A stretch of 64,000 nt of DNA. It comes from Deltaproteobacteria bacterium. Its GTDB lineage: Bacteria; Desulfobacterota; DSM-4660; Desulfatiglandales; HGW-15. Shown here piece by piece: positions 1 to 64,000 of the stretch (position 1 is the first letter of the stretch; every line of letters starts with the position of its first letter). Both the position numbers and the translations under genes were made by a program. Where the stretch lies: the NCBI GenBank assembly GCA_016931115.1, contig JAFGFM010000144.1, positions 1 to 64,000 of the forward strand, read 5' to 3'. A model generated the notes under the pieces. That model searched no databases. It was not told the origin of the DNA and saw only the letters and a list, made by a program, of their open reading frames with translations.

Positions 1-10
1 AAATGATCGA

Positions 11-2110
11 ATGTTCAGATTTGTCACATCTCAGTTAATCAATACCGGTGCATGCCGCCAGGTGGATATCATTAATACATTTGGAGTTTCAAAAAGCAGC
101 GTAATCCGGGGCGTGAACAGATTGAGGGAGGAAGGGATGGAAGGATTTTTCAGGAAAAAAGGAGGTTGCAGGGGAGGCAAGGTAATGGAAGAGGCTGTTC
201 TTGAGAAAGCACAGCATATGTTGAATGATGGGTATACAAGAAGAGAAACAGCAGAAGAGCTGAGAGTAAGATACGATACATTGAGAAAGGCGATAAATGA
301 TGGACGGCTCACAGAGAAAAGAGTAGAGAAAGCAGCTTTAAACAAATCATCACGAACGGTTATAGACGCTGATGCAGCAAATGAAATGGGAACAGCCTGT
401 ACCAGAGGAGGAGACCGTATATTTGCTGCATTGGGTAAAAGCCTTGGGGCCTCCATCCGATTTGAAAGCTGTTATGATGTTCCAAATGGAGGGGTTCTAT
501 GTGCCTTGCCACTATTAATAACAAATGGTCTTGTGAGCGGGGTTGAATATCTGCGTGGTAAGGTCAAAGGATACTATAGGGCTTTACCGGTGTTATTGCT
601 TCTGGCATTTATGTCCCTTTGCAGAATCAGGACAGTGGAGAAACTTAGAGGCCGTGCCCCCGGAGAGTTTGGGAAACTAATGGGATTAGACCGGGTTCCC
701 GAGGTAAGATGCCTTAGAAACAAGATGGATGATTTAAGCTCAGATGGAAGCGCTGAACGATGGGCAGCCTTTCTAAGTAAGCAATGGATGATAACTGATC
801 CTGAAGCATGCGGAACACTTTATATTGATGGACATGTTCGTGTTTACAATGGGGGTTTAACAAAACTGCCGCCCAGATATGTATCCCGCCAGAAACTTTG
901 TCTGAGGGCTACGACAGATTATTGGGTAAATGATATAACCGGCAGGCCATTTTTTGTTGTTGAAAAGCCAATAGACCCGGGGTTATTAAAAACCCTGAGA
1001 GATGACATTGTCCCCAGGCTTATAAACGATATACCTTTTCAGCCCACTGACCAGCAACTGATAGACAATCCTTATCTATGCCGGTTTGTCCTGGTGTTTG
1101 ACCGGGAAGGTTACAGCCCTGCATTTTTTAAAGAGATGTGGAAGAAATATCGTATATCCTGCATCACCTACCATAAGCATCCAAAAGGATCATGGCCTTC
1201 AGAATGGTTTAAAAAACAGGAGGTAGTTATGCCTAATGGCGAAAACGTAACTATGAATCTTTGTGAAATGGGAAGCCTGGTCGGGTCAGGTGATAATGCC
1301 ACATGGATGAGGGAGGTTCGCAAGCTTACAGATTCGGGGCATCAGACAAGCTTAATAAGCACTGCTTTTGATTTGCCTCACACAGAGCTCGCTGTTCGTA
1401 TGTTCAGTAGATGGTGTCAGGAAAACTTCTTCAGGTATATGATGGAACACTTTGCCATTGACCTTCTTCAGGAGTATGGCACTGAAAAGATTCCTGACAC
1501 CGAAAGGGTTGTTAACCCGTCTTGGAGAGACTATAAAAGGGTACACGACTCGATTCAAAACAAGCTCAAATACCGTCTCGCCTGTTTCGCAGAGATGACA
1601 ATCTTCCCTGAATATGACAATGATTCATTAAAATATCACAGGTGGGAAAAGAAAAAGGGTGACCTCCTGGAGGGAATTAATCAATACAAGCATCATATTG
1701 CAGATATAAAAGAAAAACTCAATAATACTAAAAAACATATCTATCTTATGGAGCTTCCCGAAAAGGATAGATTTAACCGGTTACTCCCAGGGCGTAAGCG
1801 TCTCATGGACACTGTTCGTATGATTGCATACAGGGCAGAGACTGCTATGGTTGGGTTATTGAAACAGGCAGGTTTGGCTTCTCCTTTAGCACGAAAACTG
1901 CAGCAGGATCTCTTTGTTACCGAAGCGGATATATTACCTGACTCAGAGTCAAAACTCCTACGGGTTCGTGTGCATTATGCCTCAAGACCCGCTACTAACC
2001 GGACCCTATGTGCCCTTTTTGAGCTACTCAATAATGCTGAGATTATCTTTCCAGATACCGATATGAAAATCATTTATGAGCTGGGGGGCTCCCAGCCCCA
2101 CCCCAAATAA
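11..2110 (+). CDS. Transposase-like protein, possibly 5'-partial
   Basis: The protein of about 699 residues starts with a helix-turn-helix region (residues about 10-60: CRQVDIINTFGVSKSSVIRG) followed by a second HTH-like stretch (RRETAEELRVRYDTLRKAI), as in transposases that bind their own ends. The middle carries two acidic positions in DDE-like contexts: LYIDGHVRVYNG (about residue 275) and LVFDREGYSP (about 357). The C-terminal part is basic and helical. The reading frame is open to the window edge (three codons upstream without a stop), so the true start may lie outside. No terminal inverted repeats can be seen because the left end is missing, so I do not assign an IS family. It may be a stand-alone element next to the tRNA genes. 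Confidence 0.6.
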   Translation: MFRFVTSQLINTGACRQVDIINTFGVSKSSVIRGVNRLREEGMEGFFRKKGGCRGGKVMEEAVLEKAQHMLNDGYTRRETAEELRVRYDTLRKAINDGRLTEKRVEKAALNKSSRTVIDADAANEMGTACTRGGDRIFAALGKSLGASIRFESCYDVPNGGVLCALPLLITNGLVSGVEYLRGKVKGYYRALPVLLLLAFMSLCRIRTVEKLRGRAPGEFGKLMGLDRVPEVRCLRNKMDDLSSDGSAERWAAFLSKQWMITDPEACGTLYIDGHVRVYNGGLTKLPPRYVSRQKLCLRATTDYWVNDITGRPFFVVEKPIDPGLLKTLRDDIVPRLINDIPFQPTDQQLIDNPYLCRFVLVFDREGYSPAFFKEMWKKYRISCITYHKHPKGSWPSEWFKKQEVVMPNGENVTMNLCEMGSLVGSGDNATWMREVRKLTDSGHQTSLISTAFDLPHTELAVRMFSRWCQENFFRYMMEHFAIDLLQEYGTEKIPDTERVVNPSWRDYKRVHDSIQNKLKYRLACFAEMTIFPEYDNDSLKYHRWEKKKGDLLEGINQYKHHIADIKEKLNNTKKHIYLMELPEKDRFNRLLPGRKRLMDTVRMIAYRAETAMVGLLKQAGLASPLARKLQQDLFVTEADILPDSESKLLRVRVHYASRPATNRTLCALFELLNNAEIIFPDTDMKIIYELGGSQPHPK

Positions 2111-2140
2111 TGGCCAATTCCGCGACTCAAGGTGTCTCTT

Positions 2141-2386
2141 TCACTTCCCGGAGGTAAGGTTTTCTGAAATTTTACTTTTCCTGATTTTTATATATTTCTC
2201 CCTGTTGCAGGCGGATGCCCTATCTGAATATTCCTCTGAATATACCAGCTTCCATGGCCGTTTTGTTTTTGTATATAGAGACCGGCCCTGATTATGCCTT
2301 TCCAATCGGTCTTCAATATTACGTGTTGAGCCCACATAATAGGTACCATCAAGTTCTGACTGAAGTATGTAAACATAGTAGGGCAC
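2141..2386 (-). CDS. GIY-YIG domain protein (small, UvrC/YhbQ-like)
   Basis: This 81-residue protein is a single GIY-YIG nuclease domain. The opening YYVYILQS followed by YYVGST gives the paired beta strands of the fold, and RNIEDRLERHNQG supplies the conserved arginine and the helix. The C-terminal N-R-E-K-Y-I-K segment holds the expected glutamate. Members of this family are stand-alone 80-100 residue proteins of mostly unknown role, related to the nuclease domain of UvrC. The start is a GTG at 2386 with an AGAAGG ribosome-binding site about 10 nt upstream. It lies downstream of the tRNA-Asp terminator and converges on the transposase. Confidence 0.75.
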   Translation of the reverse strand: MPYYVYILQSELDGTYYVGSTRNIEDRLERHNQGRSLYTKTKRPWKLVYSEEYSDRASACNREKYIKIRKSKISENLTSGK

Positions 2387-2418
2387 GCTTGAATACCTTC
2401 TACTGGATTTGAGAAAAG

Positions 2419-2452
2419 AAAAAAGCCTGTTTCATTTGAAACAGGCTTTTTT
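2419..2452 (-). terminator. Intrinsic terminator after tRNA-Asp
   Basis: A perfect 15-bp inverted repeat (arms 2419-2433 and 2438-2452, ATTT loop) holds a GCCTGTTTC stem. Runs of T follow the stem in both directions. It sits 8 nt below the 3' end of tRNA-Asp on the minus strand, so it most likely ends the tRNA transcript. Confidence 0.85.
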
Positions 2453-2460
2453 CTATATGG

Positions 2461-2537
<77 letters not shown>

Positions 2538-2570
2538 GCAATACACTAATCTAAACAATCTTTGTCGCAG

Positions 2571-2622
2571 CGACCTTCCCGCTGCAAGCGGGGCGTTCTA
2601 ACCAACTGAACTACGCCCGCGT
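2571..2622 (-). pseudogene. 3'-truncated tRNA remnant (Asp-like 5' half)
   Basis: On the minus strand this repeats the 5' part of tRNA-Asp: the 25 nt across the D arm are identical to the intact gene. The anticodon arm differs (loop CTTGCAG on a GC stem) and the sequence leaves tRNA homology right after AGGTCGC, so the T arm, 3' acceptor strand and CCA are missing. It cannot fold as a full tRNA. It lies 33 nt upstream of intact tRNA-Asp. Confidence 0.7.
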
Positions 2623-2688
2623 ACTCCTAATTTTCAAGGAGACTTGATACCCTTTTTAAAAGGCTTAATCAAGCTTTTTTTAAAAAGG

Positions 2689-2764
2689 TGGTGGGCGGAA
2701 CAGGGATCGAACCTGCGACATTCGGCTTGTAAGGCCGACGCTCTCCCAGCTGAGCTATCCGCCC
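2689..2764 (-). tRNA. tRNA-Val (TAC)
   Basis: The minus strand forms a full cloverleaf: acceptor GGGCGGA paired with TCCGCCC, D arm TAGCTCAGCTGGGAGAG, anticodon loop CTTACAA (anticodon TAC), T arm with GGTTCGATCC, discriminator A and an encoded CCA at 2689-2691. It is 76 nt long and lies upstream of tRNA-Asp in the same direction. Confidence 0.96.
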
Positions 2765-2820
2765 ACTTTTTTATTACTCTACCTTGTTAAGGTCTTTTTC
2801 TATTTTGAAAGAACTAATTA

Positions 2821-2875
2821 CTGCGATATCCCCGCTTACAAGCGGGACGCTCTCCTGACCTGTCTATCCGGCCGG
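2821..2875 (-). pseudogene. 3'-truncated tRNA remnant (Val/Thr-like 5' half)
   Basis: The minus strand reads GGATAGACAGGTCAGGAGAG, a decayed D arm similar to that of tRNA-Val, then an anticodon-type hairpin CCCGC/GCGGG with loop TTGTAA (possible anticodon TGT, threonine). After the anticodon arm the tRNA pattern stops: no T arm or CCA follows. Like the remnant at 2571-2622, it sits just upstream of an intact tRNA gene. Confidence 0.6.
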
Positions 2876-2917
2876 GAAAGCCGCTTTTCTCTCATATGAC
2901 CACCTTATTGTCAAGTA

Positions 2918-5374
2918 TTAATGTGCAGTTACCTCATTATTTTGTGGCGGTTTTATATCCATACACGCCTCAATATTGAAGGGCACACATTCATCTTCAG
3001 GGGCAAAAAGCTCTTCACCCTCTTTAAGTATAAGTGCCTCTTTCAAAACCTGATCCATATGCTCAACAGGTATTATCTCTATCTTTTTCAATATCCTTTC
3101 CGGGATCTCCTCAAGATCTTTCAGGTTTTCCATGGGTATTAATACCTTGGTTATATTACCCCTGTGAGCGGCAAGTATCTTTTCCTTGAGCCCGCCAATA
3201 GGAAGTACCCTTCCCCTGAGGGTTATTTCACCAGTCATTGCAACCTTGTGATTTACCGGTCTGCCTGTAAGGGCAGAGATAATCGTGGTTGCAAGGGCGA
3301 TACCTGCGGATGGACCATCCTTCGGGGTTGCCCCTTCAGGCACATGTATATGTATATCCACCTTTTCATAAAAGAGGTCAGGCAGTTTAAGCTGCCTTGC
3401 TCTAGTCCTCACATAGCTCATGGCCGCCTGGGCAGATTCCTGCATTACATCACCGAGCTTCCCGGTAAGCTTTAACGCCCCTTTACCTGGCATGATGGCT
3501 GCCTCTGTCTGGAGCAGTTCGCCACCCACCTCGGTCCAGGCAAGTCCTGTTGTAACACCTACAGCATCCTGCTCTTCAGAGCTGCCAAAACGGTACTTAA
3601 TAACACCCAGATACTTGTTCAGGGATGTAGCAGAGATAGTTATCTTTGTCTTTTTACCCTTTTTGACAACCTCCTTTGCCACCTTGCGGCATATGGAGGA
3701 TATCTCTCTTTCAAGGTTCCTGACACCCGCCTCCCTTGTATAGTTCCTGATTATATTCAATATGGCCTGGTCTGAGATAATGATATTTTTATCAGTAAGG
3801 CCATTCAGCTCTATCTGTTTTTTTACAAGGAACTGTTTTGCAATATTCAGCTTTTCCAGTTCAGTATAACCGGCAAGCCTGATTATCTCCATCCTGTCCT
3901 GTAAGGGCAGCGGGATATTGTACAGGGTATTTGCCGTTGTAATAAAAAGTACATTTGACAGATCATAATCAAGGTCAAGATAATGATCATTAAATGCATA
4001 GTTCTGTTCAGGGTCAAGCACCTCCAATAGTGCAGCGGATGGATCACCCCTGAAGTCAGTGCTCATCTTGTCTACCTCATCAAGACAGAATACAGGGTTG
4101 CTCGACTTGGCCTTTTTCAGGTACTGAATTATCCTGCCAGGGAGCGCACCGATATAGGTACGCCTGTGACCCCGTATCTCAGCCTCGTCCCTGACACCGC
4201 CAAGGGATAGCCTTACAAAATTTCTGCCCATTGCCCTTGCAACCGATTTAGCAAGGGATGTCTTACCAACACCGGGTGGCCCGGCAAGGCAGAGTATAGG
4301 ACCCTTGATCTTTTTTGTAAGGTTCTGGACAGCCAGGTACTCTAAAATCCTTTCCTTTGGTTTTTGAAGACCATAATGATCATCATCCAAAATATCCTTT
4401 GCCTCATCTATATCCATTTTATCCCTGGTGTATTCGCCCCAGGGCAGGCCTATAATCCAGTCTATATAGTTTCTTACAACCGTGGCCTCTGCTGACATGG
4501 GAGACATCATCTTGAGCTTGTTATACTCCTGCCAGACCTTGATCTTTGCCTCCTTTGTAAGCCTTTTCTTTTTAATCTTTTTCTCAAGCTGCTCCAGTTC
4601 AGCCTTAAAATCATCCTTTGTGCCCATCTCCTTCTGGATAGCACGCATCTGCTCATTGAGGTAGTAATCCTTCTGGGTCTTTTCCATCTGCTTCTTGACC
4701 CGCCTCTTAAGCCTCGTTTCAATGGAGAGGATCTTTATCTCACTTACAAGCTTTTTGAAAAGGGTCTCAAGCCTCTCTTCAACATCTATCCTTGAAAGAA
4801 GCTCCTGCTTATCTGCAACATTTAGCCCCAGATGGGATGTTATCGTATCAGCAAGCCTTGAGGGGTCACTGATGGTAGATATGGTATTTGCCAGGTCTTT
4901 ACCGATCTTTTTATTGAGTTTTGCATACTCGTCAAAGCTCTCTATGATAGACCTGATCAGTGCCTGCACCTTGGCCGAGTCCACAAACCTGTCGTTGACC
5001 GTGATAACCTCAACCATGAAGAAGTCAGGATTATCCAGAAAGGTCTCTATCCTGGCCCGCTTTTTACCCTCGATAAGCACCTTTACAGTGCCATCAGGGA
5101 GTGTAAGTTTCTGAAGGACAGTGCCCAGTGTGCCGAATGTATAGATATCATTCTCTACCGGGTTATCTATTGTGGCATCCTTCTGGGCCGCAAGGAAAAT
5201 CTCCTTGTCATTACTCATGGCATAATCAATGGCCCTTATAGACCTTTCCCTTGCAACAAACAGATGAACCACCCTGTTGGGGAATACCACCATATCCTTT
5301 AGAGGCAAAAGAGGATGCCGGATATTGTCTTCAGTAAAAAACTGCATTTGATCTTTCTTGATAGAATTATACAT
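2918..5374 (-). CDS. lon: ATP-dependent protease La (Lon)
   Basis: Lon is a cytoplasmic AAA+ serine protease that degrades misfolded and selected regulatory proteins. The 818-residue length is normal for the family. Order: N-terminal substrate-binding domain (from [19 protein letters not shown]), coiled middle region, AAA+ module with Walker [10 protein letters not shown] and Walker [11 protein letters not shown], and the S16 protease domain with catalytic serine in KDGPSAG and the downstream lysine in the [16 protein letters not shown] region. It begins 3 nt after the clpX stop and is the last gene of tig-clpP-clpX-lon, so the four are probably co-transcribed. The tRNA cluster follows in the same direction. 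Confidence 0.97.
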
Positions 5375-5377
5375 AGT

Positions 5378-6625
5378 TTATGCGTAACCTGCCTTATTTT
5401 CATATACCAAAAGAGGTTCGGTTCCTTTTGTTATAACACTCTCTTCTATCACACATTCTCTCACACCGGGCATGCTCGGGATGTCATACATGATATCAAG
5501 CATTACAGTTTCCAGTATGGCCCTCAAGCCCCTTGCCCCTGACTTGCGTTTTATTGCATCCTTTGCAATGGCCTTGTATGCCTTTTCTTCAAACTTGAGC
5601 TCAACCCCCTCAAGCTCAAATAGTTTTTTGTACTGCTTAACAAGGGCATTTTTAGGCTCTGTGAGTATGCGTACAAGGGCCTCTTCACTCAGGTTGTTAA
5701 GCGTGGCGATTATGGGTATGCGGCCTATAAACTCAGGGATAAGACCGAATTTGATAAGGTCTTCAGGCTGCACAAAGGAGGTAATGTCTTCAGCCTTTGA
5801 TTTTTCATTTGAGTCAACATTGGCCTCAAAGCCCATAGATTTGCTGCCAATCCGGTTTCTGATGATCCTATCCAGGCCGGTAAAGGTGCCTCCGCATATA
5901 AACAGGATGTTTGAGGTGTCTACCTTTAAGAAATCCTGCTGGGGATGCTTTCTTCCGCCCTTTGGCGGAATGCTGGCCATAGTCCCCTCTATTATCTTTA
6001 ACAGAGCCTGCTGAACACCCTCACCTGACACATCCCTGGTTATTGAGGGGCTGTCAGACTTCCTGGCGATCTTATCAATCTCATCTATGTATACTATCCC
6101 CTTACAGGCGCTTTCCACATCGTAATCGGCTGTCTGCACAAGGTTAAGTATGATGTTTTCAACATCCTCACCTACATACCCGGCCTCAGTAAGGGTTGTT
6201 GCATCCGCTATTGTGAATGGCACCTTTAATATCCTTGCAAGGGTCTGGGCAAGCAGTGTCTTACCTGAGCCGGTTGGCCCTATAAGGAGGATGTTGCTCT
6301 TCTGGATCTCTACCTCATCCATCTTGACATTTGTATGAATCCTTTTGTAATGATTGTGAACAGCAACAGAAAGTACCTTTTTTGGCTTTTCCTGCTCTAC
6401 GACATAATCGTCAAGGGCTGCCTTTATCTGGTAGGGCTTTGGAAGGTCCAGGTCTGCTTCCTTTTCATTTCCATACTCCTCTGCAATTATTTCGGTGCAG
6501 AGCTGTACACACTCATCACATATGTAAACCGATGATGAGGCGGTTATGAGTTTTTTTACCTCATCTTCACTCTTGCCGCAAAAGGAGCAGTGCAGATCAC
6601 TGCCTGAATTATCTTTTTTTTGCAT
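5378..6625 (-). CDS. clpX: ATP-dependent Clp protease ATP-binding subunit ClpX
   Basis: ClpX is the AAA+ unfoldase that recognises tagged substrates and threads them into ClpP. The protein of about 415 residues has the N-terminal C4 zinc-binding domain (HCSFCGKS then [10 protein letters not shown]), Walker A GPTGSGKT, Walker [10 protein letters not shown], and the IGF-type ClpP-docking region in the usual place (loop before residue 270, here [12 protein letters not shown]). I place the start at ATG 6625, with AGAGG 7 nt upstream, rather than at the in-frame GTG one codon earlier. It lies 10 nt below clpP and 3 nt above lon. Confidence 0.97.
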
Positions 6626-6635
6626 CACACAACCT

Positions 6636-7241
6636 CTACTTTTCTTTTTTTTCTTCTTTTACTTCTCTTGATTTTATTACCCTGTCAATTATCCCATATT
6701 TCATCGCCTGCGCGGCGTCCATAAAATAGTCCCTTTCAGTATCTTCCCTGATCTTTTCTATAGACTGCCCTGTATGCTCAACAAGGATGTTATGGATGGT
6801 CTTTTTTACCTTCAAGATCTCTTTTGCCTGTATCTCAATGTCAGTTGCCTGACCCTGTGCCCCTCCCAGGGGTTGATGGATCATAATCCTTGAGTTGGGA
6901 AGTGCGAGCCTTTTCCCCTTTGCCCCTGCTGCAAGCAGGAGCGCACCCATACTGGATGCCTGCCCCATGCACAGGGTGGAGACATCGGGCTTAATATACT
7001 GCATGGTATCATAAATGGCTAAGCCAGCGGTCACTGAACCGCCCGGGGAATTGATATACATGGTTATGGATTTTTCAGTATCTTCAGATTCCAGAAACAG
7101 AAGCTGGGCAATTACAGTATTGGCCATATTGTCCTCAACCTGTTCACCTATAAAGATAATACGCTCCTTCAGGAGGCGTGAGTATATGTCATATGACCTT
7201 TCACCGCGATTCGTCTGTTCAACTACAATTGGTATCAGCAT
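6636..7241 (-). CDS. clpP: ATP-dependent Clp protease proteolytic subunit ClpP
   Basis: ClpP is the tetradecameric serine peptidase of the ClpXP machine. The 201-residue protein has the full catalytic triad: Ser97 in [10 protein letters not shown], His122 in IMIHQPLGG and Asp171 in DTERDYFM. The N terminus ([20 protein letters not shown]) begins essentially at the mature protein, so there is little propeptide. It is preceded by tig (83-nt gap) and followed by clpX (10-nt gap). The Lys/Glu-rich tail (KEEKKEK) is slightly longer than usual. Confidence 0.97.
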
Positions 7242-7324
7242 ATCCTGTTCTCTTTCATTAAATAAATCATTATAAACTTTAGCTTAATCATCGCTGCTTT
7301 AACACGGGTAACCCGCTAATCTTC

Positions 7325-8641
7325 TTAATCTTTTTCAGCATTTTTAACCGGTTCGACCTCGGTAACGCTAGCATTTTCAACCAGATATTTCAAGGTCTTT
7401 TCCTTTAATAGGGATTGCTTCAACCCCTCCATATAGTCGTTTGCCTCATAAAATTTGCGCAGCTCCTCTGAAGGGTGACCTGATTCCTTTGCCATCTCCT
7501 CAAAGCTGTCAGAAAGCTCCTTTTCCTCAACCTCAAATTTTTCAAGGCTTGCGATCTTGCCCAGGATAAGAGATGCCTTAATATTTCTCTCTGCAATGGG
7601 CCTGAATTCTGTCTTCATCCTGTCATAACTCAGCCCTAACTTTTCAATAGAAGCTCCCGAACGCATGAAATTATTCTTCATGTTTTCAATGGATGCCTCG
7701 ATCTCGTTTTCTACCAGGCTTTCAGGGAGGTCAAAGGTAACTTTGTCCGATATAGCGGTTACAATTTTATTCCTGAGGTCTGACTCTATCCTCTTTTCTT
7801 CACGGGAGGTTAGATCCGTCTTTATCCTCTCCCTGAGCGCATCAACCGTATCAAATTCAAGTCCGAGCCCCTTAACAAAGGCATCATCAAGGGCAGGAAG
7901 CTCTATGCTCTTTATATCTGTTACCTCAACGGTGAATCTGATTGTCTTACCCTTGAGCTTTGGGTTGATATAGTCATCCTTGAAATTTGTGGTGAATTCC
8001 TTTTTATCCCCTTTCTTGAGCCCTATAAGCTCATCTTCAAAGCCAGGATAAAAACTGGCCCCGCCAATGTACAGGGAGTAGTTTTCAGCCTTCATTCCGT
8101 CAACCGCCACATCTCCTTCAAAACCCTGGTAGCTGATTACCGCATAGTCTTCCTTTTGTATGCCCCTCTCTTCGGTTAAGGGAGTAAGCTTGCCATGCGC
8201 CTTTAATATAGCCTTTACCTGGTTCTCCACATCATCATCGTTTACAATTAATTTATCCTTTTCTACCTTTACACCAAGATAGTCCGTAAGCTCAAACTCA
8301 GGCTTCACCTCTATGATCGCTGCATATTTGTAATCCTGGCCCTTCTTTATAATTTCATCGTTTTCTAAAACAGGCATGCTCAATGGGTATACCTCTGTTT
8401 CATGGATGGCCTTTGCCAAGGTCTCACGTACAATATCACTGGCGGCATCCTCAAGCACCTGGTCTCCATAGTATTTTTCAACCATTTTCATTGGGACCTT
8501 GCCGGGCCTGAAACCCTTGATCTTTGCTTTTTTAGCGTATTTTTTGAACACGCTATCTATCTTTTGGTCAACATCCTTTGCCTCTATCTCAACCAGGATT
8601 TTCTTTTTTACAGAACTGATTTCTTCAACTGTAGTTTTCAT
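7325..8641 (-). CDS. tig: Trigger factor
   Basis: Trigger factor is the ribosome-bound chaperone that meets nascent chains at the exit tunnel. The 438-residue protein has the ribosome-binding signature GFRPGKVPMKMVEKYYG in the N-terminal domain, an FKBP-type PPIase domain (about residues 160-245, EEDYAVISYQG to FTVEVTDIKS) and a helical C-terminal chaperone domain. It is the first gene of the tig-clpP-clpX-lon operon, an arrangement common in proteobacteria. An AAGG ribosome site precedes ATG 8641. Confidence 0.96.
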   Translation of the reverse strand: MKTTVEEISSVKKKILVEIEAKDVDQKIDSVFKKYAKKAKIKGFRPGKVPMKMVEKYYGDQVLEDAASDIVRETLAKAIHETEVYPLSMPVLENDEIIKKGQDYKYAAIIEVKPEFELTDYLGVKVEKDKLIVNDDDVENQVKAILKAHGKLTPLTEERGIQKEDYAVISYQGFEGDVAVDGMKAENYSLYIGGASFYPGFEDELIGLKKGDKKEFTTNFKDDYINPKLKGKTIRFTVEVTDIKSIELPALDDAFVKGLGLEFDTVDALRERIKTDLTSREEKRIESDLRNKIVTAISDKVTFDLPESLVENEIEASIENMKNNFMRSGASIEKLGLSYDRMKTEFRPIAERNIKASLILGKIASLEKFEVEEKELSDSFEEMAKESGHPSEELRKFYEANDYMEGLKQSLLKEKTLKYLVENASVTEVEPVKNAEKD

Positions 8642-8958
8642 AGAATACCTTTATAATAAGTTGTTATCACCGATTTAACTTCCCCTGCCCGCATCATAAT
8701 CAGCCTTTTTTTCCAGTGTTCAGTCTCATTTGAATCCATCAGTTTTGATAAAGGAAAATGTGTCTGAATTCTGACATCTGAAAGCCGTCTTTTTAACCTG
8801 AACCAGCTTTTTCCGGATGGAAACAAAAATGGAAAAACAGAAGTAATGTAATACCGGAACCAGTTAATTTAATAATTACCTTCAGGTAACCCTGTTATTT
8901 CAAAAAACAAACAGGTCAAAAGCTAATTATAATTTACCTAATATCAAGCTGGATAAGG

Positions 8959-8987
8959 AAAATAATAAATGGCTTCAAGACTGTCAA
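8959..8987 (-). promoter_or_regulatory. Candidate sigma-70 promoter for the tig operon
   Basis: On the minus strand a perfect TTGACA (8982-8987) is followed after exactly 17 bp by TATTTT (8959-8964). If used, the tig transcript would have a leader of about 310 nt, unusually long. No better promoter is visible closer to the gene. Confidence 0.45.
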
Positions 8988-9084
8988 TAACAATTATATA
9001 TATGTTAGCATAAACCATGCCATTTATAAGGTATGCCAGGGGTGGAAAACCTGTAAAAACAGAAGGCTCAAGGGGCTGTTTTAC

Positions 9085-9101
9085 ATCGTCATCATGACGA
9101 T
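9085..9101. repeat. Perfect inverted repeat after the kinase gene
   Basis: ATCGTCAT-C-ATGACGAT is a perfect 8-bp palindrome just beyond the stop of the kinase gene at 9111. No T run follows, so it is a possible protein site or a weak terminator rather than a clear terminator. Confidence 0.4.
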
Positions 9102-9110
9102 CATCAAGGA

Positions 9111-10586
9111 TTATAAAAGGGGTGGAATACCAGATAGCCCTGATATTACTGGTTTTTTGGGCAGGGATACGGTAAAGACCATATCCTTTTCCTCCTGGGC
9201 ATATGACAGAAGACCCCCTATATCCTTTAAAAGCCTGTATGAAAGGGGCAGGCTGAAATCCCTTTCGCTGCTGTTAAATGGAAGAAAAAACATATCAGGG
9301 TCTTCTACCTTTGTATTGGAGACACTGTTTTTGAATTCTATATGACAGTTATTATCACTTTCATATGTTTTTATTGTAACTTCATTGCCATTATTATTCT
9401 CTTTTCCTGATGCCCTGAGCAGCTCTGCAAATGTCCCTATAATAATATCCCTGTCTGTCTTTACAGGTGCAATGGTGCTGTCAAGGTCAAGATTGATATT
9501 CACCTTTTTGGGGGCTGTTTCCGAGAGATACCTTTCAACACAGAAGGAGATGAGGTTGTTTATTTGGCACTCTTCATAATTCACCTCAACAGGCTTCAGG
9601 TATTCTGCTATCCGTTTAAGGATACTTTCAAGACGTTTTGATTCCTTTAGTATGATGTCGCCTTCAGGCAGGTCAGGGAACCTTTTTCTGAGACGCCTTG
9701 CAAAACCGCCAATGGAGACAAGGGGGTTTCTTATGCCGTGTGCAACCTCTGCGGATATGGAGCTGAGCAGCTTTAGTTTTTCCTTCTGTATGATCTCCTT
9801 TTCAAGAACAACACGATCTGAAATATCCACGATCATGCCTTTTATGGTATTTGAAGTACCTCCCCCCATGGGTTTTGCCCCTGTTATGGAGCCAATCATG
9901 ACATTAATAAGGCGTCCACCCCTGTGGATCATGCGGCACTCTTCGGAAAACCTAAAGTTCTGGGACTGAAAGGCCCTGTTAAAGGTCTCCCTTATACGCG
10001 GGCGGTCATCAGGGTGTATCCTTTCCATAAGCCACCCCGGCCCTGTTGATGCCTCTTCAGCAGAAAAGCCAAGCATGGGTTCACATGCCCTGTTTATAAA
10101 TTCCAGCTCAAGATCCTCTCTGACAACAAAGACCAGGCAGGGGATATTCTGGACAAGATTGAAGTATCTCTGTTCGGCTATCTTTACCTGCTCTTTTAAC
10201 AGCATACGCTCCTGAAAACGCTTTATGCAAAGATTAAGCTCGCTAATACCAAAGGGCTTTCTCAGGTAATCATATGCCCCGACCTTTATTGCCTGGATGG
10301 CATTATCAAATGTACCGAAGCCTGTAATAAAGACCACCTCAAGGCTGGGATTATCCTTTTTCAGGTTTGAGGCAAGCTCAATGCCGCCCATAACCGGCAT
10401 GTTTATGTCGATAAATGCGATATGAAAGGGCTCTTTTTTAATGAGTTCAAGTGCCTCACCGGGGAGCGTGCATATTACAGGGTTATGACCTTCACGACTT
10501 ACGGTATCGGCAATGAGTTCGCCAATGGCCGGGTCGTCATCAACAATCATTATCTTTATCACAGGGAGATCAACCGCATAAGACAT
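9111..10586 (-). CDS. Receiver-PAS-histidine kinase with degenerate ATP-binding domain
   Basis: The 491-residue cytoplasmic protein starts with a receiver domain (residues about 10-125: MIVDDDPAIGE acid pair, phospho-acceptor in FIDINMP, switch lysine in YLRKPFG), then a PAS domain (about 140-265, FVVREDLELEFINRACEPMLGF), then a HisKA helix with the H-box EVAHGIRNPLVSIGGF. The C-terminal ATPase-like region is eroded: I see no DxGxG G1 box, the N-box reads TFAELLRASGKENN, and the G2 region reads RDFSLPLSYRLLKDIGG without GTGLGL. It may be a phosphorelay partner or pseudokinase. Its ATG lies 5 nt after the stop of the upstream cytochrome-like fragment, so translation may be coupled. Confidence 0.85.
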   Translation of the reverse strand: MSYAVDLPVIKIMIVDDDPAIGELIADTVSREGHNPVICTLPGEALELIKKEPFHIAFIDINMPVMGGIELASNLKKDNPSLEVVFITGFGTFDNAIQAIKVGAYDYLRKPFGISELNLCIKRFQERMLLKEQVKIAEQRYFNLVQNIPCLVFVVREDLELEFINRACEPMLGFSAEEASTGPGWLMERIHPDDRPRIRETFNRAFQSQNFRFSEECRMIHRGGRLINVMIGSITGAKPMGGGTSNTIKGMIVDISDRVVLEKEIIQKEKLKLLSSISAEVAHGIRNPLVSIGGFARRLRKRFPDLPEGDIILKESKRLESILKRIAEYLKPVEVNYEECQINNLISFCVERYLSETAPKKVNINLDLDSTIAPVKTDRDIIIGTFAELLRASGKENNNGNEVTIKTYESDNNCHIEFKNSVSNTKVEDPDMFFLPFNSSERDFSLPLSYRLLKDIGGLLSYAQEEKDMVFTVSLPKKPVISGLSGIPPLL

Positions 10587-10591
10587 AATGT

Positions 10592-11338
10592 TTACTCCGA
10601 TGATTCAATGAATTGGATCTGTTTTTGAAGAATATGAGGCCAACTATACCATATAAAAGTGGCTATAGAAACCTGTTTATTGGATAAGAGATTGTCATCA
10701 TTGTACCTGTAGCGGGTTGACTGGTTTATGTTGCCAAAAACATCTTTACCAGAATGCATGGTGAGAAAAATCGGGTTTTTAGCAGACTGTGAATGGGCAT
10801 CCTTAAGCCACTCATCAACCGGGAGCATGGGGCCTGAGCCCTTTTCACCCCTGTAATGGCACTCTGCACACCCCTGGTTCTCACCCTGACCTTTTGATTG
10901 TGTTGATGGGAGCCACTTATATTCATGGTTATCCAATCTGCTATGTCTTTTAAGATGGATCTTTATCCCGACCTCACCCGGTGTGGCATCAACCGGCCCT
11001 CCGATATAATATCCTTTTGCCCATGCCGTGAGTCTCACAGGTGGTTTTAAATGCTTTGGAACTTCAAGTCGGAATTTACCATCAGGACCTGTTGTAGTGC
11101 TGTATACAGTAGCCTGGATTCTAACCACTGCACCATCCACTATGCCCTGATCATCACAGACGCTTCCTGAGATAACCCTGTTCACATCTATATCCTTTGC
11201 GGTTATGTTTGATATGGGATGAAAGAGAAACAGGTATGAAATAAAAACACCAAACAATAAACCCCATTTGATACTGGTGTGAACAGATCCTGTCGCTGAA
11301 GAATAAAAACTATGGAGACACAAAGGGGCCTTATTCAT
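10592..11338 (-). CDS. Membrane-anchored carboxypeptidase-regulatory-like protein with one haem motif, probably truncated multihaem cytochrome
   Basis: From ATG 11338 (GGAG 9 nt upstream) the protein has a membrane segment (WGLLFGVFISYLFLFHPIS), then a carboxypeptidase-regulatory/CnaB-like beta domain (ISGSVCDDQGIVDGAVVRIQ to LTAWAKGYYIGG), then a single c-type haem motif CAECH. The following part (LKDAHSQSAKNPIFLTMHSG, then STRYRYNDD) matches my recollection of the opening of larger multihaem cytochromes, but the protein stops about 30 residues later with no further CxxCH. I infer a 3' deletion that joined the remnant to the kinase gene 5 nt away. In anaerobes such proteins act in periplasmic electron transfer. 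Confidence 0.6.
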   Translation of the reverse strand: MNKAPLCLHSFYSSATGSVHTSIKWGLLFGVFISYLFLFHPISNITAKDIDVNRVISGSVCDDQGIVDGAVVRIQATVYSTTTGPDGKFRLEVPKHLKPPVRLTAWAKGYYIGGPVDATPGEVGIKIHLKRHSRLDNHEYKWLPSTQSKGQGENQGCAECHYRGEKGSGPMLPVDEWLKDAHSQSAKNPIFLTMHSGKDVFGNINQSTRYRYNDDNLLSNKQVSIATFIWYSWPHILQKQIQFIESSE

Positions 11339-11545
11339 TTCATGTTGCTCCTGTAAGCAGCTTCTTGATTGATAAGGGTATATGATATCCAGTATTTTTG
11401 CAGTGGTAAGATTAGCAAAAATGACAGGGATTTCCAATGTCTATTTTAACCCGCCTTTCGCTATTCGGTATGTTTAAAAAATTAAGTGTTTGATAATATG
11501 GAATATTTTTTAAAAGGTCTTCACTACAGAAGCCTTTAAGGTTGC

Positions 11546-11584
11546 AGGTAGGATGGGTTAAGCGAAGCAACCCATCTTCATGCT
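11546..11584. repeat. Palindromic interspersed repeat, copy 1
   Basis: A 39-nt repeat with core GATGGGTT-AAGCGAAGC-AACCCATC, identical to copy 2 (13859-13897) and copy 3 (14537-14568, shorter). The arms are perfect 8-bp inverted repeats around a constant 9-nt centre. Its last bases form part of the TAG stop codon of the methyltransferase at 11583. Confidence 0.85.
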
Positions 11585-12269
11585 ACGCCTTGCTAATTAC
11601 CAGGTCCATAAAGTCACCTGTTACAATCCATCCCTCCAGGTTACCGGTTTCTAAAATATTTTTAATTTCATCAGGCGTATAGCTTGCAGCGATGGAGGAT
11701 TTCCAGTATTTTCCCATGTTGTGAGGTATAAATTTACTTAAGATAGCTACAATCATCCGCCCGAATAGATTCATATCCCTTCTTGAATCATGTATAAATA
11801 ATTTTCCATCTGGTTTTAACACCCTTTTTATCTCATCAAAAACCTTATGCGGGTCAGCCCAGTGATGCAATGAATCGCGGGAAATTACCAGATCTATGGA
11901 TGAATTATCAATCTCTTGCATGTTTTCTGCAAACCCGATCTTATATTCGCATCTATCATCAACGGCCTCCTCCTTTGCATTTTTTAAAGCTACCCTGACC
12001 ATATCTGCTGACGCCTCAACCCCGACCAAAATCAGGTCTCTCCGCTTTTGTAACAAATTGATACCAGCCCATCCCGGGCCAGGACCAATCTCTAATACCC
12101 TGGAATTTATTTGTGGGTCTGTTTTATTGATTACATTTTCAGCAAACCTTATATATTCTTTATGAAGCTGCCTCTTCATAATCTCGCTGTACTGTTCCAT
12201 GCTCATTTCATGGCCGTCAACTATAGCCCCACCTTCCGGCACCCTTGCTCTTATTCTACCCATAATCAT
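11583..12269 (-). CDS. Class I SAM-dependent methyltransferase
   Basis: The 228-residue protein has the Rossmann-type methyltransferase core: motif I VLEIGPGPGWAG, the acidic end of strand 2 in LVGVEASADM, motif II/III region GFAENMQEIDNSSIDLVIS, and the post-motif DSLHHWADPHKVFDEIKRVL. It resembles the ubiE/COQ5 and Methyltransf_11 group that acts on small molecules. The substrate cannot be told from the sequence. It stands alone between two repeats, and its stop codon overlaps copy 1 of the palindromic repeat. Confidence 0.85.
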   Translation of the reverse strand: MIMGRIRARVPEGGAIVDGHEMSMEQYSEIMKRQLHKEYIRFAENVINKTDPQINSRVLEIGPGPGWAGINLLQKRRDLILVGVEASADMVRVALKNAKEEAVDDRCEYKIGFAENMQEIDNSSIDLVISRDSLHHWADPHKVFDEIKRVLKPDGKLFIHDSRRDMNLFGRMIVAILSKFIPHNMGKYWKSSIAASYTPDEIKNILETGNLEGWIVTGDFMDLVISKA

Positions 12270-12421
12270 TTCCTTTTCTATTCAGATATCAGTTACAGTA
12301 CAGTTAACATACAGATTAGCCAATCTGTACAGTGCATTTGTACTGTTGTCATCTATAATTTCCAATAGTCTTTCTTCAAAATTTTCCATAGTTGTATCCC
12401 TACATATCATAGATAGGTAAA

Positions 12422-12444
12422 TTGGGTTAAGAGAACCAACCCAA
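12422..12444. repeat. Degenerate relative of the palindromic repeat
   Basis: TTGGGTT-AAGAGAACC-AACCCAA keeps the arm-9-arm design of the repeats at 11546, 13859 and 14537, with changed bases in arms and centre. A further short palindrome GGGTTA-T-TAACCC lies at 12527-12539, just past the stop of the gene at 12543. Confidence 0.5.
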
Positions 12445-12542
12445 CAACATCCGAATCAATGATTTTCAATAATCGGACTTTTTTTTAAAGGAGTTATTTT
12501 TTTATGCTATTGCCTTAAAAGATATCGGGTTATTAACCCAAC

Positions 12543-13655
12543 TTACATCTTATTCTTTTTACTATGCACCAGGAGTTCAGAATTCCCAACCCACAATACA
12601 AAATATGGGTTTTGGGCTCCCTTTCGCATGAGCATAATCAGGAACGGTTTGTTGAAAATATAACTTCTAAAAGAAAGTGAATCGGCAATAAAAACTTCAG
12701 ACTTCAGGACTGCGCCTTTTTCGTCCAGGCGAAAACGTATTGATTGCCCAGCAAGCCCTATACTTGTACCATTGATTTTTTCATTCGCACTTTGAATTGG
12801 CTGATTATACAGCTCATGATATCTGCGAAGGATGTCAAAGTTCAGGACAGGGATAATTAGATCTTCTGAATGACGCATTTGAGAAGGTTCTCCGGTTTCA
12901 ATTCGTGTTTCAACCATTTTTACTGTGTTTGCAAGCGAATCACGTGGCGATACCTTGGCCAGTAGTATTCTATCCTCCTCTGCTTCAGGCTTGAGTTCAA
13001 TGATCATATTGTCATTATCCTTATAATAGAGCACGTTCACCTGTCTCGCCAATTCCACTTCATCATTTTGAAATTGTCTAATCCCAAATGAATCCACATA
13101 ATCCCCGTCAAAATTTAATTCACCATGAAAGCGGGTGAATGCCTTTTTGAATGGCAACTCCTTGAAAAGATATGCATAGATCACCCATGTCATCTGTGAT
13201 GTTGATGCGTTATTCAATAAAGCAGGAACTGCCAGTCCATTAAATTTTAATTTTAACTGTTCCCGGATTTTATCTATAATTCCCTCATTTTTCAGGCCTG
13301 CCATGGCCACATAACACTCTTCATTCAGATCGTTTTTTGAGGCCCCTTTCTTGTTAAATATCCTAACCATATGAGAGCGGGATTTTATCTCTATAGGGCT
13401 GCCTGTCAATTCGCCTAGTTCATTCCATGCCAACTGGAACGTGCTGCACCATAAAATGTTGGTACCCGAAATAATTTTTTGTTCCATATGGGGTGTAACA
13501 ATTGTGCGCTTCAGTTGTTCCGCATCTACTTTAAGGTCGGGAACGCCTGCTATCTCGTCATGAGTTTTTAACTCTTGCGTCGGTGCGGGTAAAGTAATGA
13601 ATAACATTATTACCAAAACAGCCAAAATTGAAAAGAGGTATTGATGCCTTTGCAT
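12543..13655 (-). CDS. Secreted serpin-like protein
   Basis: I place the start at ATG 13655 (AGGG 6 nt upstream), which opens a signal peptide: MQRH, then hydrophobic YLFSILAVLVIMLFITLPA. The mature part, about 345 residues, resembles the serpin fold: the helix/strand region MTWVIYAYLFKELPFKKAFT recalls the serpin NAVYFKG-W-PF motif, VNVLYYKDNDNMIIELKP recalls the strand before the breach, and the C terminus YIFNKPFLIMLMRKG with a final YFVLWVGN strand recalls the serpin end. The reactive-centre loop region (VLKSEVFIADSLSF) looks too short and lacks a small-residue hinge, so inhibitory activity is doubtful. An in-frame upstream start at 13685 or 13718 would add residues before the signal peptide. 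Family assignment is tentative. Confidence 0.45.
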   Translation of the reverse strand: MQRHQYLFSILAVLVIMLFITLPAPTQELKTHDEIAGVPDLKVDAEQLKRTIVTPHMEQKIISGTNILWCSTFQLAWNELGELTGSPIEIKSRSHMVRIFNKKGASKNDLNEECYVAMAGLKNEGIIDKIREQLKLKFNGLAVPALLNNASTSQMTWVIYAYLFKELPFKKAFTRFHGELNFDGDYVDSFGIRQFQNDEVELARQVNVLYYKDNDNMIIELKPEAEEDRILLAKVSPRDSLANTVKMVETRIETGEPSQMRHSEDLIIPVLNFDILRRYHELYNQPIQSANEKINGTSIGLAGQSIRFRLDEKGAVLKSEVFIADSLSFRSYIFNKPFLIMLMRKGAQNPYFVLWVGNSELLVHSKKNKM

Positions 13656-13858
13656 AATATGCCCTATGAACAAATTAGTTTTCATATAATAACTACTTGT
13701 CTTCTGATATTTTGCCAACAGTTTGAAACAATCCTTGTGACTGAAATATAGCTTAAAAAGACTTTTTACTTCTATAAATGATTGTCTTGCGATAGGACAT
13801 AATAGATTTATGGAATTACCCTGTCAATCTTATAACCTCGTCATTATAAATAGGTAGA

Positions 13859-13897
13859 AGGTAGGATGGGTTAAGCGAAGCAACCCATCTTCATGCT
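13859..13897. repeat. Palindromic interspersed repeat, copy 2
   Basis: Identical over 39 nt to copy 1 at 11546-11584, same orientation, about 60 nt upstream of the LOG-family gene. With copy 3 it flanks that gene as direct repeats. Confidence 0.85.
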
Positions 13898-13957
13898 TGT
13901 TTGCCTTGAAAAGAAAACATGGTATACACACTGAAGATGGGATGGGGGATAAGGGTT

Positions 13958-14542
13958 ATGAAGATAAAAAATATTTGCGTAAACTGCGGTTCAAATACAG
14001 GTACCAGGCATGAATATCTAAAGGCCGCTATTGATCTTGGAAGATATCTTGCAAAAAACAGTATCGGGATTGTCTATGGCGGGGCAGGGGTGGGGCTTAT
14101 GGGGGCACTGGCTTCATCCGCCTTACAGAACAATGGAAAGGTTATTGGTGTAATACCTGAATCATTTGCGGATAGGGTTGCACACAACAATCTGACTGAA
14201 CTCCATATTGTTTCAACCATGCATGAACGAAAGACAATGATGTTTGATCTCTCAGATGGCTTTATCGCGCTGCCCGGAGGTATGGGCACCATTGAGGAGA
14301 TATTTGAGGTTCTGACATGGGCGCAACTGGGGTATCATGCAAAACCCTGCGGCATCCTCAATATATGCGGGTACTATGACAGTATGCTCGCATTTCTTAA
14401 AAATGCTGTGGATCAGCAGTTTGTAAGAAAAGAACATAAAGATATGCTGCTTATTGATGTTGACCCGGAGAGTTTATTAACAAGGTTTAATAATTATGAC
14501 GTTGTTCCTATAGAAAAATGGATTGATATACAGGAGAGGTAG
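13958..14542 (+). CDS. LOG-family nucleotide-binding protein (Rossmann fold)
   Basis: The LOG family includes cytokinin-riboside 5'-monophosphate phosphoribohydrolases, which release a base from a nucleoside monophosphate; bacterial members also act in purine nucleotide turnover. The protein of about 194 residues has the phosphate loop IVYGGAGVGLMGALA, the M-H-E-R-K motif (STMHERKTMMF) and the family signature PGGMGTIEE. I choose ATG 13958 (MKIKNICVNCGS) with GGGGGA upstream; an in-frame ATG at 13919 would add an unrelated 13-residue extension. The TAG stop lies inside a copy of the palindromic repeat. Confidence 0.9.
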   Translation: MKIKNICVNCGSNTGTRHEYLKAAIDLGRYLAKNSIGIVYGGAGVGLMGALASSALQNNGKVIGVIPESFADRVAHNNLTELHIVSTMHERKTMMFDLSDGFIALPGGMGTIEEIFEVLTWAQLGYHAKPCGILNICGYYDSMLAFLKNAVDQQFVRKEHKDMLLIDVDPESLLTRFNNYDVVPIEKWIDIQER

Positions 14543-14568
14543 GATGGGTTAAGCGAAGCAACCCATCT
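14537..14568. repeat. Palindromic interspersed repeat, copy 3
   Basis: The 32-nt copy matches copies 1 and 2 across the whole palindrome, then diverges. Its AGGTAGG start supplies the TAG stop codon (14540-14542) of the LOG-family gene. Confidence 0.85.
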
Positions 14569-14580
14569 ATTCCTAAATAC

Positions 14581-14856
14581 CTACGCCACTTCAAGACGCA
14601 GTTCCCTGCCTAATGCCTGGGCGTAATTCACCAGAGTGGACAGGCGTATATCTTCCGAATGGTTTTCGATCCGCGAAATCGCGGATTTTTTTGTATTTAG
14701 TTTTTCAGCCACCTGCTCCTGAGTGTACCCGGCCTCAAGCCTTGCCTGTTTCAGAAGAACCCCAATTTTAAATTGCTCATATCCTTTATCAAAATTTTTG
14801 TTGAACCCGGGGCTTTTCTTTTTTCTTTTGTCTATATATTTATCAAAATCATCCAT
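14581..14856 (-). CDS. higA: HigA-type XRE antitoxin
   Basis: The 91-residue protein has a lysine-rich N terminus and an XRE helix-turn-helix (about residues 30-85): [20 protein letters not shown] with recognition helix [15 protein letters not shown]. Such proteins bind and neutralise the toxin and repress their own promoter. It follows the toxin gene with a 2-nt gap, the toxin-first order typical of higBA. Confidence 0.82.
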
Positions 14857-14858
14857 TT

Positions 14859-15203
14859 TTACCTCCTGCTTAAAAAATCTTTTTTTCTTTTTTCCGCTAA
14901 CCTGATCTCATTCGCCGGAGTCTTCTGACTCTTTTTTTGGAATGAATTTGTCAGTATGATCAATTCTTTTCCATGGAAAAATCCCAGCAAACGAAATGTA
15001 TCTTTCCCGGCATCAACCCTGATTTCCCAAATATCCTCTGTATTTATAAGCTTCTTAAAATATTTTGATGGAACCACATCAAGTTCTCTAACCAATTTTA
15101 AAACCCAGGCTATTTTGGTTACCTGATTATCTGTTAAACTATCCAAGTATCCTTCAACAGGACATTTTCCAGATGAGGTTTTATAGAAAGAGATTGTTTT
15201 CAT
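14859..15203 (-). CDS. higB: HigB/RelE-type toxin (phage Gp49-like)
   Basis: The 114-residue protein belongs by appearance to the Gp49-like branch of RelE/HigB mRNA interferases: opening [20 protein letters not shown], the core [20 protein letters not shown] (Arg-rich strands that carry the catalytic residues) and the C-terminal [17 protein letters not shown]. The last helix is basic. In this family the toxin cleaves mRNA on the ribosome. It is the first gene of the pair; no clear promoter stands out in the 120 nt upstream. Confidence 0.82.
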
Positions 15204-15283
15204 GAATAAAAGGTAAACAAATATGTGAACATTGTCAAGATTCTAAAACAGAGATCTGGGCGTCGTCTGAAAATTGTCTTTGG

Positions 15284-15310
15284 GCCAGGATACGCAGTAT
15301 GTACCCTGGC
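15284..15310 (-). terminator. Hairpin after the GH3 gene
   Basis: An inverted repeat GCCAGG/CCTGGC (extended imperfectly by TAC/GTA) lies just below the stop of the GH3 gene at 15324. No clear T run follows on the minus strand, so it is a weak terminator candidate. Confidence 0.35.
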
Positions 15311-15323
15311 TCAAAACATTATT

Positions 15324-17225
15324 TTAGTTGTAACTCAGCCCAAACCCTATCGGAAATAGCGGGTTATATTTTTCCTTTGGCATATTGATGTTCATTGGAA
15401 GCTCTGCATTTGATCTTGGCCATGAGAAAGAGAGCTTTCCTGTTGGATTAAAGTCGCCGAACAGCACATCTGTAATCCCCTGCCCCTCAGTGCCGGGTAA
15501 AAATGCTGCAACAATGGCATCTGCCTGCGGGAGTATATCATTAACAATCATTGGTCTGCCTGAGATCACAATCACCACCACAGGTATCCCTGCATTTTTA
15601 AGGTTGTTAATGGTTGCGATATCCTGAGCATCAAGAGAGAGGTCTTCTTTATCGCCAACACCCTCAGCATATGGCTCTTCACCTACAACAGCAATACCAA
15701 AGGCTGCACCCTCTGCGCCTGTTCCATCAAGGGAGTATGTCACCTCAGTTTCTTTCGAGACCGCCTGCTTAACAGCAGAAAGCACGGTTGTGCCGCCAGG
15801 TGTAACATCCCCTGTCTGCCCCTGCCAGCGGATGGTCCATCCGCCGCACTGGTTACCTATGTTATCTGCGTTCTTTCCTGCCACATGAATCCTTGCGCCT
15901 GTTTTAGAGAGGGGCAGCATCTTGTTATCATTTTTTAAAAGCACCACTGATTTACGCACCGCCTCCCTTGCAACAGCACGGTGTTCAGGTGACCCAAATT
16001 CATTGTGTAATGCCCTGTCAGCCTTATGGGTTTTTGATTCATCCATAAGCCCCATTGCAAGTTTTACCCTTAAGATACGGGTAACAGCATCATCTATACG
16101 CGCCACAGGCACGCTTCCCTCTTCGACAAGGGTTTTAAGTGTATCGAAAAATTCACGATACCCTCCCGGCTCCATTGCCATGTCCATACCCGCATTAATA
16201 GATATCATGATGGATTCCTTAATGTTCATGGGGTTTATCTGGCGTATCGCATTATAGTCAGAGATCAGGAAGCCGTCAAATCCCAACTCCTCCTTGAGTA
16301 TCTCAGTTAGGAGCCGTTTACTGCCAGAACAACGCTCCCCATTCCATGTGCTGTATGAGGGCATGATAGTGCCCACACCCGCCTCTATGGCTGTTATATA
16401 ACCGGGGAGATGTATACGGCGCAGGGTGGCCTCATCCACCTTTGTATCCCCCTGATCAAGCCACATGCGGACTATATCGCCACCGGGGAAACCGGGCCTG
16501 GGCGCCTTTGTTGCCTCTGTACCGCCATCACCCGCATAATGCTTGGCGCAGGCAACAACAGAGAGGGGATCAGATAGATCAGTGCCCTGAAGCCCCATGA
16601 CCATAGCCTTTCCAAGCACCTTTACTATTTCGGGGTCTTCGGAAAAGCCTTCATATGTGCGGCCCCACCTGATATCCTGTGGAACTGTTACCGCAGGGGC
16701 AAATGTCCAGTGGATGCCTGTGGCACGCATCTCTTTAGCGGTTATCCTGCCGATCCTTTCCACAAGCTCAGGGTCACGTGTGCAGCCTAAAGCAATATTA
16801 TGGGGGAACATGACCGCCCCAAGCACATTGCTGTGGCCGTGAACCGCATCTATCCCATAAAGGGCAGGTATCATAAGCCTTGTCTTTAATGCCTCTTCCT
16901 GCACCCTGTCATAGAGATTGGTCCATTCTATAAGGCTGTTATCCTTGGTCGGGTCTGAATCACCGCCGCTCAGGACAGATCCAATAAAATATTTCTGCAT
17001 GTCACCCGCATTACCGAGCACCTTGTCCTGCTCAGGCTGGGTCATCTGGCCTATCTTTTCATCAAGGGTCATTTGACTTAGGATCTCTTTTGCCTTTGCA
17101 TCAAAGGCCTTAAAGCCTTTAATGGCTTGCGCCTGTTCGGGTACTTGAGACTGACATGATACAAATAGTAAAGATATGAGAATTAAACATAATAATGATA
17201 AATGACTTATTCCTGCCTTTTTCAT
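15324..17225 (-). CDS. GH3 beta-glucosidase-like lipoprotein
   Basis: Glycoside hydrolase family 3 enzymes remove terminal beta-linked glucose or xylose. The 633-residue protein starts with a lipoprotein signal ending in LLFVSC, so it is probably anchored in the envelope. The N-terminal TIM-barrel holds [23 protein letters not shown] and the KHYAGDGG substrate motif; the nucleophile aspartate is in [13 protein letters not shown]. The C-terminal alpha/beta sandwich follows ([15 protein letters not shown] to [12 protein letters not shown]). The length is normal for the two-domain form without a fibronectin domain. A strong AAGGAG precedes ATG 17225. The gene stands alone. Confidence 0.92.
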
Positions 17226-17599
17226 TTTGCCACTCCTTAAGGTTTTATAAAATTTGTTGGAATTGGCGCATATTACAAAAGCCGCCTTATCTTTACAACA
17301 CTTTTAGTTATGCACCTGATCCTCTTTACTTTTTAAGATTATTCAGCTATTTATAAGCGGATTTTTGTGGTATGTCTGATGTTTAAAGGAAGGTATCAGA
17401 GGTATCAGTGTGTCAATGAGGTTATGTTGCACTAAAGGAAAAGGCTTTATACTCCAGCATGTTCAGATTTATCTGGGTCTTCAATTCAGCCTTTAGTACA
17501 AATGGATTCCCGCCTTCGCGGGAATGATGAATGCCGGTCTATGATTTGATCACTTAAGAATACCTTCAATAACAGATATAAATTCTATTGGAGGCAGTT
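17226..17599. other. Intergenic region between the GH3 gene and purB
   Basis: About 370 nt between divergent genes. It contains one GC-rich palindromic repeat (17503-17527) and an ACTAAAGG/CCTTTAGT pair about 60 nt apart. I see no gene and no confident promoter. Confidence 0.5.
17503..17527. repeat. GC-rich REP-like palindrome
   Basis: ATTCCCGC-CTTC-GCGGGAAT is a perfect 8-bp palindrome preceded by TGG and followed by GA. The same type occurs twice at 51373-51452. Confidence 0.75.
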
Positions 17600-18958
17600 A
17601 TGTCTATAAATTCCCTGTCCCCCCTTGACGGGCGTTACAGTAAAAATATTGACCCCCTTAAACCATATTTTAGCGAATGGGGGCTGATCAAATACCGCAT
17701 ACATGTTGAAATAGAATGGCTCATCATGATGTCTGAAGAGCCTGGCATTACTCATGTGAGGGGGCTGACTGATGGGGAAAAGGCGGCTTTACGAAAAATA
17801 GTCGCCGCCTTTGATGAAGAAGAGGCAAATATCGTTAAAAATATTGAGGATGAGACAAGGCATGATGTAAAGGCAGTTGAATACTATATTAAAAAGAAGA
17901 TAAAAGGTTCTTCCATTGACGATCTCTCAGAGTCCATCCATTTCTGCTGCACATCAGAGGATATTAATAACCTAGCACACGCCCTCATGCTTAAGCATGG
18001 CATAAATAATGAATGGCTTCCTGCTGCTGAGGATATGATTAAAAGACTCTGCACCATAGCCGAAGAAGCCATTGATATCCCCATGCTTGCACGGACACAC
18101 GGCCAGGCGGCCACACCCACAACGGCAGGTAAGGAGTTGGCGGTATTTATATACAGGTGGAAAAGGCAGCTAAGCCAGATCAGAAATATGGAGTACCTTG
18201 GCAAATTCAATGGCGCTGTTGGATGTTACAATGCCCATTGTGCAGCATACCCTGATATCCAGTGGGAGGATATTTCAAGAAAATTGGTTGAGAGGCTGGG
18301 TCTCAGGTTTAATCCCCTTACAACCCAGATAGAGTCACATGATTATATGGCAGAGCTGTTTCATGCCCTGATAAGGTTCAACAATATCCTTATGGATTTT
18401 GACAGGGATATGTGGGCATATATCTCCCTGGGCTATTTCAGGCAGAAGGTGGTAAGCACAGAGGTAGGTTCATCGGTTATGCCACACAAGGTAAACCCCA
18501 TAGACTTTGAAAACTCAGAGGCGAACATCGGCATCAGTAACGCACTACTTGAACACCTTGCCTCTAAACTCCCCATATCAAGGCTTCAGAGGGATTTAAC
18601 CGATTCATCCGCCATAAGAAATGCAGGGAGTGCAATAGGGCACTCTTACCTTGCCATAAAGTCCTCCATAAGGGGTATTGGCCGTGTATCTGTTGAAAGG
18701 GATGCGATAAATAGCGATCTTACCGATGCATGGGAGGTGCTGGCAGAACCGGTACAGACGGTAATGCGAAAGGCAGGCATAGAAAACCCCTATGAAAGGA
18801 TGAAGGCACTTTCAAGGGGAAAGAAGATCACACAGGATGACCTTCATGCATTTATCAATTCACTTGCGCTCCCCCAGGAGGATAAAAACAGGCTGTTAAC
18901 CCTTACGCCTGTGACCTATACAGGGATCGCTGGTAGCCTAATAAAACATATCAAATAG
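17600..18958 (+). CDS. purB: Adenylosuccinate lyase
   Basis: PurB cleaves SAICAR to AICAR and adenylosuccinate to AMP, releasing fumarate. The protein of about 452 residues is of the E. coli-like type: LSPLDGRYSKNIDPLKPYFS at the N terminus, HDVKAVEYYIK, the TSEDINNLAHALML segment, the catalytic histidine in ARTHGQAATPTTAGKE, and the fumarase-superfamily signature GSSVMPHKVNPIDFE. The start is ATG 17600 with GGAGG 5 nt upstream. hisD-like follows after 17 nt, so the two are probably one transcript. Confidence 0.96.
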   Translation: MSINSLSPLDGRYSKNIDPLKPYFSEWGLIKYRIHVEIEWLIMMSEEPGITHVRGLTDGEKAALRKIVAAFDEEEANIVKNIEDETRHDVKAVEYYIKKKIKGSSIDDLSESIHFCCTSEDINNLAHALMLKHGINNEWLPAAEDMIKRLCTIAEEAIDIPMLARTHGQAATPTTAGKELAVFIYRWKRQLSQIRNMEYLGKFNGAVGCYNAHCAAYPDIQWEDISRKLVERLGLRFNPLTTQIESHDYMAELFHALIRFNNILMDFDRDMWAYISLGYFRQKVVSTEVGSSVMPHKVNPIDFENSEANIGISNALLEHLASKLPISRLQRDLTDSSAIRNAGSAIGHSYLAIKSSIRGIGRVSVERDAINSDLTDAWEVLAEPVQTVMRKAGIENPYERMKALSRGKKITQDDLHAFINSLALPQEDKNRLLTLTPVTYTGIAGSLIKHIK

Positions 18959-18975
18959 AGATACAAAAGAGACAA

Positions 18976-20277
18976 ATGAAAGATTTATTATTTATACTCC
19001 CAGGGGATGAGGAGAGACTTAAGAGGAGGCTTGCGCCAAGGAAACGCCTTTTAAACAGCGCCCTTGTCTCTGATATCTCTGCATTGTTCAAAGAGGTCGA
19101 ATCCTCTGGTGATAAGGCAGTCAGGGATGCTACTGAAAGATTTGACAGGATAAAGGTAGAAGAGATCCGGGTGGCTGATGCATATATTGAAAGATGCCTT
19201 AATGACCTTACTCCCAAATTCAGAAAGGCGGTTGAAAAGGCAATCAACAACATCAGGGAGGTAAACGAGGCATTGATGCCAAAGGCTCACTGGCAAAAAG
19301 AGATACGGCCCGGCACAATAATAGGTGAAAAGATCAGCCCCCTTGATTCAGTTGGGCTTTACATACCGGCCAGGAAAGGCTCCCTCATATCAACCGCCCT
19401 TATGCTGGTTACCTCTGCAAGGGTGGCAGGTGTAAAAAATATTGTGGTGGCCATGCCGCCACAGGAAGATGGAAAGGCAAACCGGTCAACGGTGGCAGCA
19501 GCCAAAATGGCAGGTGCTCACAGGGTAGTTATAGGTAATGGTGTGGCCCTGCTTGCAGGCATGACATTTGGCACTGAATCCATACCTGAGGTGGCAGGCA
19601 TGTTCGGCCCTGGCCCGGCAGGTATAGCAGCGGCCATGAGTGTCGCATTCTCATATGGTAAAAAGGCAGTCGTGGGCATTGGCCCGACTGACTGCGCGAT
19701 TATAGCAGACGAGAGCGCAGACCCAGGGTGGCTCGCTAAAAACCTCATGTGCGAGGCAGAGCATGGGCCGGATTCATCCGTACTCCTTGCTACCACCTCA
19801 ATGGCCATTGCAGAAGGGGTTGCAAAGGGGCTTATCCAGCGTATTGCACTTGCGCCTGTAACAAGGCGGCCTATTCTGGAAAGGGTGTTCGGGCCGGATG
19901 GCATGGGCGCAATAGCAGTGGTTCAGGATATACATAGTGCAATAAGAGCGGTGGATGAATATGCGCCTGAGCATCTCCTGCTTGCCTGTAAAAAGGAGAT
20001 AGAGGAGGAGGTCCTCTCACAGGTGCATAATGCAGGCGAGATACTCATTGGGCACAACACCTCCTTTTCTGCTGCCAACTATGCCATAGGGATTACTGCG
20101 GTTCTTCCCACAAATGGATTTGCAAGGGCTTTCAGCGGCATTACATGCAGGGACATGATCAAGACCTCTACAATAGGTGGGCTCTCAGCGGAAGCGCTCC
20201 ATGACCTGGAAGAGACCATCCGGGCACTTGGTGAAGAGGAGGGATTGCCATGTCATGTGGAGGCGGCTTTCAAATAG
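18976..20277 (+). CDS. Histidinol dehydrogenase homologue with altered zinc and NAD motifs
   Basis: The 433-residue protein aligns with HisD over its length: AEHGPDSSVLLAT, the catalytic Glu-His pair in EYAPEHLLL (E332, H333) and a C-terminal GLPCHVEA histidine. Several conserved HisD positions differ from the E. coli enzyme as I recall it: the zinc ligand Gln259 is Glu260, Asp360 is Asn368 (SAANYAIG instead of SAGDYASG), the NHVLPT motif reads TAVLPT, and GPGN and GPSE read GPGP and GPTD. It may oxidise another alcohol, as HisD-like enzymes such as sulfopropanediol dehydrogenases do, or be a divergent HisD. No other his genes are nearby; it follows purB by 17 nt. Confidence 0.8.
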   Translation: MKDLLFILPGDEERLKRRLAPRKRLLNSALVSDISALFKEVESSGDKAVRDATERFDRIKVEEIRVADAYIERCLNDLTPKFRKAVEKAINNIREVNEALMPKAHWQKEIRPGTIIGEKISPLDSVGLYIPARKGSLISTALMLVTSARVAGVKNIVVAMPPQEDGKANRSTVAAAKMAGAHRVVIGNGVALLAGMTFGTESIPEVAGMFGPGPAGIAAAMSVAFSYGKKAVVGIGPTDCAIIADESADPGWLAKNLMCEAEHGPDSSVLLATTSMAIAEGVAKGLIQRIALAPVTRRPILERVFGPDGMGAIAVVQDIHSAIRAVDEYAPEHLLLACKKEIEEEVLSQVHNAGEILIGHNTSFSAANYAIGITAVLPTNGFARAFSGITCRDMIKTSTIGGLSAEALHDLEETIRALGEEEGLPCHVEAAFK

Positions 20278-20283
20278 TGTTAG

Positions 20284-20325
20284 GCTGAAAGCTCAAAGCT
20301 GAAAGCTCAAAGCTGAAAGCTCAAA
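20284..20325. repeat. Three tandem 14-bp repeats
   Basis: Three exact copies of GCTGAAAGCTCAAA stand head to tail, then decay into related GCTCAAAGAGCAAA units until about 20355. They lie between the hisD-like gene and the DUF1285 gene. Confidence 0.85.
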
Positions 20326-20412
20326 GCTCAAAGAGCAAAGAGCAAGGCTGAAGGCTTTTATAAGATATCTCTTTTCCGATGCAAAGTTAGTAATGACAGC
20401 AGCGAGGTTCTA

Positions 20413-20877
20413 ATGCAAAACATCCCCCCATGCATGATATATATAGATAAGGATGGCAAGTGGTTTTATAATGGCGCTGAGATGATAAACAGGGCCATTG
20501 TCCTTGATTTTTACAGCCACCTTACAATAGACGATTCAGGCATCTACATCATTAAACGGGGTAATGAAACCTGTTTTGTGGAGGTGGCAGATACCCCATT
20601 TATTGTGACAAGGGTGGATTTTGAAAAAATGGAAGGAGTAGAAAGGGTTCACCTTTTTCTGATTGATGAGACAGAGGAAACCCTTGCACCGGAAACCTTG
20701 ATTATCGGTAATGAAAATATCCTCTACTGCACTATTAAACAGGGGCTCTTCATGGCCCGCTTCAGCAGGGCTGCATATTACCAGCTCGCATCCCGCATAA
20801 AAGAAGAGGGAGATAAATACTATCTCCCTCTAAATAATAAGAAATACTTAATTTGTGACCATCCGGAAATAGGCTAA
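20413..20877 (+). CDS. DUF1285-like protein
   Basis: The 154-residue protein opens with IYIDKDGKWFYNGAEMINRA, the pattern of DUF1285 proteins, then IDDSGIYIIKRGNETCFVEV and the DTPFIVTRVDFEK strand. The family has a two-part beta fold and no assigned function. No signal peptide or membrane segment is visible, so it is probably cytoplasmic. A GAGG lies about 6 nt before ATG 20413. It could be the third gene of a purB-hisD-like transcript, although the 135-nt gap with tandem repeats argues for separation. Confidence 0.7.
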   Translation: MQNIPPCMIYIDKDGKWFYNGAEMINRAIVLDFYSHLTIDDSGIYIIKRGNETCFVEVADTPFIVTRVDFEKMEGVERVHLFLIDETEETLAPETLIIGNENILYCTIKQGLFMARFSRAAYYQLASRIKEEGDKYYLPLNNKKYLICDHPEIG

Positions 20878-20914
20878 TCCTGGATGCGGCTTTCAGTCTT
20901 CAGCTTTGACCTTC

Positions 20915-22816
20915 TTACCTCATCCTCTCAAAATAGCTCAGGTCTATTTTTGCATTGGCCTTCAACTTTGCTACCCAGTCGTTTATTGCCTCCTGTCTTT
21001 TTCTGTTGGTCACGTTCTCTGTGTAGCTCTCTTTTTCCTGGTTGAATTTGGCCTCATCAATCCCCTGCCTCTCTTCCCATCTTATGACATATGACCCTGT
21101 CTGATTCTCAAACACGGTCTCAGGGAATGGTTTATCCTGGGTCAGGTTAAATGCCGCCTCATTAAGCCCCTGGGCAGGCCCTATCTTTTCAGGGCTTCCT
21201 TCCCTGGTAAAAAAGTCGGTTGAATCAATGGCCTTGCCTTTTTCAGCGGCAAGCTCTACCCATTTGCCTGTCTCCTTAAGGGCCTTCAGATAGGCTTCAG
21301 CCTCTGACTTTGCGGCCTTGAGCGCCATGCTATCCACATAATCCGCCTCAACAGCGGCGTAGACCTCTTCCAGCTTAGGCACATATGATTCCTTTTTATC
21401 TGTCACCTGCATTATATAGAATTCATTATTCTGCTCTATAATTTCTGTCAGGTCACCCTTCTCAAGGGAAAAAAGGGTCTCAGCAAGTCTTGCGTTATTC
21501 ATGATCACAGGAGCGGGTTCAGCCTGTGAGAAAAAATCGGTTGTGATGTACTGCTCATTATTTTCACCGGCATATTTCTCAAGGTCAACATCATATGGCA
21601 TCTGGTCTAAAAGTGTCCTGGCCCTTTCATCCGCCATGTCCATGCTTCCATTTCTTCTAAGTATGCTGTCTACCTGCGCCTTAGCCTCTTCATAGGTTTT
21701 GACTGATCTTTCCTTTTTGTCTTCCACCTTTATGATGTGATATCCATAGTCTGTTTTTACCAGTTCGCTAATCTGACCTGGCTCAAGAGCAAAGGCCGCA
21801 TCCTCAAACTCCTTAACCATCCTGCCCTGTGTAAAATAGCCCAGGTCGCCACCCTTTGATTTAGTGGTATCTTCAGAAAATTCTGTTGCAAGGGCAGCAA
21901 AGTCCTCTCCCTTTTTCGCCCTTTCAAGCACTGATGCCGCCTTTTCCTCTATCTTTTTGACCTCTTCATCGGTTGCCTCGGGTGCGGTTTTAAAGAGGAT
22001 ATGGCTTGCCTTTACCTGCTTTTCCTGTGTGAACATATCTAGATTGTCTTCATAATAGGCACTGAGATCCTCCTCTTCCAGCGTGACCTCATTACTGAAT
22101 TTTTCAGCGCCTATCTTTATATAGGCTATTTTTATCTTTTCAGGGACCCTGTAATTCTCCTTCTTTTCATCAAAAAAGGTACTAATGGCATCCTTTTCAC
22201 GAGGGACTGTTGCCATGAACTCATCAGGTGTAAATTTAACAAAACCGACCTTCACCTTTTCATTAGCATACCTGTAATTATCAAGCACATCCTGGGTGCT
22301 GGGCACAATAAAGGTTGTGATGAACTGTGCAACCTTTTGCTGTAACAGCTCTCCTGTATATCCCTCTTCAAATGCCTCTGGTGTCGTGCGGTTGCTTGAC
22401 AGAATGGCCCGGTATCTGCCTTCATCAAACCTGCCGTCAGATAAAAAGGCAGGTATCTCCAGTATCTTTTTCTGGATCTCGGCCTTTGTAACCGTGATCC
22501 CCAGTTTTTCTGCCTCCTGGGCAATGAGCTTCTGCTCAATGAGCCCCTCAAGCGCACGGTTTTTCAGGTCAAAGGCCTCAACCAGTTTATCGTTCCAGAA
22601 ACTCTTATACTGGTTCTGGAAAGAGGTAAGCATATCATTATAGGCCTTTTCATACTCTACCCTGCCTATAGCCTCACCGTTTACCTCGGCAACCTTGATG
22701 CCATCATCAGAATTAAATGAGTAACCAAAGTAGAAGATAAAAACCACCGCAATTATCCCAATCAAAAATTTAATAATCCATGACTGAGCATGTTTTCGCA
22801 TCAAACTGAGCAGCAT
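20915..22816 (-). CDS. ppiD: PpiD/SurA-type periplasmic peptidyl-prolyl isomerase
   Basis: PpiD is an inner-membrane-anchored folding factor at the exit of the Sec translocon. From ATG 22816 (GGAGG upstream) the protein of about 633 residues has a short cytoplasmic start, one membrane segment (WIIKFLIGIIAVVFIFYFG), a SurA-like N-terminal chaperone region (ALEGLIEQKLIAQEAEKLGI) and a parvulin domain (about residues 240-345: ASHILFKTAPEAT, GGDLGYFTQGRMVKEFEDAA, GYHIIKVEDK). A C-terminal chaperone arm follows. An in-frame codon at 22912 would add 32 residues before the membrane segment and lacks a good ribosome site. It is convergent with the DUF1285 gene. Confidence 0.92.
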   Translation of the reverse strand: MLLSLMRKHAQSWIIKFLIGIIAVVFIFYFGYSFNSDDGIKVAEVNGEAIGRVEYEKAYNDMLTSFQNQYKSFWNDKLVEAFDLKNRALEGLIEQKLIAQEAEKLGITVTKAEIQKKILEIPAFLSDGRFDEGRYRAILSSNRTTPEAFEEGYTGELLQQKVAQFITTFIVPSTQDVLDNYRYANEKVKVGFVKFTPDEFMATVPREKDAISTFFDEKKENYRVPEKIKIAYIKIGAEKFSNEVTLEEEDLSAYYEDNLDMFTQEKQVKASHILFKTAPEATDEEVKKIEEKAASVLERAKKGEDFAALATEFSEDTTKSKGGDLGYFTQGRMVKEFEDAAFALEPGQISELVKTDYGYHIIKVEDKKERSVKTYEEAKAQVDSILRRNGSMDMADERARTLLDQMPYDVDLEKYAGENNEQYITTDFFSQAEPAPVIMNNARLAETLFSLEKGDLTEIIEQNNEFYIMQVTDKKESYVPKLEEVYAAVEADYVDSMALKAAKSEAEAYLKALKETGKWVELAAEKGKAIDSTDFFTREGSPEKIGPAQGLNEAAFNLTQDKPFPETVFENQTGSYVIRWEERQGIDEAKFNQEKESYTENVTNRKRQEAINDWVAKLKANAKIDLSYFERMR

Positions 22817-23002
22817 TTTTTTGAGTCCTCCGATATTTTCCTTATAAAAAAAATGTTTATTAACATTATCTATTGCCACTGTCCATATTATTCTGGGTAT
22901 CCTGGAGCGCAAAAATTTAACTTAATACAGTAAGTTTTGAGTTTACAAAAAGGGGCGAAAACTGCTATTCATTTCAGCCTGAAAATAGATATGAGGAAGA
23001 AA

Positions 23003-24391
23003 ATGGCTGTAAAAAAAGGTCTGCGTGTAGAAAAGATAGGCGGGACATCAATGACAAGGTTCCCCGAGATTATAAAGAACATAATCCTGTATGACAGGGA
23101 TGATATATATAATCGGGTTTATATTGTGTCGGCATATGACGGGATAACAAACATGCTCCTGGAGCATAAAAAGACCCGTGTCCCCGGCATCTATAAAAAA
23201 TTTAAAGATCGCGAAGATTACAGCTCCTCATTAACAGAGCTGAAAAACCATCTGTTTTCCATCAACGAGGGTTTTGTAAATGCAGGCCTGAACCTTGATA
23301 AGGCAAACAGGTTTATTGCCGAACGTATAGACGGGGCATTCAGTGTATTAAAAAGCATGGATACAGTCCTTGCATCCGGTTATGTGAACAGAAACGAGGT
23401 GCTTCTTGCTGCGCGTGAACTGCTGGCATCCCTTGGCGAGATGCACAGCGCCTTTAACTCCGCTAATATCCTTAATAGTCTCGGATATAACACCACATTT
23501 GTTGACCTGAGCGGGTGGCAGGATGACAGGGAGTTATCTATTGACGGTCGCATAAAGGATGTCTTTTCTACCCTTGACCCGGCAAAGAGCATCTGTTTTG
23601 CCACAGGATACACCAAGGGTGTTGAAGGCATTATGCGGGAATTTGACCGTGGCTACTCAGAGGTAACCTTCTCAAAGGTGGCTGTGCAGCTTAAGGCCGA
23701 GGAGGCGATTATTCACAAGGAATATCACCTGAGTTCTGGCGATCCAAAGATAATAGGGGAGAATCTTATACATCCGGTATGCAATACCAACTTTGATGTG
23801 GCGGACCAGCTTGCTGATGTGGGCATGGAGGCCATACACCCCAAGGCTAGTAAACCGCTCGAACTTATAAGGATACCTATCAGGATAAAAAATGCCTTTG
23901 AACCTGCGCATGATGGCACGCTTATCACCAATGATTATAAATCTGTTGAATCAAGGATCGAGATCATTGCAGGTTCTGACAGGGTAGTAAGCCTTGAGGT
24001 CTATGAACCTCAGATGGTTGGTGAAGTCGGTTTTGACCTCAAGATCATGGAGGTGCTCAGGGCCCATAATGTCTCATACATCACCAAGATGACAAACGCC
24101 AACACTATAGAGGTGATTATTGATGAAGAGGATTGCTCAGAGTCCCTGGTAAAAGAGCTTGAAAAGAGGTTCCAGAGCGTAACATACTCCAATGCGGCTA
24201 TTGTATGCGCCATAGGAACAAACATTGCCAAACCGGGTATTTTAGCCGCTGCCACAAAGTCACTTGCCGATGAAAAGATCAATGTAATGGCCATCTCCCA
24301 GACCTCAAGGCAGAACAATATGCAGTTTATACTTGAAAGGGCGGATTTTAAAAAGGCACAGCAGGCGCTGCATCGCGCAGTATGTGAATAA
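23003..24391 (+). CDS. Aspartate kinase, resembling the ectoine-type branch
   Basis: Aspartate kinase phosphorylates aspartate, the first step to lysine, threonine, methionine and also ectoine. From ATG 23003 (GAGGA 5 nt upstream) the protein of about 462 residues has the catalytic opening VEKIGGTSM, then VYIVSAYDGITNMLLEHKKT, FATGYTKGVEG and DRGYSEVTFSKVA, and two ACT domains at the C terminus (EVGFDLKIMEVLRAHNVSYI; GILAAATKSLADEKINVMAI). The KIGGTSM start and the LLEHKKT-PG-Y stretch recall Ask_Ect enzymes of ectoine operons, yet no ectA, ectB or ectC lies nearby. A 22-bp imperfect hairpin follows the stop. Confidence 0.88.
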   Translation: MAVKKGLRVEKIGGTSMTRFPEIIKNIILYDRDDIYNRVYIVSAYDGITNMLLEHKKTRVPGIYKKFKDREDYSSSLTELKNHLFSINEGFVNAGLNLDKANRFIAERIDGAFSVLKSMDTVLASGYVNRNEVLLAARELLASLGEMHSAFNSANILNSLGYNTTFVDLSGWQDDRELSIDGRIKDVFSTLDPAKSICFATGYTKGVEGIMREFDRGYSEVTFSKVAVQLKAEEAIIHKEYHLSSGDPKIIGENLIHPVCNTNFDVADQLADVGMEAIHPKASKPLELIRIPIRIKNAFEPAHDGTLITNDYKSVESRIEIIAGSDRVVSLEVYEPQMVGEVGFDLKIMEVLRAHNVSYITKMTNANTIEVIIDEEDCSESLVKELEKRFQSVTYSNAAIVCAIGTNIAKPGILAAATKSLADEKINVMAISQTSRQNNMQFILERADFKKAQQALHRAVCE

Positions 24392-24399
24392 TTATAAAG

Positions 24400-24451
24400 C
24401 CAGAGAGGCCACAAAGAAGTTTATTAAAAAACTTCTCTGTGTCCTCCCTGG
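24400..24451. repeat. Long imperfect inverted repeat after the aspartokinase gene
   Basis: Arms of 22 nt (24400-24421 and 24430-24451) match at 19 of 22 positions around an 8-nt loop, giving one strong hairpin 8 nt after the stop codon. The composition (GAGG-CACA-AAGAAG) recalls a common class of intergenic repeats. It could end the transcript, though no T run follows. Confidence 0.7.
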
Positions 24452-24513
24452 AACACCATAGCTCTGGTTACAGCGAATGAATTTTTTGTGACAAATTTTA
24501 TTTGACCATTTTC

Positions 24514-25080
24514 ATGCACCCAGGAAATGATGAGTTGAAAGACAGATTAGGTAGAACGATTATTTTATTGCCATTCCAAGGTGAGGCTCCTGAAGAATGC
24601 AGGGTCAACGTAAAAATTGTAAAATCTCCTGAAAGCCTGCACATATCATTTGAACTGCATACCAGGCTTGACTCCCTTGTTATTCCTCTTTTTAACCCAG
24701 CAACAGCAATGCGAAAATATAACCTGTGGGAACACACCTGCTTTGAGATATTCATAGGGGGTAAAGATAGAGAAGCTTACCATGAGTTCAACCTCTCCCC
24801 CTCTGGCGCATGGAATGTGTACTCATTTAAAGGGTACCGTGAAGGCATGATAACAGAACCTGCCATTACCTCTTTGCCATTTGATGTGCGACGAGTCACT
24901 GAACGCGGGCTTGATCTTACAGTTGAAATTGATAATAGCCTTGTACCCATAACAGCGGATACCCTTATCGGGATATCTGCTGTTGTTGAGCACATTACGG
25001 GTATAAAAACCTACTGGGCAATAAACCACCCCAGACCCGCCCCTGACTTTCATGCAAAAGAGGGGTGGGGTGCTTTATGA
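24514..25080 (+). CDS. DOMON-like domain protein
   Basis: The protein of about 188 residues resembles DOMON-like/CBM9-related beta-sandwich proteins: LWEHTCFEIFIGG, then YHEFNLSPSGAWNVYSFKGY, and a final GIKTYWAINHPRPAPDFH strand pair. DOMON folds bind haem or sugars in better-studied proteins; the ligand here is unknown. No signal peptide is visible. ATG 24514 and TTG 24502 are both possible starts and neither has a clear ribosome site. It precedes the cupin gene by 80 nt. Confidence 0.7.
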   Translation: MHPGNDELKDRLGRTIILLPFQGEAPEECRVNVKIVKSPESLHISFELHTRLDSLVIPLFNPATAMRKYNLWEHTCFEIFIGGKDREAYHEFNLSPSGAWNVYSFKGYREGMITEPAITSLPFDVRRVTERGLDLTVEIDNSLVPITADTLIGISAVVEHITGIKTYWAINHPRPAPDFHAKEGWGAL

Positions 25081-25160
25081 TCACGAATAATTTTGACAGC
25101 ACTGTATATTTTTTTTATAGTCCTTTCATAAACCCTCTTAACAAATCAAAGGAGACACAT

Positions 25161-25913
25161 ATGGCAGGCATTATGAAACTGAAAAATGTTTTACGTGAAC
25201 CCAATGTAGTTGAAGTAAAACCCTGGAAATCAATACACAACACCATTAAAGAACCTATGATCACGGGCCTGGGCCCATTTGATATAAAGGAATCTATCCT
25301 TGCCATGGGTTTTGCGCGCATCACCAAACCGGATGTCCTTGGCTCACCAACCCATGCCCACCCTTTTGATCAGTGGATATACCTGATCGGAGAGAGCACC
25401 AACTTTGTTGACTTTGATGCGGATATAGAGTTCACCCTTGGCGACAAAATCCTAAAGATCAATTACCCCTGCTATATCTTTGTACCCAAGTACACAAAAC
25501 ACTGCCCGCTGGATATAAAGCGCGTAGGAAAACCCTTTATCTTTATAGATGTAAGCGTAACCCCTGAGGCATCTGTAAGATCTGAAAAGATTTCAAAGGT
25601 TGGCAGGCCGACATATGTTGCAAAAAACAATAAGCCAGCCAAAAAAACAAAGGCGGCGGCTGCACCAAAGGCAACCAAGGCAGTGAAGGCATCCAAAACT
25701 GCTAAGGTAGCAAAAGCTGCTAAAGCAACAAAGACTGCTAAGCCAGTAAAGGCCACCAAGACACCTAAAATAAAAAAGACTGCTAAGCCAGTAAAGGCCG
25801 CTAAAACTACCAGGACAGCTAAGGCAGCAAAAACAGCAAAGGTAGTAAAGACTGTAAAGTCACCTAAGGTAGCTAAAGCCCCTAAGAAAGCAAAAGCAAC
25901 AAATAAAAAGTAG
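25161..25913 (+). CDS. Cupin-like protein with histone-H1-like Lys/Ala tail
   Basis: From ATG 25161 (AAAGGAG 7 nt upstream) residues about 1-150 form a cupin-like barrel: HAHPFDQW (His65, His67) and a second motif near VPKYTKHCPLD (His114) could bind a metal. From about residue 156 to 250 the protein turns into a low-complexity tail of Lys, Ala, Thr, Val and Pro in short repeats such as KTAKPVKATK and KAAKTAK, the composition of histone H1 C-termini and of bacterial H1-like proteins (AlgP, Hc1). Such tails bind DNA non-specifically. A cupin joined to this tail is unusual. The tail is encoded by imperfect DNA repeats, so its length may vary between strains. Confidence 0.8.
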   Translation: MAGIMKLKNVLREPNVVEVKPWKSIHNTIKEPMITGLGPFDIKESILAMGFARITKPDVLGSPTHAHPFDQWIYLIGESTNFVDFDADIEFTLGDKILKINYPCYIFVPKYTKHCPLDIKRVGKPFIFIDVSVTPEASVRSEKISKVGRPTYVAKNNKPAKKTKAAAAPKATKAVKASKTAKVAKAAKATKTAKPVKATKTPKIKKTAKPVKAAKTTRTAKAAKTAKVVKTVKSPKVAKAPKKAKATNKK

Positions 25914-25922
25914 GCATAAAAA

Positions 25923-25973
25923 AACAAACCATCTATTTACTTTGCCTGAATGGGCGTAAAGAGATGGTTTGTT
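25923..25973. terminator. Bidirectional terminator between convergent genes
   Basis: Perfect 12-bp arms AACAAACCATCT and AGATGGTTTGTT (25923-25934, 25962-25973), with further TTTAC/GTAAA pairing inside, lie between the cupin gene and the convergent GAF gene. A T-rich stretch follows on the plus strand. Confidence 0.7.
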
Positions 25974-25993
25974 CTTATATCAGATATTCAGAG

Positions 25994-26683
25994 CTAAAAG
26001 TTTTCAAGTTCTGCGAGCTGTTTTTTGTAGCAATCAGGACATATCCCATGCGAAGGCTTTGCCCCTGAAATATCCTTTACATACTTTTCTACTGAAACCC
26101 AGTCGCCAGCATCTTCCCTGACCTTTTTGCAGTAGCTGCATATAGGGTAAATCCTGCTCAGGTCATTAATCAGGCGGTCACGTTTGTCTATCTCTTCCTT
26201 TGCGGCAACAATACGAAGTGTAAGTTCTACCATCTTTTTGATCTGCTTTATGAGTCTTATGTGCAGTTCATTATGGGAGTTCTGCTTGTTATCCAGAAAG
26301 CAGACTGTACCAAACTGGCCTCCATCAGGCCGCTCAATGGGCATACCCATATAAGAGATGATATGGAGGTCAATTGCAGCAGGGTTATCTTTCCATTTAG
26401 GGTCATCAAATGCATTGGGAATCATATTGAGCCCTTTACTCTTGAGCGTATACTCACAATACCAGCCGGAATCAGGATACTGGGACACATAATTGGCAGG
26501 ATAGGGGTTGCCTTCTGTTTGGCTTGAGAGAAGTATCTCTATCTCTTTACCGTCAAGCCTTGTAATAAGACCTGCCGGCACACCAAGAATATCCGCGGTT
26601 TCATTCAGAAGGCCCTGCCATTCGTTAAGTATATCCTCAGTAAGTTTTTTTCGGTCAAAAGGGTTTTTCTCAACATTTTCCAT
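25994..26683 (-). CDS. GAF-domain protein with C-terminal Cys cluster
   Basis: The 229-residue cytoplasmic protein has a GAF sensor domain (about residues 15-165: WQGLLNETADILGVPAGLI, YMGMPIERPDGGQFGTVCFL), a short coiled segment (RIVAAKEEIDKRDRLINDL) and the ending YPICSYCKKVREDAGDW with SHGICPDCYKK. That CxxC...CxxC ending is shared by many receiver and GAF proteins of anaerobes and probably binds zinc. The ligand is unknown. GGGGG lies about 10 nt before ATG 26683, and a TATAAT box is upstream. Confidence 0.82.
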   Translation of the reverse strand: MENVEKNPFDRKKLTEDILNEWQGLLNETADILGVPAGLITRLDGKEIEILLSSQTEGNPYPANYVSQYPDSGWYCEYTLKSKGLNMIPNAFDDPKWKDNPAAIDLHIISYMGMPIERPDGGQFGTVCFLDNKQNSHNELHIRLIKQIKKMVELTLRIVAAKEEIDKRDRLINDLSRIYPICSYCKKVREDAGDWVSVEKYVKDISGAKPSHGICPDCYKKQLAELENF

Positions 26684-26711
26684 GTTCGTTTACCCCCTTC
26701 TAAAGGGTTAA

Positions 26712-26726
26712 TGTATAGATTATACA
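26712..26726 (-). promoter_or_regulatory. Palindromic -10 region of the GAF gene
   Basis: TGTATA-GAT-TATACA is a perfect palindrome that contains a TATAAT (minus strand, 26719-26724) 36 nt before the GAF gene start. No good -35 box is seen 16-18 bp away, so the site may need an activator or bind a repressor. Confidence 0.4.
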
Positions 26727-26756
26727 CCAAAACCTGTTAATGTATTATAATATTTT

Positions 26757-26786
26757 TTTAAATCTGTTTCACAGATCAGATTTAAA
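26757..26786. terminator. Hairpin after darP
   Basis: Perfect 10-bp arms TTTAAATCTG/CAGATTTAAA stand 5 nt past the darP stop. The stem is AT-rich and has no following T run on the minus strand, so it is only a candidate. Confidence 0.35.
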
Positions 26787-26790
26787 ATAA

Positions 26791-27123
26791 TTATTCATCT
26801 TTTTTCTTATTTGGGTACTGGCTGATATGGTCAAGCATCTTCTGTATTGGTGCTGTGTCCACATGGCGCAGCAGTGCGCCAATATGTTTTATCTCCCTAT
26901 TTTTTGCCCCTCGTGAAGAGATTTTTCGTGCAAAGATTACAGCCTGCCTGACCTCATCAGGGAGTTCAATCCGCTCCAGCTCTTTATCTGAAAGCCTTGT
27001 AAGCTTCTCACCGATATCCTGCCTTGCATGGTCATCCTTTTTAAGCCTTGTCCTGCTTGGAGGGGCATCAAAGGTCTCTTCATCTTCAAAAAAACTGTTA
27101 TTGTCAGGGCCTGGTCTTTTCAT
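26791..27123 (-). CDS. darP: Ribosome-associated protein DarP (DUF615/YjgA)
   Basis: DarP helps late assembly of the 50S subunit in E. coli. This 110-residue protein has the core of the family: PSRTRLKKDDHARQDIGEKL, LSDKELERIELPDEVRQAV, and SRGAKNREIKHIGALLR. It lacks part of the C-terminal region of the enterobacterial protein (about 180 residues), as do many short homologues. Its ATG overlaps the stop codon of the acyl-CoA synthetase gene by 4 nt (ATGA), so the two genes are translationally coupled. Confidence 0.82.
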   Translation of the reverse strand: MKRPGPDNNSFFEDEETFDAPPSRTRLKKDDHARQDIGEKLTRLSDKELERIELPDEVRQAVIFARKISSRGAKNREIKHIGALLRHVDTAPIQKMLDHISQYPNKKKDE

Positions 27124-28613
27124 ATAAATCTTTTTTTTAGTTCTGTTTTAAGGATTTTTCCATTCGAGCTCTTTGGGAGTTCATCCACAGCAAAATATTC
27201 TTTTGGCACCTTGTAACCCGCAAGATTCTGCTTGAGGTACTGCTTAAGTGCAACAGGATCAAACTTGTGCCCATTTTTCAACACTATACATGCGGTTACC
27301 TTTTCGCCATATTCCCTATCAGGAAGCCCGATAACAGAGCACTCCTGAACGCATGCGCAGGTATATAAGACCTCCTCCACCTCACGGGGGTAAACATTTT
27401 CACCACCGGTGATGATCATGTCCTTTACCCGGTCAACAATAAAGAGGTATCCCTCCTTGTCAACATACCCTGTATCCCCTGTCCTGAACCAGTCAAACCA
27501 GAATGATTTTGCTGTCTCCTTTGAGTTATTAAGGTACCCCTTAAAAATATTAAGCCCGCGCACACAAATCTCACCTATCTCTCCCTGTTCCAGCGGCTTA
27601 CCCAGTTTATCCCTTATCTGTATCTCCATCAGGTTTGCAGCTGTTCCCACTGAGCCGATCACATGCCTGTGGTAATGGTTAAATGTTACGATGGAAGCGC
27701 TCTCAGTGAGCCCATAACTTTCAAAGATATTCAAACCTGTCTTTGCCTTCCACTCTTTAACCACCTCTGCTGCCATGCTCGCGGCAGCAGAGAAACAGTA
27801 AGTAACAGACTTAAGTTTATCCTTCAGATCAGGGATCTCCAGCATCCTGATATAGACTGTGGGTACTGCAAAAAATTTGGTCACCTTGTGACGTGTAATC
27901 GCCTCAAGGGCCATATCCATATTAAATGCAGGCTGCATGACTATTGCCCCAGAGCTGTAGATTGTGGAATTAACCACGTGCATCTGGCCAAACACATGAT
28001 TCAGCGGCAGAAAACAGAGGGTTATATCCCTTTCACTGCTCCTCTCATATCTGGCAACATTTGAGATGGGGTAAAGGATGTTTATATGGGAGAGCATCGC
28101 CCCCTTTGGCAGCCCTGTTGTGCCGCCAGTATAAAGGATAGCGGCTATATCATCCCTTTCCCTGTCTATTGTCATGAAGTTCGGGTCACCGCTTGCCGCG
28201 AGTTCAATGCAGCTCATTGCCCCTTTTTCTATAATAATGTGTTCTGGTCTGTATCTGCTATCACCATAGTCAAGATCATTGAGCCTTGATTCCGATGTAA
28301 AAAGCACCTTTGGTTTGCAGTCAAAAAGTATCTTCAGGAATTCATTTTTTGTTAAACGATATGAGAATGTCACCGCAACAGCACCGCATTTAAGGGTGCC
28401 AAAGTAAAGGGCAATCCAGTCATAACTGTTCGGGGCGCAAAAACCTACATAGTCTCCGGGCTGAACACCCAGCTCAACCAGTTTTGATGCAAGCCTGGTT
28501 GCATACTCATTAAACTCTCTGTAGGTATAAACCCTGTCATCCTCTATTATCGCACTCTTATCAGGGAAAAAACGTGCAGAATCCTCAAGAATAGTAGCTA
28601 GATTCACTGACAA
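27120..28613 (-). CDS. Long-chain acyl-CoA synthetase-like AMP-binding enzyme
   Basis: These enzymes activate carboxylic acids to acyl-AMP and then acyl-CoA. The 497-residue protein has the AMP/phosphate motif YTGGTTGLPKGAMLSH, the A5 region FESYGLTESASI, A7 WFRTGDTGYVD, A8 VDRVKDMIITGGENVYP and the catalytic lysine in SSNGKILKTELKKRF. It resembles FadD-type fatty-acyl-CoA ligases, but substrate length cannot be read from the sequence. It is the first gene of a pair with darP (4-nt overlap). The start is ATG at 28613. Confidence 0.9.
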   Translation of the reverse strand: MSVNLATILEDSARFFPDKSAIIEDDRVYTYREFNEYATRLASKLVELGVQPGDYVGFCAPNSYDWIALYFGTLKCGAVAVTFSYRLTKNEFLKILFDCKPKVLFTSESRLNDLDYGDSRYRPEHIIIEKGAMSCIELAASGDPNFMTIDRERDDIAAILYTGGTTGLPKGAMLSHINILYPISNVARYERSSERDITLCFLPLNHVFGQMHVVNSTIYSSGAIVMQPAFNMDMALEAITRHKVTKFFAVPTVYIRMLEIPDLKDKLKSVTYCFSAAASMAAEVVKEWKAKTGLNIFESYGLTESASIVTFNHYHRHVIGSVGTAANLMEIQIRDKLGKPLEQGEIGEICVRGLNIFKGYLNNSKETAKSFWFDWFRTGDTGYVDKEGYLFIVDRVKDMIITGGENVYPREVEEVLYTCACVQECSVIGLPDREYGEKVTACIVLKNGHKFDPVALKQYLKQNLAGYKVPKEYFAVDELPKSSNGKILKTELKKRFI

Positions 28614-28859
28614 TCTCCTTCAGATTTTCTAAAATTTCCTGCTCATATAGTATAATGAATTGAAAAATTCAAGATGAACAGAAAGCCTCAAACGCGGCCT
28701 TTTTCTTGTTGTTCTTTACATGGTTAATTCAAAAAAGTCGAGTATTATCCATTAGTTTTTAGATTTTTATGGAGGACACACTTAAAAATGGGTTTTTATT
28801 TCTATCTTTAAAACTTGTTAGCCTGTTCAGATTACAAATAAAGGGTCTAACCGAGGTAA

Positions 28860-29609
28860 TTATAAATCCTCCTCAACCGGATATTCATAATTCTGAAATG
28901 TCCTGGCAATCATGATGTCCATAGACTTGAGCCTCTTTCCCTGCTGGTTTATACGCTCAAATATCTTGCTCACATCTGAGGTTGAATACCCATACAGGGT
29001 AGTAACAGGCAGGCGATAATTCATAAATACATTTTTTAACTGTAAAAGACTTGTTCTTATCTGTTCGGTACAGTTACCCTTTTCAGTAAGAGTATCTATA
29101 ATGGCTGTACCCTCAATGAAAAGATCATGAAGTGATACAAGAAAATCTTTGCATGTCTCTCTTTTTCTGCGCATGTACTCCCCTGCAAAAAAGAATTTCA
29201 AATTGTATCCGTCAAAAAAAAGCCGGTGATCAAAATTTGCCCGCTCCTTTACCATGATATTTTCTTTGTGCATGGACATGAGCATAGAGGTTGCCCTCTG
29301 CTGACCGTCCAGGATATAAACATATCTTTTGGCTTTACATGCCTCATCATAATGTATTGCACCGCCAGGCCGTCTGTGGATATTAAGCCTTGTACCGGTT
29401 TCCCAGCACAGTATGTTGCCTATAGGGTAAAACATATAAATACTCTCCCACAGGCTTATGATATCATCCTGCCCCCATACGAACTCCCGCTGAAATGAAG
29501 GGATTAAGATATGACCTGCGGACAGGCTATTTACAAAATCAATAATTCCTGTATCTATGGTTTTAATTGTCTTAGTCACGCTTTTCTCATTATCTGCTAT
29601 ATGAATCAT
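28860..29609 (-). CDS. DUF262 domain protein (GmrSD-like N-terminal domain)
   Basis: DUF262 is a ParB/Srx-like nucleotide-dependent domain found in anti-phage proteins such as GmrSD and BrxU. The 249-residue protein consists almost only of this domain: LIPSFQREFVWGQDDIISLW (family QR-F-W motif), IGNILCWETG, and the conserved ILDGQQRATSML. The C-terminal HNH nuclease (DUF1524) of full GmrSD proteins is missing. It may be a regulator or NTP sensor for a partner nuclease. It diverges from the primase-helicase gene across a 97-nt AT-rich gap, which suggests shared control. Confidence 0.85.
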   Translation of the reverse strand: MIHIADNEKSVTKTIKTIDTGIIDFVNSLSAGHILIPSFQREFVWGQDDIISLWESIYMFYPIGNILCWETGTRLNIHRRPGGAIHYDEACKAKRYVYILDGQQRATSMLMSMHKENIMVKERANFDHRLFFDGYNLKFFFAGEYMRRKRETCKDFLVSLHDLFIEGTAIIDTLTEKGNCTEQIRTSLLQLKNVFMNYRLPVTTLYGYSTSDVSKIFERINQQGKRLKSMDIMIARTFQNYEYPVEEDL

Positions 29610-29706
29610 ATATTTATTATGCTTTATTTATTCTGATAATTACAATAAAACCCTTTATTCATCAACCAAATATACCATAAATGGCGGGAGATAAAGCGCT
29701 CGTAAC

Positions 29707-32625
29707 ATGAACTATCAGGACCTACTCAGGGAAAATAACAGGTTAAAAAATGAGGTGGAACGACTAACCTCGGAAAACAACAGATTAAGACTGTTAATCG
29801 ATGAAGAGTCTCATAGTATCATTAATGTAAAAAGCGATAATTTTATCAGTCAACCTGCCCCTGATATTCTACATCCTGAAAACACCTCTCACCCTGAAGT
29901 AACAAACCATTCAGACACCCAATCAAAGATCAAATTATTCATGTCGCTGTTTAAAGGTCGTGAGGATGTCTATGCAACACGATGGGAAAACAAAAAGAGG
30001 TCAGGTTCAGGTTATTCACCCGTCTGCCTGAATCAATGGCATAAGGATTTATGTGGCAAACCAAAAATCCCATGCTCAAAATGCAAGAACAGTTCATATG
30101 CGCCATTAAATGAAAGGGTGATAGAGGATCACCTGCGTGGAAATATCATTGCAGGGGTTTATCCCATGATGCTGGATGAAACCTGTTACTTTCTTGCAAT
30201 AGATTTTGATAAGGAGGGATGGCAGAAAGACATCTCTATTTTAAGAGATGTCTGTAATGGGTTTCATATACCTGTAGCAATAGAACGCTCACGGTCAGGA
30301 AATGGCGGGCATGCATGGTTTTTCTTTGAAGACCGATTACCCGCAACTCTAGCCAGGAGATTAGGCACTGCCCTTTTAACATACTCCATGAATAAAAGAC
30401 ATGAGATCAGATTTAAATCCTATGACCGATTTTTTCCAAATCAGGATACACTTCCAAAGGGTGGGTTTGGAAATCTCATAGCATTACCCTTCCAGAAGGA
30501 GGCAAGAAAAAAACAGAACAGCGAATTCATCAATGAAGATTTTGAGCCATACCCTGATCAATGGGCATTCTTGTCATCAATTAAAAAGATAAACGAGGAT
30601 CAGGTCGGACAATTTATTGCAGACCTATCACATGGACATGAATTGGGTGAGTTGAAGATCGATGATGAGGAAGACCCTAAGCCGTGGGAGACCACCAGAA
30701 AAATATCTATTAGTAAAAATGATCTCCCTCAAGTAATTGATGTCGTAAAATCAAATATGCTCTATATCGAAAAGAAAGGTATATCCGAAAAGGCGCTTAA
30801 CCACCTTAAAAGACTGGCATCGTTTAAAAACCCCGAGTTCTACAGGCATCAGGCTATGCATCTCTCAACGCATGATTATCCCAGGGTTATTTCGTGCGCT
30901 GATGTAACAAAGGATTATCTTTGCCTGCCAAGGGGCTGTGAAATGGAATTGTTTGAAGAACTATCGATTCTTGATGTTGAAGCCAGGTTAATGGACAAGA
31001 CAAACCATGGCAGAAAAATAGATGTGGAATTCAAGGGATCATTAAGAGAAGAACAATCTTTCGCCCTTAATCGGATGTTAAGTCATGATATAGGGATATT
31101 ATCAGGCTCGACTGCATTTGGTAAAACAGTGGTCGCAATCAGATTAATTGCAGAAAGAAAGGTAAATACCCTTATTCTGGTTGATAAGGTAAACCTGCTT
31201 AACCAGTGGGTAGATCGCCTGAATCAATTTCTTGTTATAAATGAACCTTTACCCTATGAACACGATTCAAATCCGAAAAGAGGCAGGAAAAAGCGAACAG
31301 GTATTATCGGACAATTTGGTGGAGGGAAAAACACCCTGAATGGGGTAATAGATATCGCGTTAATGCAGTCTCTTGTGCGCATGGGAGAGGTAAAGGATTA
31401 TGTAAAAGATTATGGGATGATAATTGCGGATGAATGCCATCATGCCTCGGCCTTTAGCTATGAAAGCATTTTAAAGGCTTCAACAGCGAAATATGTGTAT
31501 GGCCTTACTGCCACCCCGACCCGAAAGGATGGACATCATCCCATACTGTATATGCAGTGCGGCCCTATACGTTATCGTGATAACCCTAAAAAACAGGCGG
31601 AGAACCGGCCCTTTGATCATTTTGTTATACCCAGATTTACCTCCCTGAGAATACCTTTTGATAGAAACGAAAAGGATATCGGTATTAATGATATCTACCC
31701 GGATATGATAACAAGTGATTTTCGCAATCAGCAGATTATCACAGATGTTGTTACATGTCACAAGCTTGGAAGAAACTCTGTTGTGCTTTCCCAGCGGACA
31801 GATCATGTTGACCTGCTTACTGAAAAGCTCAGGGAGGAGATACCCGATGTTATAAAACTGACAGGTAAGATAGGCAATAAACAGGCCCGTGAAGCCATTA
31901 TGCAGATCAAGGATTTTCCATCTGACATAAATATTACTATTGTAGCTACAGGCCCTTATATAGGAGAAGGTTTTGATGAGCCACGCCTGGACACATTGTT
32001 TCTCGTAATGCCCATATCCTGGAAAGGGACCCTGCAACAGTATGCTGGCAGGCTCCACCGGTTGTTTGAGAGTAAAAAGGATGTCCTGATATATGATTAT
32101 GTGGATGTCCATATCAGGATGCTGGAAAAGATGTATTGCAAACGCCAGAGCGGATATGCATCTATGGGGTACAAGATAAAAGGCGACGCTATGGATTCGG
32201 CAGCAGTGGATATTATTTATAATAGGGACAATTTTTTACCTGTCTTTTCAAATGATATGATCAATGCAAAAAAAGAGATCCTGATCGTAAGCCCATATGT
32301 TAAAAAAAGAAGGGTCTTGCAGATGGCGCAATATATTGATGCTGCTTTACAGAATAAGGTAAGGGTAAATGTAATAACAAGGCCAGTAGAGGATTTTAAG
32401 GAAAAGGATCAGAATGCTGTAAATGCTGCATTGGACATATTAAAAGGTGCGAGCATAAAAGTTGTCTTCAGGTCCAATATTCACCAGAAATTTGCTATCA
32501 TAGATCAAAAGATAGTATGGTATGGCAGTATCAACCTCCTGAGTTTTGGTGATTCACAGGAAAGCATCATGAGACTGGATAATTTTAATACTGCTAGTGA
32601 GTTGATTAAAAGTGTTGAAGGGTAA
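29707..32625 (+). CDS. TOTE-type conflict protein: coiled coil, archaeo-eukaryotic primase, SF2 helicase, PLD nuclease
   Basis: The 972-residue protein has an N-terminal leucine-zipper-like coil (residues 3-36), a Cys cluster (C107, C116, C123, C126) inside an archaeo-eukaryotic-type primase domain (about 75-290; catalytic AIDFD at 164-168, His202 in GGHAWFFFE, and RFFPNQD), an SF2 helicase (Walker A GSTAFGKT near 461, DECHH near 574, arginine-finger region QYAGRLHRL), and a C-terminal phospholipase-D-type half-site HQKFAIID near 925. This order matches the TOTE conflict systems described from comparative genomics, thought to be NTP-dependent defence proteins. The target nucleic acid is unknown. 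Divergent DUF262 and convergent restriction genes surround it. Confidence 0.88.
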   Translation: MNYQDLLRENNRLKNEVERLTSENNRLRLLIDEESHSIINVKSDNFISQPAPDILHPENTSHPEVTNHSDTQSKIKLFMSLFKGREDVYATRWENKKRSGSGYSPVCLNQWHKDLCGKPKIPCSKCKNSSYAPLNERVIEDHLRGNIIAGVYPMMLDETCYFLAIDFDKEGWQKDISILRDVCNGFHIPVAIERSRSGNGGHAWFFFEDRLPATLARRLGTALLTYSMNKRHEIRFKSYDRFFPNQDTLPKGGFGNLIALPFQKEARKKQNSEFINEDFEPYPDQWAFLSSIKKINEDQVGQFIADLSHGHELGELKIDDEEDPKPWETTRKISISKNDLPQVIDVVKSNMLYIEKKGISEKALNHLKRLASFKNPEFYRHQAMHLSTHDYPRVISCADVTKDYLCLPRGCEMELFEELSILDVEARLMDKTNHGRKIDVEFKGSLREEQSFALNRMLSHDIGILSGSTAFGKTVVAIRLIAERKVNTLILVDKVNLLNQWVDRLNQFLVINEPLPYEHDSNPKRGRKKRTGIIGQFGGGKNTLNGVIDIALMQSLVRMGEVKDYVKDYGMIIADECHHASAFSYESILKASTAKYVYGLTATPTRKDGHHPILYMQCGPIRYRDNPKKQAENRPFDHFVIPRFTSLRIPFDRNEKDIGINDIYPDMITSDFRNQQIITDVVTCHKLGRNSVVLSQRTDHVDLLTEKLREEIPDVIKLTGKIGNKQAREAIMQIKDFPSDINITIVATGPYIGEGFDEPRLDTLFLVMPISWKGTLQQYAGRLHRLFESKKDVLIYDYVDVHIRMLEKMYCKRQSGYASMGYKIKGDAMDSAAVDIIYNRDNFLPVFSNDMINAKKEILIVSPYVKKRRVLQMAQYIDAALQNKVRVNVITRPVEDFKEKDQNAVNAALDILKGASIKVVFRSNIHQKFAIIDQKIVWYGSINLLSFGDSQESIMRLDNFNTASELIKSVEG

Positions 32626-32678
32626 TGGTATTCATTCTGTTTCTCAATAATGTCTTAAAAAAAATAGGTTGTGATTTA

Positions 32679-33311
32679 CTAAACAGAAAGAAAAAGATGA
32701 AAGATTATAAATGATTTCGATGCCAAATCATGATGAGTTTCATCAATTACTTTTGCAGATATTATGTCCGATTTTTTGAGTCTTCCGGGTGGTTTAATCT
32801 TCAGTTCATTACATTTGGTTTGGATATAGTTATCAATACCGGTTCGAGCACTTTGAATATCTTCATCAAAAACATACCCGAGCATTGCGCCGGATCTCAT
32901 AAAAGGCGCGTATTGCCCACTGATAAAGCGCATCATTCCTTCGTTAACATATGCACTATTTCCGGGAACGAATTGTCCGCTGGGAGAAATATAGCGTAAT
33001 CTTTTGGCCTCAATAGCAAAATATGTCTGAAATCCCAGAGTTGATGGCACAAGTAAATCGATCTGCCCGTCTATACTGTCTTCATCTGTGTCAGTTAAGG
33101 GTATCTGAGGTTGTAGCTGAATGCTAAATGGCCCATCGCGGAATGGATAATCCCTTATTAATTTTTTATGTAAACGAATGGTTATAAGATTTTCTTTTTC
33201 AGATGCTGTTTTCTTTCGTAATGTTTGACCTCCCAGAACAATTGCCCGTAAAATTATCTGGATATCTTTTTGAGGGAAAAGTTGAATAAATGCATTAGAG
33301 GCATGTTCCAA
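32679..33311 (-). CDS. PD-(D/E)XK-type nuclease, restriction partner
   Basis: The 210-residue protein carries a PD-(D/E)XK-like core: acidic SIDGQIDLLVPS (Asp85), a strand FQTYFAI and EAKRL (Glu101-x-Lys103). A helix-rich C terminus follows. It is not a close match to a named restriction enzyme that I recognise. It starts at TTG 33311, 2 nt after the methyltransferase stop, with GGAG inside the end of that gene, so the two are translationally coupled. I infer that it is the cleavage subunit of the operon's restriction-modification system. Confidence 0.65.
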   Translation of the reverse strand: MEHASNAFIQLFPQKDIQIILRAIVLGGQTLRKKTASEKENLITIRLHKKLIRDYPFRDGPFSIQLQPQIPLTDTDEDSIDGQIDLLVPSTLGFQTYFAIEAKRLRYISPSGQFVPGNSAYVNEGMMRFISGQYAPFMRSGAMLGYVFDEDIQSARTGIDNYIQTKCNELKIKPPGRLKKSDIISAKVIDETHHDLASKSFIIFHLFLSV

Positions 33312-33313
33312 AA

Positions 33314-36300
33314 TTAAGGCTCCTTTTTAGCCAAAGCGATCTCAGCATATATCTTTGCCGCATCATTTAAGGCAGCTGTTCGAGTCCAATTAAAAAGTAT
33401 ATTGGGTCGAATGATGAATATTCGATCCCTTAAAATATAAAAAATATCCCGCTCGTAAACCAGCTTTCCTTTTTTTCTTGATACTTGTTTTTGGAGTTTT
33501 ATGAATAGATCAGCATTGTTTTCAAATAGCGGAGCTTCTTTGTAATGAGCTATACTGTTTGATATATAAACTGAAACCATGGCCAAGCCAATTTTTTCGT
33601 CAATACACCCTTCAGCACTTACACGATATTTTGAACCTTCTGCCTGAGCCCATTCGTTTAATGTATTTGTCAGTGTTTCTGCGTAGGGTTTTAATCTTTC
33701 TCCGTAATAAGGTTTAATCTTCGTATTTTGTAGGGGCTCTATGGTTACTGTTTTAGGAGTTCGCCAGGTTGTTGGCGTTGAACTGGGAATAAAAATATTG
33801 ATTGTATCTTCTATAAGGGTAATTTCCTGCTGTGTAAGTTCGAAATACTTATATATTAATGGTTCCAATTCTTTCTGGAGTAGATCAACCTTTTCTTTTC
33901 TTTCTTTTTGCCATTTTTTGCTGAGGGCTTCATTTCCTAAGGGAAAGATAGCATGACCTTTGGGAGCCGCACTTAATTCGTTCCACATATCATTAAGTTC
34001 ATAGTGGAGCTTGTCTATTTTTTTAGTTACATTTTTAATGATTTGTTCAGCGTCAGGTGAAATGAATTCGTCTCCTGGTAAGCCGAAGGGAACCCGCAGT
34101 AATTCAAAAAGATGGACTTTATCTCTCTCACTTCCCCAGTTAGCTGATGTATGGAATAGAAAGTATTTAGCAAGATTTGATCGTAAATAAACAGCAAGAA
34201 ATTTTAAAAGATATGTATCTTCTAGAGGACCTGAAATTGAATGGAAACTATTCTGGAAGAGAACATCGAAATCACTATAAGCAACTTTCCCAAAGCCTTG
34301 ACTCACGAGAACTATAGGTGTCTTAAACAAATCTGGAGGAGGCTGGCTATAAAATACATCTGTTCGATAATGCCCTTCTTTTAACATTGATTCTAACGAT
34401 ATTGTATCATATTGAGATAGAATTAAATCAGAACACCACCATGATGCCTTTATGCATTTTGTATTCAAAGGCCATTTGATTTTTTTAGGATTACGATCTG
34501 CGTCTTTTTCAAGTTTCTTGTCCGGCCAAGGTTTTAATCCTTGTCCTGCTATCCATCTTTTAGTCTGTTTTTCTCCTCGTAATCTCAAATTGCTTAGTAC
34601 ATCTACATGGTTTTCTAGAGAAGGGATTGATTGCATTATATCGAAAAACTTTTGATCTCTATTTGTACCCCAAAGGCGTTTCTTCCAGACTAAAGGAGCC
34701 ATTTTGTTTTTTGATGCACTGAGAATTTCAGATAAATGTATCCAGGAACTGGCGGATGGGTTAATGGTAATAACACCTTTTCTAAGCCCATCACGATTGA
34801 ATTTGGGAGCATTGAACTCTATCTGGTGTTGCCCTGCATGAGGTGAAGAGTTCTTAAACCGTGCAATAATGGCCGGACATAAGGCATTTTGAAAAAGAAC
34901 AAACCTATAATCAGCGAGTTGGATAACCTTTTCCAGTGTCACAGATTTTAACCACTCACCTTGAAAAGAGTCCGTCTGATTCTGTATTATTTTAGAAGGT
35001 AAAAGAAGGCAGCCAATCCCTTGCTCAATAAGATATTGTGGAGCCTTCTCAAGGAATTTCTGCGCAAGTTGTTTGCTTTGACGACCTTTCCATGGTGGAT
35101 TGCCTACAATACAATCGAATGTTTTATTCTTAAAGAGTTCTCCCTTTAAAAAATCGGCTTTATGAATAACAGGGATATCAGCCGTTGAACGATCAACCTC
35201 ATCGCCATAATCCAGAAGTTTTGGAAGGGGCTTCCCTGTTTTTTCAACATATTCATTTATATCGCATGGATCAAAAAAGTCCAGATATGCAAGATAAAGG
35301 CTGAAACACGCTATTCTGCATGCAGTTACTTCCACATCAATGCCTCGAATCTGCCTGTCAAGGATCTGATTTAGAGCCTTTGCTTTTGTCGTATAATGTA
35401 TGTGACCTGTTTGCGAATAGATCCAAAAATTAGCAAGTCGGTTGAATAGTGTAACCAGGAAAATACCTGAACCACACGCAGGGTCGAGGTATGACCAGTC
35501 ATATGCCTTCATATCTCCATTTAATGCCACATCAATAACCATCTCTGCCAAAAATCTGGGAGTATAAAAAGCCCCTCGTTCTTTTTGATTTTCCTGATCT
35601 TCTGCCCCCAGAAAGTCTTGATAAATGGCGCTGATTGTTTCAACCGGGATCATCTTAAAATCATATACCCAAAATCCCAGGGTCTTTTGTCCGGTTTGAA
35701 CCTGGTGCCCGCCAAGAAAATCCACTAATTTATTTAGATGCTCGGGTAGTATTTTTTTTGCTTCTGAATCAAGGGCTTGGTCAAACATATTTCCATTGAA
35801 GCGTTCCCTGAGATCATTAAAAAGATTCCCATAAAGATAATTAATTCTATCTTTAAAAGAAAGTGATTCCAGTTTAGATGCCAAGAGCATGGTGCCGGTT
35901 TGATTTGGCGCAAGAGTACCAATTGAGTATATTCTCCGATCAAGAAGATAACAGAGGAATAAAATCCGCCCGATCAAAGAATGGGCATCTTTGATTTCAA
36001 GGCCTTTATCACCTTCAGTCAATGCATTTCGGAGCGCCTTCAGGTTATCAAGAAGCCATGAATCTACAGATTGTTCCGGATCAAATTTCTGATAATGTGT
36101 TTCATAATAATGACCGGAGGCAAGATCATGATACATAGCTTTTATGCGATGCACATACTCGACAAGGGTTAGCTCTTCAACAAGTCCTTTTCCCTTCTCA
36201 ATATCATTATCATCTTGTGGAGGTGTACCGAGGCCGGAATATATGTATACGGTTGTAGGGTCAGTCAGGACAAGGAGGTTACAAATACCCTGGTTCCAGA

Positions 36301-36544
36301 AAAGCTTTTGAAGACGAACTCGTTCATTCACAGTAAAGGGCCGACCATGCTCTTTAAGATAAAGGACAGGGCGTCCATCTACACATAAAACGCCATCAAG
36401 ATTTAGTTCATTCCATGCACGCCTGATTGCAGACCAATACCCTATCACATTAAGATCATTACATGCCGATTCAAGAGAGTTGTAGAATAGCATCCCGGAA
36501 GGGGGGGACATGTGTTCATTAATAAGGTTTGGCTTTGCTACCAT
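33314..36544 (-). CDS. Large N6-adenine DNA methyltransferase (type II/IIG-like)
   Basis: The 1076-residue protein has an N-terminal domain of about 300 residues of unknown role (WSAIRRAWNELNLDGVLCVD; LLVLTDPTTVYIYSG), then an amino-methyltransferase core: KERGAFYTPRFLAEMVID, motif I DPACGSGIFL (about residue 352) and motif IV NPPW (about 480), which marks N6-adenine methylation. A long C-terminal part probably reads the DNA target (TaqI-like specificity region). I do not see a clear PD-(D/E)XK site in it, so cleavage is probably done by the next gene. It begins 17 nt after the lexA-like stop. Confidence 0.88.
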   Translation of the reverse strand: MVAKPNLINEHMSPPSGMLFYNSLESACNDLNVIGYWSAIRRAWNELNLDGVLCVDGRPVLYLKEHGRPFTVNERVRLQKLFWNQGICNLLVLTDPTTVYIYSGLGTPPQDDNDIEKGKGLVEELTLVEYVHRIKAMYHDLASGHYYETHYQKFDPEQSVDSWLLDNLKALRNALTEGDKGLEIKDAHSLIGRILFLCYLLDRRIYSIGTLAPNQTGTMLLASKLESLSFKDRINYLYGNLFNDLRERFNGNMFDQALDSEAKKILPEHLNKLVDFLGGHQVQTGQKTLGFWVYDFKMIPVETISAIYQDFLGAEDQENQKERGAFYTPRFLAEMVIDVALNGDMKAYDWSYLDPACGSGIFLVTLFNRLANFWIYSQTGHIHYTTKAKALNQILDRQIRGIDVEVTACRIACFSLYLAYLDFFDPCDINEYVEKTGKPLPKLLDYGDEVDRSTADIPVIHKADFLKGELFKNKTFDCIVGNPPWKGRQSKQLAQKFLEKAPQYLIEQGIGCLLLPSKIIQNQTDSFQGEWLKSVTLEKVIQLADYRFVLFQNALCPAIIARFKNSSPHAGQHQIEFNAPKFNRDGLRKGVITINPSASSWIHLSEILSASKNKMAPLVWKKRLWGTNRDQKFFDIMQSIPSLENHVDVLSNLRLRGEKQTKRWIAGQGLKPWPDKKLEKDADRNPKKIKWPLNTKCIKASWWCSDLILSQYDTISLESMLKEGHYRTDVFYSQPPPDLFKTPIVLVSQGFGKVAYSDFDVLFQNSFHSISGPLEDTYLLKFLAVYLRSNLAKYFLFHTSANWGSERDKVHLFELLRVPFGLPGDEFISPDAEQIIKNVTKKIDKLHYELNDMWNELSAAPKGHAIFPLGNEALSKKWQKERKEKVDLLQKELEPLIYKYFELTQQEITLIEDTINIFIPSSTPTTWRTPKTVTIEPLQNTKIKPYYGERLKPYAETLTNTLNEWAQAEGSKYRVSAEGCIDEKIGLAMVSVYISNSIAHYKEAPLFENNADLFIKLQKQVSRKKGKLVYERDIFYILRDRIFIIRPNILFNWTRTAALNDAAKIYAEIALAKKEP

Positions 36545-36561
36545 ATCTTTCCATCTCTTCG

Positions 36562-37182
36562 TTATAAGCGCCTTAAAACGGCTTTTGCAACACCCTGGAC
36601 AATCATCTCATCAAATGGAGTATAGTCCTTAAAAAGAGGATTTTCTGATTTAAGGTAATAATTGCCTTCTTTTATTGCCAATGTTTTAAGCGTATTCTCT
36701 CCATCAATCAAGGCAACTACAATATCACCTTCTTTGGGTTGAATGTCTGCATCAGCAATGACCCAATCGCCGCTAAAAATAGCACGCTCTTTCATTGAGT
36801 CACCATTAACAGTCAAAGCAAAAAGCCGATGTTCAGCCTTGATCCCAAAAATTGCTAGATCAACGTTTATGTCTGCGTTCCTATTCGCTACTTGCTTCTG
36901 CGGATGCCCTGCATTGATTTCACCTAGTATCGGAATAGCATTAACCGCAGTTTTTTTTTCTGAGATAAGGAGTTCAATACCACGGGAGCGCCCCCGATGG
37001 CAACGTAAAAACCCTTTTTTTTCCAATGCGCGAACATGGTCCACCGCTGCTTTAGGGCTTTTGTATTCGAAATGTTCTGCTATTTCTCGGTAGGTAGGGG
37101 AAGCCCCTTCTTCGCGTATTTTATCTTTTATAAAATTAAGAACCTCCCGTTGTTTTGGTGATATATTTAATGGACTATACAT
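36562..37182 (-). CDS. LexA-like self-cleaving repressor heading a restriction-modification operon
   Basis: The 206-residue protein has a LexA winged-helix DNA-binding domain (residues 1-70: ISPKQREVLNFIKDKI, SPTYREIAEHF, SRGIELL) and an S24 peptidase domain. Everything needed for RecA-stimulated autocleavage is present: the Ala91-Gly92 bond in EINAGHP, Ser129 in NGDSM and Lys166 in ENTLKTL. It is the first gene of a three-gene operon with the methyltransferase and nuclease. The ATG lies inside a perfect palindrome and only 4 nt from a TACTAT -10 box, so the mRNA may be leaderless and the gene self-repressed. It could be the host LexA, but linkage to restriction genes suggests a dedicated copy. 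Confidence 0.88.
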   Translation of the reverse strand: MYSPLNISPKQREVLNFIKDKIREEGASPTYREIAEHFEYKSPKAAVDHVRALEKKGFLRCHRGRSRGIELLISEKKTAVNAIPILGEINAGHPQKQVANRNADINVDLAIFGIKAEHRLFALTVNGDSMKERAIFSGDWVIADADIQPKEGDIVVALIDGENTLKTLAIKEGNYYLKSENPLFKDYTPFDEMIVQGVAKAVLRRL

Positions 37183-37191
37183 TTGTATAGT
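37174..37191. promoter_or_regulatory. Perfect palindromic operator over the lexA-like start codon
   Basis: ACTATACATTTGTATAGT has perfect 8-bp arms and a 2-bp centre. It covers the ATG (37180-37182) and overlaps the candidate -10 box. It is unlike the CTG-N10-CAG box of gammaproteobacterial LexA. Binding here would block transcription and perhaps translation start. Confidence 0.7.
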
Positions 37192-37217
37192 ATGAATTAA
37201 ACAAGATAGTATGTCAA
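37187..37217 (-). promoter_or_regulatory. Candidate sigma-70 promoter of the lexA-like operon
   Basis: Minus-strand TTGACA (37212-37217) and TACTAT (37187-37192) are 19 bp apart, slightly wide. The predicted transcription start falls at or next to the ATG, giving a leaderless message. The -10 box lies in the palindromic operator. Confidence 0.5.
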
Positions 37218-37424
37218 GCTAATATAATGGATCAGGTTTTAAATTATCGAAGAATGATTGATAAAAATACACTGAAAAAATGGAAACTATTTGAAATTGC
37301 ATGGGAAAATGGGAGTAATAAAACAAGGTGCTTTTTTAAACATTCTATTATGTGTAATACATTGAAATAAAGGAAATAATCTGTAAGATAGTGTCATGTT
37401 AAAGAGATCTCTTAAAAAAAATTA

Positions 37425-39080
37425 GTGTGGAAAAAAGAAGTGGTTAAAGCAGATAGATTGTCCCTAAAAATATTACTTATAGCACCCCCCATACAGGATT
37501 ATTACGATACTGAGATACGCCATTTTCCTCTGGGGCTTTTATACCTGAAATCGGCCATTAATCATTTTCACCCGGATGTTGAGGTGAAAATCATGGATTT
37601 TCACCACGGGCGTGGGAAAAGATCTATCCCTGTACCGCGTGAGTTGAACTACACAAAAAGGTACTTCGGTAAAAATGACCTCTCTCCATTCAGCTCCTTT
37701 TATCATTACTACCATTTCGGTAAAGACTTTGACTCCATCGTTGATGACATCGTCAGGTTGAACCCGGATCTGGTGGGGATTACCTCTATGTTCACCCCCT
37801 ACTATTTTGAGGTACAGGAGATTGCTTCGAGGATTAAAAGGCAAAATCCCAATATCAAAATCGTGCTTGGCGGCGCTCATGCCTCAATCATGAGTGTAGA
37901 AAAATTAAAGGATGGGTGTGCAGATTATGTGGTGATAGGTGAAGGTGAGCAGGCCATTGTCGAACTTGTCAGCCATCTAAAGGGAGATATGGTAATAGGT
38001 GATGTATCCTCCCTTGCCTATAAGGATAATAACCAGATAATAGTCAACCCGATTAAAAATTATCAAATAGAGACTATCCCTTCACCTTTAGCAGAGGATT
38101 TTGCATATTCTACTTACAGGGTCAAAGAAAAACCAATGTGCATGATACTTACATCACGTGGTTGCCCATATCAGTGCAGCTTCTGTACAACACACAGGGT
38201 CTTTGGTCGTGGTTACAGGCAGAGAGAGGTTGATTCCATTATAGAGGAGATGAATGCCTACTATCAGAAGGGCGTTAGGTTTTTTGATTTTGAAGATGAT
38301 AACCTCACCCTGAACAAGGGCTTTATAATAGAGCTATGCAGCAAGATAGAGGAAATCTTCAAAGCTGACAAACCTACACTTACTGCGATGAATGGTGTAT
38401 CATACTGGCACCTGGATCAGGATATCCTTAATGCTATGAAAAAGGCCGGGTTCGTTAGCGTTAACTTATCACTGGTATCAAGGGACAGAAATAGCGATCT
38501 ATTAAGGCCCATGGATATGGAGAGATTTAAAGAGATTGCATGGCTTGCATATGAAATGGGCTTTGATATGACCGGCTACTATATACTCGGGCTTCCCGGT
38601 CAGACTATTGAGCAGATGATCGACTCCCTTGAACTGCTAGCCTCATTACCCCTTACAGTAGGCGCAAGCCCCTTTTATCTCCTGCCCGGTTCAACGCTTG
38701 CAGAGGGTATTACCTTTGACCGCGAAAGGATGATAAAGGCAAGACTTACAGCACTGGGCGGTAATGCACAGGATATCTATACCCTTTTCATATTGAGCCG
38801 TATCATCAATTTTATAAAAACACTTCCTGTAACAAGGGATATGGATATAAGTGAGGTGTTAAGCATGCCATCTAAAGGACGTGAAGGCATAGGGAAAATC
38901 ATTCTTGAGAAATTTTTCAGGGATGGCGAATTGTGTATGAACCTTTCCGGAAACAGGTATGAACCAAATAAAGGTATTAACCCATATATATTAAGGCACC
39001 TTGGCACAACCATTAAAAAAAATGTCACAAAGAATGGCCATACAGTCAGGATTGATCAGTCCATTATATTTTCAGTTTGA
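37425..39080 (+). CDS. B12-binding-domain radical SAM enzyme
   Basis: The 551-residue protein has an N-terminal cobalamin-binding-like Rossmann domain (residues about 12-190: ILLIAPPIQDYY, LGLLYLKSAIN, PDLVGITSMFTPYYFE, IVLGGAHAS, VIGEGEQAIVEL) and a radical SAM domain with the 4Fe-4S motif CPYQCSFC in TSRGCPYQCSFCTTHRVFG. This architecture is shared by BchE/HpnJ-like enzymes and many uncharacterised ones that modify lipids, cofactors or peptides. The annotated GTG 37425 lacks a good ribosome site; a GTG at 37440 is an alternative. It converges on the polysaccharide-type operon by 29 nt, which may hint at envelope chemistry. Confidence 0.85.
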   Translation: MWKKEVVKADRLSLKILLIAPPIQDYYDTEIRHFPLGLLYLKSAINHFHPDVEVKIMDFHHGRGKRSIPVPRELNYTKRYFGKNDLSPFSSFYHYYHFGKDFDSIVDDIVRLNPDLVGITSMFTPYYFEVQEIASRIKRQNPNIKIVLGGAHASIMSVEKLKDGCADYVVIGEGEQAIVELVSHLKGDMVIGDVSSLAYKDNNQIIVNPIKNYQIETIPSPLAEDFAYSTYRVKEKPMCMILTSRGCPYQCSFCTTHRVFGRGYRQREVDSIIEEMNAYYQKGVRFFDFEDDNLTLNKGFIIELCSKIEEIFKADKPTLTAMNGVSYWHLDQDILNAMKKAGFVSVNLSLVSRDRNSDLLRPMDMERFKEIAWLAYEMGFDMTGYYILGLPGQTIEQMIDSLELLASLPLTVGASPFYLLPGSTLAEGITFDRERMIKARLTALGGNAQDIYTLFILSRIINFIKTLPVTRDMDISEVLSMPSKGREGIGKIILEKFFRDGELCMNLSGNRYEPNKGINPYILRHLGTTIKKNVTKNGHTVRIDQSIIFSV

Positions 39081-39109
39081 ATTATCTATTTTAATTAGCG
39101 GGTAATCAC

Positions 39110-39940
39110 CTAGAATTCATAAAAAAATCCTAATCCAAACCCAATCTTATCATAACCTTCATCCAGCTCAAAATAGCTGCTGCTTGCGAAAACGCCATAG
39201 TTTTTACCTAACCAGCGCCTGTGTTTCAGGGTAAACTCAAATGAATCCCGATTTATCTCCTCAGGCAAGACGAGATATGATGCGAGGTATGCCTGATTTC
39301 CGAATGAATATGATAACCATGTCCATTGGAGACCCTCTTCCCCATATCCCATGCTTATAAGCTGGGAGTGTGAGTTGACAGAACCGGGGTCACTTTGATT
39401 GTGAAAATATCGGTATTGAAAAATCCATTTTCCCAGATAATAGGTAGGACCACCTGAAATAATAAGATCACTATGTTCGTTAAAATATTCTATATAATTA
39501 GCTCCGATTGTCAGGATGAGTTTCTTTTTTGCACCCAGCTTAAGATTAAAATCATGATCAACCCGGAATTCAGGAAGATATGGGGTATTGCTCCCTAAGG
39601 TAACAGAAGAGTAAGTATATAAAGAGCTATTCCAGTCTTTATATGCTCCTATAGTACCGGTTAATCCCTCGTCCTCCTGACGATTGTAAAAGGAACCCTG
39701 AAGGAGATATGTGAATCCGATATAGGGCTTTGAGAAGTAAGATAAATTTATGGTCTTCCAGTCTCCATATATTTGATTGGGGGACAGATGTTCATAAGAT
39801 AATGAGGACTCAATACGACGGGTTTTCTTCTCTTCAGCAAAGATGGCAATATTGCTACTTATTATGATGTACGTTATTGTAAATAAAAACAGGATCAACA
39901 GGTTTTTTTTGTCCAACAATTTTTTACCTCTTATCTTCAT
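39110..39940 (-). CDS. YaiO-family outer-membrane beta-barrel protein
   Basis: The 276-residue protein has a signal peptide (LLILFLFTITYIIISSNIAIFA) and then repeated amphipathic strands rich in Tyr and Trp: SSLSYEHLSPNQIYGDWKT, YIGFTYLLQGSFYNR, IGANYIEYFNEH, ISMGYGEEG. It ends in aromatic FGLGFFYEF, the C-terminal signature of outer-membrane barrels. YaiO-type barrels accompany polysaccharide or sugar-transfer systems; a role in export is inferred from the upstream GT2 synthase. It is the last gene of a four-gene minus-strand operon, 66 nt below the bactofilin-like gene. Confidence 0.8.
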   Translation of the reverse strand: MKIRGKKLLDKKNLLILFLFTITYIIISSNIAIFAEEKKTRRIESSLSYEHLSPNQIYGDWKTINLSYFSKPYIGFTYLLQGSFYNRQEDEGLTGTIGAYKDWNSSLYTYSSVTLGSNTPYLPEFRVDHDFNLKLGAKKKLILTIGANYIEYFNEHSDLIISGGPTYYLGKWIFQYRYFHNQSDPGSVNSHSQLISMGYGEEGLQWTWLSYSFGNQAYLASYLVLPEEINRDSFEFTLKHRRWLGKNYGVFASSSYFELDEGYDKIGFGLGFFYEF

Positions 39941-40006
39941 TAAATTCGTAAGCCTTTTTTTAATACAAGTTTAACCAAAATAATTACTAAACCATACAGA
40001 TGAAAT

Positions 40007-41035
40007 TCATTTTTTTTGTGTTGAGCCAACCCCTTCAGTAGAAATATATCCATAGATAGTAACATTATTTTCAATATGAATTGCCTTCTTTGCGATAACT
40101 GATTTTATCTCTTCGGGCAGACTTATACATGACCCTTCTGATATATGGATAGAGGTTTGAGAAAATATATGACCTCCAATTCTCGCATTTCGGCCAATAA
40201 TGATATCTCCTTCAGAAAAAATATTTCCATAGACTTTTACACCCTCCTCAAGGATTATCCTGCCATAAGATTTTATATCTCCTTCAAATATTGACCCGTA
40301 CCCGATCCGAATATCCCGCATAAACACTACATTGTTGATTTCTATTGTCCCGGGAGGTAATACTTTATCTCTTTTACGAATAAATGAATTCTGTTGTGTG
40401 GTTATTTCCTGCGATTTAAATGTCTCAAATGGGTTTATAGTCGTTGATAAAGGATTACTTGAGATAACGGGTCTTCCGAAAAGCCTGTGGAAAATGCAGT
40501 TTTCAGATAACAACAATTTTTTAGCAGATGAAACACTTATACCAAGGTTGCAATCCTCTTTAATAATTATGTCTCCTTCTGCATCTAACCAGCGTCTAAA
40601 CCTGACTCCATCAGAAATTTGAGCATTCCCTTCTATACTTAATGCCTGTAAAACATTGTTTGGTCCAATGATAACATCGCCTGTAACATGTACCTCCTTG
40701 TTTAATTGAACATCAGAGCCTGATACAAAATTTCCCTTTATTAAAAGAAGGTGGTTGATTATCTCCCCATCACCTATATTTAGCGATGGGTGAATTGCCA
40801 GAGGTTCGTCTTTAGAGAGTTTTACATTATGAATCCCATGTCCCAGGTTAAAACCACTGGTTGCTTTTTCAAGGATCTTTCTGAAGGATTTTGCGAAATA
40901 GCGCGGATGTCTTATATAGTCCATTTCGATAGGCAGAGGTTCTGCATCTTCTTTTTTTATTATCTCAATAAGCCCCGGGATAAATGGAAGAAGAAATAAC
41001 AATAAAAATGAAATAAGTATTATCCATATAATCAT
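40007..41035 (-). CDS. Membrane-anchored bactofilin-like (polymer-forming) protein
   Basis: The 342-residue protein has an N-terminal membrane anchor (IIWIILISFLLLFLLPFIPG) and two stretches of right-handed beta-helix repeats (about 85-180 and 225-335): VTGDVIIGPNNVLQALSIEG, then FEGDIKSYGRIILEEGVKVY, GNIFSEGDIIIGRNARIGGH. The G-[DN]-I/V turns are typical of bactofilin polymers, which act as scaffolds for wall and polysaccharide enzymes. A charged linker separates the two parts. It begins 2 nt after the GT2 synthase stop, so the two are translationally linked. A fused anchor and a double helix are unlike short bactofilins. Confidence 0.78.
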   Translation of the reverse strand: MIIWIILISFLLLFLLPFIPGLIEIIKKEDAEPLPIEMDYIRHPRYFAKSFRKILEKATSGFNLGHGIHNVKLSKDEPLAIHPSLNIGDGEIINHLLLIKGNFVSGSDVQLNKEVHVTGDVIIGPNNVLQALSIEGNAQISDGVRFRRWLDAEGDIIIKEDCNLGISVSSAKKLLLSENCIFHRLFGRPVISSNPLSTTINPFETFKSQEITTQQNSFIRKRDKVLPPGTIEINNVVFMRDIRIGYGSIFEGDIKSYGRIILEEGVKVYGNIFSEGDIIIGRNARIGGHIFSQTSIHISEGSCISLPEEIKSVIAKKAIHIENNVTIYGYISTEGVGSTQKK

Positions 41036-41037
41036 AT

Positions 41038-42411
41038 CTAATTATCTCTATTTTGACCGCGCAATTTAAGAATGGTTCCAGGTAATCCCTGGTTTTTCTT
41101 CCTGAACCTTTCTGTCTTTTCCCATTTTGATTTGCGGCCTGTTATTATATCTATCAGTGCCCCTAAAAAACCGATAGCAATAAACCATGTGTTGAAAAAA
41201 TAGTTAAATAATAACAAAGGTAAAAGCAAGACCCTGCGCGTCGAGTTGTCAAGCAGTGTGGCCACACCGATCTGGAAAAATGGGGCAAAGTTGCCAAAGG
41301 TATTATAGGCACCTACAAAGATAAGAGCAGAAACCCCCGATACAATATTCATCTCACCAATATAGAAAAGTGCCAGCAAATCAAAAAATGCCAATAGCAG
41401 AATAAGTGGAACAGTATATACAAACAGGAGTAATATACCATCCAACTTCTCTTTAAATGATAAATTTTTTGATGAGATAACAGGCCATAGATATCTGAAC
41501 ATTACCTGGTTATGCCCTCGCGACCAGCGACTGATTTGACGTGCCCTGACATCCCACGTTTCAGGGACCTCTTCATAGCATTCAGCGCGATTTGCATAGG
41601 TTACCTTCCACCCGTTAATGAGTAAACGGAAGGTTAATTCAGTGTCCTCAGCCAGAATTTTTGTATCAAAATATCCAAGAGATTTGACGATATCCCGGCG
41701 AAATCCCCCGACAGTCCCTCCGTATTGAGGCGTGAGTTTCAGATTATATCTGGCCTGCTGATCAACCTGATACCCTCCAGATCTTTCAAGGTCGAGCATT
41801 CGGGCAAGTAGATTTGCCTTTGTGTTAACCGGTACTACCCGCCCCATGACAGCACCGATTTCAGGGTCATTAAAACATGCTGTAATATCCTTCAATATAC
41901 CTTTGGGGGGAAGGTAATCAGCATCAAAAACAATAATAATCTCACCGGTCGCGCGTTTTATTGCTTCATTAAGAGCAGCAGGTTTTCCAGGGTCTCCTTC
42001 ATACCTGTGTATGGGTTTAACTATGGGATAATGCCTGGCATATTCTTCAAGAATGCTCTGTGTGCTGTCGGAAGAAAAATCATTAATGGGAATAATTTCC
42101 AGTTTATTGTGAGGATAGTCAGCTGATATCAGCAAATCAAGTATCTTATTTGGTTCGATCAAGGTGTTATCATAAGTATCAGATCCGGTAACTAGTAAAT
42201 CCAGGATCTGCCCGGCGACCTTTTCCTCGTTATGCATAGGAATCAGGACAGAAATCTTTTTAAGTTTCGAATCAATTATGTCCTGATAGTAGATACGTTG
42301 ATCAGAAAAAAGCCTGTTCAGTGTAAACAGATAGTGTCGAATTGTATAGATCAGAAGAATAACGACAGTGATAACAATATATATTTTGGAAATTAAAATG
42401 ACCATTTCCAC
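41038..42411 (-). CDS. Family 2 glycosyltransferase, processive membrane synthase (PgaC/HAS-like)
   Basis: The 457-residue protein resembles processive polysaccharide synthases of the PgaC, cellulose or hyaluronan type. An N-terminal membrane helix (IYIVITVVILLIYTIRHYLF) leads to the GT-A domain: ISVLIPMHNEEKV, the first aspartate in PINDFSSDST, DADYLPPKG, the ILAEDTELTFRL acidic motif and QISRW, the QxxRW acceptor motif. Two or three membrane helices follow (LLLFVYTVPLILLLAFFDLL; LLPLLLFNYFFNTWFIAIGF). The polymer made is unknown. The start (GTG 42411 or ATG 42405) overlaps the end of the upstream gene. Confidence 0.9.
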   Translation of the reverse strand: MEMVILISKIYIVITVVILLIYTIRHYLFTLNRLFSDQRIYYQDIIDSKLKKISVLIPMHNEEKVAGQILDLLVTGSDTYDNTLIEPNKILDLLISADYPHNKLEIIPINDFSSDSTQSILEEYARHYPIVKPIHRYEGDPGKPAALNEAIKRATGEIIIVFDADYLPPKGILKDITACFNDPEIGAVMGRVVPVNTKANLLARMLDLERSGGYQVDQQARYNLKLTPQYGGTVGGFRRDIVKSLGYFDTKILAEDTELTFRLLINGWKVTYANRAECYEEVPETWDVRARQISRWSRGHNQVMFRYLWPVISSKNLSFKEKLDGILLLFVYTVPLILLLAFFDLLALFYIGEMNIVSGVSALIFVGAYNTFGNFAPFFQIGVATLLDNSTRRVLLLPLLLFNYFFNTWFIAIGFLGALIDIITGRKSKWEKTERFRKKNQGLPGTILKLRGQNRDN

Positions 42412-43187
42412 ACCATCCTGTTCATTCTAAGGTTTTGTGCAACCCTGCTATTGTAATAACTGTATATGCCCACTAAATATACGAAATCAATAAGGGGTCC
42501 AAAGGCGAAAAACAATATAGGGATATAGATAATCGAGAACCTGGAAACAATGAATAGAAAAAGAATATAACGCAAGAAGCCAAAAACAATAGAATAGATA
42601 AGTGTCAACAATACCAAAGCCGGTTTTGGTAAAAAGGGGTCAGGCATAAGCAAAAGGGCCAATCCAAGAATAAATGGTAGAAAAAGCCACATGTTTATCT
42701 GTGTCTTTATGTAAAGTTCAGAAAACTGAGTGAGTGTATAGGGAAATTCAGATGGTGAAATAGTAAAAAATAAAGCTGATGACAAATTAATAGCAGACAT
42801 GAATGCAAAAAAAATCGCAATGTTTTTTCTTCTTTTCAGGCGCGGTAAAATAATGATCAAGCATAGAGATATAATTAAATTGATTAAGGTTATAATGCTT
42901 GAAGGATTTTTTCCGGGTATATCGATAAAAGATATCCTGCCAAGCAGAAAGGCCTGATCAATAATATGAACCGTACCTGACGAAAAGTAACCAGAAAGGA
43001 TGTTATGAGTGATAAGACATATGCCTTTTGTTAATAGCGGATAGACAAATAGAAAAAGAAATAATAATGGAACGGTTATACACATCAACTCCAACAGGAA
43101 TTTCCATACTGAACCGGTTATTTTCCTGTAGGCACGATGATAATATATTTTTGTTTTTTCCACAGTATATATATCTCTCACCGTCAT
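42393..43187 (-). CDS. Polytopic membrane protein of the polysaccharide operon
   Basis: The 264-residue protein has about six hydrophobic segments: FLLELMCITVPLLFLFLF, IITLINLIISLCLIIIL, IAIFFAFMSAINLSSALF, INMWLFLPFILGLALLL, a pair around LLTLIYSIVFGFLRYILFLF, and IPILFFAFGPLIDFVYLVG. It has no family that I recognise. The last codons overlap the GT2 gene by 13-19 nt, so it is probably a partner of the synthase in the inner membrane, perhaps in polymer translocation. It is the first gene of the operon; a terminator lies between it and the PEP-CTERM gene. Confidence 0.7.
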   Translation of the reverse strand: MTVRDIYTVEKTKIYYHRAYRKITGSVWKFLLELMCITVPLLFLFLFVYPLLTKGICLITHNILSGYFSSGTVHIIDQAFLLGRISFIDIPGKNPSSIITLINLIISLCLIIILPRLKRRKNIAIFFAFMSAINLSSALFFTISPSEFPYTLTQFSELYIKTQINMWLFLPFILGLALLLMPDPFLPKPALVLLTLIYSIVFGFLRYILFLFIVSRFSIIYIPILFFAFGPLIDFVYLVGIYSYYNSRVAQNLRMNRMVWKWSF

Positions 43188-43210
43188 GCCATTTTATGAC
43201 CTAAACAAAA

Positions 43211-43243
43211 TTCCGGCCTTACCTGTAAGGAATAAGGCCGGAA
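43211..43243 (-). terminator. Terminator after the PEP-CTERM gene
   Basis: Arms TTCCGGCCTTA and TAAGGCCGGAA form an 11-bp GC-rich stem with an 11-nt loop, followed on the minus strand by TTTTG. It lies 46 nt past the PEP-CTERM stop and would separate that gene from the polysaccharide operon. Confidence 0.8.
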
Positions 43244-43288
43244 AAAGAAATGTATATACGATAGTGAACTTTATAATAATAAACAACA

Positions 43289-44137
43289 TTAACCTTTTAA
43301 AAGTCGCTTACGTCTTACTGCCAATGCAACCAATCCTGAACCCAGTAATAATATTGTTGCCGGTTCAGGAACAGCAGGGATTTCGAAATTGTCATCAATT
43401 ACACTGCCTGTTTCTTTAAAGGATAGGAAGATATTGTCAGCATACCCCTTGTAATCAGTCGGCCAGTAACTTCCAACCCCAACACTTAAACCATATACAA
43501 CAGCGTCCATGCTATATGTCAGATCAAAACCATTGTTGAACGGAGCTGTCCATTCAGATAAAGTGTTAGCCATTAGGGCGTACCCTGTGAAATCAGCTAA
43601 AATGGAGCCATCTTCTATTGTATAGCCATCATCAAACACATGTCTCCAAAAGTTTTCTCCAATCATATTCTGCTCTACCCAGATATTATTGGTTGACTGT
43701 GTCGAGTCAGTATAAAATTTCTCCCAGACAAGCTCACTAAACATATTATCATCTCTGATTAACAGCCTTATTACTGGAGTCTGCGCCAGCCATGGAGATC
43801 CATACTCATCAGTTATACCTATATCTTCACGGAACCAGTCAAAGGATAATGCATCAATATCAGAGAGTTTTCCCCAGGAAGCAGTATTTATTTCGCCAGC
43901 ATACCGTGAATAAAAAGCCCAGTCATCCAAAGTATTGGTGCTCAGGGCAAGTGATCCATTCCCTGACCGGGGATTTTCTCCGGTTATTTCTGCTTTACCA
44001 TCACCCAAGGTTACCAAATTCCAATTTGAGTCACCTGGATAGATGATATTTTCTGCAAAAGCATTAAAGCTAATTAATGCAAAGCAAATAAAAGCAGAAA
44101 GAGATATTATTTTTAATAAAGCTTTATATTTTTTCAT
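43289..44137 (-). CDS. PEP-CTERM sorting-domain exported protein
   Basis: The protein of about 282 residues has a signal peptide (YKALLKIISLSAFICFALIS to AFAENI), a beta-rich body with Trp and Asp residues (WNLVTLGDGKAEITGENP, SLALSTNTLDDWAFYSRYAG) and the C-terminal sorting signal VPEPATILLLGSGLVALAV followed by RRKR. PEP-CTERM proteins are processed by exosortase and are linked to exopolysaccharide export. The start is ATG 44137 with AGGTGG upstream; a GTG 9 nt earlier is in frame. A sigma-54 promoter lies about 65 nt upstream. No exosortase gene is in the window. Confidence 0.9.
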   Translation of the reverse strand: MKKYKALLKIISLSAFICFALISFNAFAENIIYPGDSNWNLVTLGDGKAEITGENPRSGNGSLALSTNTLDDWAFYSRYAGEINTASWGKLSDIDALSFDWFREDIGITDEYGSPWLAQTPVIRLLIRDDNMFSELVWEKFYTDSTQSTNNIWVEQNMIGENFWRHVFDDGYTIEDGSILADFTGYALMANTLSEWTAPFNNGFDLTYSMDAVVYGLSVGVGSYWPTDYKGYADNIFLSFKETGSVIDDNFEIPAVPEPATILLLGSGLVALAVRRKRLLKG

Positions 44138-44200
44138 GATAGCCACCTTTTGTTTAATTTATTCGGCAAAATAATAAATTTCTTTACAACTTTATGCTTT

Positions 44201-44216
44201 AGCAAAAAACATGCCA
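44201..44216 (-). promoter_or_regulatory. Sigma-54 promoter of the PEP-CTERM gene
   Basis: The minus strand reads TGGCATGTTTTTTGCT, matching the sigma-54 consensus TGGCAC-N5-TTGCW at all key positions (GG and GC ten bases apart). It stands 64 nt before ATG 44137, giving a leader of about 50 nt. Confidence 0.8.
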
Positions 44217-44475
44217 CGGAAGGCAATACTAATAATAACAATAAATTCAGCAAGATAAATGTTAACAGGGATCGCCTAGACCACGTATATGTAAAAAATT
44301 ACCCAAAAACAATGGCATATTTGACATCAAAATGGTAATTATTTTCATAGTGTAACTCAAATTTTTTGGCAAATCATTTTAACATCTGGCAAAAGAAAAT
44401 ATTTCATAAAATGTCCTATCTCTTACCTTTACCTTATAAATACCTTTTTAATACAATATTATATGCTTGCACATA

Positions 44476-44491
44476 TGGCATAGGATTTGCT
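44476..44491 (+). promoter_or_regulatory. Sigma-54 promoter of the wecB gene
   Basis: TGGCATAGGATTTGCT matches the sigma-54 -24/-12 pattern with correct spacing. It lies about 110 nt before wecB and divergent from the promoter at 44201-44216. The 260 bp between them could hold a shared enhancer site. Confidence 0.8.
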
Positions 44492-44602
44492 AATTTTTAT
44501 ACTTGTTCTTTTAAACGGTCAATAAGTACTTAAGATTTTTACAAAGATAGTTAGTCTATTTTTCTATATGTATCGGTATTTCATGTTTGTAAAAAAGGGA
44601 AC

Positions 44603-45727
44603 ATGATGAAAATTAAAAAAATTATGTTTGTATTTGGCACAAGGCCTGAGGGTATAAAGCTCGCACCTCTTATCATAAAGGCAAAATTGCGAAAAGATCA
44701 GTTTGAGAGCTTTGTCGTAAACAGTGCTCAGCACCGAAGTATGCTTGATGATGTTTTGGAGTCATTCGAAATAAAACCTGATCGGGACCTGAATATTATG
44801 ACACCCAATCAGTCCCTCCATTACATTACTTCAAAGATTCTCGCTGAAATGGAAAATATCATAAAGGAAATGGATCCGGATATCATAGTTGTACAGGGTG
44901 ACACAACAACAACCATGGCCGCGGCTCTCTCAGGGTTTTATTCGAGGAAAAAAATCGCACATGTTGAGGCAGGATTAAGGACGGATAACAGATTCAGCCC
45001 GTTTCCTGAAGAAGTTAATCGAAAAATGACATCATCAATAGTTGATTATCATTTTGCACCAACAGAGTCAGCAAGAAAAAATTTACTGAATGAAGGTTAT
45101 GATGATGCACACGTTTATATAACAGGGAATACAGTGATCGACGCCCTGTTGTGGACAGCATATAAAACGAAGGATCTATCATGCCCTATCCAAGAATTGA
45201 CACCTGTCCTTGACAGGTTTTCCCGTTTTATTCTCATTACCGGGCACAGAAGAGAAAGTTTTGGGGCACCTATTCGTAATATCCTGACAGCATTGAGGCA
45301 GCTTTCTATGGCGAATCCTCAGGTAGCCTTTATCTATCCAGTACACATGAATCCCAATGTTAAAAAACCTGTGCTGGAGTTGTTGAAAGGGCTTCCTAAT
45401 TTTTTTCTTGTTGATCCTATACCTTACAGGCCATTTTGTTGGCTTCTAAATCACTGTTATTTTACTATAACCGATTCGGGAGGTATTCAGGAGGAGGCGC
45501 CTGCCCTTGGAAAGCCTACTATAGTAACACGTGAGACAACTGAACGCCCTGAGGCTGTTAATGAAGGCATGGCAAAACTTGCAGGGTCTGATAAAGAGCT
45601 TATCATTCAGACTGCTCAAAGATTGTTAGATGATAATACTTATTACAAATCGATGGCCAAAGGATATAGCCCCTATGGTGACGGAAAGGCCTCTGAAAGA
45701 ATTTTGGACATTCTTGCAGATGATTAA
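44603..45727 (+). CDS. wecB: UDP-N-acetylglucosamine 2-epimerase (non-hydrolysing)
   Basis: WecB interconverts UDP-GlcNAc and UDP-ManNAc, a precursor for surface polysaccharides. The 374-residue protein has the family motifs in order: FGTRPEGIKLAPLI, AQHRSMLD, VQGDTTTTMAAAL, HVEAGLRT, FPEEVNRKM, TGNTVIDALL, TGHRRESFG and DSGGIQEEAPALGKPTI. Length is normal. Two ATGs (44603, 44606) follow an AAGGGA; the second has better spacing. Sigma-54 control links it to the divergent PEP-CTERM gene, suggesting coordinated envelope or matrix synthesis. Confidence 0.94.
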   Translation: MMKIKKIMFVFGTRPEGIKLAPLIIKAKLRKDQFESFVVNSAQHRSMLDDVLESFEIKPDRDLNIMTPNQSLHYITSKILAEMENIIKEMDPDIIVVQGDTTTTMAAALSGFYSRKKIAHVEAGLRTDNRFSPFPEEVNRKMTSSIVDYHFAPTESARKNLLNEGYDDAHVYITGNTVIDALLWTAYKTKDLSCPIQELTPVLDRFSRFILITGHRRESFGAPIRNILTALRQLSMANPQVAFIYPVHMNPNVKKPVLELLKGLPNFFLVDPIPYRPFCWLLNHCYFTITDSGGIQEEAPALGKPTIVTRETTERPEAVNEGMAKLAGSDKELIIQTAQRLLDDNTYYKSMAKGYSPYGDGKASERILDILADD

Positions 45728-45742
45728 GGATCTGCAAACCCC

Positions 45743-45859
45743 ATGATTAAGCTATTTCTGATTCGCCCTACCTCCATTCCTTTAACTGTGGACACGGTGT
45801 TTAAGGAATTTCTTGAATTATTTTCTGATTATATTTATGGTTCTGCCCTGACTAAATAA
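45743..45859 (+). CDS. Possible 38-residue ORF between wecB and a lipoprotein gene
   Basis: An ATG-to-TAA frame encodes a short hydrophobic-start peptide (MIKLFLIRPTSIPL). It ends 10 nt before the next gene, close to that gene's ribosome site. It has no clear ribosome site of its own and no family that I recognise, and could be a remnant or chance frame. Confidence 0.25.
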   Translation: MIKLFLIRPTSIPLTVDTVFKEFLELFSDYIYGSALTK

Positions 45860-45869
45860 TGGAGGGTAT

Positions 45870-46763
45870 ATGAAGGTCATAAAAAAAGGATATCAGGGCG
45901 TTCTGATATTATTTACGCTTATCCTGATGTTACACGTAGGATGCTCATCTGACAAGGAGTTCAAATTTACCTTTAACCGCCAGGATGGTGAAACATATGT
46001 ACAGAAACTGTCAATAAGCAGGGAAAGGCTCACCGGTGCTGACAGCATGGAGATGGAAGATACCCTTTTGGAGACAAGGGTGACCTGCAGGAAGATAATA
46101 GAGGGGTGGGATATAGAGTCTCAGACCCTGAACACAATAATGATGAAAAATGGGGAGGAGATACAGAGCCCTCTGTTTGCTCTTATCTCAAAACTCACTA
46201 TTACATACCGAATAGACAGCAGTGGTAACATGAAGGATCTTATTGGATATGACAGGGTACTGGAGGCGGTGAAATCACAGTATCCCCCTGAGGTTGCAGA
46301 AAATGTTTCAGCAGGGATCAATATAGATGCAATAAGGCAGAGGGAATTTTCTGAATGGAAAAACAGGGTCGGTGATTTTCTTGGTAAGAAATTTTCCATT
46401 GGTGATACATGGGAGCATGATGCCTCCTATATCCTGCCAAACGGAGATAAAATCAGCTACAGGGTAAAGACCCTTTTTAAGGAAAAGGTTCAGCAAAACA
46501 GTGTTACCTGTGTTCTTATTGAACAGACATATGACAGCGCGGGAGATGGTTTGACAGTAAAAGATGACAAACACCCTGAACTGGATCAGGAGAGTGCATC
46601 CATAAATGGAATGGTTACCCGCATAATAGATCCCGCCACAATGCGGATTTATAAAGAAGAGGTGAAAAGGGAAATACATATGTCTACCGAGATGCCGATC
46701 ACTGGAAAGATACCGGAGGAGATTGTGGAGACACGCACCTATGATTATGAATATGGTCGTTAA
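45870..46763 (+). CDS. Lipoprotein of unknown function (DUF6263-like)
   Basis: The 297-residue protein has a lipoprotein signal ending in LMLHVGC. The mature part is beta-rich with no cysteine clusters: FKFTFNRQDGETYVQKLSIS, LITYRI-type strands, an amphipathic helix VLEAVKSQYPPEVAENVSAG, then WKNRVGDFLGKKFSIGDTWE. The pattern of a dissected beta-sandwich is like that of DUF6263 proteins, with no known activity. GGAGG precedes ATG 45870. The RNase H gene follows after 8 nt, so they share a transcript. Confidence 0.7.
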   Translation: MKVIKKGYQGVLILFTLILMLHVGCSSDKEFKFTFNRQDGETYVQKLSISRERLTGADSMEMEDTLLETRVTCRKIIEGWDIESQTLNTIMMKNGEEIQSPLFALISKLTITYRIDSSGNMKDLIGYDRVLEAVKSQYPPEVAENVSAGINIDAIRQREFSEWKNRVGDFLGKKFSIGDTWEHDASYILPNGDKISYRVKTLFKEKVQQNSVTCVLIEQTYDSAGDGLTVKDDKHPELDQESASINGMVTRIIDPATMRIYKEEVKREIHMSTEMPITGKIPEEIVETRTYDYEYGR

Positions 46764-46771
46764 GCATATCC

Positions 46772-47254
46772 ATGGACGCCCTGCACCTGTTTACTGATGG
46801 AAGTTATAATCCCGCGACAAAAACCGGTTGTGGCGCCTATATTGCTGTAACAGACACAGGGGTGTCACCCGAATTATTGCTTGAACAGGTCAAGGTGAGG
46901 AGGTTTGAAAATACCACATCTGTCAGGCTGGAGCTTGAAACACTTTTATGGGCGTTTCAAGAGGTTGGGCAGATAGAAGGCAGGATTATTGTATACACAG
47001 ACTCTCAAAACATCATGAGTTTACCGGAAAGACACAATCGGCTTGAAGAAAAAAATTATCACTCAGGTAAAGGCAGACCGTTAAAGAACGCTGATCTGTA
47101 TATGGAATTTTTTAGAATGACAGAGAGACTTAAACCCGTTTTTATAAAGGTGCAGGGGCATAAGACCTCTCAAAAAAAGGATAAAATAGATAAACTCTTT
47201 ACACTTGTAGATAGAGAATCACGAAGGGCCTTAAGAAATCAAAGGCCTCTTTGA
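46772..47254 (+). CDS. Ribonuclease H-like protein
   Basis: RNase H enzymes cut the RNA strand of RNA-DNA hybrids. The 160-residue protein has the four acidic positions of type 1 RNase H in context: Asp in LFTDGSYNP, Glu in RLELETLLWA, Asp in IVYTDSQNI and a final Asp in TLVDRESRRA, with VQGHKTSQ resembling the loop before the last strand. A basic handle region is weak. It differs enough from RnhA that it may be one of the divergent RnhA-like proteins. It follows the lipoprotein gene by 8 nt. Confidence 0.8.
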   Translation: MDALHLFTDGSYNPATKTGCGAYIAVTDTGVSPELLLEQVKVRRFENTTSVRLELETLLWAFQEVGQIEGRIIVYTDSQNIMSLPERHNRLEEKNYHSGKGRPLKNADLYMEFFRMTERLKPVFIKVQGHKTSQKKDKIDKLFTLVDRESRRALRNQRPL

Positions 47255-47534
47255 GATTTTTTACTGACTGGTTGGACATAAATTTCCTCCATTGAATATT
47301 TAGTAATAGTGTGGTAGATTTTTGACCTGATTTTGTATGGAATATTACAACAGGCAGGTTTAAAGTCAATAGAAGTTGGTGATGCCGACATGGTAATGAA
47401 GGGCATTCAACTATCAATCAGTTAAAAATATAAGTAGTTACGATTTTTTTTACAGCAATAGATCACATCAAGTACCAGTAAGTATTAAGACATCTTTTTC
47501 TTGTAATATAGTTTATTTTTCACAGGTGAAGTAA

Positions 47535-47813
47535 ATGCTCCATGAGAATGAATTTGTTATGCTGCTTCTTTCCCTGGGTGTGGCGCTCTTCATAATCCTT
47601 AAAAGGCACAGTTTCAGGCAGTTCTATGGATGGAGGCTGCTTTTTGCGGCGTTTTTCTTTTTTACTGCCGGCTCTGTTTTTACGGTCCTGGAAACCTTTA
47701 TGCTCGGCACCATTTTCAACCATCTGGAACATCTCTGTTATCTGGCAAATGCCTTATTAATGTTGATATGGTGTATCAGTTCCATTACTGTTAGAGGGGA
47801 TAAAAATGAATAG
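47535..47813 (+). CDS. Small three-helix membrane protein, sensor partner
   Basis: The 92-residue protein has three hydrophobic stretches: FVMLLLSLGVALFIILK, LLFAAFFFFTAGSVFTVL and YLANALLMLIWCISSI. I recognise no domain. It overlaps the kinase gene by 8 nt and the kinase itself starts with similar membrane helices, so the two probably form one membrane sensor unit. AGGTGAAGTAA precedes ATG 47535. Confidence 0.65.
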   Translation: MLHENEFVMLLLSLGVALFIILKRHSFRQFYGWRLLFAAFFFFTAGSVFTVLETFMLGTIFNHLEHLCYLANALLMLIWCISSITVRGDKNE

Positions 47814-48834
47814 CCCTATAGCTGTAATGGATACCCTTTTTATCATTGCCGCTTTTATCTCTCTGCCAATAGTGTTAACACTGAAAAGAAGGATAATCCC
47901 GGCTGACATCAAAATAGTTATTTCATCCCTTCTTTTATTTAACATACTTTACGGCCTTTGCCTTTTTTTTGAGTGGACAGGTGTAACCAATATCCTTGAC
48001 CCCTATGAGGATCTCATTGGCGCTCTTATACCTATGATGTGGGCCTTTGTTTTTTATGCGATAATGCAGAATATCTCGGAGAAGGAGCTGAAACAATATC
48101 AGGATCACCTTGAACACCTTGTTGAAGAGAGGACTGACAAGCTTGAAATTGCTAATCGTAACCTTAGTGAATTTGCCTATATTGTTTCACATGACCTAAA
48201 GGCACCCTTAAGGGCCATAGGCCAGCTCTCCCAGTGGATAGCTGAAGATAACTATGATAACCTTAATGAGGATGGAAAGAAAAACATAGAGCTGCTCAAA
48301 GGCAGGGTCAAGCGCATGTACAGGCTTATTGATGATATACTTGCCTACTCCAGGGCCGGGCGGGATCATGAGAAAAAAGAAGAGGTGGATATGATGCGGC
48401 TTACCGAGGAGGTGATCGACAGCCTCTATAAGCCTTCAAATATCCGTATTGAAATAGAAAACCAACTGCCTGTAATCCCTGGTAGAAGGGTCCATTTTCA
48501 ACAGATCATCCAAAACCTTCTGAGCAATTCAATCAAGTTCATGGATAAGCCGGAGGGGGTTATCACAATAGGATGTCAAAGAGATAATAACCTGTGGCGT
48601 TTCCGGGTAAGGGATAATGGCCCTGGCATAGATGCAAAATATAAAGACAAGGTGTTTCAGATCTTTCAGGTCCTTTCACCATCGCCCAATCAGGAGAGCA
48701 CAGGTATAGGACTTACCCTTGTAAAAAAGATAGTGGAGATATACGGAGGAGAGGTCGATATGGAATCAGAGGTTGGTAAATACTGTGAGTTTACATTTAC
48801 ACTGCCTGTACAGGCCACAGGAGAGCACAAATGA
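47806..48834 (+). CDS. Membrane sensor histidine kinase
   Basis: The 342-residue protein has an N-terminal membrane part with three helices (LFIIAAFISLPIVL; IVISSLLLFNILYGLCLFF; LIGALIPMMWAFVFYAIM), a coiled linker (HLEHLVEERTDKLEIANRNL), and a complete kinase core: H-box FAYIVSHDLKAPLRAI, N-box QQIIQNLLSNSIKF, G1 VRDNGPGID, G2 STGIGLTLVKKIVEIYGG. The sequence style matches the phytochrome-like kinases that pair with small Rcp1-type receivers, and such a receiver follows with a 4-nt overlap. The signal sensed is unknown. Confidence 0.9.
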   Translation: MNSPIAVMDTLFIIAAFISLPIVLTLKRRIIPADIKIVISSLLLFNILYGLCLFFEWTGVTNILDPYEDLIGALIPMMWAFVFYAIMQNISEKELKQYQDHLEHLVEERTDKLEIANRNLSEFAYIVSHDLKAPLRAIGQLSQWIAEDNYDNLNEDGKKNIELLKGRVKRMYRLIDDILAYSRAGRDHEKKEEVDMMRLTEEVIDSLYKPSNIRIEIENQLPVIPGRRVHFQQIIQNLLSNSIKFMDKPEGVITIGCQRDNNLWRFRVRDNGPGIDAKYKDKVFQIFQVLSPSPNQESTGIGLTLVKKIVEIYGGEVDMESEVGKYCEFTFTLPVQATGEHK

Positions 48835-49244
48835 AAAAAGACACCCCCATTTTGCTTGTTGAAGATGATGAAATTGATCAGATGACTGTACAAAGGGCCT
48901 TGAAATATATCCATGTTACAAACAGGCTCGATATTGCCGGGAATGGTGAAGAGGCACTTGCATTTCTCAGGGACAGTAAAAACCAGAGGCCAGGCATTAT
49001 ACTTTTGGACCTTAATATGCCACGAATGAACGGGATAGAATTTCTTTCTGTGATAAAAAAGGATGCTGAGTTTAAAAAAATACCTGTGGTTGTCCTTACT
49101 ACATCAATCGAGGAAGATGATAAGGTGAAGAGCTTTAACCTTGGCGTTGCAGGGTATATGCATAAGCCAGTAGATTATATGCAGTTTGTTGAGGTAATAA
49201 GGACTATTGACCTGTACTGGACATTAAGTGAGTTGTGCCAATAG
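48831..49244 (+). CDS. Single-domain response regulator (Rcp1-like)
   Basis: The 137-residue protein is a lone receiver: acid pair in LLVEDDEIDQM, phospho-acceptor in LLDLNMPRMNGIEFL, Thr in VVVLTTSIEEDD and Lys in GYMHKPVDY. There is no output domain. It overlaps the kinase gene by 4 nt (ATGA type), so kinase and receiver are made together. It probably passes phosphate on, perhaps to the hybrid kinase just downstream. Confidence 0.93.
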   Translation: MKKDTPILLVEDDEIDQMTVQRALKYIHVTNRLDIAGNGEEALAFLRDSKNQRPGIILLDLNMPRMNGIEFLSVIKKDAEFKKIPVVVLTTSIEEDDKVKSFNLGVAGYMHKPVDYMQFVEVIRTIDLYWTLSELCQ

Positions 49245-49252
49245 GGGATAAA

Positions 49253-51250
49253 ATGGCTGAAAACAGGGTGAGCTTGCTTATAGTAGAGGATGACCATGTT
49301 GACCAGATGGCCTATGAGAGGTTTATTATAAGGGAAGCGCTTCCCTATGATTTTATGTTTGCGAACTCGGTGGACTCTGCAAGAAAGATCCTGGCCTCAC
49401 ATTCCTTTGATTTAATACTCTCTGATTATATGCTTGGGGATGGCACCGGTCTTGAGGTCTTTGGCAATATCGGTGATGCGCCTATAATAGTTGTAACAGG
49501 CACAGGCAACGAAGAGACAGCAGTGATAGCAATGAAGATGGGCGCAAGCGATTACCTGATAAAGGACCCTGATGGCTACTATCTTAAAACCCTGCCCATA
49601 ACTGTTAAGAATGCCCTTGACCGAAAAAAGGCTGAAATAGAGCTTAAGAAATACAAGGAAGAGCTTGAAAAGCTTGTGGATCAGCGTACTCAAAAACTGA
49701 GGGAAAGCGAGGAGCGGTATCGCACACTCATCACCCGAATGACCAACGGCTTTGCACTTCAGGAAATAATCTGCAACGAAACAGGTACCCCCTGTGATTT
49801 TAGATATCTTGAGGTCAATTCTGAATTTGAAAAGCTGACAGGTGTTGCAAAGGAAGAGATTATTGGCAGGAGCGCCCTTGAACTTTTCCCGGAAACAGGC
49901 ACGGAGTTGATTAGAAAATATGGCAGGGTTGCCCTTGCAGGGGTTTCAATGCATTTTGAACACTATGCGGAAAGGTTTGAGAAATATTTTGATATCCTGG
50001 CCTACTGCCCTGAGCCGGGTCAGTTTGCAACCATAATTACTGATGTTACTGCAAGAAAAAAGGCCGAAGAGGAAAAGAGGCTTCTTGAAAAGCAGCTGTT
50101 GCAAACCCAGAAGCTGGAGGCCCTTGGTACACTGGCCGGGGGCATTGCCCATGATTTTAATAACATACTGTCAATCATATTCGGATACATTGAGCTTGCC
50201 CAGCTTGATATAACCGATCCTGCACAGGTCAGCCATGATCTTGCAGAGATGAAGAATGCAGCCTTCAGGGCAAGGGATTTGGTCAATCATATCCTTGCTA
50301 TGAGCAGAAGGGCAGAGGAGAAGAAACACCATATCAGGTTAAAGGATGTAATTAACGAGGCAATAAAACTGCTCAAGTCTACAATCCCCTCTACAATAAA
50401 CATCACAGCTCATATTGATTCGGAAAAAATCGTGTTTGCTGATGCATCCCAGATGCACCAGGTGATCATGAACCTATGTACAAACGCATATCATTCTATG
50501 AAAGTTACCGGTGGAGAGCTGACAATACAGTTATCGGATACGGAAGTGAGAAAAGACAGCAATAATCCTTTACCGGACATGCGGCCCGGTGAATATATCC
50601 GTCTTACGGTTAGCGATACCGGGCATGGGATGGATGATGAAACAATGGAAAAGATATTTGACCCCTACTTTACCACCAAAGGGGTGGGAGAGGGCACGGG
50701 TCTTGGCCTTTCAATAGTTCACGGGATAGTTACAAGCCATGATGGATATATCTCTGTAGAGAGCAGAAAGGATGAGGGGGCATCTTTTACTGTCTATATC
50801 CCGGTTGCAGGTGCAATACCTGATGATGCAAAGGCGGAGCCGGAGATTCAGAGATCCGGGAGTGAACACCTGATGGTTATTGATGATGAGACAGGCATCA
50901 CCGACGTAACATCAAGAATACTTAAAGGACACGGTTACAGGGTAACAGTCTTTAATGAAGGCAGACTTGCATATGAAGAGTTCCAAAAAAATCATGAATC
51001 TTATGATATGGTCATTACTGACATGACAATGCCTGAAATGAACGGCCTTGAGATCGCAAAAAAAATGCGGGAAATCGACCCACATAAACATTTCATCATA
51101 TGCAGCGGTTTCAGTGACCTGATCAATAAGGAACACCTCTCAGAAGAGGGTATTTACTATATGGCAAAGCCTGTTGTCATGGGTGACCTTATGAAAACGA
51201 TCAGGGAAATATTCGATAACAGGGGCACTCAGCCCTCTGCAAAGGATTGA
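49253..51250 (+). CDS. Hybrid kinase: receiver-PAS-histidine kinase-receiver
   Basis: From ATG 49253 (AGGGG upstream, overlapping the previous stop) the protein of about 665 residues has a receiver ([25 protein letters not shown]), a coil, a PAS domain ([36 protein letters not shown]), a kinase core (H-box [21 protein letters not shown]-box [15 protein letters not shown]1 [11 protein letters not shown]2 [12 protein letters not shown]) and a C-terminal receiver ([29 protein letters not shown]). It is soluble. Together with the upstream kinase and receiver it forms a phosphorelay; a separate phosphotransfer protein and the final output are not in the window. Confidence 0.92.
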
Positions 51251-51301
51251 TATATCATAGATCATAGTGCCGATATGCCACTTTTAAGGAAGAAAATTTA
51301 C

Positions 51302-51328
51302 CACGGAGAGCACGGAGGTCACGGAGTC
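51302..51328. repeat. Three 9-bp CACGGAG-type repeats
   Basis: CACGGAGAG, CACGGAGGT and CACGGAGTC stand in tandem. This is a common intergenic repeat motif in many proteobacterial genomes, related in composition to the hairpin at 24400-24451. Confidence 0.6.
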
Positions 51329-51372
51329 AAATAACTATATTGTGTCCTATATAGAAGCAGGAAAAATATTCT

Positions 51373-51452
51373 GTCATTCCCGTGAAGACGGGAATCCACT
51401 TGAGAACTCTATATCATTAAATAAATGGATGCCCGCCTTCGCGGGCATGACA
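51373..51452. repeat. Pair of oppositely oriented REP-like palindromes
   Basis: CATTCCCG-TGAAGA-CGGGAAT (51376-51395) with GT before and CCA after, and ATGCCCGC-CTTC-GCGGGCAT (51429-51449) preceded by TGG, are two related palindromes in opposite orientation 30 nt apart. The second differs from the copy at 17503-17527 by a paired change of T to G in both arms. Confidence 0.75.
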
Positions 51453-51475
51453 GGTCTGTGAAATATTTTTTTAGA

Positions 51476-51844
51476 CTATTTCTGATACCATTTACCGGCT
51501 TCATCCTTGAGCCATTCACCGGGGTCAGCCTTTTCAGCTATCTGTTTGGCCCTTCTCTCTCCTACCAGTTCAATAGTTGTTTCTGATTGTTTTGCAATGG
51601 CCTCATAAACCTTTTTGCGATCATCGTTTTCTGCCGTAACAATATCTTCGCTCTTTTTAGTCGCACCAACAAACTCAAGATAACCGAGGTTATTTTCTCC
51701 CACAATGCCGGCCTTTTTAAGCTCAACAACAGCAGGCAGACGTTCCTGCATCCTCTCCTTTATACCCTGTGCATAAAGGTTTGATGAACATAGCAACAAG
51801 ATGAAAGTTATTGCCATTATTGTTTGAAATGATATTTTTTTCAT
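51476..51844 (-). CDS. ydbL: YdbL-family (DUF1318) periplasmic protein
   Basis: The 122-residue protein has a signal peptide (MKKISFQTIMAITFILLLC to YAQ) and the DUF1318 body: ERLPAVVELKKAGIVGENNLGYLEFV, DDRKKVYEAIAKQS, and the tail RAKQIAEKADPGEWLKDEAGKWYQK. In E. coli, YdbL works with the YdbH-YnbE intermembrane bridge. It is the last gene of ydbH-ynbE-ydbL, 29 nt below ynbE. Confidence 0.88.
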   Translation of the reverse strand: MKKISFQTIMAITFILLLCSSNLYAQGIKERMQERLPAVVELKKAGIVGENNLGYLEFVGATKKSEDIVTAENDDRKKVYEAIAKQSETTIELVGERRAKQIAEKADPGEWLKDEAGKWYQK

Positions 51845-51873
51845 TTTTATCTCCTTATCATATTAGATCACTG

Positions 51874-52089
51874 TTATTTTTTGTCTGATCCCTGAAGCTT
51901 ACTTTCAGCCTTGTCTATGTCACTGAAAAAGTCATCAAGGGCTCGGTCAATCTTTACATTCACATCAATTGTAATATGTATGGGTTTGACCTCAACCGGC
52001 GCCACCTCGATCGCATGCCTTGTTGAGCAGGCCCCTGCTAAAAAAAGCAACCCTGTTAATACCGCTAATATCATTAATACCTTTCGCAT
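51874..52089 (-). CDS. ynbE: YnbE-family lipoprotein
   Basis: The 71-residue protein has a lipoprotein signal ending in LLFLAGAC, then the family motif IEVAPVEVKPIHITIDVNVK, then a short acidic helix. In E. coli, YnbE is an outer-membrane lipoprotein that polymerises as a beta strand on the end of YdbH. It lies between ydbH (81-nt gap) and ydbL (29-nt gap). Confidence 0.88.
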   Translation of the reverse strand: MRKVLMILAVLTGLLFLAGACSTRHAIEVAPVEVKPIHITIDVNVKIDRALDDFFSDIDKAESKLQGSDKK

Positions 52090-52170
52090 ATCATACTCCT
52101 TTTCGATTATTAATAAGAGTTCCCTGGTTTTAACCCTTTACCATGCGCCCTGAGCCCTGCGCATTGTTCC

Positions 52171-54876
52171 CTACTTTATCATATCCAATGCCCCTTTGTA
52201 ATTCAACAACTCATCAAGGGGCAGTTTAAAATTAACATCAAGGCTTATCCCCTGAAAGTTGGAGCCTTCTGATGAGGTTTCTACACGCATAAACCTGCTT
52301 AAGTCTTTATCATACCTGAAAGGCAGTTTATTTTCAGGCTTTCCATCAAATTGAAGTTTAACAGCCAGTTCACCATCATTGCTGTCAAGAGAAAGCTTTA
52401 CCCACGAGTAATCAAATGCCTTTAATGCCTCGCTTGCTATATCCATCTGTATATATTCAGGTGTGCCGGGGGCCATGCCCTCCTTGAAGATATCTGTGCC
52501 CTGTATGTTAATCTTTCCGCCGCCTCCCGGTGTGGAGTATAAAAAACCATCTTGAAAGCTGATCTTGCCCTTTGATATGGTTATGGGTATCCTGCCATTA
52601 ACCGTCCCCCCTCCAGATACACCAAAGACCCCGAACTGTTCCAGTAAATCGGAAAGTTTAAGCCTGTCGCAGAATAGGATGATCAGGTATTCATCCTTTT
52701 TTGTATCCACCATGAAAGACTGCAAGTTGATATTGCCTCCGCTCCATTTGAATCTCCCCTGTTCAATAAATATGGAAGAGAGGCTGTCTACCCTGAAATC
52801 AATCGCGACATCATTAACAGATATATCCCCAAAAGAGGCCTTGCCTATCTTTATCTTCTGCCCAAAGGGGCTTCTGGGTGAAATAATGTCATCCAGTTTT
52901 AAGCTTAACAGGATATCTTGAAGGGTGAGTTTCGTTTCTTTGTTGCTTAACTTACCATTTTCTATATTGATATCAAACCCTGACTTGATCAATGAACCTG
53001 CGAGATTAATCTCTCCATCTGTTTTTAGCAGGCCATTAAACTTGTATCCCTTTAATTCAGGGGCAAATTTACCAAGGTCAATTTCAGCCGCAGGCCTATA
53101 TGCCGGGATATCCGCTTTTATATTTGTTTCGCCGCTCTTTGATGTTAGGGATGTGGAGCCCTTGAGGTTTATTATCATATCAGCCAGGGCCGGGTATTTT
53201 ACAGTACCTGCAAATGATATATCACCATTTTTCTGTGCTATTTTGAGGCTCACAGGGCCAAGGGCATAATCTCCATAGGTGAAATTTCCAATGGATAGTT
53301 TACCCCTGTCGTAGCTTTTATCTAAAGGCCATGAAAAGGGAAAATCCCCTGCAATTTCTTTTATAATTATTGCCCCATCCTTCATTGACACAACACCCTT
53401 TTTAAAATTTGCACCTGTATCTATGTTAATGCCCTTATCCGGGTCAAATATTATCTCCCCTTTCACAAGGTGTTCAGGGATATTTGCCTTTATATCCGGG
53501 CTGTTAAAGATGATTTCCCTGCTGTTTAGTGTGAATGAAGAGATGTATTGATTCATATTATTTTCATCCTGCCTGATATTGCCTTTTACAGACACCGCAG
53601 GCAAAGAAAGACTCATATCCCCGCTCTTAGCACCTGCCATTTTCAATCTAAAGAGATAATCACCGGAGATGATACCCTTATCAAATAGAACAGAGGCCTC
53701 AATTTCTGGTAAAACAGCAATAATATCGGTGTTATTAATAGAAACCCTGAAGGGCTGGCCCATATTTTCTTCATCCTCTTTTGCGCCTATCTGTACACGG
53801 GTTGTGTCAGTGCGCCTCTCTATTGCCACATCCCATGCAAGGGCCGGCATGTTATCGCCAGCAAGCAATTGGGTTAATGCCTTTATATCGCCCTTAAGGC
53901 CCTCTTTACCAATATCCAGACTCCCTGCAAGTTGAGATAATATATGAAGCCCGCTATTATTTAAAATAACAGGGGAGATTTCAAAATTGAAGCGTTGTGC
54001 ATCCTTTGAGTTTACGCTGATGTTGATGGGCTTGTAATCCATCAGCGGGGCAGAAGGATTTGTAAGGATAACCCCGGAGTATGCAATTCTGGTTTTATCC
54101 AGTTTGAAGGAGGCAGAAATATCCTTTATGGAAAATGGTTCAATGGAAATGATTGCAGCAAGATCAAAGCTTGATTTGCCCTTAAGGCTGACCGGTGTCA
54201 TATCCCTCAATATCTTTTCAAAAAACACAAGGGCCATTTCATCTGATTTTACTGCAAGTTTGATATTGTTGTCTTCCCATGTACCTGAAACATTAACCCT
54301 GTTACCCTCAGGGTAAATCATAACCGTAAAGATGTGGGGTATAAATTTGTTATCAAAGGAGGTCGCGGATATTTCTAATGGTATCCTGAAATTACTGCTC
54401 TCGTATCCAAAGTCCAAGGTCGAATTAACTATTTTGATTTCATCGATTGTTACAGGAGGGGCCGTGTTACTATCCTCTTTACTGTTATCCTTTTTGTTAA
54501 GGATTTCATCCAGCCCTGTTATGGAGAGTTTGTCATTTTCATATTTTGCATTTATAGAAATACCACTAAGCACAACCCTGTTTATATGTTTTTTAAAAAG
54601 TCCTGAAGGGGTGTAATCAAGCCGGATGGAGTCAATAAGAATGCCCCCATCATCCGGCCCTATTTTTATATCACTTATTTCTGTGCCCAGAGGCCCTATT
54701 GCCCGGACATTAAGAAGGGTAACTTCTACCCCGCTTTTTTTCAGGAGTGGAAGTAAAATATCTTTTTCTACATAACCGGGGACAAAGAGGTAAAAACATG
54801 AAATCACCCCAAGTCCGATAAAAAGGATGACTAAAAAAATAATTATTGAAACCTTTATTGCGCGTTTTCGGATCAT
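52171..54876 (-). CDS. ydbH: YdbH-type AsmA-like intermembrane lipid-transport protein
   Basis: YdbH, with TamB and YhdP, is thought to carry phospholipids from inner to outer membrane. The 901-residue protein has one N-terminal membrane helix (IIIFLVILFIGLGVISCFYLF) and a long series of amphipathic beta strands forming a groove, for example VEVTLLNVRAIGPLGTEISD at the start and GGTVNGRIPITISKGKISFQ in the C-terminal family domain. The order ydbH-ynbE-ydbL is the same as in E. coli. It begins 15 nt after the dnaE stop, so the set may be read with dnaE. Confidence 0.85.
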   Translation of the reverse strand: MIRKRAIKVSIIIFLVILFIGLGVISCFYLFVPGYVEKDILLPLLKKSGVEVTLLNVRAIGPLGTEISDIKIGPDDGGILIDSIRLDYTPSGLFKKHINRVVLSGISINAKYENDKLSITGLDEILNKKDNSKEDSNTAPPVTIDEIKIVNSTLDFGYESSNFRIPLEISATSFDNKFIPHIFTVMIYPEGNRVNVSGTWEDNNIKLAVKSDEMALVFFEKILRDMTPVSLKGKSSFDLAAIISIEPFSIKDISASFKLDKTRIAYSGVILTNPSAPLMDYKPINISVNSKDAQRFNFEISPVILNNSGLHILSQLAGSLDIGKEGLKGDIKALTQLLAGDNMPALAWDVAIERRTDTTRVQIGAKEDEENMGQPFRVSINNTDIIAVLPEIEASVLFDKGIISGDYLFRLKMAGAKSGDMSLSLPAVSVKGNIRQDENNMNQYISSFTLNSREIIFNSPDIKANIPEHLVKGEIIFDPDKGINIDTGANFKKGVVSMKDGAIIIKEIAGDFPFSWPLDKSYDRGKLSIGNFTYGDYALGPVSLKIAQKNGDISFAGTVKYPALADMIINLKGSTSLTSKSGETNIKADIPAYRPAAEIDLGKFAPELKGYKFNGLLKTDGEINLAGSLIKSGFDINIENGKLSNKETKLTLQDILLSLKLDDIISPRSPFGQKIKIGKASFGDISVNDVAIDFRVDSLSSIFIEQGRFKWSGGNINLQSFMVDTKKDEYLIILFCDRLKLSDLLEQFGVFGVSGGGTVNGRIPITISKGKISFQDGFLYSTPGGGGKINIQGTDIFKEGMAPGTPEYIQMDIASEALKAFDYSWVKLSLDSNDGELAVKLQFDGKPENKLPFRYDKDLSRFMRVETSSEGSNFQGISLDVNFKLPLDELLNYKGALDMIK

Positions 54877-54891
54877 ATCCCCACTAACATG

Positions 54892-57800
54892 TTAATGGTA
54901 TGTGCATGGAATCCTCTGCCCTGTCCTCTCTTCTATCTCGCACATCAACTCGTCACAGGGGAGCACCCTGTAATGGTTGTTGGCGCATACGCAGAATTTC
55001 TGGCCATTATCACCTTCAAGCATAAATTCAACGCTGCTCTCTCCCGGATATTTGAAGAATATATCCCTGAGCTCCTCAAGGTACTGCTTTGATATCTTTT
55101 TCTCATCCAGATTAAATTTTACAACCTTAATGGCCTGCTGCCTGATAGATTCAAGTGAGGCAACCTCTTTTGCTATAATTTTGGCCATATTTTCATTAAT
55201 CTCTACAGTGCCTGTTATCAGCACCGGGTCATCACCCTTTAACAGGTGAGATGAGCTGTTAAATGCATCAGGGAAAAAGACCGCCTCAACAGAATCGGTC
55301 TGGTCTTCAAGGGATATAACAGCCATTCGGTCGCCCTTTTTTGTCCTCTTCAGCTTTATATCCGCTATCACACCTGCCACCTTGACCTGTGAACGGTCCT
55401 CTGACTTTAAAAGCCCTGCAATAGTTGAAGAGGCATACCTTTCTGCTATCTTCTGATATTCATTTAGCGGGTGGCCGGTAATATAAAAACCAAGAGACTC
55501 CTTTTCTCTCTTGAGCTTTTCTTTATCATTCCACTCATTAAGTTCAGGGAAGTCAAAAAGGGCCGCCATACCTTTGTTATCACCCTTCATGGCGCCAAAG
55601 ATAGTAAGCTGGTTGGGGTTATGGTTTGCCCCTGACATCCTTATTACATCATCTACCGATGCAAAAAGCCTTGAGCGGTAAACCCCGATAAAATCCATTG
55701 CCCCGCACTGTATAAGCCCCTCAAGCACCCTTTTATTTACCTTTGAGCCATCCACCCTTTTACTGAAGTCAAATATATCCGTGAACCTGCCCTCTTTGTT
55801 GCGCGCCTCTATAATGGACTCAACCGCCTTCATGCCTACATTCTTTACAGCGGCAAGCCCGAACCTGATGGCGTCATTAACAACAGTAAAATCGGCCCGG
55901 CTTTCATTTACATCGGGAGGTAATATCCTGATACCCATTTCACGGCACTCGGCAATGTTCTTAATGGTCTTGTCCGGGCTGCCCATGTCGTTTGTTAACA
56001 GTGCTGCCATAAACTGGACAGGATAATGGGCCTTTAAATATGCGGTCTGGTAGCCTATAAGGGCATAGCATGCAGCATGAGAACGGTTGAAGCCATAGCC
56101 AGCGAATGGCTCTATAAATGCAAATATCTTTTCAGACAGGGCTACATCTATACCATTTTTGACACACCCTTTTACAAATTTCTCCTTTTGTTCAGCAAGG
56201 AGGTCCGCCTTCTTTTTTCCCATGGCCTTTCTGAGAACATCTGCCTCTCCCATGGAGAACCCTGCAAGGTCGCGAGCAATCTGCATTACCTGCTCCTGGT
56301 ATACTGCAACACCATGGGTCTTACCAAGTATAGGCACAAGCTTTGGATGCAGGTAGTTTGGTTTCCTCCTCCCGTGCTTTCCATCTATATAGTCTGGTAT
56401 CCAGTCCATTGGCCCGGGTCTGTAAAGGGCAACAAGGGCCACCAGATCTTCAAAGTCCTCAGGCCTTAATCGGCGCAAAAGGTCTTTCATGCCGTCACTT
56501 TCAAGCTGGAACACCCCTGTGGTCTTGCCCTCCTGGCAGAGCCTGAAGGTCTTTTCATCCGTAAGGGAGAGGTCGTCTATGTCAAGCTCCACGCCTGTGG
56601 ATTCCTTTATGATCGTAACTGCATGCTTTATAACTGTGAGGGTCTTAAGTCCAAGGAAGTCAAACTTGATAAGGCCAACCTTTTCGAGCTGATCCATTGT
56701 GAATTGGGTCATGATTTCATTATTCTGACCCTTAATTACCGGGAGGTACTCCACAAGGGGCTTATCAGAAATAACTATCCCTGATGCATGGGTGGACGAA
56801 TGCCTTGCAATCCCCTCAAGGACACGGGCGATCCTTAAGAGCTTGCGCTCTGTCTCCTGCCCGTTTTCAAGCCTTTTAAGGTCAGGCTCCTCTTCCATTG
56901 CCGATGCCAGTGTAACCTTTGGCCCTTCTGGAACCATCTTTGCAATCTTGTCCACGTCATTATAGGGTATATTGAGCACGCGGCCCACATCCCTTATAAC
57001 ACCACGTGCCTTCATGGTGCCAAAGGTAACAATGTACCCTACATTCTCATAACCGTATTTCTGAGTTACATACCTGATAACATCATCCCTTCCGTTCATG
57101 CAGAAGTCTATATCAATATCAGGCATGCTTATTCTTTCGGGGTTAAGGAACCTTTCAAAGAGGAGGTCATACTTTATGGGGTCAAGGTTGGTAATGCCCA
57201 AACAGTAGACAGCAAGCGAGCCGGCAGCAGAACCGCGTCCGGGGCCTACCGGGATACCGGACTTGCGGGCATACTCTATAAAATCACCCACAATAAGAAA
57301 GTAACCTGAAAAGCCCATCTTTGTGATAACATCAAGTTCATACTCAAGCCTATCCCTGTATTCTTTTATAAGCTCGTTAGATAGCGGCCCATCCTCCTTT
57401 TCCCGCTGGCCAAGCCTCTTTTCAAGCCCCTTTCTGGCCTCTTCTTTAATCAGGTCATTAAGGCTTTTATCTCCTTCTATATGGTAAACAGGGTATTTGT
57501 ATTCCCCGAATTTCATCTGATAGGTACAGCGCTCTGCAATCTTAACTGTGTTATCAAGAGCCTCTGTGTAGCCCTCTCCCAGGGTCTTTTCTATCTCCTC
57601 CCTTGACTTGAAATAGAATTCATTCGTTGAAAACCTCATCCTGTCAACATCATCAACGAGCTTACCGGTCTGTATACAGAGAAGGGCATCATGCGCCTCT
57701 GCATGTTCGCGGTTCAGGTAGTGACAGTCATTGGTGGCAACAAGGGGTATGGTCAGCTTTTTTGATAATTCTCTTAATCTTTTATTAATATCATCCTGTT

Positions 57801-58359
57801 CAGGCATGCCATTTGCCTGCACCTCAAGATAAAGCCTGCCATCATCAAATATGGATTCAAGTTCCTGGGCCTTCTGTGCTGCTATTTCCATGCGCCCTTT
57901 CATAATATAGTAGGGCACAATACCCTTCATGCAGGCAGACATGGCTATAAGCCCTTCATTATACTGCCTTAATATCTCCATATCGACCCTGGGCTTGTAG
58001 TAAAACCCCTCAAGATGCCCCATGGTAACAAGCCTGCTGAGGTTCTTGTAACCTGTTTCATTCATTACCAGAAGCACAAGGTGATAGTTGTTTGGCTGGC
58101 CATCCTTTGCTGGTGCATGGTCCCGCCTGTCACCGGGCGCAACATATACCTCGCAGCCGATAATGGGTTTAACATTAGTCCCTTTACACTGGGTAAAGAG
58201 CTGTACAGCCCCGAACATATTGCCGTGATCTGTTACAGCTACATAAGGCATATTAAAGCCTTCGGCCTTTTTTATAAGGTCTTTAATGGTGATCGCCCCG
58301 TCAAGGAGGCTGAACTCGGTATGCACGTGCAGATTTACAAATGATGAACTGTCAGACAA
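54892..58359 (-). CDS. dnaE: DNA polymerase III alpha subunit
   Basis: DnaE is the replicative polymerase. The 1155-residue protein has the PHP domain at the N terminus (FVNLHVHTEFSLLDGAI), the C-family polymerase core with catalytic PDIDIDF and GRGSAAGSLAVYCLGI, the HhH region (GLIQCGAMDFIG) and an OB fold (VKVAGVIADIKLKRTKKG). The length and order are typical. The start appears to be TTG 58359 with GGGGA 6 nt upstream; no closer ATG precedes the PHP motif. It diverges from the degenerate kinase gene. Confidence 0.96.
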   Translation of the reverse strand: MSDSSSFVNLHVHTEFSLLDGAITIKDLIKKAEGFNMPYVAVTDHGNMFGAVQLFTQCKGTNVKPIIGCEVYVAPGDRRDHAPAKDGQPNNYHLVLLVMNETGYKNLSRLVTMGHLEGFYYKPRVDMEILRQYNEGLIAMSACMKGIVPYYIMKGRMEIAAQKAQELESIFDDGRLYLEVQANGMPEQDDINKRLRELSKKLTIPLVATNDCHYLNREHAEAHDALLCIQTGKLVDDVDRMRFSTNEFYFKSREEIEKTLGEGYTEALDNTVKIAERCTYQMKFGEYKYPVYHIEGDKSLNDLIKEEARKGLEKRLGQREKEDGPLSNELIKEYRDRLEYELDVITKMGFSGYFLIVGDFIEYARKSGIPVGPGRGSAAGSLAVYCLGITNLDPIKYDLLFERFLNPERISMPDIDIDFCMNGRDDVIRYVTQKYGYENVGYIVTFGTMKARGVIRDVGRVLNIPYNDVDKIAKMVPEGPKVTLASAMEEEPDLKRLENGQETERKLLRIARVLEGIARHSSTHASGIVISDKPLVEYLPVIKGQNNEIMTQFTMDQLEKVGLIKFDFLGLKTLTVIKHAVTIIKESTGVELDIDDLSLTDEKTFRLCQEGKTTGVFQLESDGMKDLLRRLRPEDFEDLVALVALYRPGPMDWIPDYIDGKHGRRKPNYLHPKLVPILGKTHGVAVYQEQVMQIARDLAGFSMGEADVLRKAMGKKKADLLAEQKEKFVKGCVKNGIDVALSEKIFAFIEPFAGYGFNRSHAACYALIGYQTAYLKAHYPVQFMAALLTNDMGSPDKTIKNIAECREMGIRILPPDVNESRADFTVVNDAIRFGLAAVKNVGMKAVESIIEARNKEGRFTDIFDFSKRVDGSKVNKRVLEGLIQCGAMDFIGVYRSRLFASVDDVIRMSGANHNPNQLTIFGAMKGDNKGMAALFDFPELNEWNDKEKLKREKESLGFYITGHPLNEYQKIAERYASSTIAGLLKSEDRSQVKVAGVIADIKLKRTKKGDRMAVISLEDQTDSVEAVFFPDAFNSSSHLLKGDDPVLITGTVEINENMAKIIAKEVASLESIRQQAIKVVKFNLDEKKISKQYLEELRDIFFKYPGESSVEFMLEGDNGQKFCVCANNHYRVLPCDELMCEIEERTGQRIPCTYH

Positions 58360-58522
58360 TTTTATTCCCCGGTATATTTTAAAACATTACATATTGTAGG
58401 TAATGAGGCGAGTATGATACGGTAAAAGGGAATCATCATCAAGAGCAATTTAGGAATTTACACCGGTTTATTAATATACACTGATATGTTGGAAAATTAT
58501 CTTTGGCAGGAACCATTTTCAA

Positions 58523-60082
58523 ATGAATAAGCTTGAAGAAATAGAAAAGAAGAATCAAGGGCTTAAGGAAAAAAATCAGAGGCTTATGGAGGCTGCTTCG
58601 GATTTGAAAAAAGAAAATGCCCGTATTGCAAAGGAGTTCCATGAAAAAAGCCTCCTTTTTAATGATGCGCCGGCAGGTATATGCCTTTTATGGCGGGGAA
58701 GGATAATCGAGGTAAATGATACCTTTCTTGATTACATGGGTTACAGGGCTGATGAGATGATAAACAGGAATTTCCTGAATTTTGTCAGGTATGATCATCT
58801 CTCTGAAGTAAGGTTTATGCATAACAGGTGGAACGCGGGTAAGATAAGCAGGGGCCATTATGATACATGGCTTGTACGTGAAAATGGTGAATCGATCTTC
58901 TGCAGTATTGAATCAAAAAGGATAAGGTTCAGGGGAAAGGCATCATACCTCCTGAATATTACAAGGCTTGAAGAGAGGGCAGAAGGGCAGGAGAAGCTGC
59001 ACCTTAAGATAAGAAAAGAGGCAGAGATTAAGATGACAGGGGTGCTTCACAGCCTGCTGATCAAGAGGTCGGATGCCGTACTTGAGATGCTCAGGTTTAT
59101 CAGGGGTTCAAAGGATATAAACAGGAGCGATTTTAAAGAGATAGCCTCAAGGCTAAGGCAGGAACAGGAGATTATCCGTAAAGAGACCTGGATGCTGGAT
59201 GTGATAGCAAAGGAAAAAGAGGAGGTGCAGGAAAAAAAGTTTATAGAAATCAACCGGATAATAAAAGAGGCATTAACAAGAAGAGAAGGGCTGTTAAAAA
59301 AGGGTTCAGTCACTATTAAGAGCTACTTAAGGGCAACATCATCTGTAAACGGGAATCCCGGTGAACTGGTAGAGGCAATCTGTGAGCTTATTTCCTATTT
59401 ACACGCAAAGGTCTCTAACCAGGGGGAGATCCACATAACAACAGAAGAGGATCAGGAGAGGATTATTATCTATTTCCAGGATAATGCACCTTTTTCCGGG
59501 GATGAAACAGCGCATGTTTCAGGCCCTTTTACCCCGCAAAAAACCATTCTTACCGATGAACTGGGTATGAGTTTTGTAAAGGCGGTTATACTGAGGCATA
59601 ATGGGGAAATCGAGTATATGCCGGGAAGAGGAGAGGGGAATTTTTACCAGATAACCCTGCCTGCCTTTAAAGAGGATAAAAAGAGAAGAAAGATAGACCT
59701 TAACAGGATAAAACATGCAAGGATACTTATCATAAAAAACTCCGATATAGCAAAGGAGCTGCTTATCCATATGCTTATCGAAAAGGGGTGCACTGTTGAA
59801 ACAGTAGAAGGCAGTATGGAAGGGGTCCTGGCAATAAAAAAGAGAAGAATAAATATGGTTGTTGCAGATATGGATGGCCCCGGCATGAACAATAGCTCCT
59901 TCTGGAAAAAATGCAGGGAGATCAACCCTAAACTCATTACTGTGGGATTAATGGAGATGAAAAATGCAGCGGGACACAGTCATATGATAGAGCGTAACCC
60001 TGATCTAATAATCCCTAAACCATATAATATAAAAGAGGCGGTAAGGAATATCCTTGAACTTTTTATGGTGATGTACGAATGA
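58523..60082 (+). CDS. PAS protein with degenerate kinase and receiver domains
   Basis: The 519-residue protein has a coiled N terminus (residues 1-45), a PAS domain (about 47-150: LFNDAPAGICLLWRGRIIEV, GYRADEMINRNFLNFVRYDHL), a helical region where a HisKA domain should be but without an H-box histidine, an eroded ATPase domain (FQDNAPFSGDE for G1, DELGMSFVKAVILRHNGEI for G2), and a C-terminal receiver (ILIIKNSDIAKELL, VVADMDGPGMNNS, IPKPYN). The receiver keeps its aspartate and lysine but not the usual acid pair. It looks like a regulator that lost kinase activity. Its stop overlaps rarA by 4 nt. Confidence 0.8.
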   Translation: MNKLEEIEKKNQGLKEKNQRLMEAASDLKKENARIAKEFHEKSLLFNDAPAGICLLWRGRIIEVNDTFLDYMGYRADEMINRNFLNFVRYDHLSEVRFMHNRWNAGKISRGHYDTWLVRENGESIFCSIESKRIRFRGKASYLLNITRLEERAEGQEKLHLKIRKEAEIKMTGVLHSLLIKRSDAVLEMLRFIRGSKDINRSDFKEIASRLRQEQEIIRKETWMLDVIAKEKEEVQEKKFIEINRIIKEALTRREGLLKKGSVTIKSYLRATSSVNGNPGELVEAICELISYLHAKVSNQGEIHITTEEDQERIIIYFQDNAPFSGDETAHVSGPFTPQKTILTDELGMSFVKAVILRHNGEIEYMPGRGEGNFYQITLPAFKEDKKRRKIDLNRIKHARILIIKNSDIAKELLIHMLIEKGCTVETVEGSMEGVLAIKKRRINMVVADMDGPGMNNSSFWKKCREINPKLITVGLMEMKNAAGHSHMIERNPDLIIPKPYNIKEAVRNILELFMVMYE

Positions 60083-61401
60083 CAGAAAAGACAATAATAC
60101 CTGAAACACCTCTTGCAGAAAGGATAAGGCCTGACAGTATTGACCTTATAGTGGGTCAGGAGCACCTTCTTGGAAAGGGAAGCGCACTTCGGAGGGCGCT
60201 TGATTCGGGCAGGATATTTTCTGTGATATTCTGGGGGCCGCCCGGCACAGGAAAAACCACCCTTGCCAGGCTTATGGCAGAATATACCCATAAACCCTTC
60301 AGGGCCTTTTCCGCTGTTACATCGGGTGTAAAAGAACTCAGAGAAATACTTGCTGAGGCAGAAGAGGAGAGGGGCAAAAGCGGCCAGTCAACCATCCTGT
60401 TTGTGGATGAGATACACAGGTTCAACAAGGCGCAGCAGGATGCATTCCTGCCACACATTGAAAGCGGGCTTATTATACTTGTTGGCGCAACCACACAGAA
60501 CCCCTCATTTGAGGTGATACCGCCGCTACTTTCACGTGCAAGGGTGATGGTGCTGAAGCCCCTTGATAACGATGGCCTGAAAAAGATCCTTGAAAGGGCC
60601 ATTAGTGATAAAGAAAAGGGGCTTGGCAGCCTTGAGCTAAAGATAGATGATGCTGCACTTAACCATATCATGGATATCTCTGGCGGAGATGCAAGGCTTG
60701 CGCTCAATAACCTTGAGATAGCCGCATATTATACGGTTGAAGATGAAGGGAACAATAATCAGATCACTATTGAGCTTGTGGAAAAGGCCCTGGACAGAAA
60801 GGCCCTTCCCTATGACAAGGATGGTGAAGAGCACTATAACATCATCTCCGCATTCCATAAGAGCCTGCGGGGAAGCGATGTACATGCCTCTATCTACTGG
60901 CTCTACAGGATGGTTGAGGCAGGAGAAGACCCGCTCTTTATTGCACGGAGGATGATCAGGTTTGCATCCGAGGATATCGGCATTGCAGACCCCTTTGCAC
61001 TGCAGGTGGCCTTGAATGCATTCGAGGCATGGGAAAAGGTTGGCCCGCCAGAGGCGCAGCTTGCACTTGTGGAGGCGGCTGTATATCTTGCAACCGCGCC
61101 AAAGAGCAATGCCCTTTATGTGGCAGAGATGGCTGTAAAAAAGGAGATAGCAAAATCCGGTGCACTGCCTGTGCCCATGCATATAAGAAACGCCCCCACA
61201 AAACTAATGAAGAACCTGGGCTACAGCAGGGGTTACCTCTACCCCCATAATTATCCTGACGCAAAGGTTGACCAGGAATACCTCCCGGAAAATATCAGGC
61301 ATATTACCTTTTATCACCCCACAGATAGAGGCATGGAAAAAGAGATAAAGCGGAGGATGAGCGATATGAAGACAAAAAAGGGTGTAACTAAAACATCATA
61401 A
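60079..61401 (+). CDS. rarA: Replication-associated recombination protein A (RarA/MgsA)
   Basis: RarA is an AAA+ ATPase that acts at stalled replication forks and binds SSB. The 440-residue protein has LAERIRPDSIDLIVGQEHLL, Walker A WGPPGTGKTT, Walker B ILFVDEIHRFNKAQQDAFLP, sensor GATTQNPSFEV, SGGDARLALNNLE, and the C-terminal tetramerisation domain (SAFHKSLRGSDVHASIYWL; AEMAVKK; YPHNYPDA). Its ATG overlaps the upstream signalling gene (ATGA), linking fork rescue to a PAS protein. Confidence 0.95.
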   Translation: MTEKTIIPETPLAERIRPDSIDLIVGQEHLLGKGSALRRALDSGRIFSVIFWGPPGTGKTTLARLMAEYTHKPFRAFSAVTSGVKELREILAEAEEERGKSGQSTILFVDEIHRFNKAQQDAFLPHIESGLIILVGATTQNPSFEVIPPLLSRARVMVLKPLDNDGLKKILERAISDKEKGLGSLELKIDDAALNHIMDISGGDARLALNNLEIAAYYTVEDEGNNNQITIELVEKALDRKALPYDKDGEEHYNIISAFHKSLRGSDVHASIYWLYRMVEAGEDPLFIARRMIRFASEDIGIADPFALQVALNAFEAWEKVGPPEAQLALVEAAVYLATAPKSNALYVAEMAVKKEIAKSGALPVPMHIRNAPTKLMKNLGYSRGYLYPHNYPDAKVDQEYLPENIRHITFYHPTDRGMEKEIKRRMSDMKTKKGVTKTS

Positions 61402-61532
61402 AGAATATTAAAAAAACCTATGCTTATCTATTAAGTATGGATAATGTTTAGCTAATTACAAAATATTTTCTTTTTAATTAATCATGAGTCAATGCCATTT
61501 CATCTGTTTTTTCAGTGCTTTACAAAATTGAC

Positions 61533-61583
61533 TAGCTAAAGTTTAGATAATGTTTAGCTAAAGTCTAGCTAAATTATAGATAA
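61533..61583. repeat. Five direct TAG(C/A)TAA repeats at exact 11-bp spacing
   Basis: TAGCTAA, TAGATAA, TAGCTAA, TAGCTAA and TAGATAA begin at 61533, 61544, 61555, 61566 and 61577, each exactly 11 bp apart. The spacing puts every unit on the same face of the helix. An inverted TTATCTA lies at 61597-61603. The array looks like a cooperative protein-binding site. Confidence 0.85.
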
Positions 61584-61811
61584 ATTCTCTCTGAGTTTAT
61601 CTAAGAGCTATTAAAAATCATACGCAAAAGATATTAGCTATCAAGTATCCATCAAGTACCAGGCAACTAAAAACAGACGGGTAAGGATATTGTAACAGTC
61701 ACCCAAGACACCAATTCTTGCTCTAATGGGTCAGTGCCAGTACTTGATCCTATGTTTTTCGTTATCGGAATATACATAGAAAAAAATATTTTGTGTCACG
61801 ATTACAACAAT

Positions 61812-61844
61812 AAAGTTGACAAAAGTTGACAAGTTTATTATCTT
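61812..61844 (+). promoter_or_regulatory. Promoter with tandem 10-bp operator of the XRE-ImmA/IrrE gene
   Basis: AAAGTTGACA occurs twice in tandem (61812-61821, 61822-61831). The first contains the -35 box TTGACA (61816-61821), 17 bp before TATCTT (61839-61844). The second repeat falls in the spacer, where a bound repressor would block RNA polymerase. Confidence 0.6.
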
Positions 61845-61874
61845 GTAATGCAGAAACACTTGGAGGAAACAGGA

Positions 61875-63020
61875 ATGCTCAACATAAAAAACATTGAGCA
61901 AAAAATTGAAATGCTTGGATTGTCTCAAGCTGAGATAGCTAAATCATTGGATGTTACAAGGGAGACAGTATCACAATGGTTTAAAAATAATAAATTCCCC
62001 CGTCCTGGTAAATTACTAAAACTTGCTCAATTATTGAAACTTTCTTTTAATGAGATAGTCATCAAAGAAGACAGATCTAACGAACCTGTCGTTGCATTCA
62101 GAAAAAAAGGCAGACATAACATATCAGAAGATTACATCGAAGAGGCAAAAGACAAAGGCTATCTCTTGAACAGCCTTGTTCAATACTTACCTTTTGATAA
62201 TTTATCATTACCACCATCCTTAAAAGAACCTAATTTGGATTATGAATATATCCAGGATGCTGCAAGGGCTGTAAGAAAAGAAATATGTAAATCAAATGAT
62301 TCAAAAATCGAATTTACAGATTTAATCAATTTTTTCAATAAACATCATGCTGTTTTAATTCCTGTGTTCTGGGGCAATAAAAAAAATCATGAAAACGCAT
62401 TACACGTATTTCTACCCAGATCAATGACAACATGGATATACTTAAATCTTGACAGTAAAATACACGATTTTAAATTCTGGATGTCTCATGAGCTTGGGCA
62501 TGTCAAATCACCCGATTTAAAAGGTGATGAAGCTGAAGACTTTGCAGATCTGTTTGCAGGGGCTTTATTATTTAATTCGGAACTTGCACAGGAAGAATAT
62601 ATTCAATTAAGGAGATTAACAAACGAGCCCTCCCAGCTAAGCAGAATTATGGAAGTGGCAGAGAATTTAGTCGTTTCTCCGCTAACTGTTTATTATGAGA
62701 TTAACAAATATGCCAGGCATGATGGAAAACAAAAAATTAATCTCGAAACAGATAAGCTCATTTATAAGGCCAATACCAATTTTCAGAATAAATATTCTAC
62801 TATTGCAAATAAATTATTTTCTGCTCTGCCTGCGACATCAAAGGAATATTTTTCAGTAACAACCGAGGTATTTAAAAGCCCATTTTTTAAAGCTTTAAAA
62901 GACTACCTGATTAAAGAAAGAAAATCTGTTGGATTCGTACAGACTATTCTGAGCCTCTCACCGGTTGATGCACAGACATTATATGAAGATCTATTCCAAT
63001 GGCCTGCAATATCCTTGTAG
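61875..63020 (+). CDS. XRE regulator with ImmA/IrrE metallopeptidase domain
   Basis: From ATG 61875 (GGAGG 8 nt upstream) the protein of about 381 residues has an XRE helix-turn-helix (residues 5-62: LGLSQAEIAKSLDVTRETVS) and an ImmA/IrrE zinc peptidase (about 120-260) with SHELGHV, zinc ligands His205 and His209, catalytic Glu206 and downstream acidic EAEDFADLFAG. A helical C-terminal part follows. Such proteins are antitoxins or repressors that can cleave a partner regulator. The next gene encodes a PIN-like protein and overlaps by 22 nt, so I infer an antitoxin-toxin pair. Confidence 0.88.
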   Translation: MLNIKNIEQKIEMLGLSQAEIAKSLDVTRETVSQWFKNNKFPRPGKLLKLAQLLKLSFNEIVIKEDRSNEPVVAFRKKGRHNISEDYIEEAKDKGYLLNSLVQYLPFDNLSLPPSLKEPNLDYEYIQDAARAVRKEICKSNDSKIEFTDLINFFNKHHAVLIPVFWGNKKNHENALHVFLPRSMTTWIYLNLDSKIHDFKFWMSHELGHVKSPDLKGDEAEDFADLFAGALLFNSELAQEEYIQLRRLTNEPSQLSRIMEVAENLVVSPLTVYYEINKYARHDGKQKINLETDKLIYKANTNFQNKYSTIANKLFSALPATSKEYFSVTTEVFKSPFFKALKDYLIKERKSVGFVQTILSLSPVDAQTLYEDLFQWPAISL

Positions 63021-63559
63021 ATTCATGCGCATATTTCCGCCTGGCTCATAGCATTCATCCTCTGCTAAATGTGGAGTTCGGTGAAGAAAAACATAAACTG
63101 GGTGTTATTCAGGAACTTCAAAATGAATATGACAAAAGCCCGACGCTTCAAAGTAAATTTTATTGGGTAGCTGACCCTGAATATTCCGCGAACAGAAAAA
63201 GGTGTTTTTCTCTGACGAATGAACAAAAAGCTGCCATCCATAATGCCTTTTATTTTATGAGGGATACTGCAAGAGAAGAAGAATTGGGGGTATCAAAAGT
63301 TGATTTAACAGCCCTTTCATATGCTTATGTCCTGGGTATACCAATTGTTACGGATGATTCCGATATGATAACGCTGGCAAAAGAGTATGAGATTGTTGTT
63401 TTTAAGTCACTCACTCTTTTACATCTAATGTATAAAGCCGGTCATATAACGAAAAGGAAAGTCAGAGAGATTGCTTCATACTGGGTATATTTAAACGATA
63501 CCCCTAAAAGGTATAAAGAGGATTATGAACGACTTTTCAATGCGCGTGCGCCATTATAA
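62999..63559 (+). CDS. PIN-like domain protein, probable toxin of the pair
   Basis: The 186-residue protein has the acidic residues of a PIN nuclease: Asp8 in NILVDSCAYFR, Glu39 in GVIQELQNE, Asp102 in SKVDLTALSYAYVL and the Asp cluster in IPIVTDDSDM. PIN toxins cut RNA (tRNA or mRNA). The C-terminal region (about 140-186) is helical and basic. It overlaps the XRE-ImmA/IrrE gene by 22 nt in another frame, so expression is tightly coupled. A role as a DNA-targeting effector cannot be ruled out. Confidence 0.8.
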   Translation: MACNILVDSCAYFRLAHSIHPLLNVEFGEEKHKLGVIQELQNEYDKSPTLQSKFYWVADPEYSANRKRCFSLTNEQKAAIHNAFYFMRDTAREEELGVSKVDLTALSYAYVLGIPIVTDDSDMITLAKEYEIVVFKSLTLLHLMYKAGHITKRKVREIASYWVYLNDTPKRYKEDYERLFNARAPL

Positions 63560-63601
63560 TTGTTTATGTGATTTTTAGTGGTCAAGTCCGCCAGTCAAAT
63601 T

Positions 63602-64000
63602 TTAAACCATATCAGTGACAAATCTTTTGAAAGAATCATTTTGTTCGGCATCCTTGTCTTCAAGAATAATTTTCATGGTTTCCTGTTTCTTAACCCTGTA
63701 GCTGTCCATGTCTATGGTTTCAAGTATCCCCTTTGAAAAGTCATCCTCCTTTGGTGCAGGAAGTTTTGAAATAAGAAAATTTAAAAATATGGAAAGCTTT
63801 TCCCATTCAGCATTATTGTATGGCAATATTGAAGCGAGAAAATCATAGATTCTAGTGAATGTCTTTGCCTTTCCTTTAAATTCAACTTGTTCGTTTTCAT
63901 CCAGTTTTTCCAGATAAGCCGCGACACAGAAATCAAGTAAAGGATCAAGTTTTTCACGATCAGCACCACCAAGGTATAATGAGACAAACTTGTCCAGCTG
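63602..64000 (-). CDS. hsdR: Type I restriction enzyme subunit R, C-terminal end (partial)
   Basis: An open minus-strand frame runs off the right edge and ends at 63602. The visible 132 residues are the C-terminal helical domain of HsdR: FKGKAKTFTRIYDFLASILP, then NAEWEKLSIFLNFL and SKGILETIDMDSYRVKKQ, which is highly characteristic of the family. HsdR is the translocating nuclease of type I restriction systems. The nuclease and motor domains, and hsdM/hsdS, must lie beyond the window. It converges on the PIN gene by 42 nt. Confidence 0.9.
   Translation of the reverse strand, partial: QLDKFVSLYLGGADREKLDPLLDFCVAAYLEKLDENEQVEFKGKAKTFTRIYDFLASILPYNNAEWEKLSIFLNFLISKLPAPKEDDFSKGILETIDMDSYRVKKQETMKIILEDKDAEQNDSFKRFVTDMV

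Follow-up and report, generated by a model that had tools for sequence, protein, structure and literature searches.

The window, as we call the whole stretch of 64,000 nucleotides analysed here, carries a three-gene operon on its minus strand between positions 32679 and 37182. The gene for a LexA-like protein comes first, followed after 17 nt by the gene for a large methyltransferase, which in turn lies 2 nt from the gene for a putative nuclease. The operon belongs to uncultured bacteria of the sulfate-reducer type. This order and spacing of the genes, described in an initial annotation of the DNA, agree with the gene coordinates, and the end assigned there to the locus, position 37191, coincides with the end of a predicted operator. 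The features of the locus are:

36562..37182, minus strand: predicted self-cleaving repressor of the LexA family, 206 aa, encoded at the head of the operon (PF01726 and PF00717, TIGR00498 over cut-off)
33314..36544, minus strand: gamma-class N6-adenine DNA methyltransferase with a target-recognition region, 1076 aa (N6_Mtase/Eco57I/MmeI_Mtase matches, PADLOC type IIG, model matches)
32679..33311, minus strand: putative PD-(D/E)XK nuclease, 210 aa, TTG start (conserved E40, D85 and E101-x-K103; model)
37174..37191, no strand assigned: predicted operator ACTATACAAATGTATAGT, a perfect 7-bp inverted repeat with a 4-bp spacer that overlaps the start codon of the lexA-like gene
37212..37217, minus strand: -35 element TTGACA (TTGACA or TTTACA in 17/17 cassette promoters of the subfamily)
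37189..37194, minus strand: candidate -10 element CATACT at 17-bp spacing, proposed from spacing analysis, adjoining or overlapping the operator
36907..36912, minus strand: codons for Ala91 and Gly92, between which cleavage is predicted; both residues are invariant in 18/18 cassette repressors
36796..36798, minus strand: codon of catalytic Ser129, invariant in the same 18/18
36685..36687, minus strand: codon of catalytic Lys166, likewise invariant in 18/18

The cassette adjoins a gene for a TOTE-conflict primase-helicase-PLD protein (window 29707-32625), and a protein with a GmrSD N-terminal domain is encoded close to it (window 28860-29609); these TOTE and GmrSD-type neighbours suggest a defence island. 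At another locus (L118) a TOTE protein likewise adjoins the cassette. Elsewhere in the window (61848-63020) lies the gene of a 390-aa protein in which an XRE-type HTH is followed by a HELGH metallopeptidase-like motif; its peptidase part has no Pfam match, and the protein resembles a CapH/CapP or ImmR/ImmA pair joined in one chain.

The LexA-like protein matches the LexA DNA-binding domain (PF01726, LexA_DNA_bind; 67.6 bits) and the Peptidase_S24 domain (PF00717; 81.2 bits), and its score against the lexA family model TIGR00498 is 154 bits, compared with a curated cut-off of 110.95. The residues that the initial annotation had picked out as needed for autocleavage hold up in the alignment: Ala91-Gly92, Ser129 and Lys166 align with the LexA cleavage site and the Ser/Lys dyad, and are kept in all 18 repressors of the subfamily, including that of its verrucomicrobial member. 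Given that the cassette repressors average only about 60% identity (in the set of 13 members compared), this invariance argues for self-cleavage being in use, although an intact Ser/Lys dyad could be kept for folding instead. The genome from which the window comes also contains a recA gene.

The assignment of the second gene to a large adenine methyltransferase is confirmed by motifs, family matches and predicted structure alike. The protein contains DPACGSG and NPPW motifs and matches N6_Mtase/Eco57I; DPxCGSG and NPPW are invariant among 20 methyltransferase sequences. Its best model in the PADLOC defence library is type IIG, and CamA, PglX/BrxX, BpuSI, DrdV and MmeI are among the matches of the structure predicted for it (pLDDT 81). 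The type IIG enzymes BpuSI, MmeI and DrdV thus have methyltransferase and recognition domains related to those of the window protein; however, they combine nuclease and methyltransferase in one chain, whereas the cassette has a separate, conserved nuclease gene, and the N-terminal domain of the window protein appears to lack a conserved nuclease motif. The product of that separate gene, at 210 aa, has no match in Pfam, NCBIfam or PADLOC. Across 18 nuclease homologues, E40 and E101-x-K103 are invariant and D85 is kept in at least 90%; the predicted model has a pLDDT of 88.7, and its best match in the PDB, a weak one (E 3e-3, prob. 0.97), is the McrC nuclease of McrBC. From the motif, the model and this weak fold match, the earlier proposal of a PD-(D/E)XK nuclease is well supported, and we retain it as a putative assignment.

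Using the methyltransferase as query against 84,980 species genomes, we found 22 relatives of 38-73% identity, mostly in deltaproteobacterial MAGs, with one in Nitrospinaceae and one in Verrucomicrobia. In 17 of the 22 the gene immediately upstream, separated by about -7 to +7 nt, is LexA-like, which answers the search for lexA-like genes 5' of the methyltransferase that had been suggested for other genomes, and the nuclease lies downstream at every relative's locus with enough contig. The arrangement, being repeated in 17 of 22 relatives, is beyond chance. Gaps within the cassettes run from about -7 to +17 nt, which makes independent transcription of the methyltransferase gene, an outcome that would have spoken against a single operon, unlikely. 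The distances among the LexA-like proteins correlate with those among the methyltransferases (r = 0.82, with 0/5000 permutations as high), a pattern that joint transfer and joint evolution of the cassette would produce. As to where the subfamily came from, an origin in phages or plasmids was rejected: no viral contig with the methyltransferase was found, viral matches to the LexA-like protein are weak and mostly limited to the DNA-binding part, and plasmid matches to the methyltransferase are below 30% identity, with other or no upstream regulators where examined.

Five of the 22 relatives do not have a full repressor: four lack the LexA gene (L117, L124, L125, L126) and one (L121) keeps only its last 35 residues. 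In these cassettes the enzymes are intact, and a TTGAC-type promoter is kept in two of them, together with a near-operator in L117 and a decayed operator in L125. Enzymes and promoters that persist without LexA favour a dispensable repressor over a required activator, and the cassette LexA looks like the former. In a further cassette (L074 / L129) the LexA-like gene and operator are intact, but the methyltransferase is cut short after some 160 conserved residues, and unrelated genes follow.

The cassette repressor genes share an 18-bp inverted repeat, ACTATAC-N4-GTWTAGY, below a TTGACA promoter. In the deltaproteobacterial subfamily all 17 repressor genes carry it in the form ACTATAC-AAAT-GTWTAGT, from which no copy departs by more than about two changes; its centre falls on the start codon, some 10 to 25 bp downstream of the TTGACA/TTTACA element. 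The verrucomicrobial repressor gene carries ACTATACatccGTTTAGC. Between cassettes, identity is 92% in the operator half that lies 5' of the ATG, versus 34% in the DNA 35-60 bp upstream. Since the operator overlaps the repressor's own start codon, the repressor is presumably autoregulated. In 16 of 17 cassettes the end of the -35 element is about 29-33 nt from the ATG, a spacing which suggests a transcript with little or no leader. The E. coli LexA box has ACTGTA arms and the consensus CTG-N10-CAG; the arms of the cassette operator, ACTATA, lie at equal distance from the centre, with CTG-N10-CAG changed to CTA-N10-TAG, so that the operator resembles a LexA box in which one position has been retuned. 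The window's own genome has a single exact palindrome site, the next best having 2 mismatches; across 61 related genomes there are 3 matches to the pattern, all of them at cassettes. Among 85 genomes of the class we found two additional exact sites (L174, L175), which we rejected as further operon targets and regard as chance occurrences because their centres differ, their neighbours are unrelated and a reversed control pattern yields similar counts.

Could the window gene simply be the host's lexA, lying by chance beside a restriction-modification (R-M) system? The initial annotation had named the absence of any other LexA from the genome as the finding that would point this way, and indeed the window protein is the only full-length LexA in the genome's own assembly, which is 98.5% complete in 240 contigs. 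Its score also exceeds the equivalog cut-off for lexA, and a search of the assembly for host-type SOS boxes, allowing up to 1 mismatch, found none. The missing second LexA proves uninformative, however. In a genus mate (G001) the host lexA belongs to a lexA-imuB-dnaE2 locus; in the window's genome the corresponding locus, 90% identical to that of the genus mate, is on contig C180, whose end falls within the small gene located between imuB and lexA in the genus mate. As the contig stops just before lexA, the host gene most likely falls in an assembly gap, and the absence of host-type boxes says equally little because the one to be expected, at lexA, would be in that gap. Several observations separate the two proteins directly. 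A phylogenetic tree places the cassette LexAs on one side of a branch with support of 100/99 and 27 host LexAs on the other, with the window protein among those linked to R-M genes and not among its own family's host LexAs, outside the lexA-imuB-dnaE2 group of the lineage. The host lexA promoters of the lineage (L043-L072, L014) contain a direct repeat, ACAGT-N7-ACAGT, which is not a palindrome and is unlike the cassette operator, and the cassette operator has one exact site genome-wide instead of sites at several repair genes. Furthermore, another genome (G029) carries both a cassette and a host-type lexA beside dnaE2. Clade and operator thus uphold a repressor distinct from host LexA, and we reject the chance placement of the host gene, which we consider highly improbable. 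The likeliest role of the window protein, to judge from its sequence and context, is that of a repressor dedicated to an R-M operon and cleavable through RecA.

More distant members of the methyltransferase/nuclease core, at about 22-26% identity, are headed by other regulators. A second LexA lineage is found at three loci (L076, L166, L167) and CI-like HTH and S24 repressors at three (L075, L015, L162); a MerR-type gene occupies the regulator position in L077, short genes with no assignment occupy it on the alphaproteobacterial plasmids L170 and L173, and L164 has no evident regulator. One enzyme core has therefore recruited S24 repressors more than once, through the second LexA lineage and through CI-S24 proteins, and it is mainly this repeated use that leads us to think that damage sensing matters. 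The genus mate provides a close comparison: its CI-S24 and methyltransferase cassette (L015, 447-4402 and 4521-6179) lies beside a radical-SAM gene that is the orthologue (81% identical) of the one flanking the window cassette, so that, within the genus, one and the same gene has a different cassette version beside it in each of the two genomes. Upstream of the second LexA lineage, CTG-N10-CAG is present in two genomes (G053, G380) and unclear in a third (G122), and shuffled sequences match some of the scores; an E. coli-type box common to this lineage is therefore kept as a lead. A 116-aa CI-S24-like C-terminal fragment in the window's own genome (G000:C165:650-1000, L002) is possibly a remnant of another S24-controlled unit.

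Starting from the operon structure, the conserved cassette, the private operator, the intact cleavage residues and the distinctness from host LexA, all of which can be read in the DNA, we hypothesize that the three genes form a mobile defence cassette under a local LexA-type repressor, and we assign this reading a probability of about 0.72. A repressor dimer would bind the palindrome, which covers both the start of transcription and the repressor's start codon, and would hold expression of all three genes, including the repressor gene, at a low basal level. When foreign or damaged DNA gives rise to RecA-ssDNA filaments, the repressor would cut itself at Ala91-Gly92; methyltransferase and nuclease, acting as an R-M pair, would then rise together until the repressor re-accumulates and resets the operon. 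The defence genes are thus probably switched up upon DNA damage or invasion. The earlier suggestion of one operon under a LexA-type repressor gains from the short gaps, the intact cleavage residues and the private operator. We stress that joint control of methyltransferase and nuclease does not by itself provide host protection during induction.

The chief rival to damage control is dosage control upon entry into a new cell. There the repressor would mainly set amount and timing: a cell that has no repressor would experience an overshoot of methyltransferase and nuclease (zygotic induction), followed by autorepression, and cleavage upon damage would be secondary or vestigial. An operator that overlaps the repressor's own start codon, the mobile and patchy distribution of the cassette and the loss of the repressor in some members all fit such a role, which nevertheless leaves unexplained why Ala-Gly, Ser and Lys are invariant (18/18) and why other lineages of the same core chose S24 proteins; on balance we find it improbable. 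The enzymes themselves might also be other than a classical R-M pair, namely a methyl-dependent nuclease, or a BREX/PglX-like or abortive methyltransferase and nuclease system that is on only in emergencies. That the nuclease's best fold match, McrC, is part of a modification-dependent enzyme, that the methyltransferase model also resembles PglX/BrxX and that one repressor stands over both enzymes are consistent with this, but the cassette has no PglZ/BrxC-type BREX partner genes, the methyltransferase falls far below the cut-offs of the BREX PglX models, and its best PADLOC model is type IIG. We regard a non-classical system as unlikely.

The window repressor has much in common with LexA (TIGR00498), the SOS master repressor: the HTH and S24 architecture, the Ala-Gly site, the Ser/Lys dyad and autoregulation. 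It differs in belonging to a separate clade, in having one genomic operator site and in its likely control of an R-M cassette and not of a DNA-repair regulon. The initial annotation had set the LexA-type switch against small C proteins, said to serve most type II R-M systems, and this was too broad: a subset of type II systems is under C-protein control (PMC3874152), and other local regulators are known. C proteins are, like the window repressor, R-M-dedicated and bind DNA, acting as activator/repressors; however, they are small and have no cleavage domain, whereas the window regulator is a LexA-type protein of 206 aa. RptR, which represses a type I island (PMC12255303), is also an R-M-dedicated DNA-binding regulator, but it is compact and single-domain, with no known damage sensing. 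CapW/BrxR, CapH+CapP and CapK+CapS are DNA-damage-responsive local controllers of defence operons (PMC13373217, PMC9122588), in which, as in the cassette, a local repressor encoded first stands over the adjacent defence operon; damage would likewise be the signal in the cassette. These are WYL, HTH+metallopeptidase and kinase+STAS proteins, respectively, none of them a LexA/S24 protein cut through RecA, and domain searches of the window repressor gave no WYL, HTH+peptidase or kinase+STAS domain. The known damage controllers of defence operons are, then, unrelated in protein family to the window repressor. The view that a LexA-type switch is a distinct control logic consequently stands as far as the protein is concerned, since none of the known controllers is of the LexA/S24 type, but not as regards the link itself, since several already tie defence operons to damage.

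Non-host repressors that control their own unit in response to damage are found in prophages (CI/S24) and in Francisella, where FddR is an S24 repressor of this kind (PMC13148647); the DNA-binding domain and the targets of these proteins differ from those of the window repressor. Restriction and damage are also linked by restriction alleviation in type I R-M systems, where restriction is lowered after DNA damage (PMC3874165), the opposite in sign to the rise in expression that we predict for the cassette. In the literature searched, chiefly non-subscription papers, we found no published description of a LexA-type controller of R-M genes. We lean towards the broader hypothesis that self-cleaving S24 repressors, of LexA and CI type, are a fourth class of local damage controllers, repeatedly recruited to one methyltransferase/nuclease core with operators retuned away from the host SOS box, through which RecA filaments would directly raise restriction, the reverse of alleviation.

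These observations bear on the open question of how defence operons stay quiet and get turned on. Among the described damage-linked controllers that we found, none uses the cell's own RecA/LexA cleavage reaction, and the cassette, which is compact and has a defined 18-bp predicted operator, may do so. Restriction would in that case be coupled to the SOS state through a private LexA, whose operator is orthogonal, while staying outside the regulon of the host, and the sign would be opposite to that of classical restriction alleviation.
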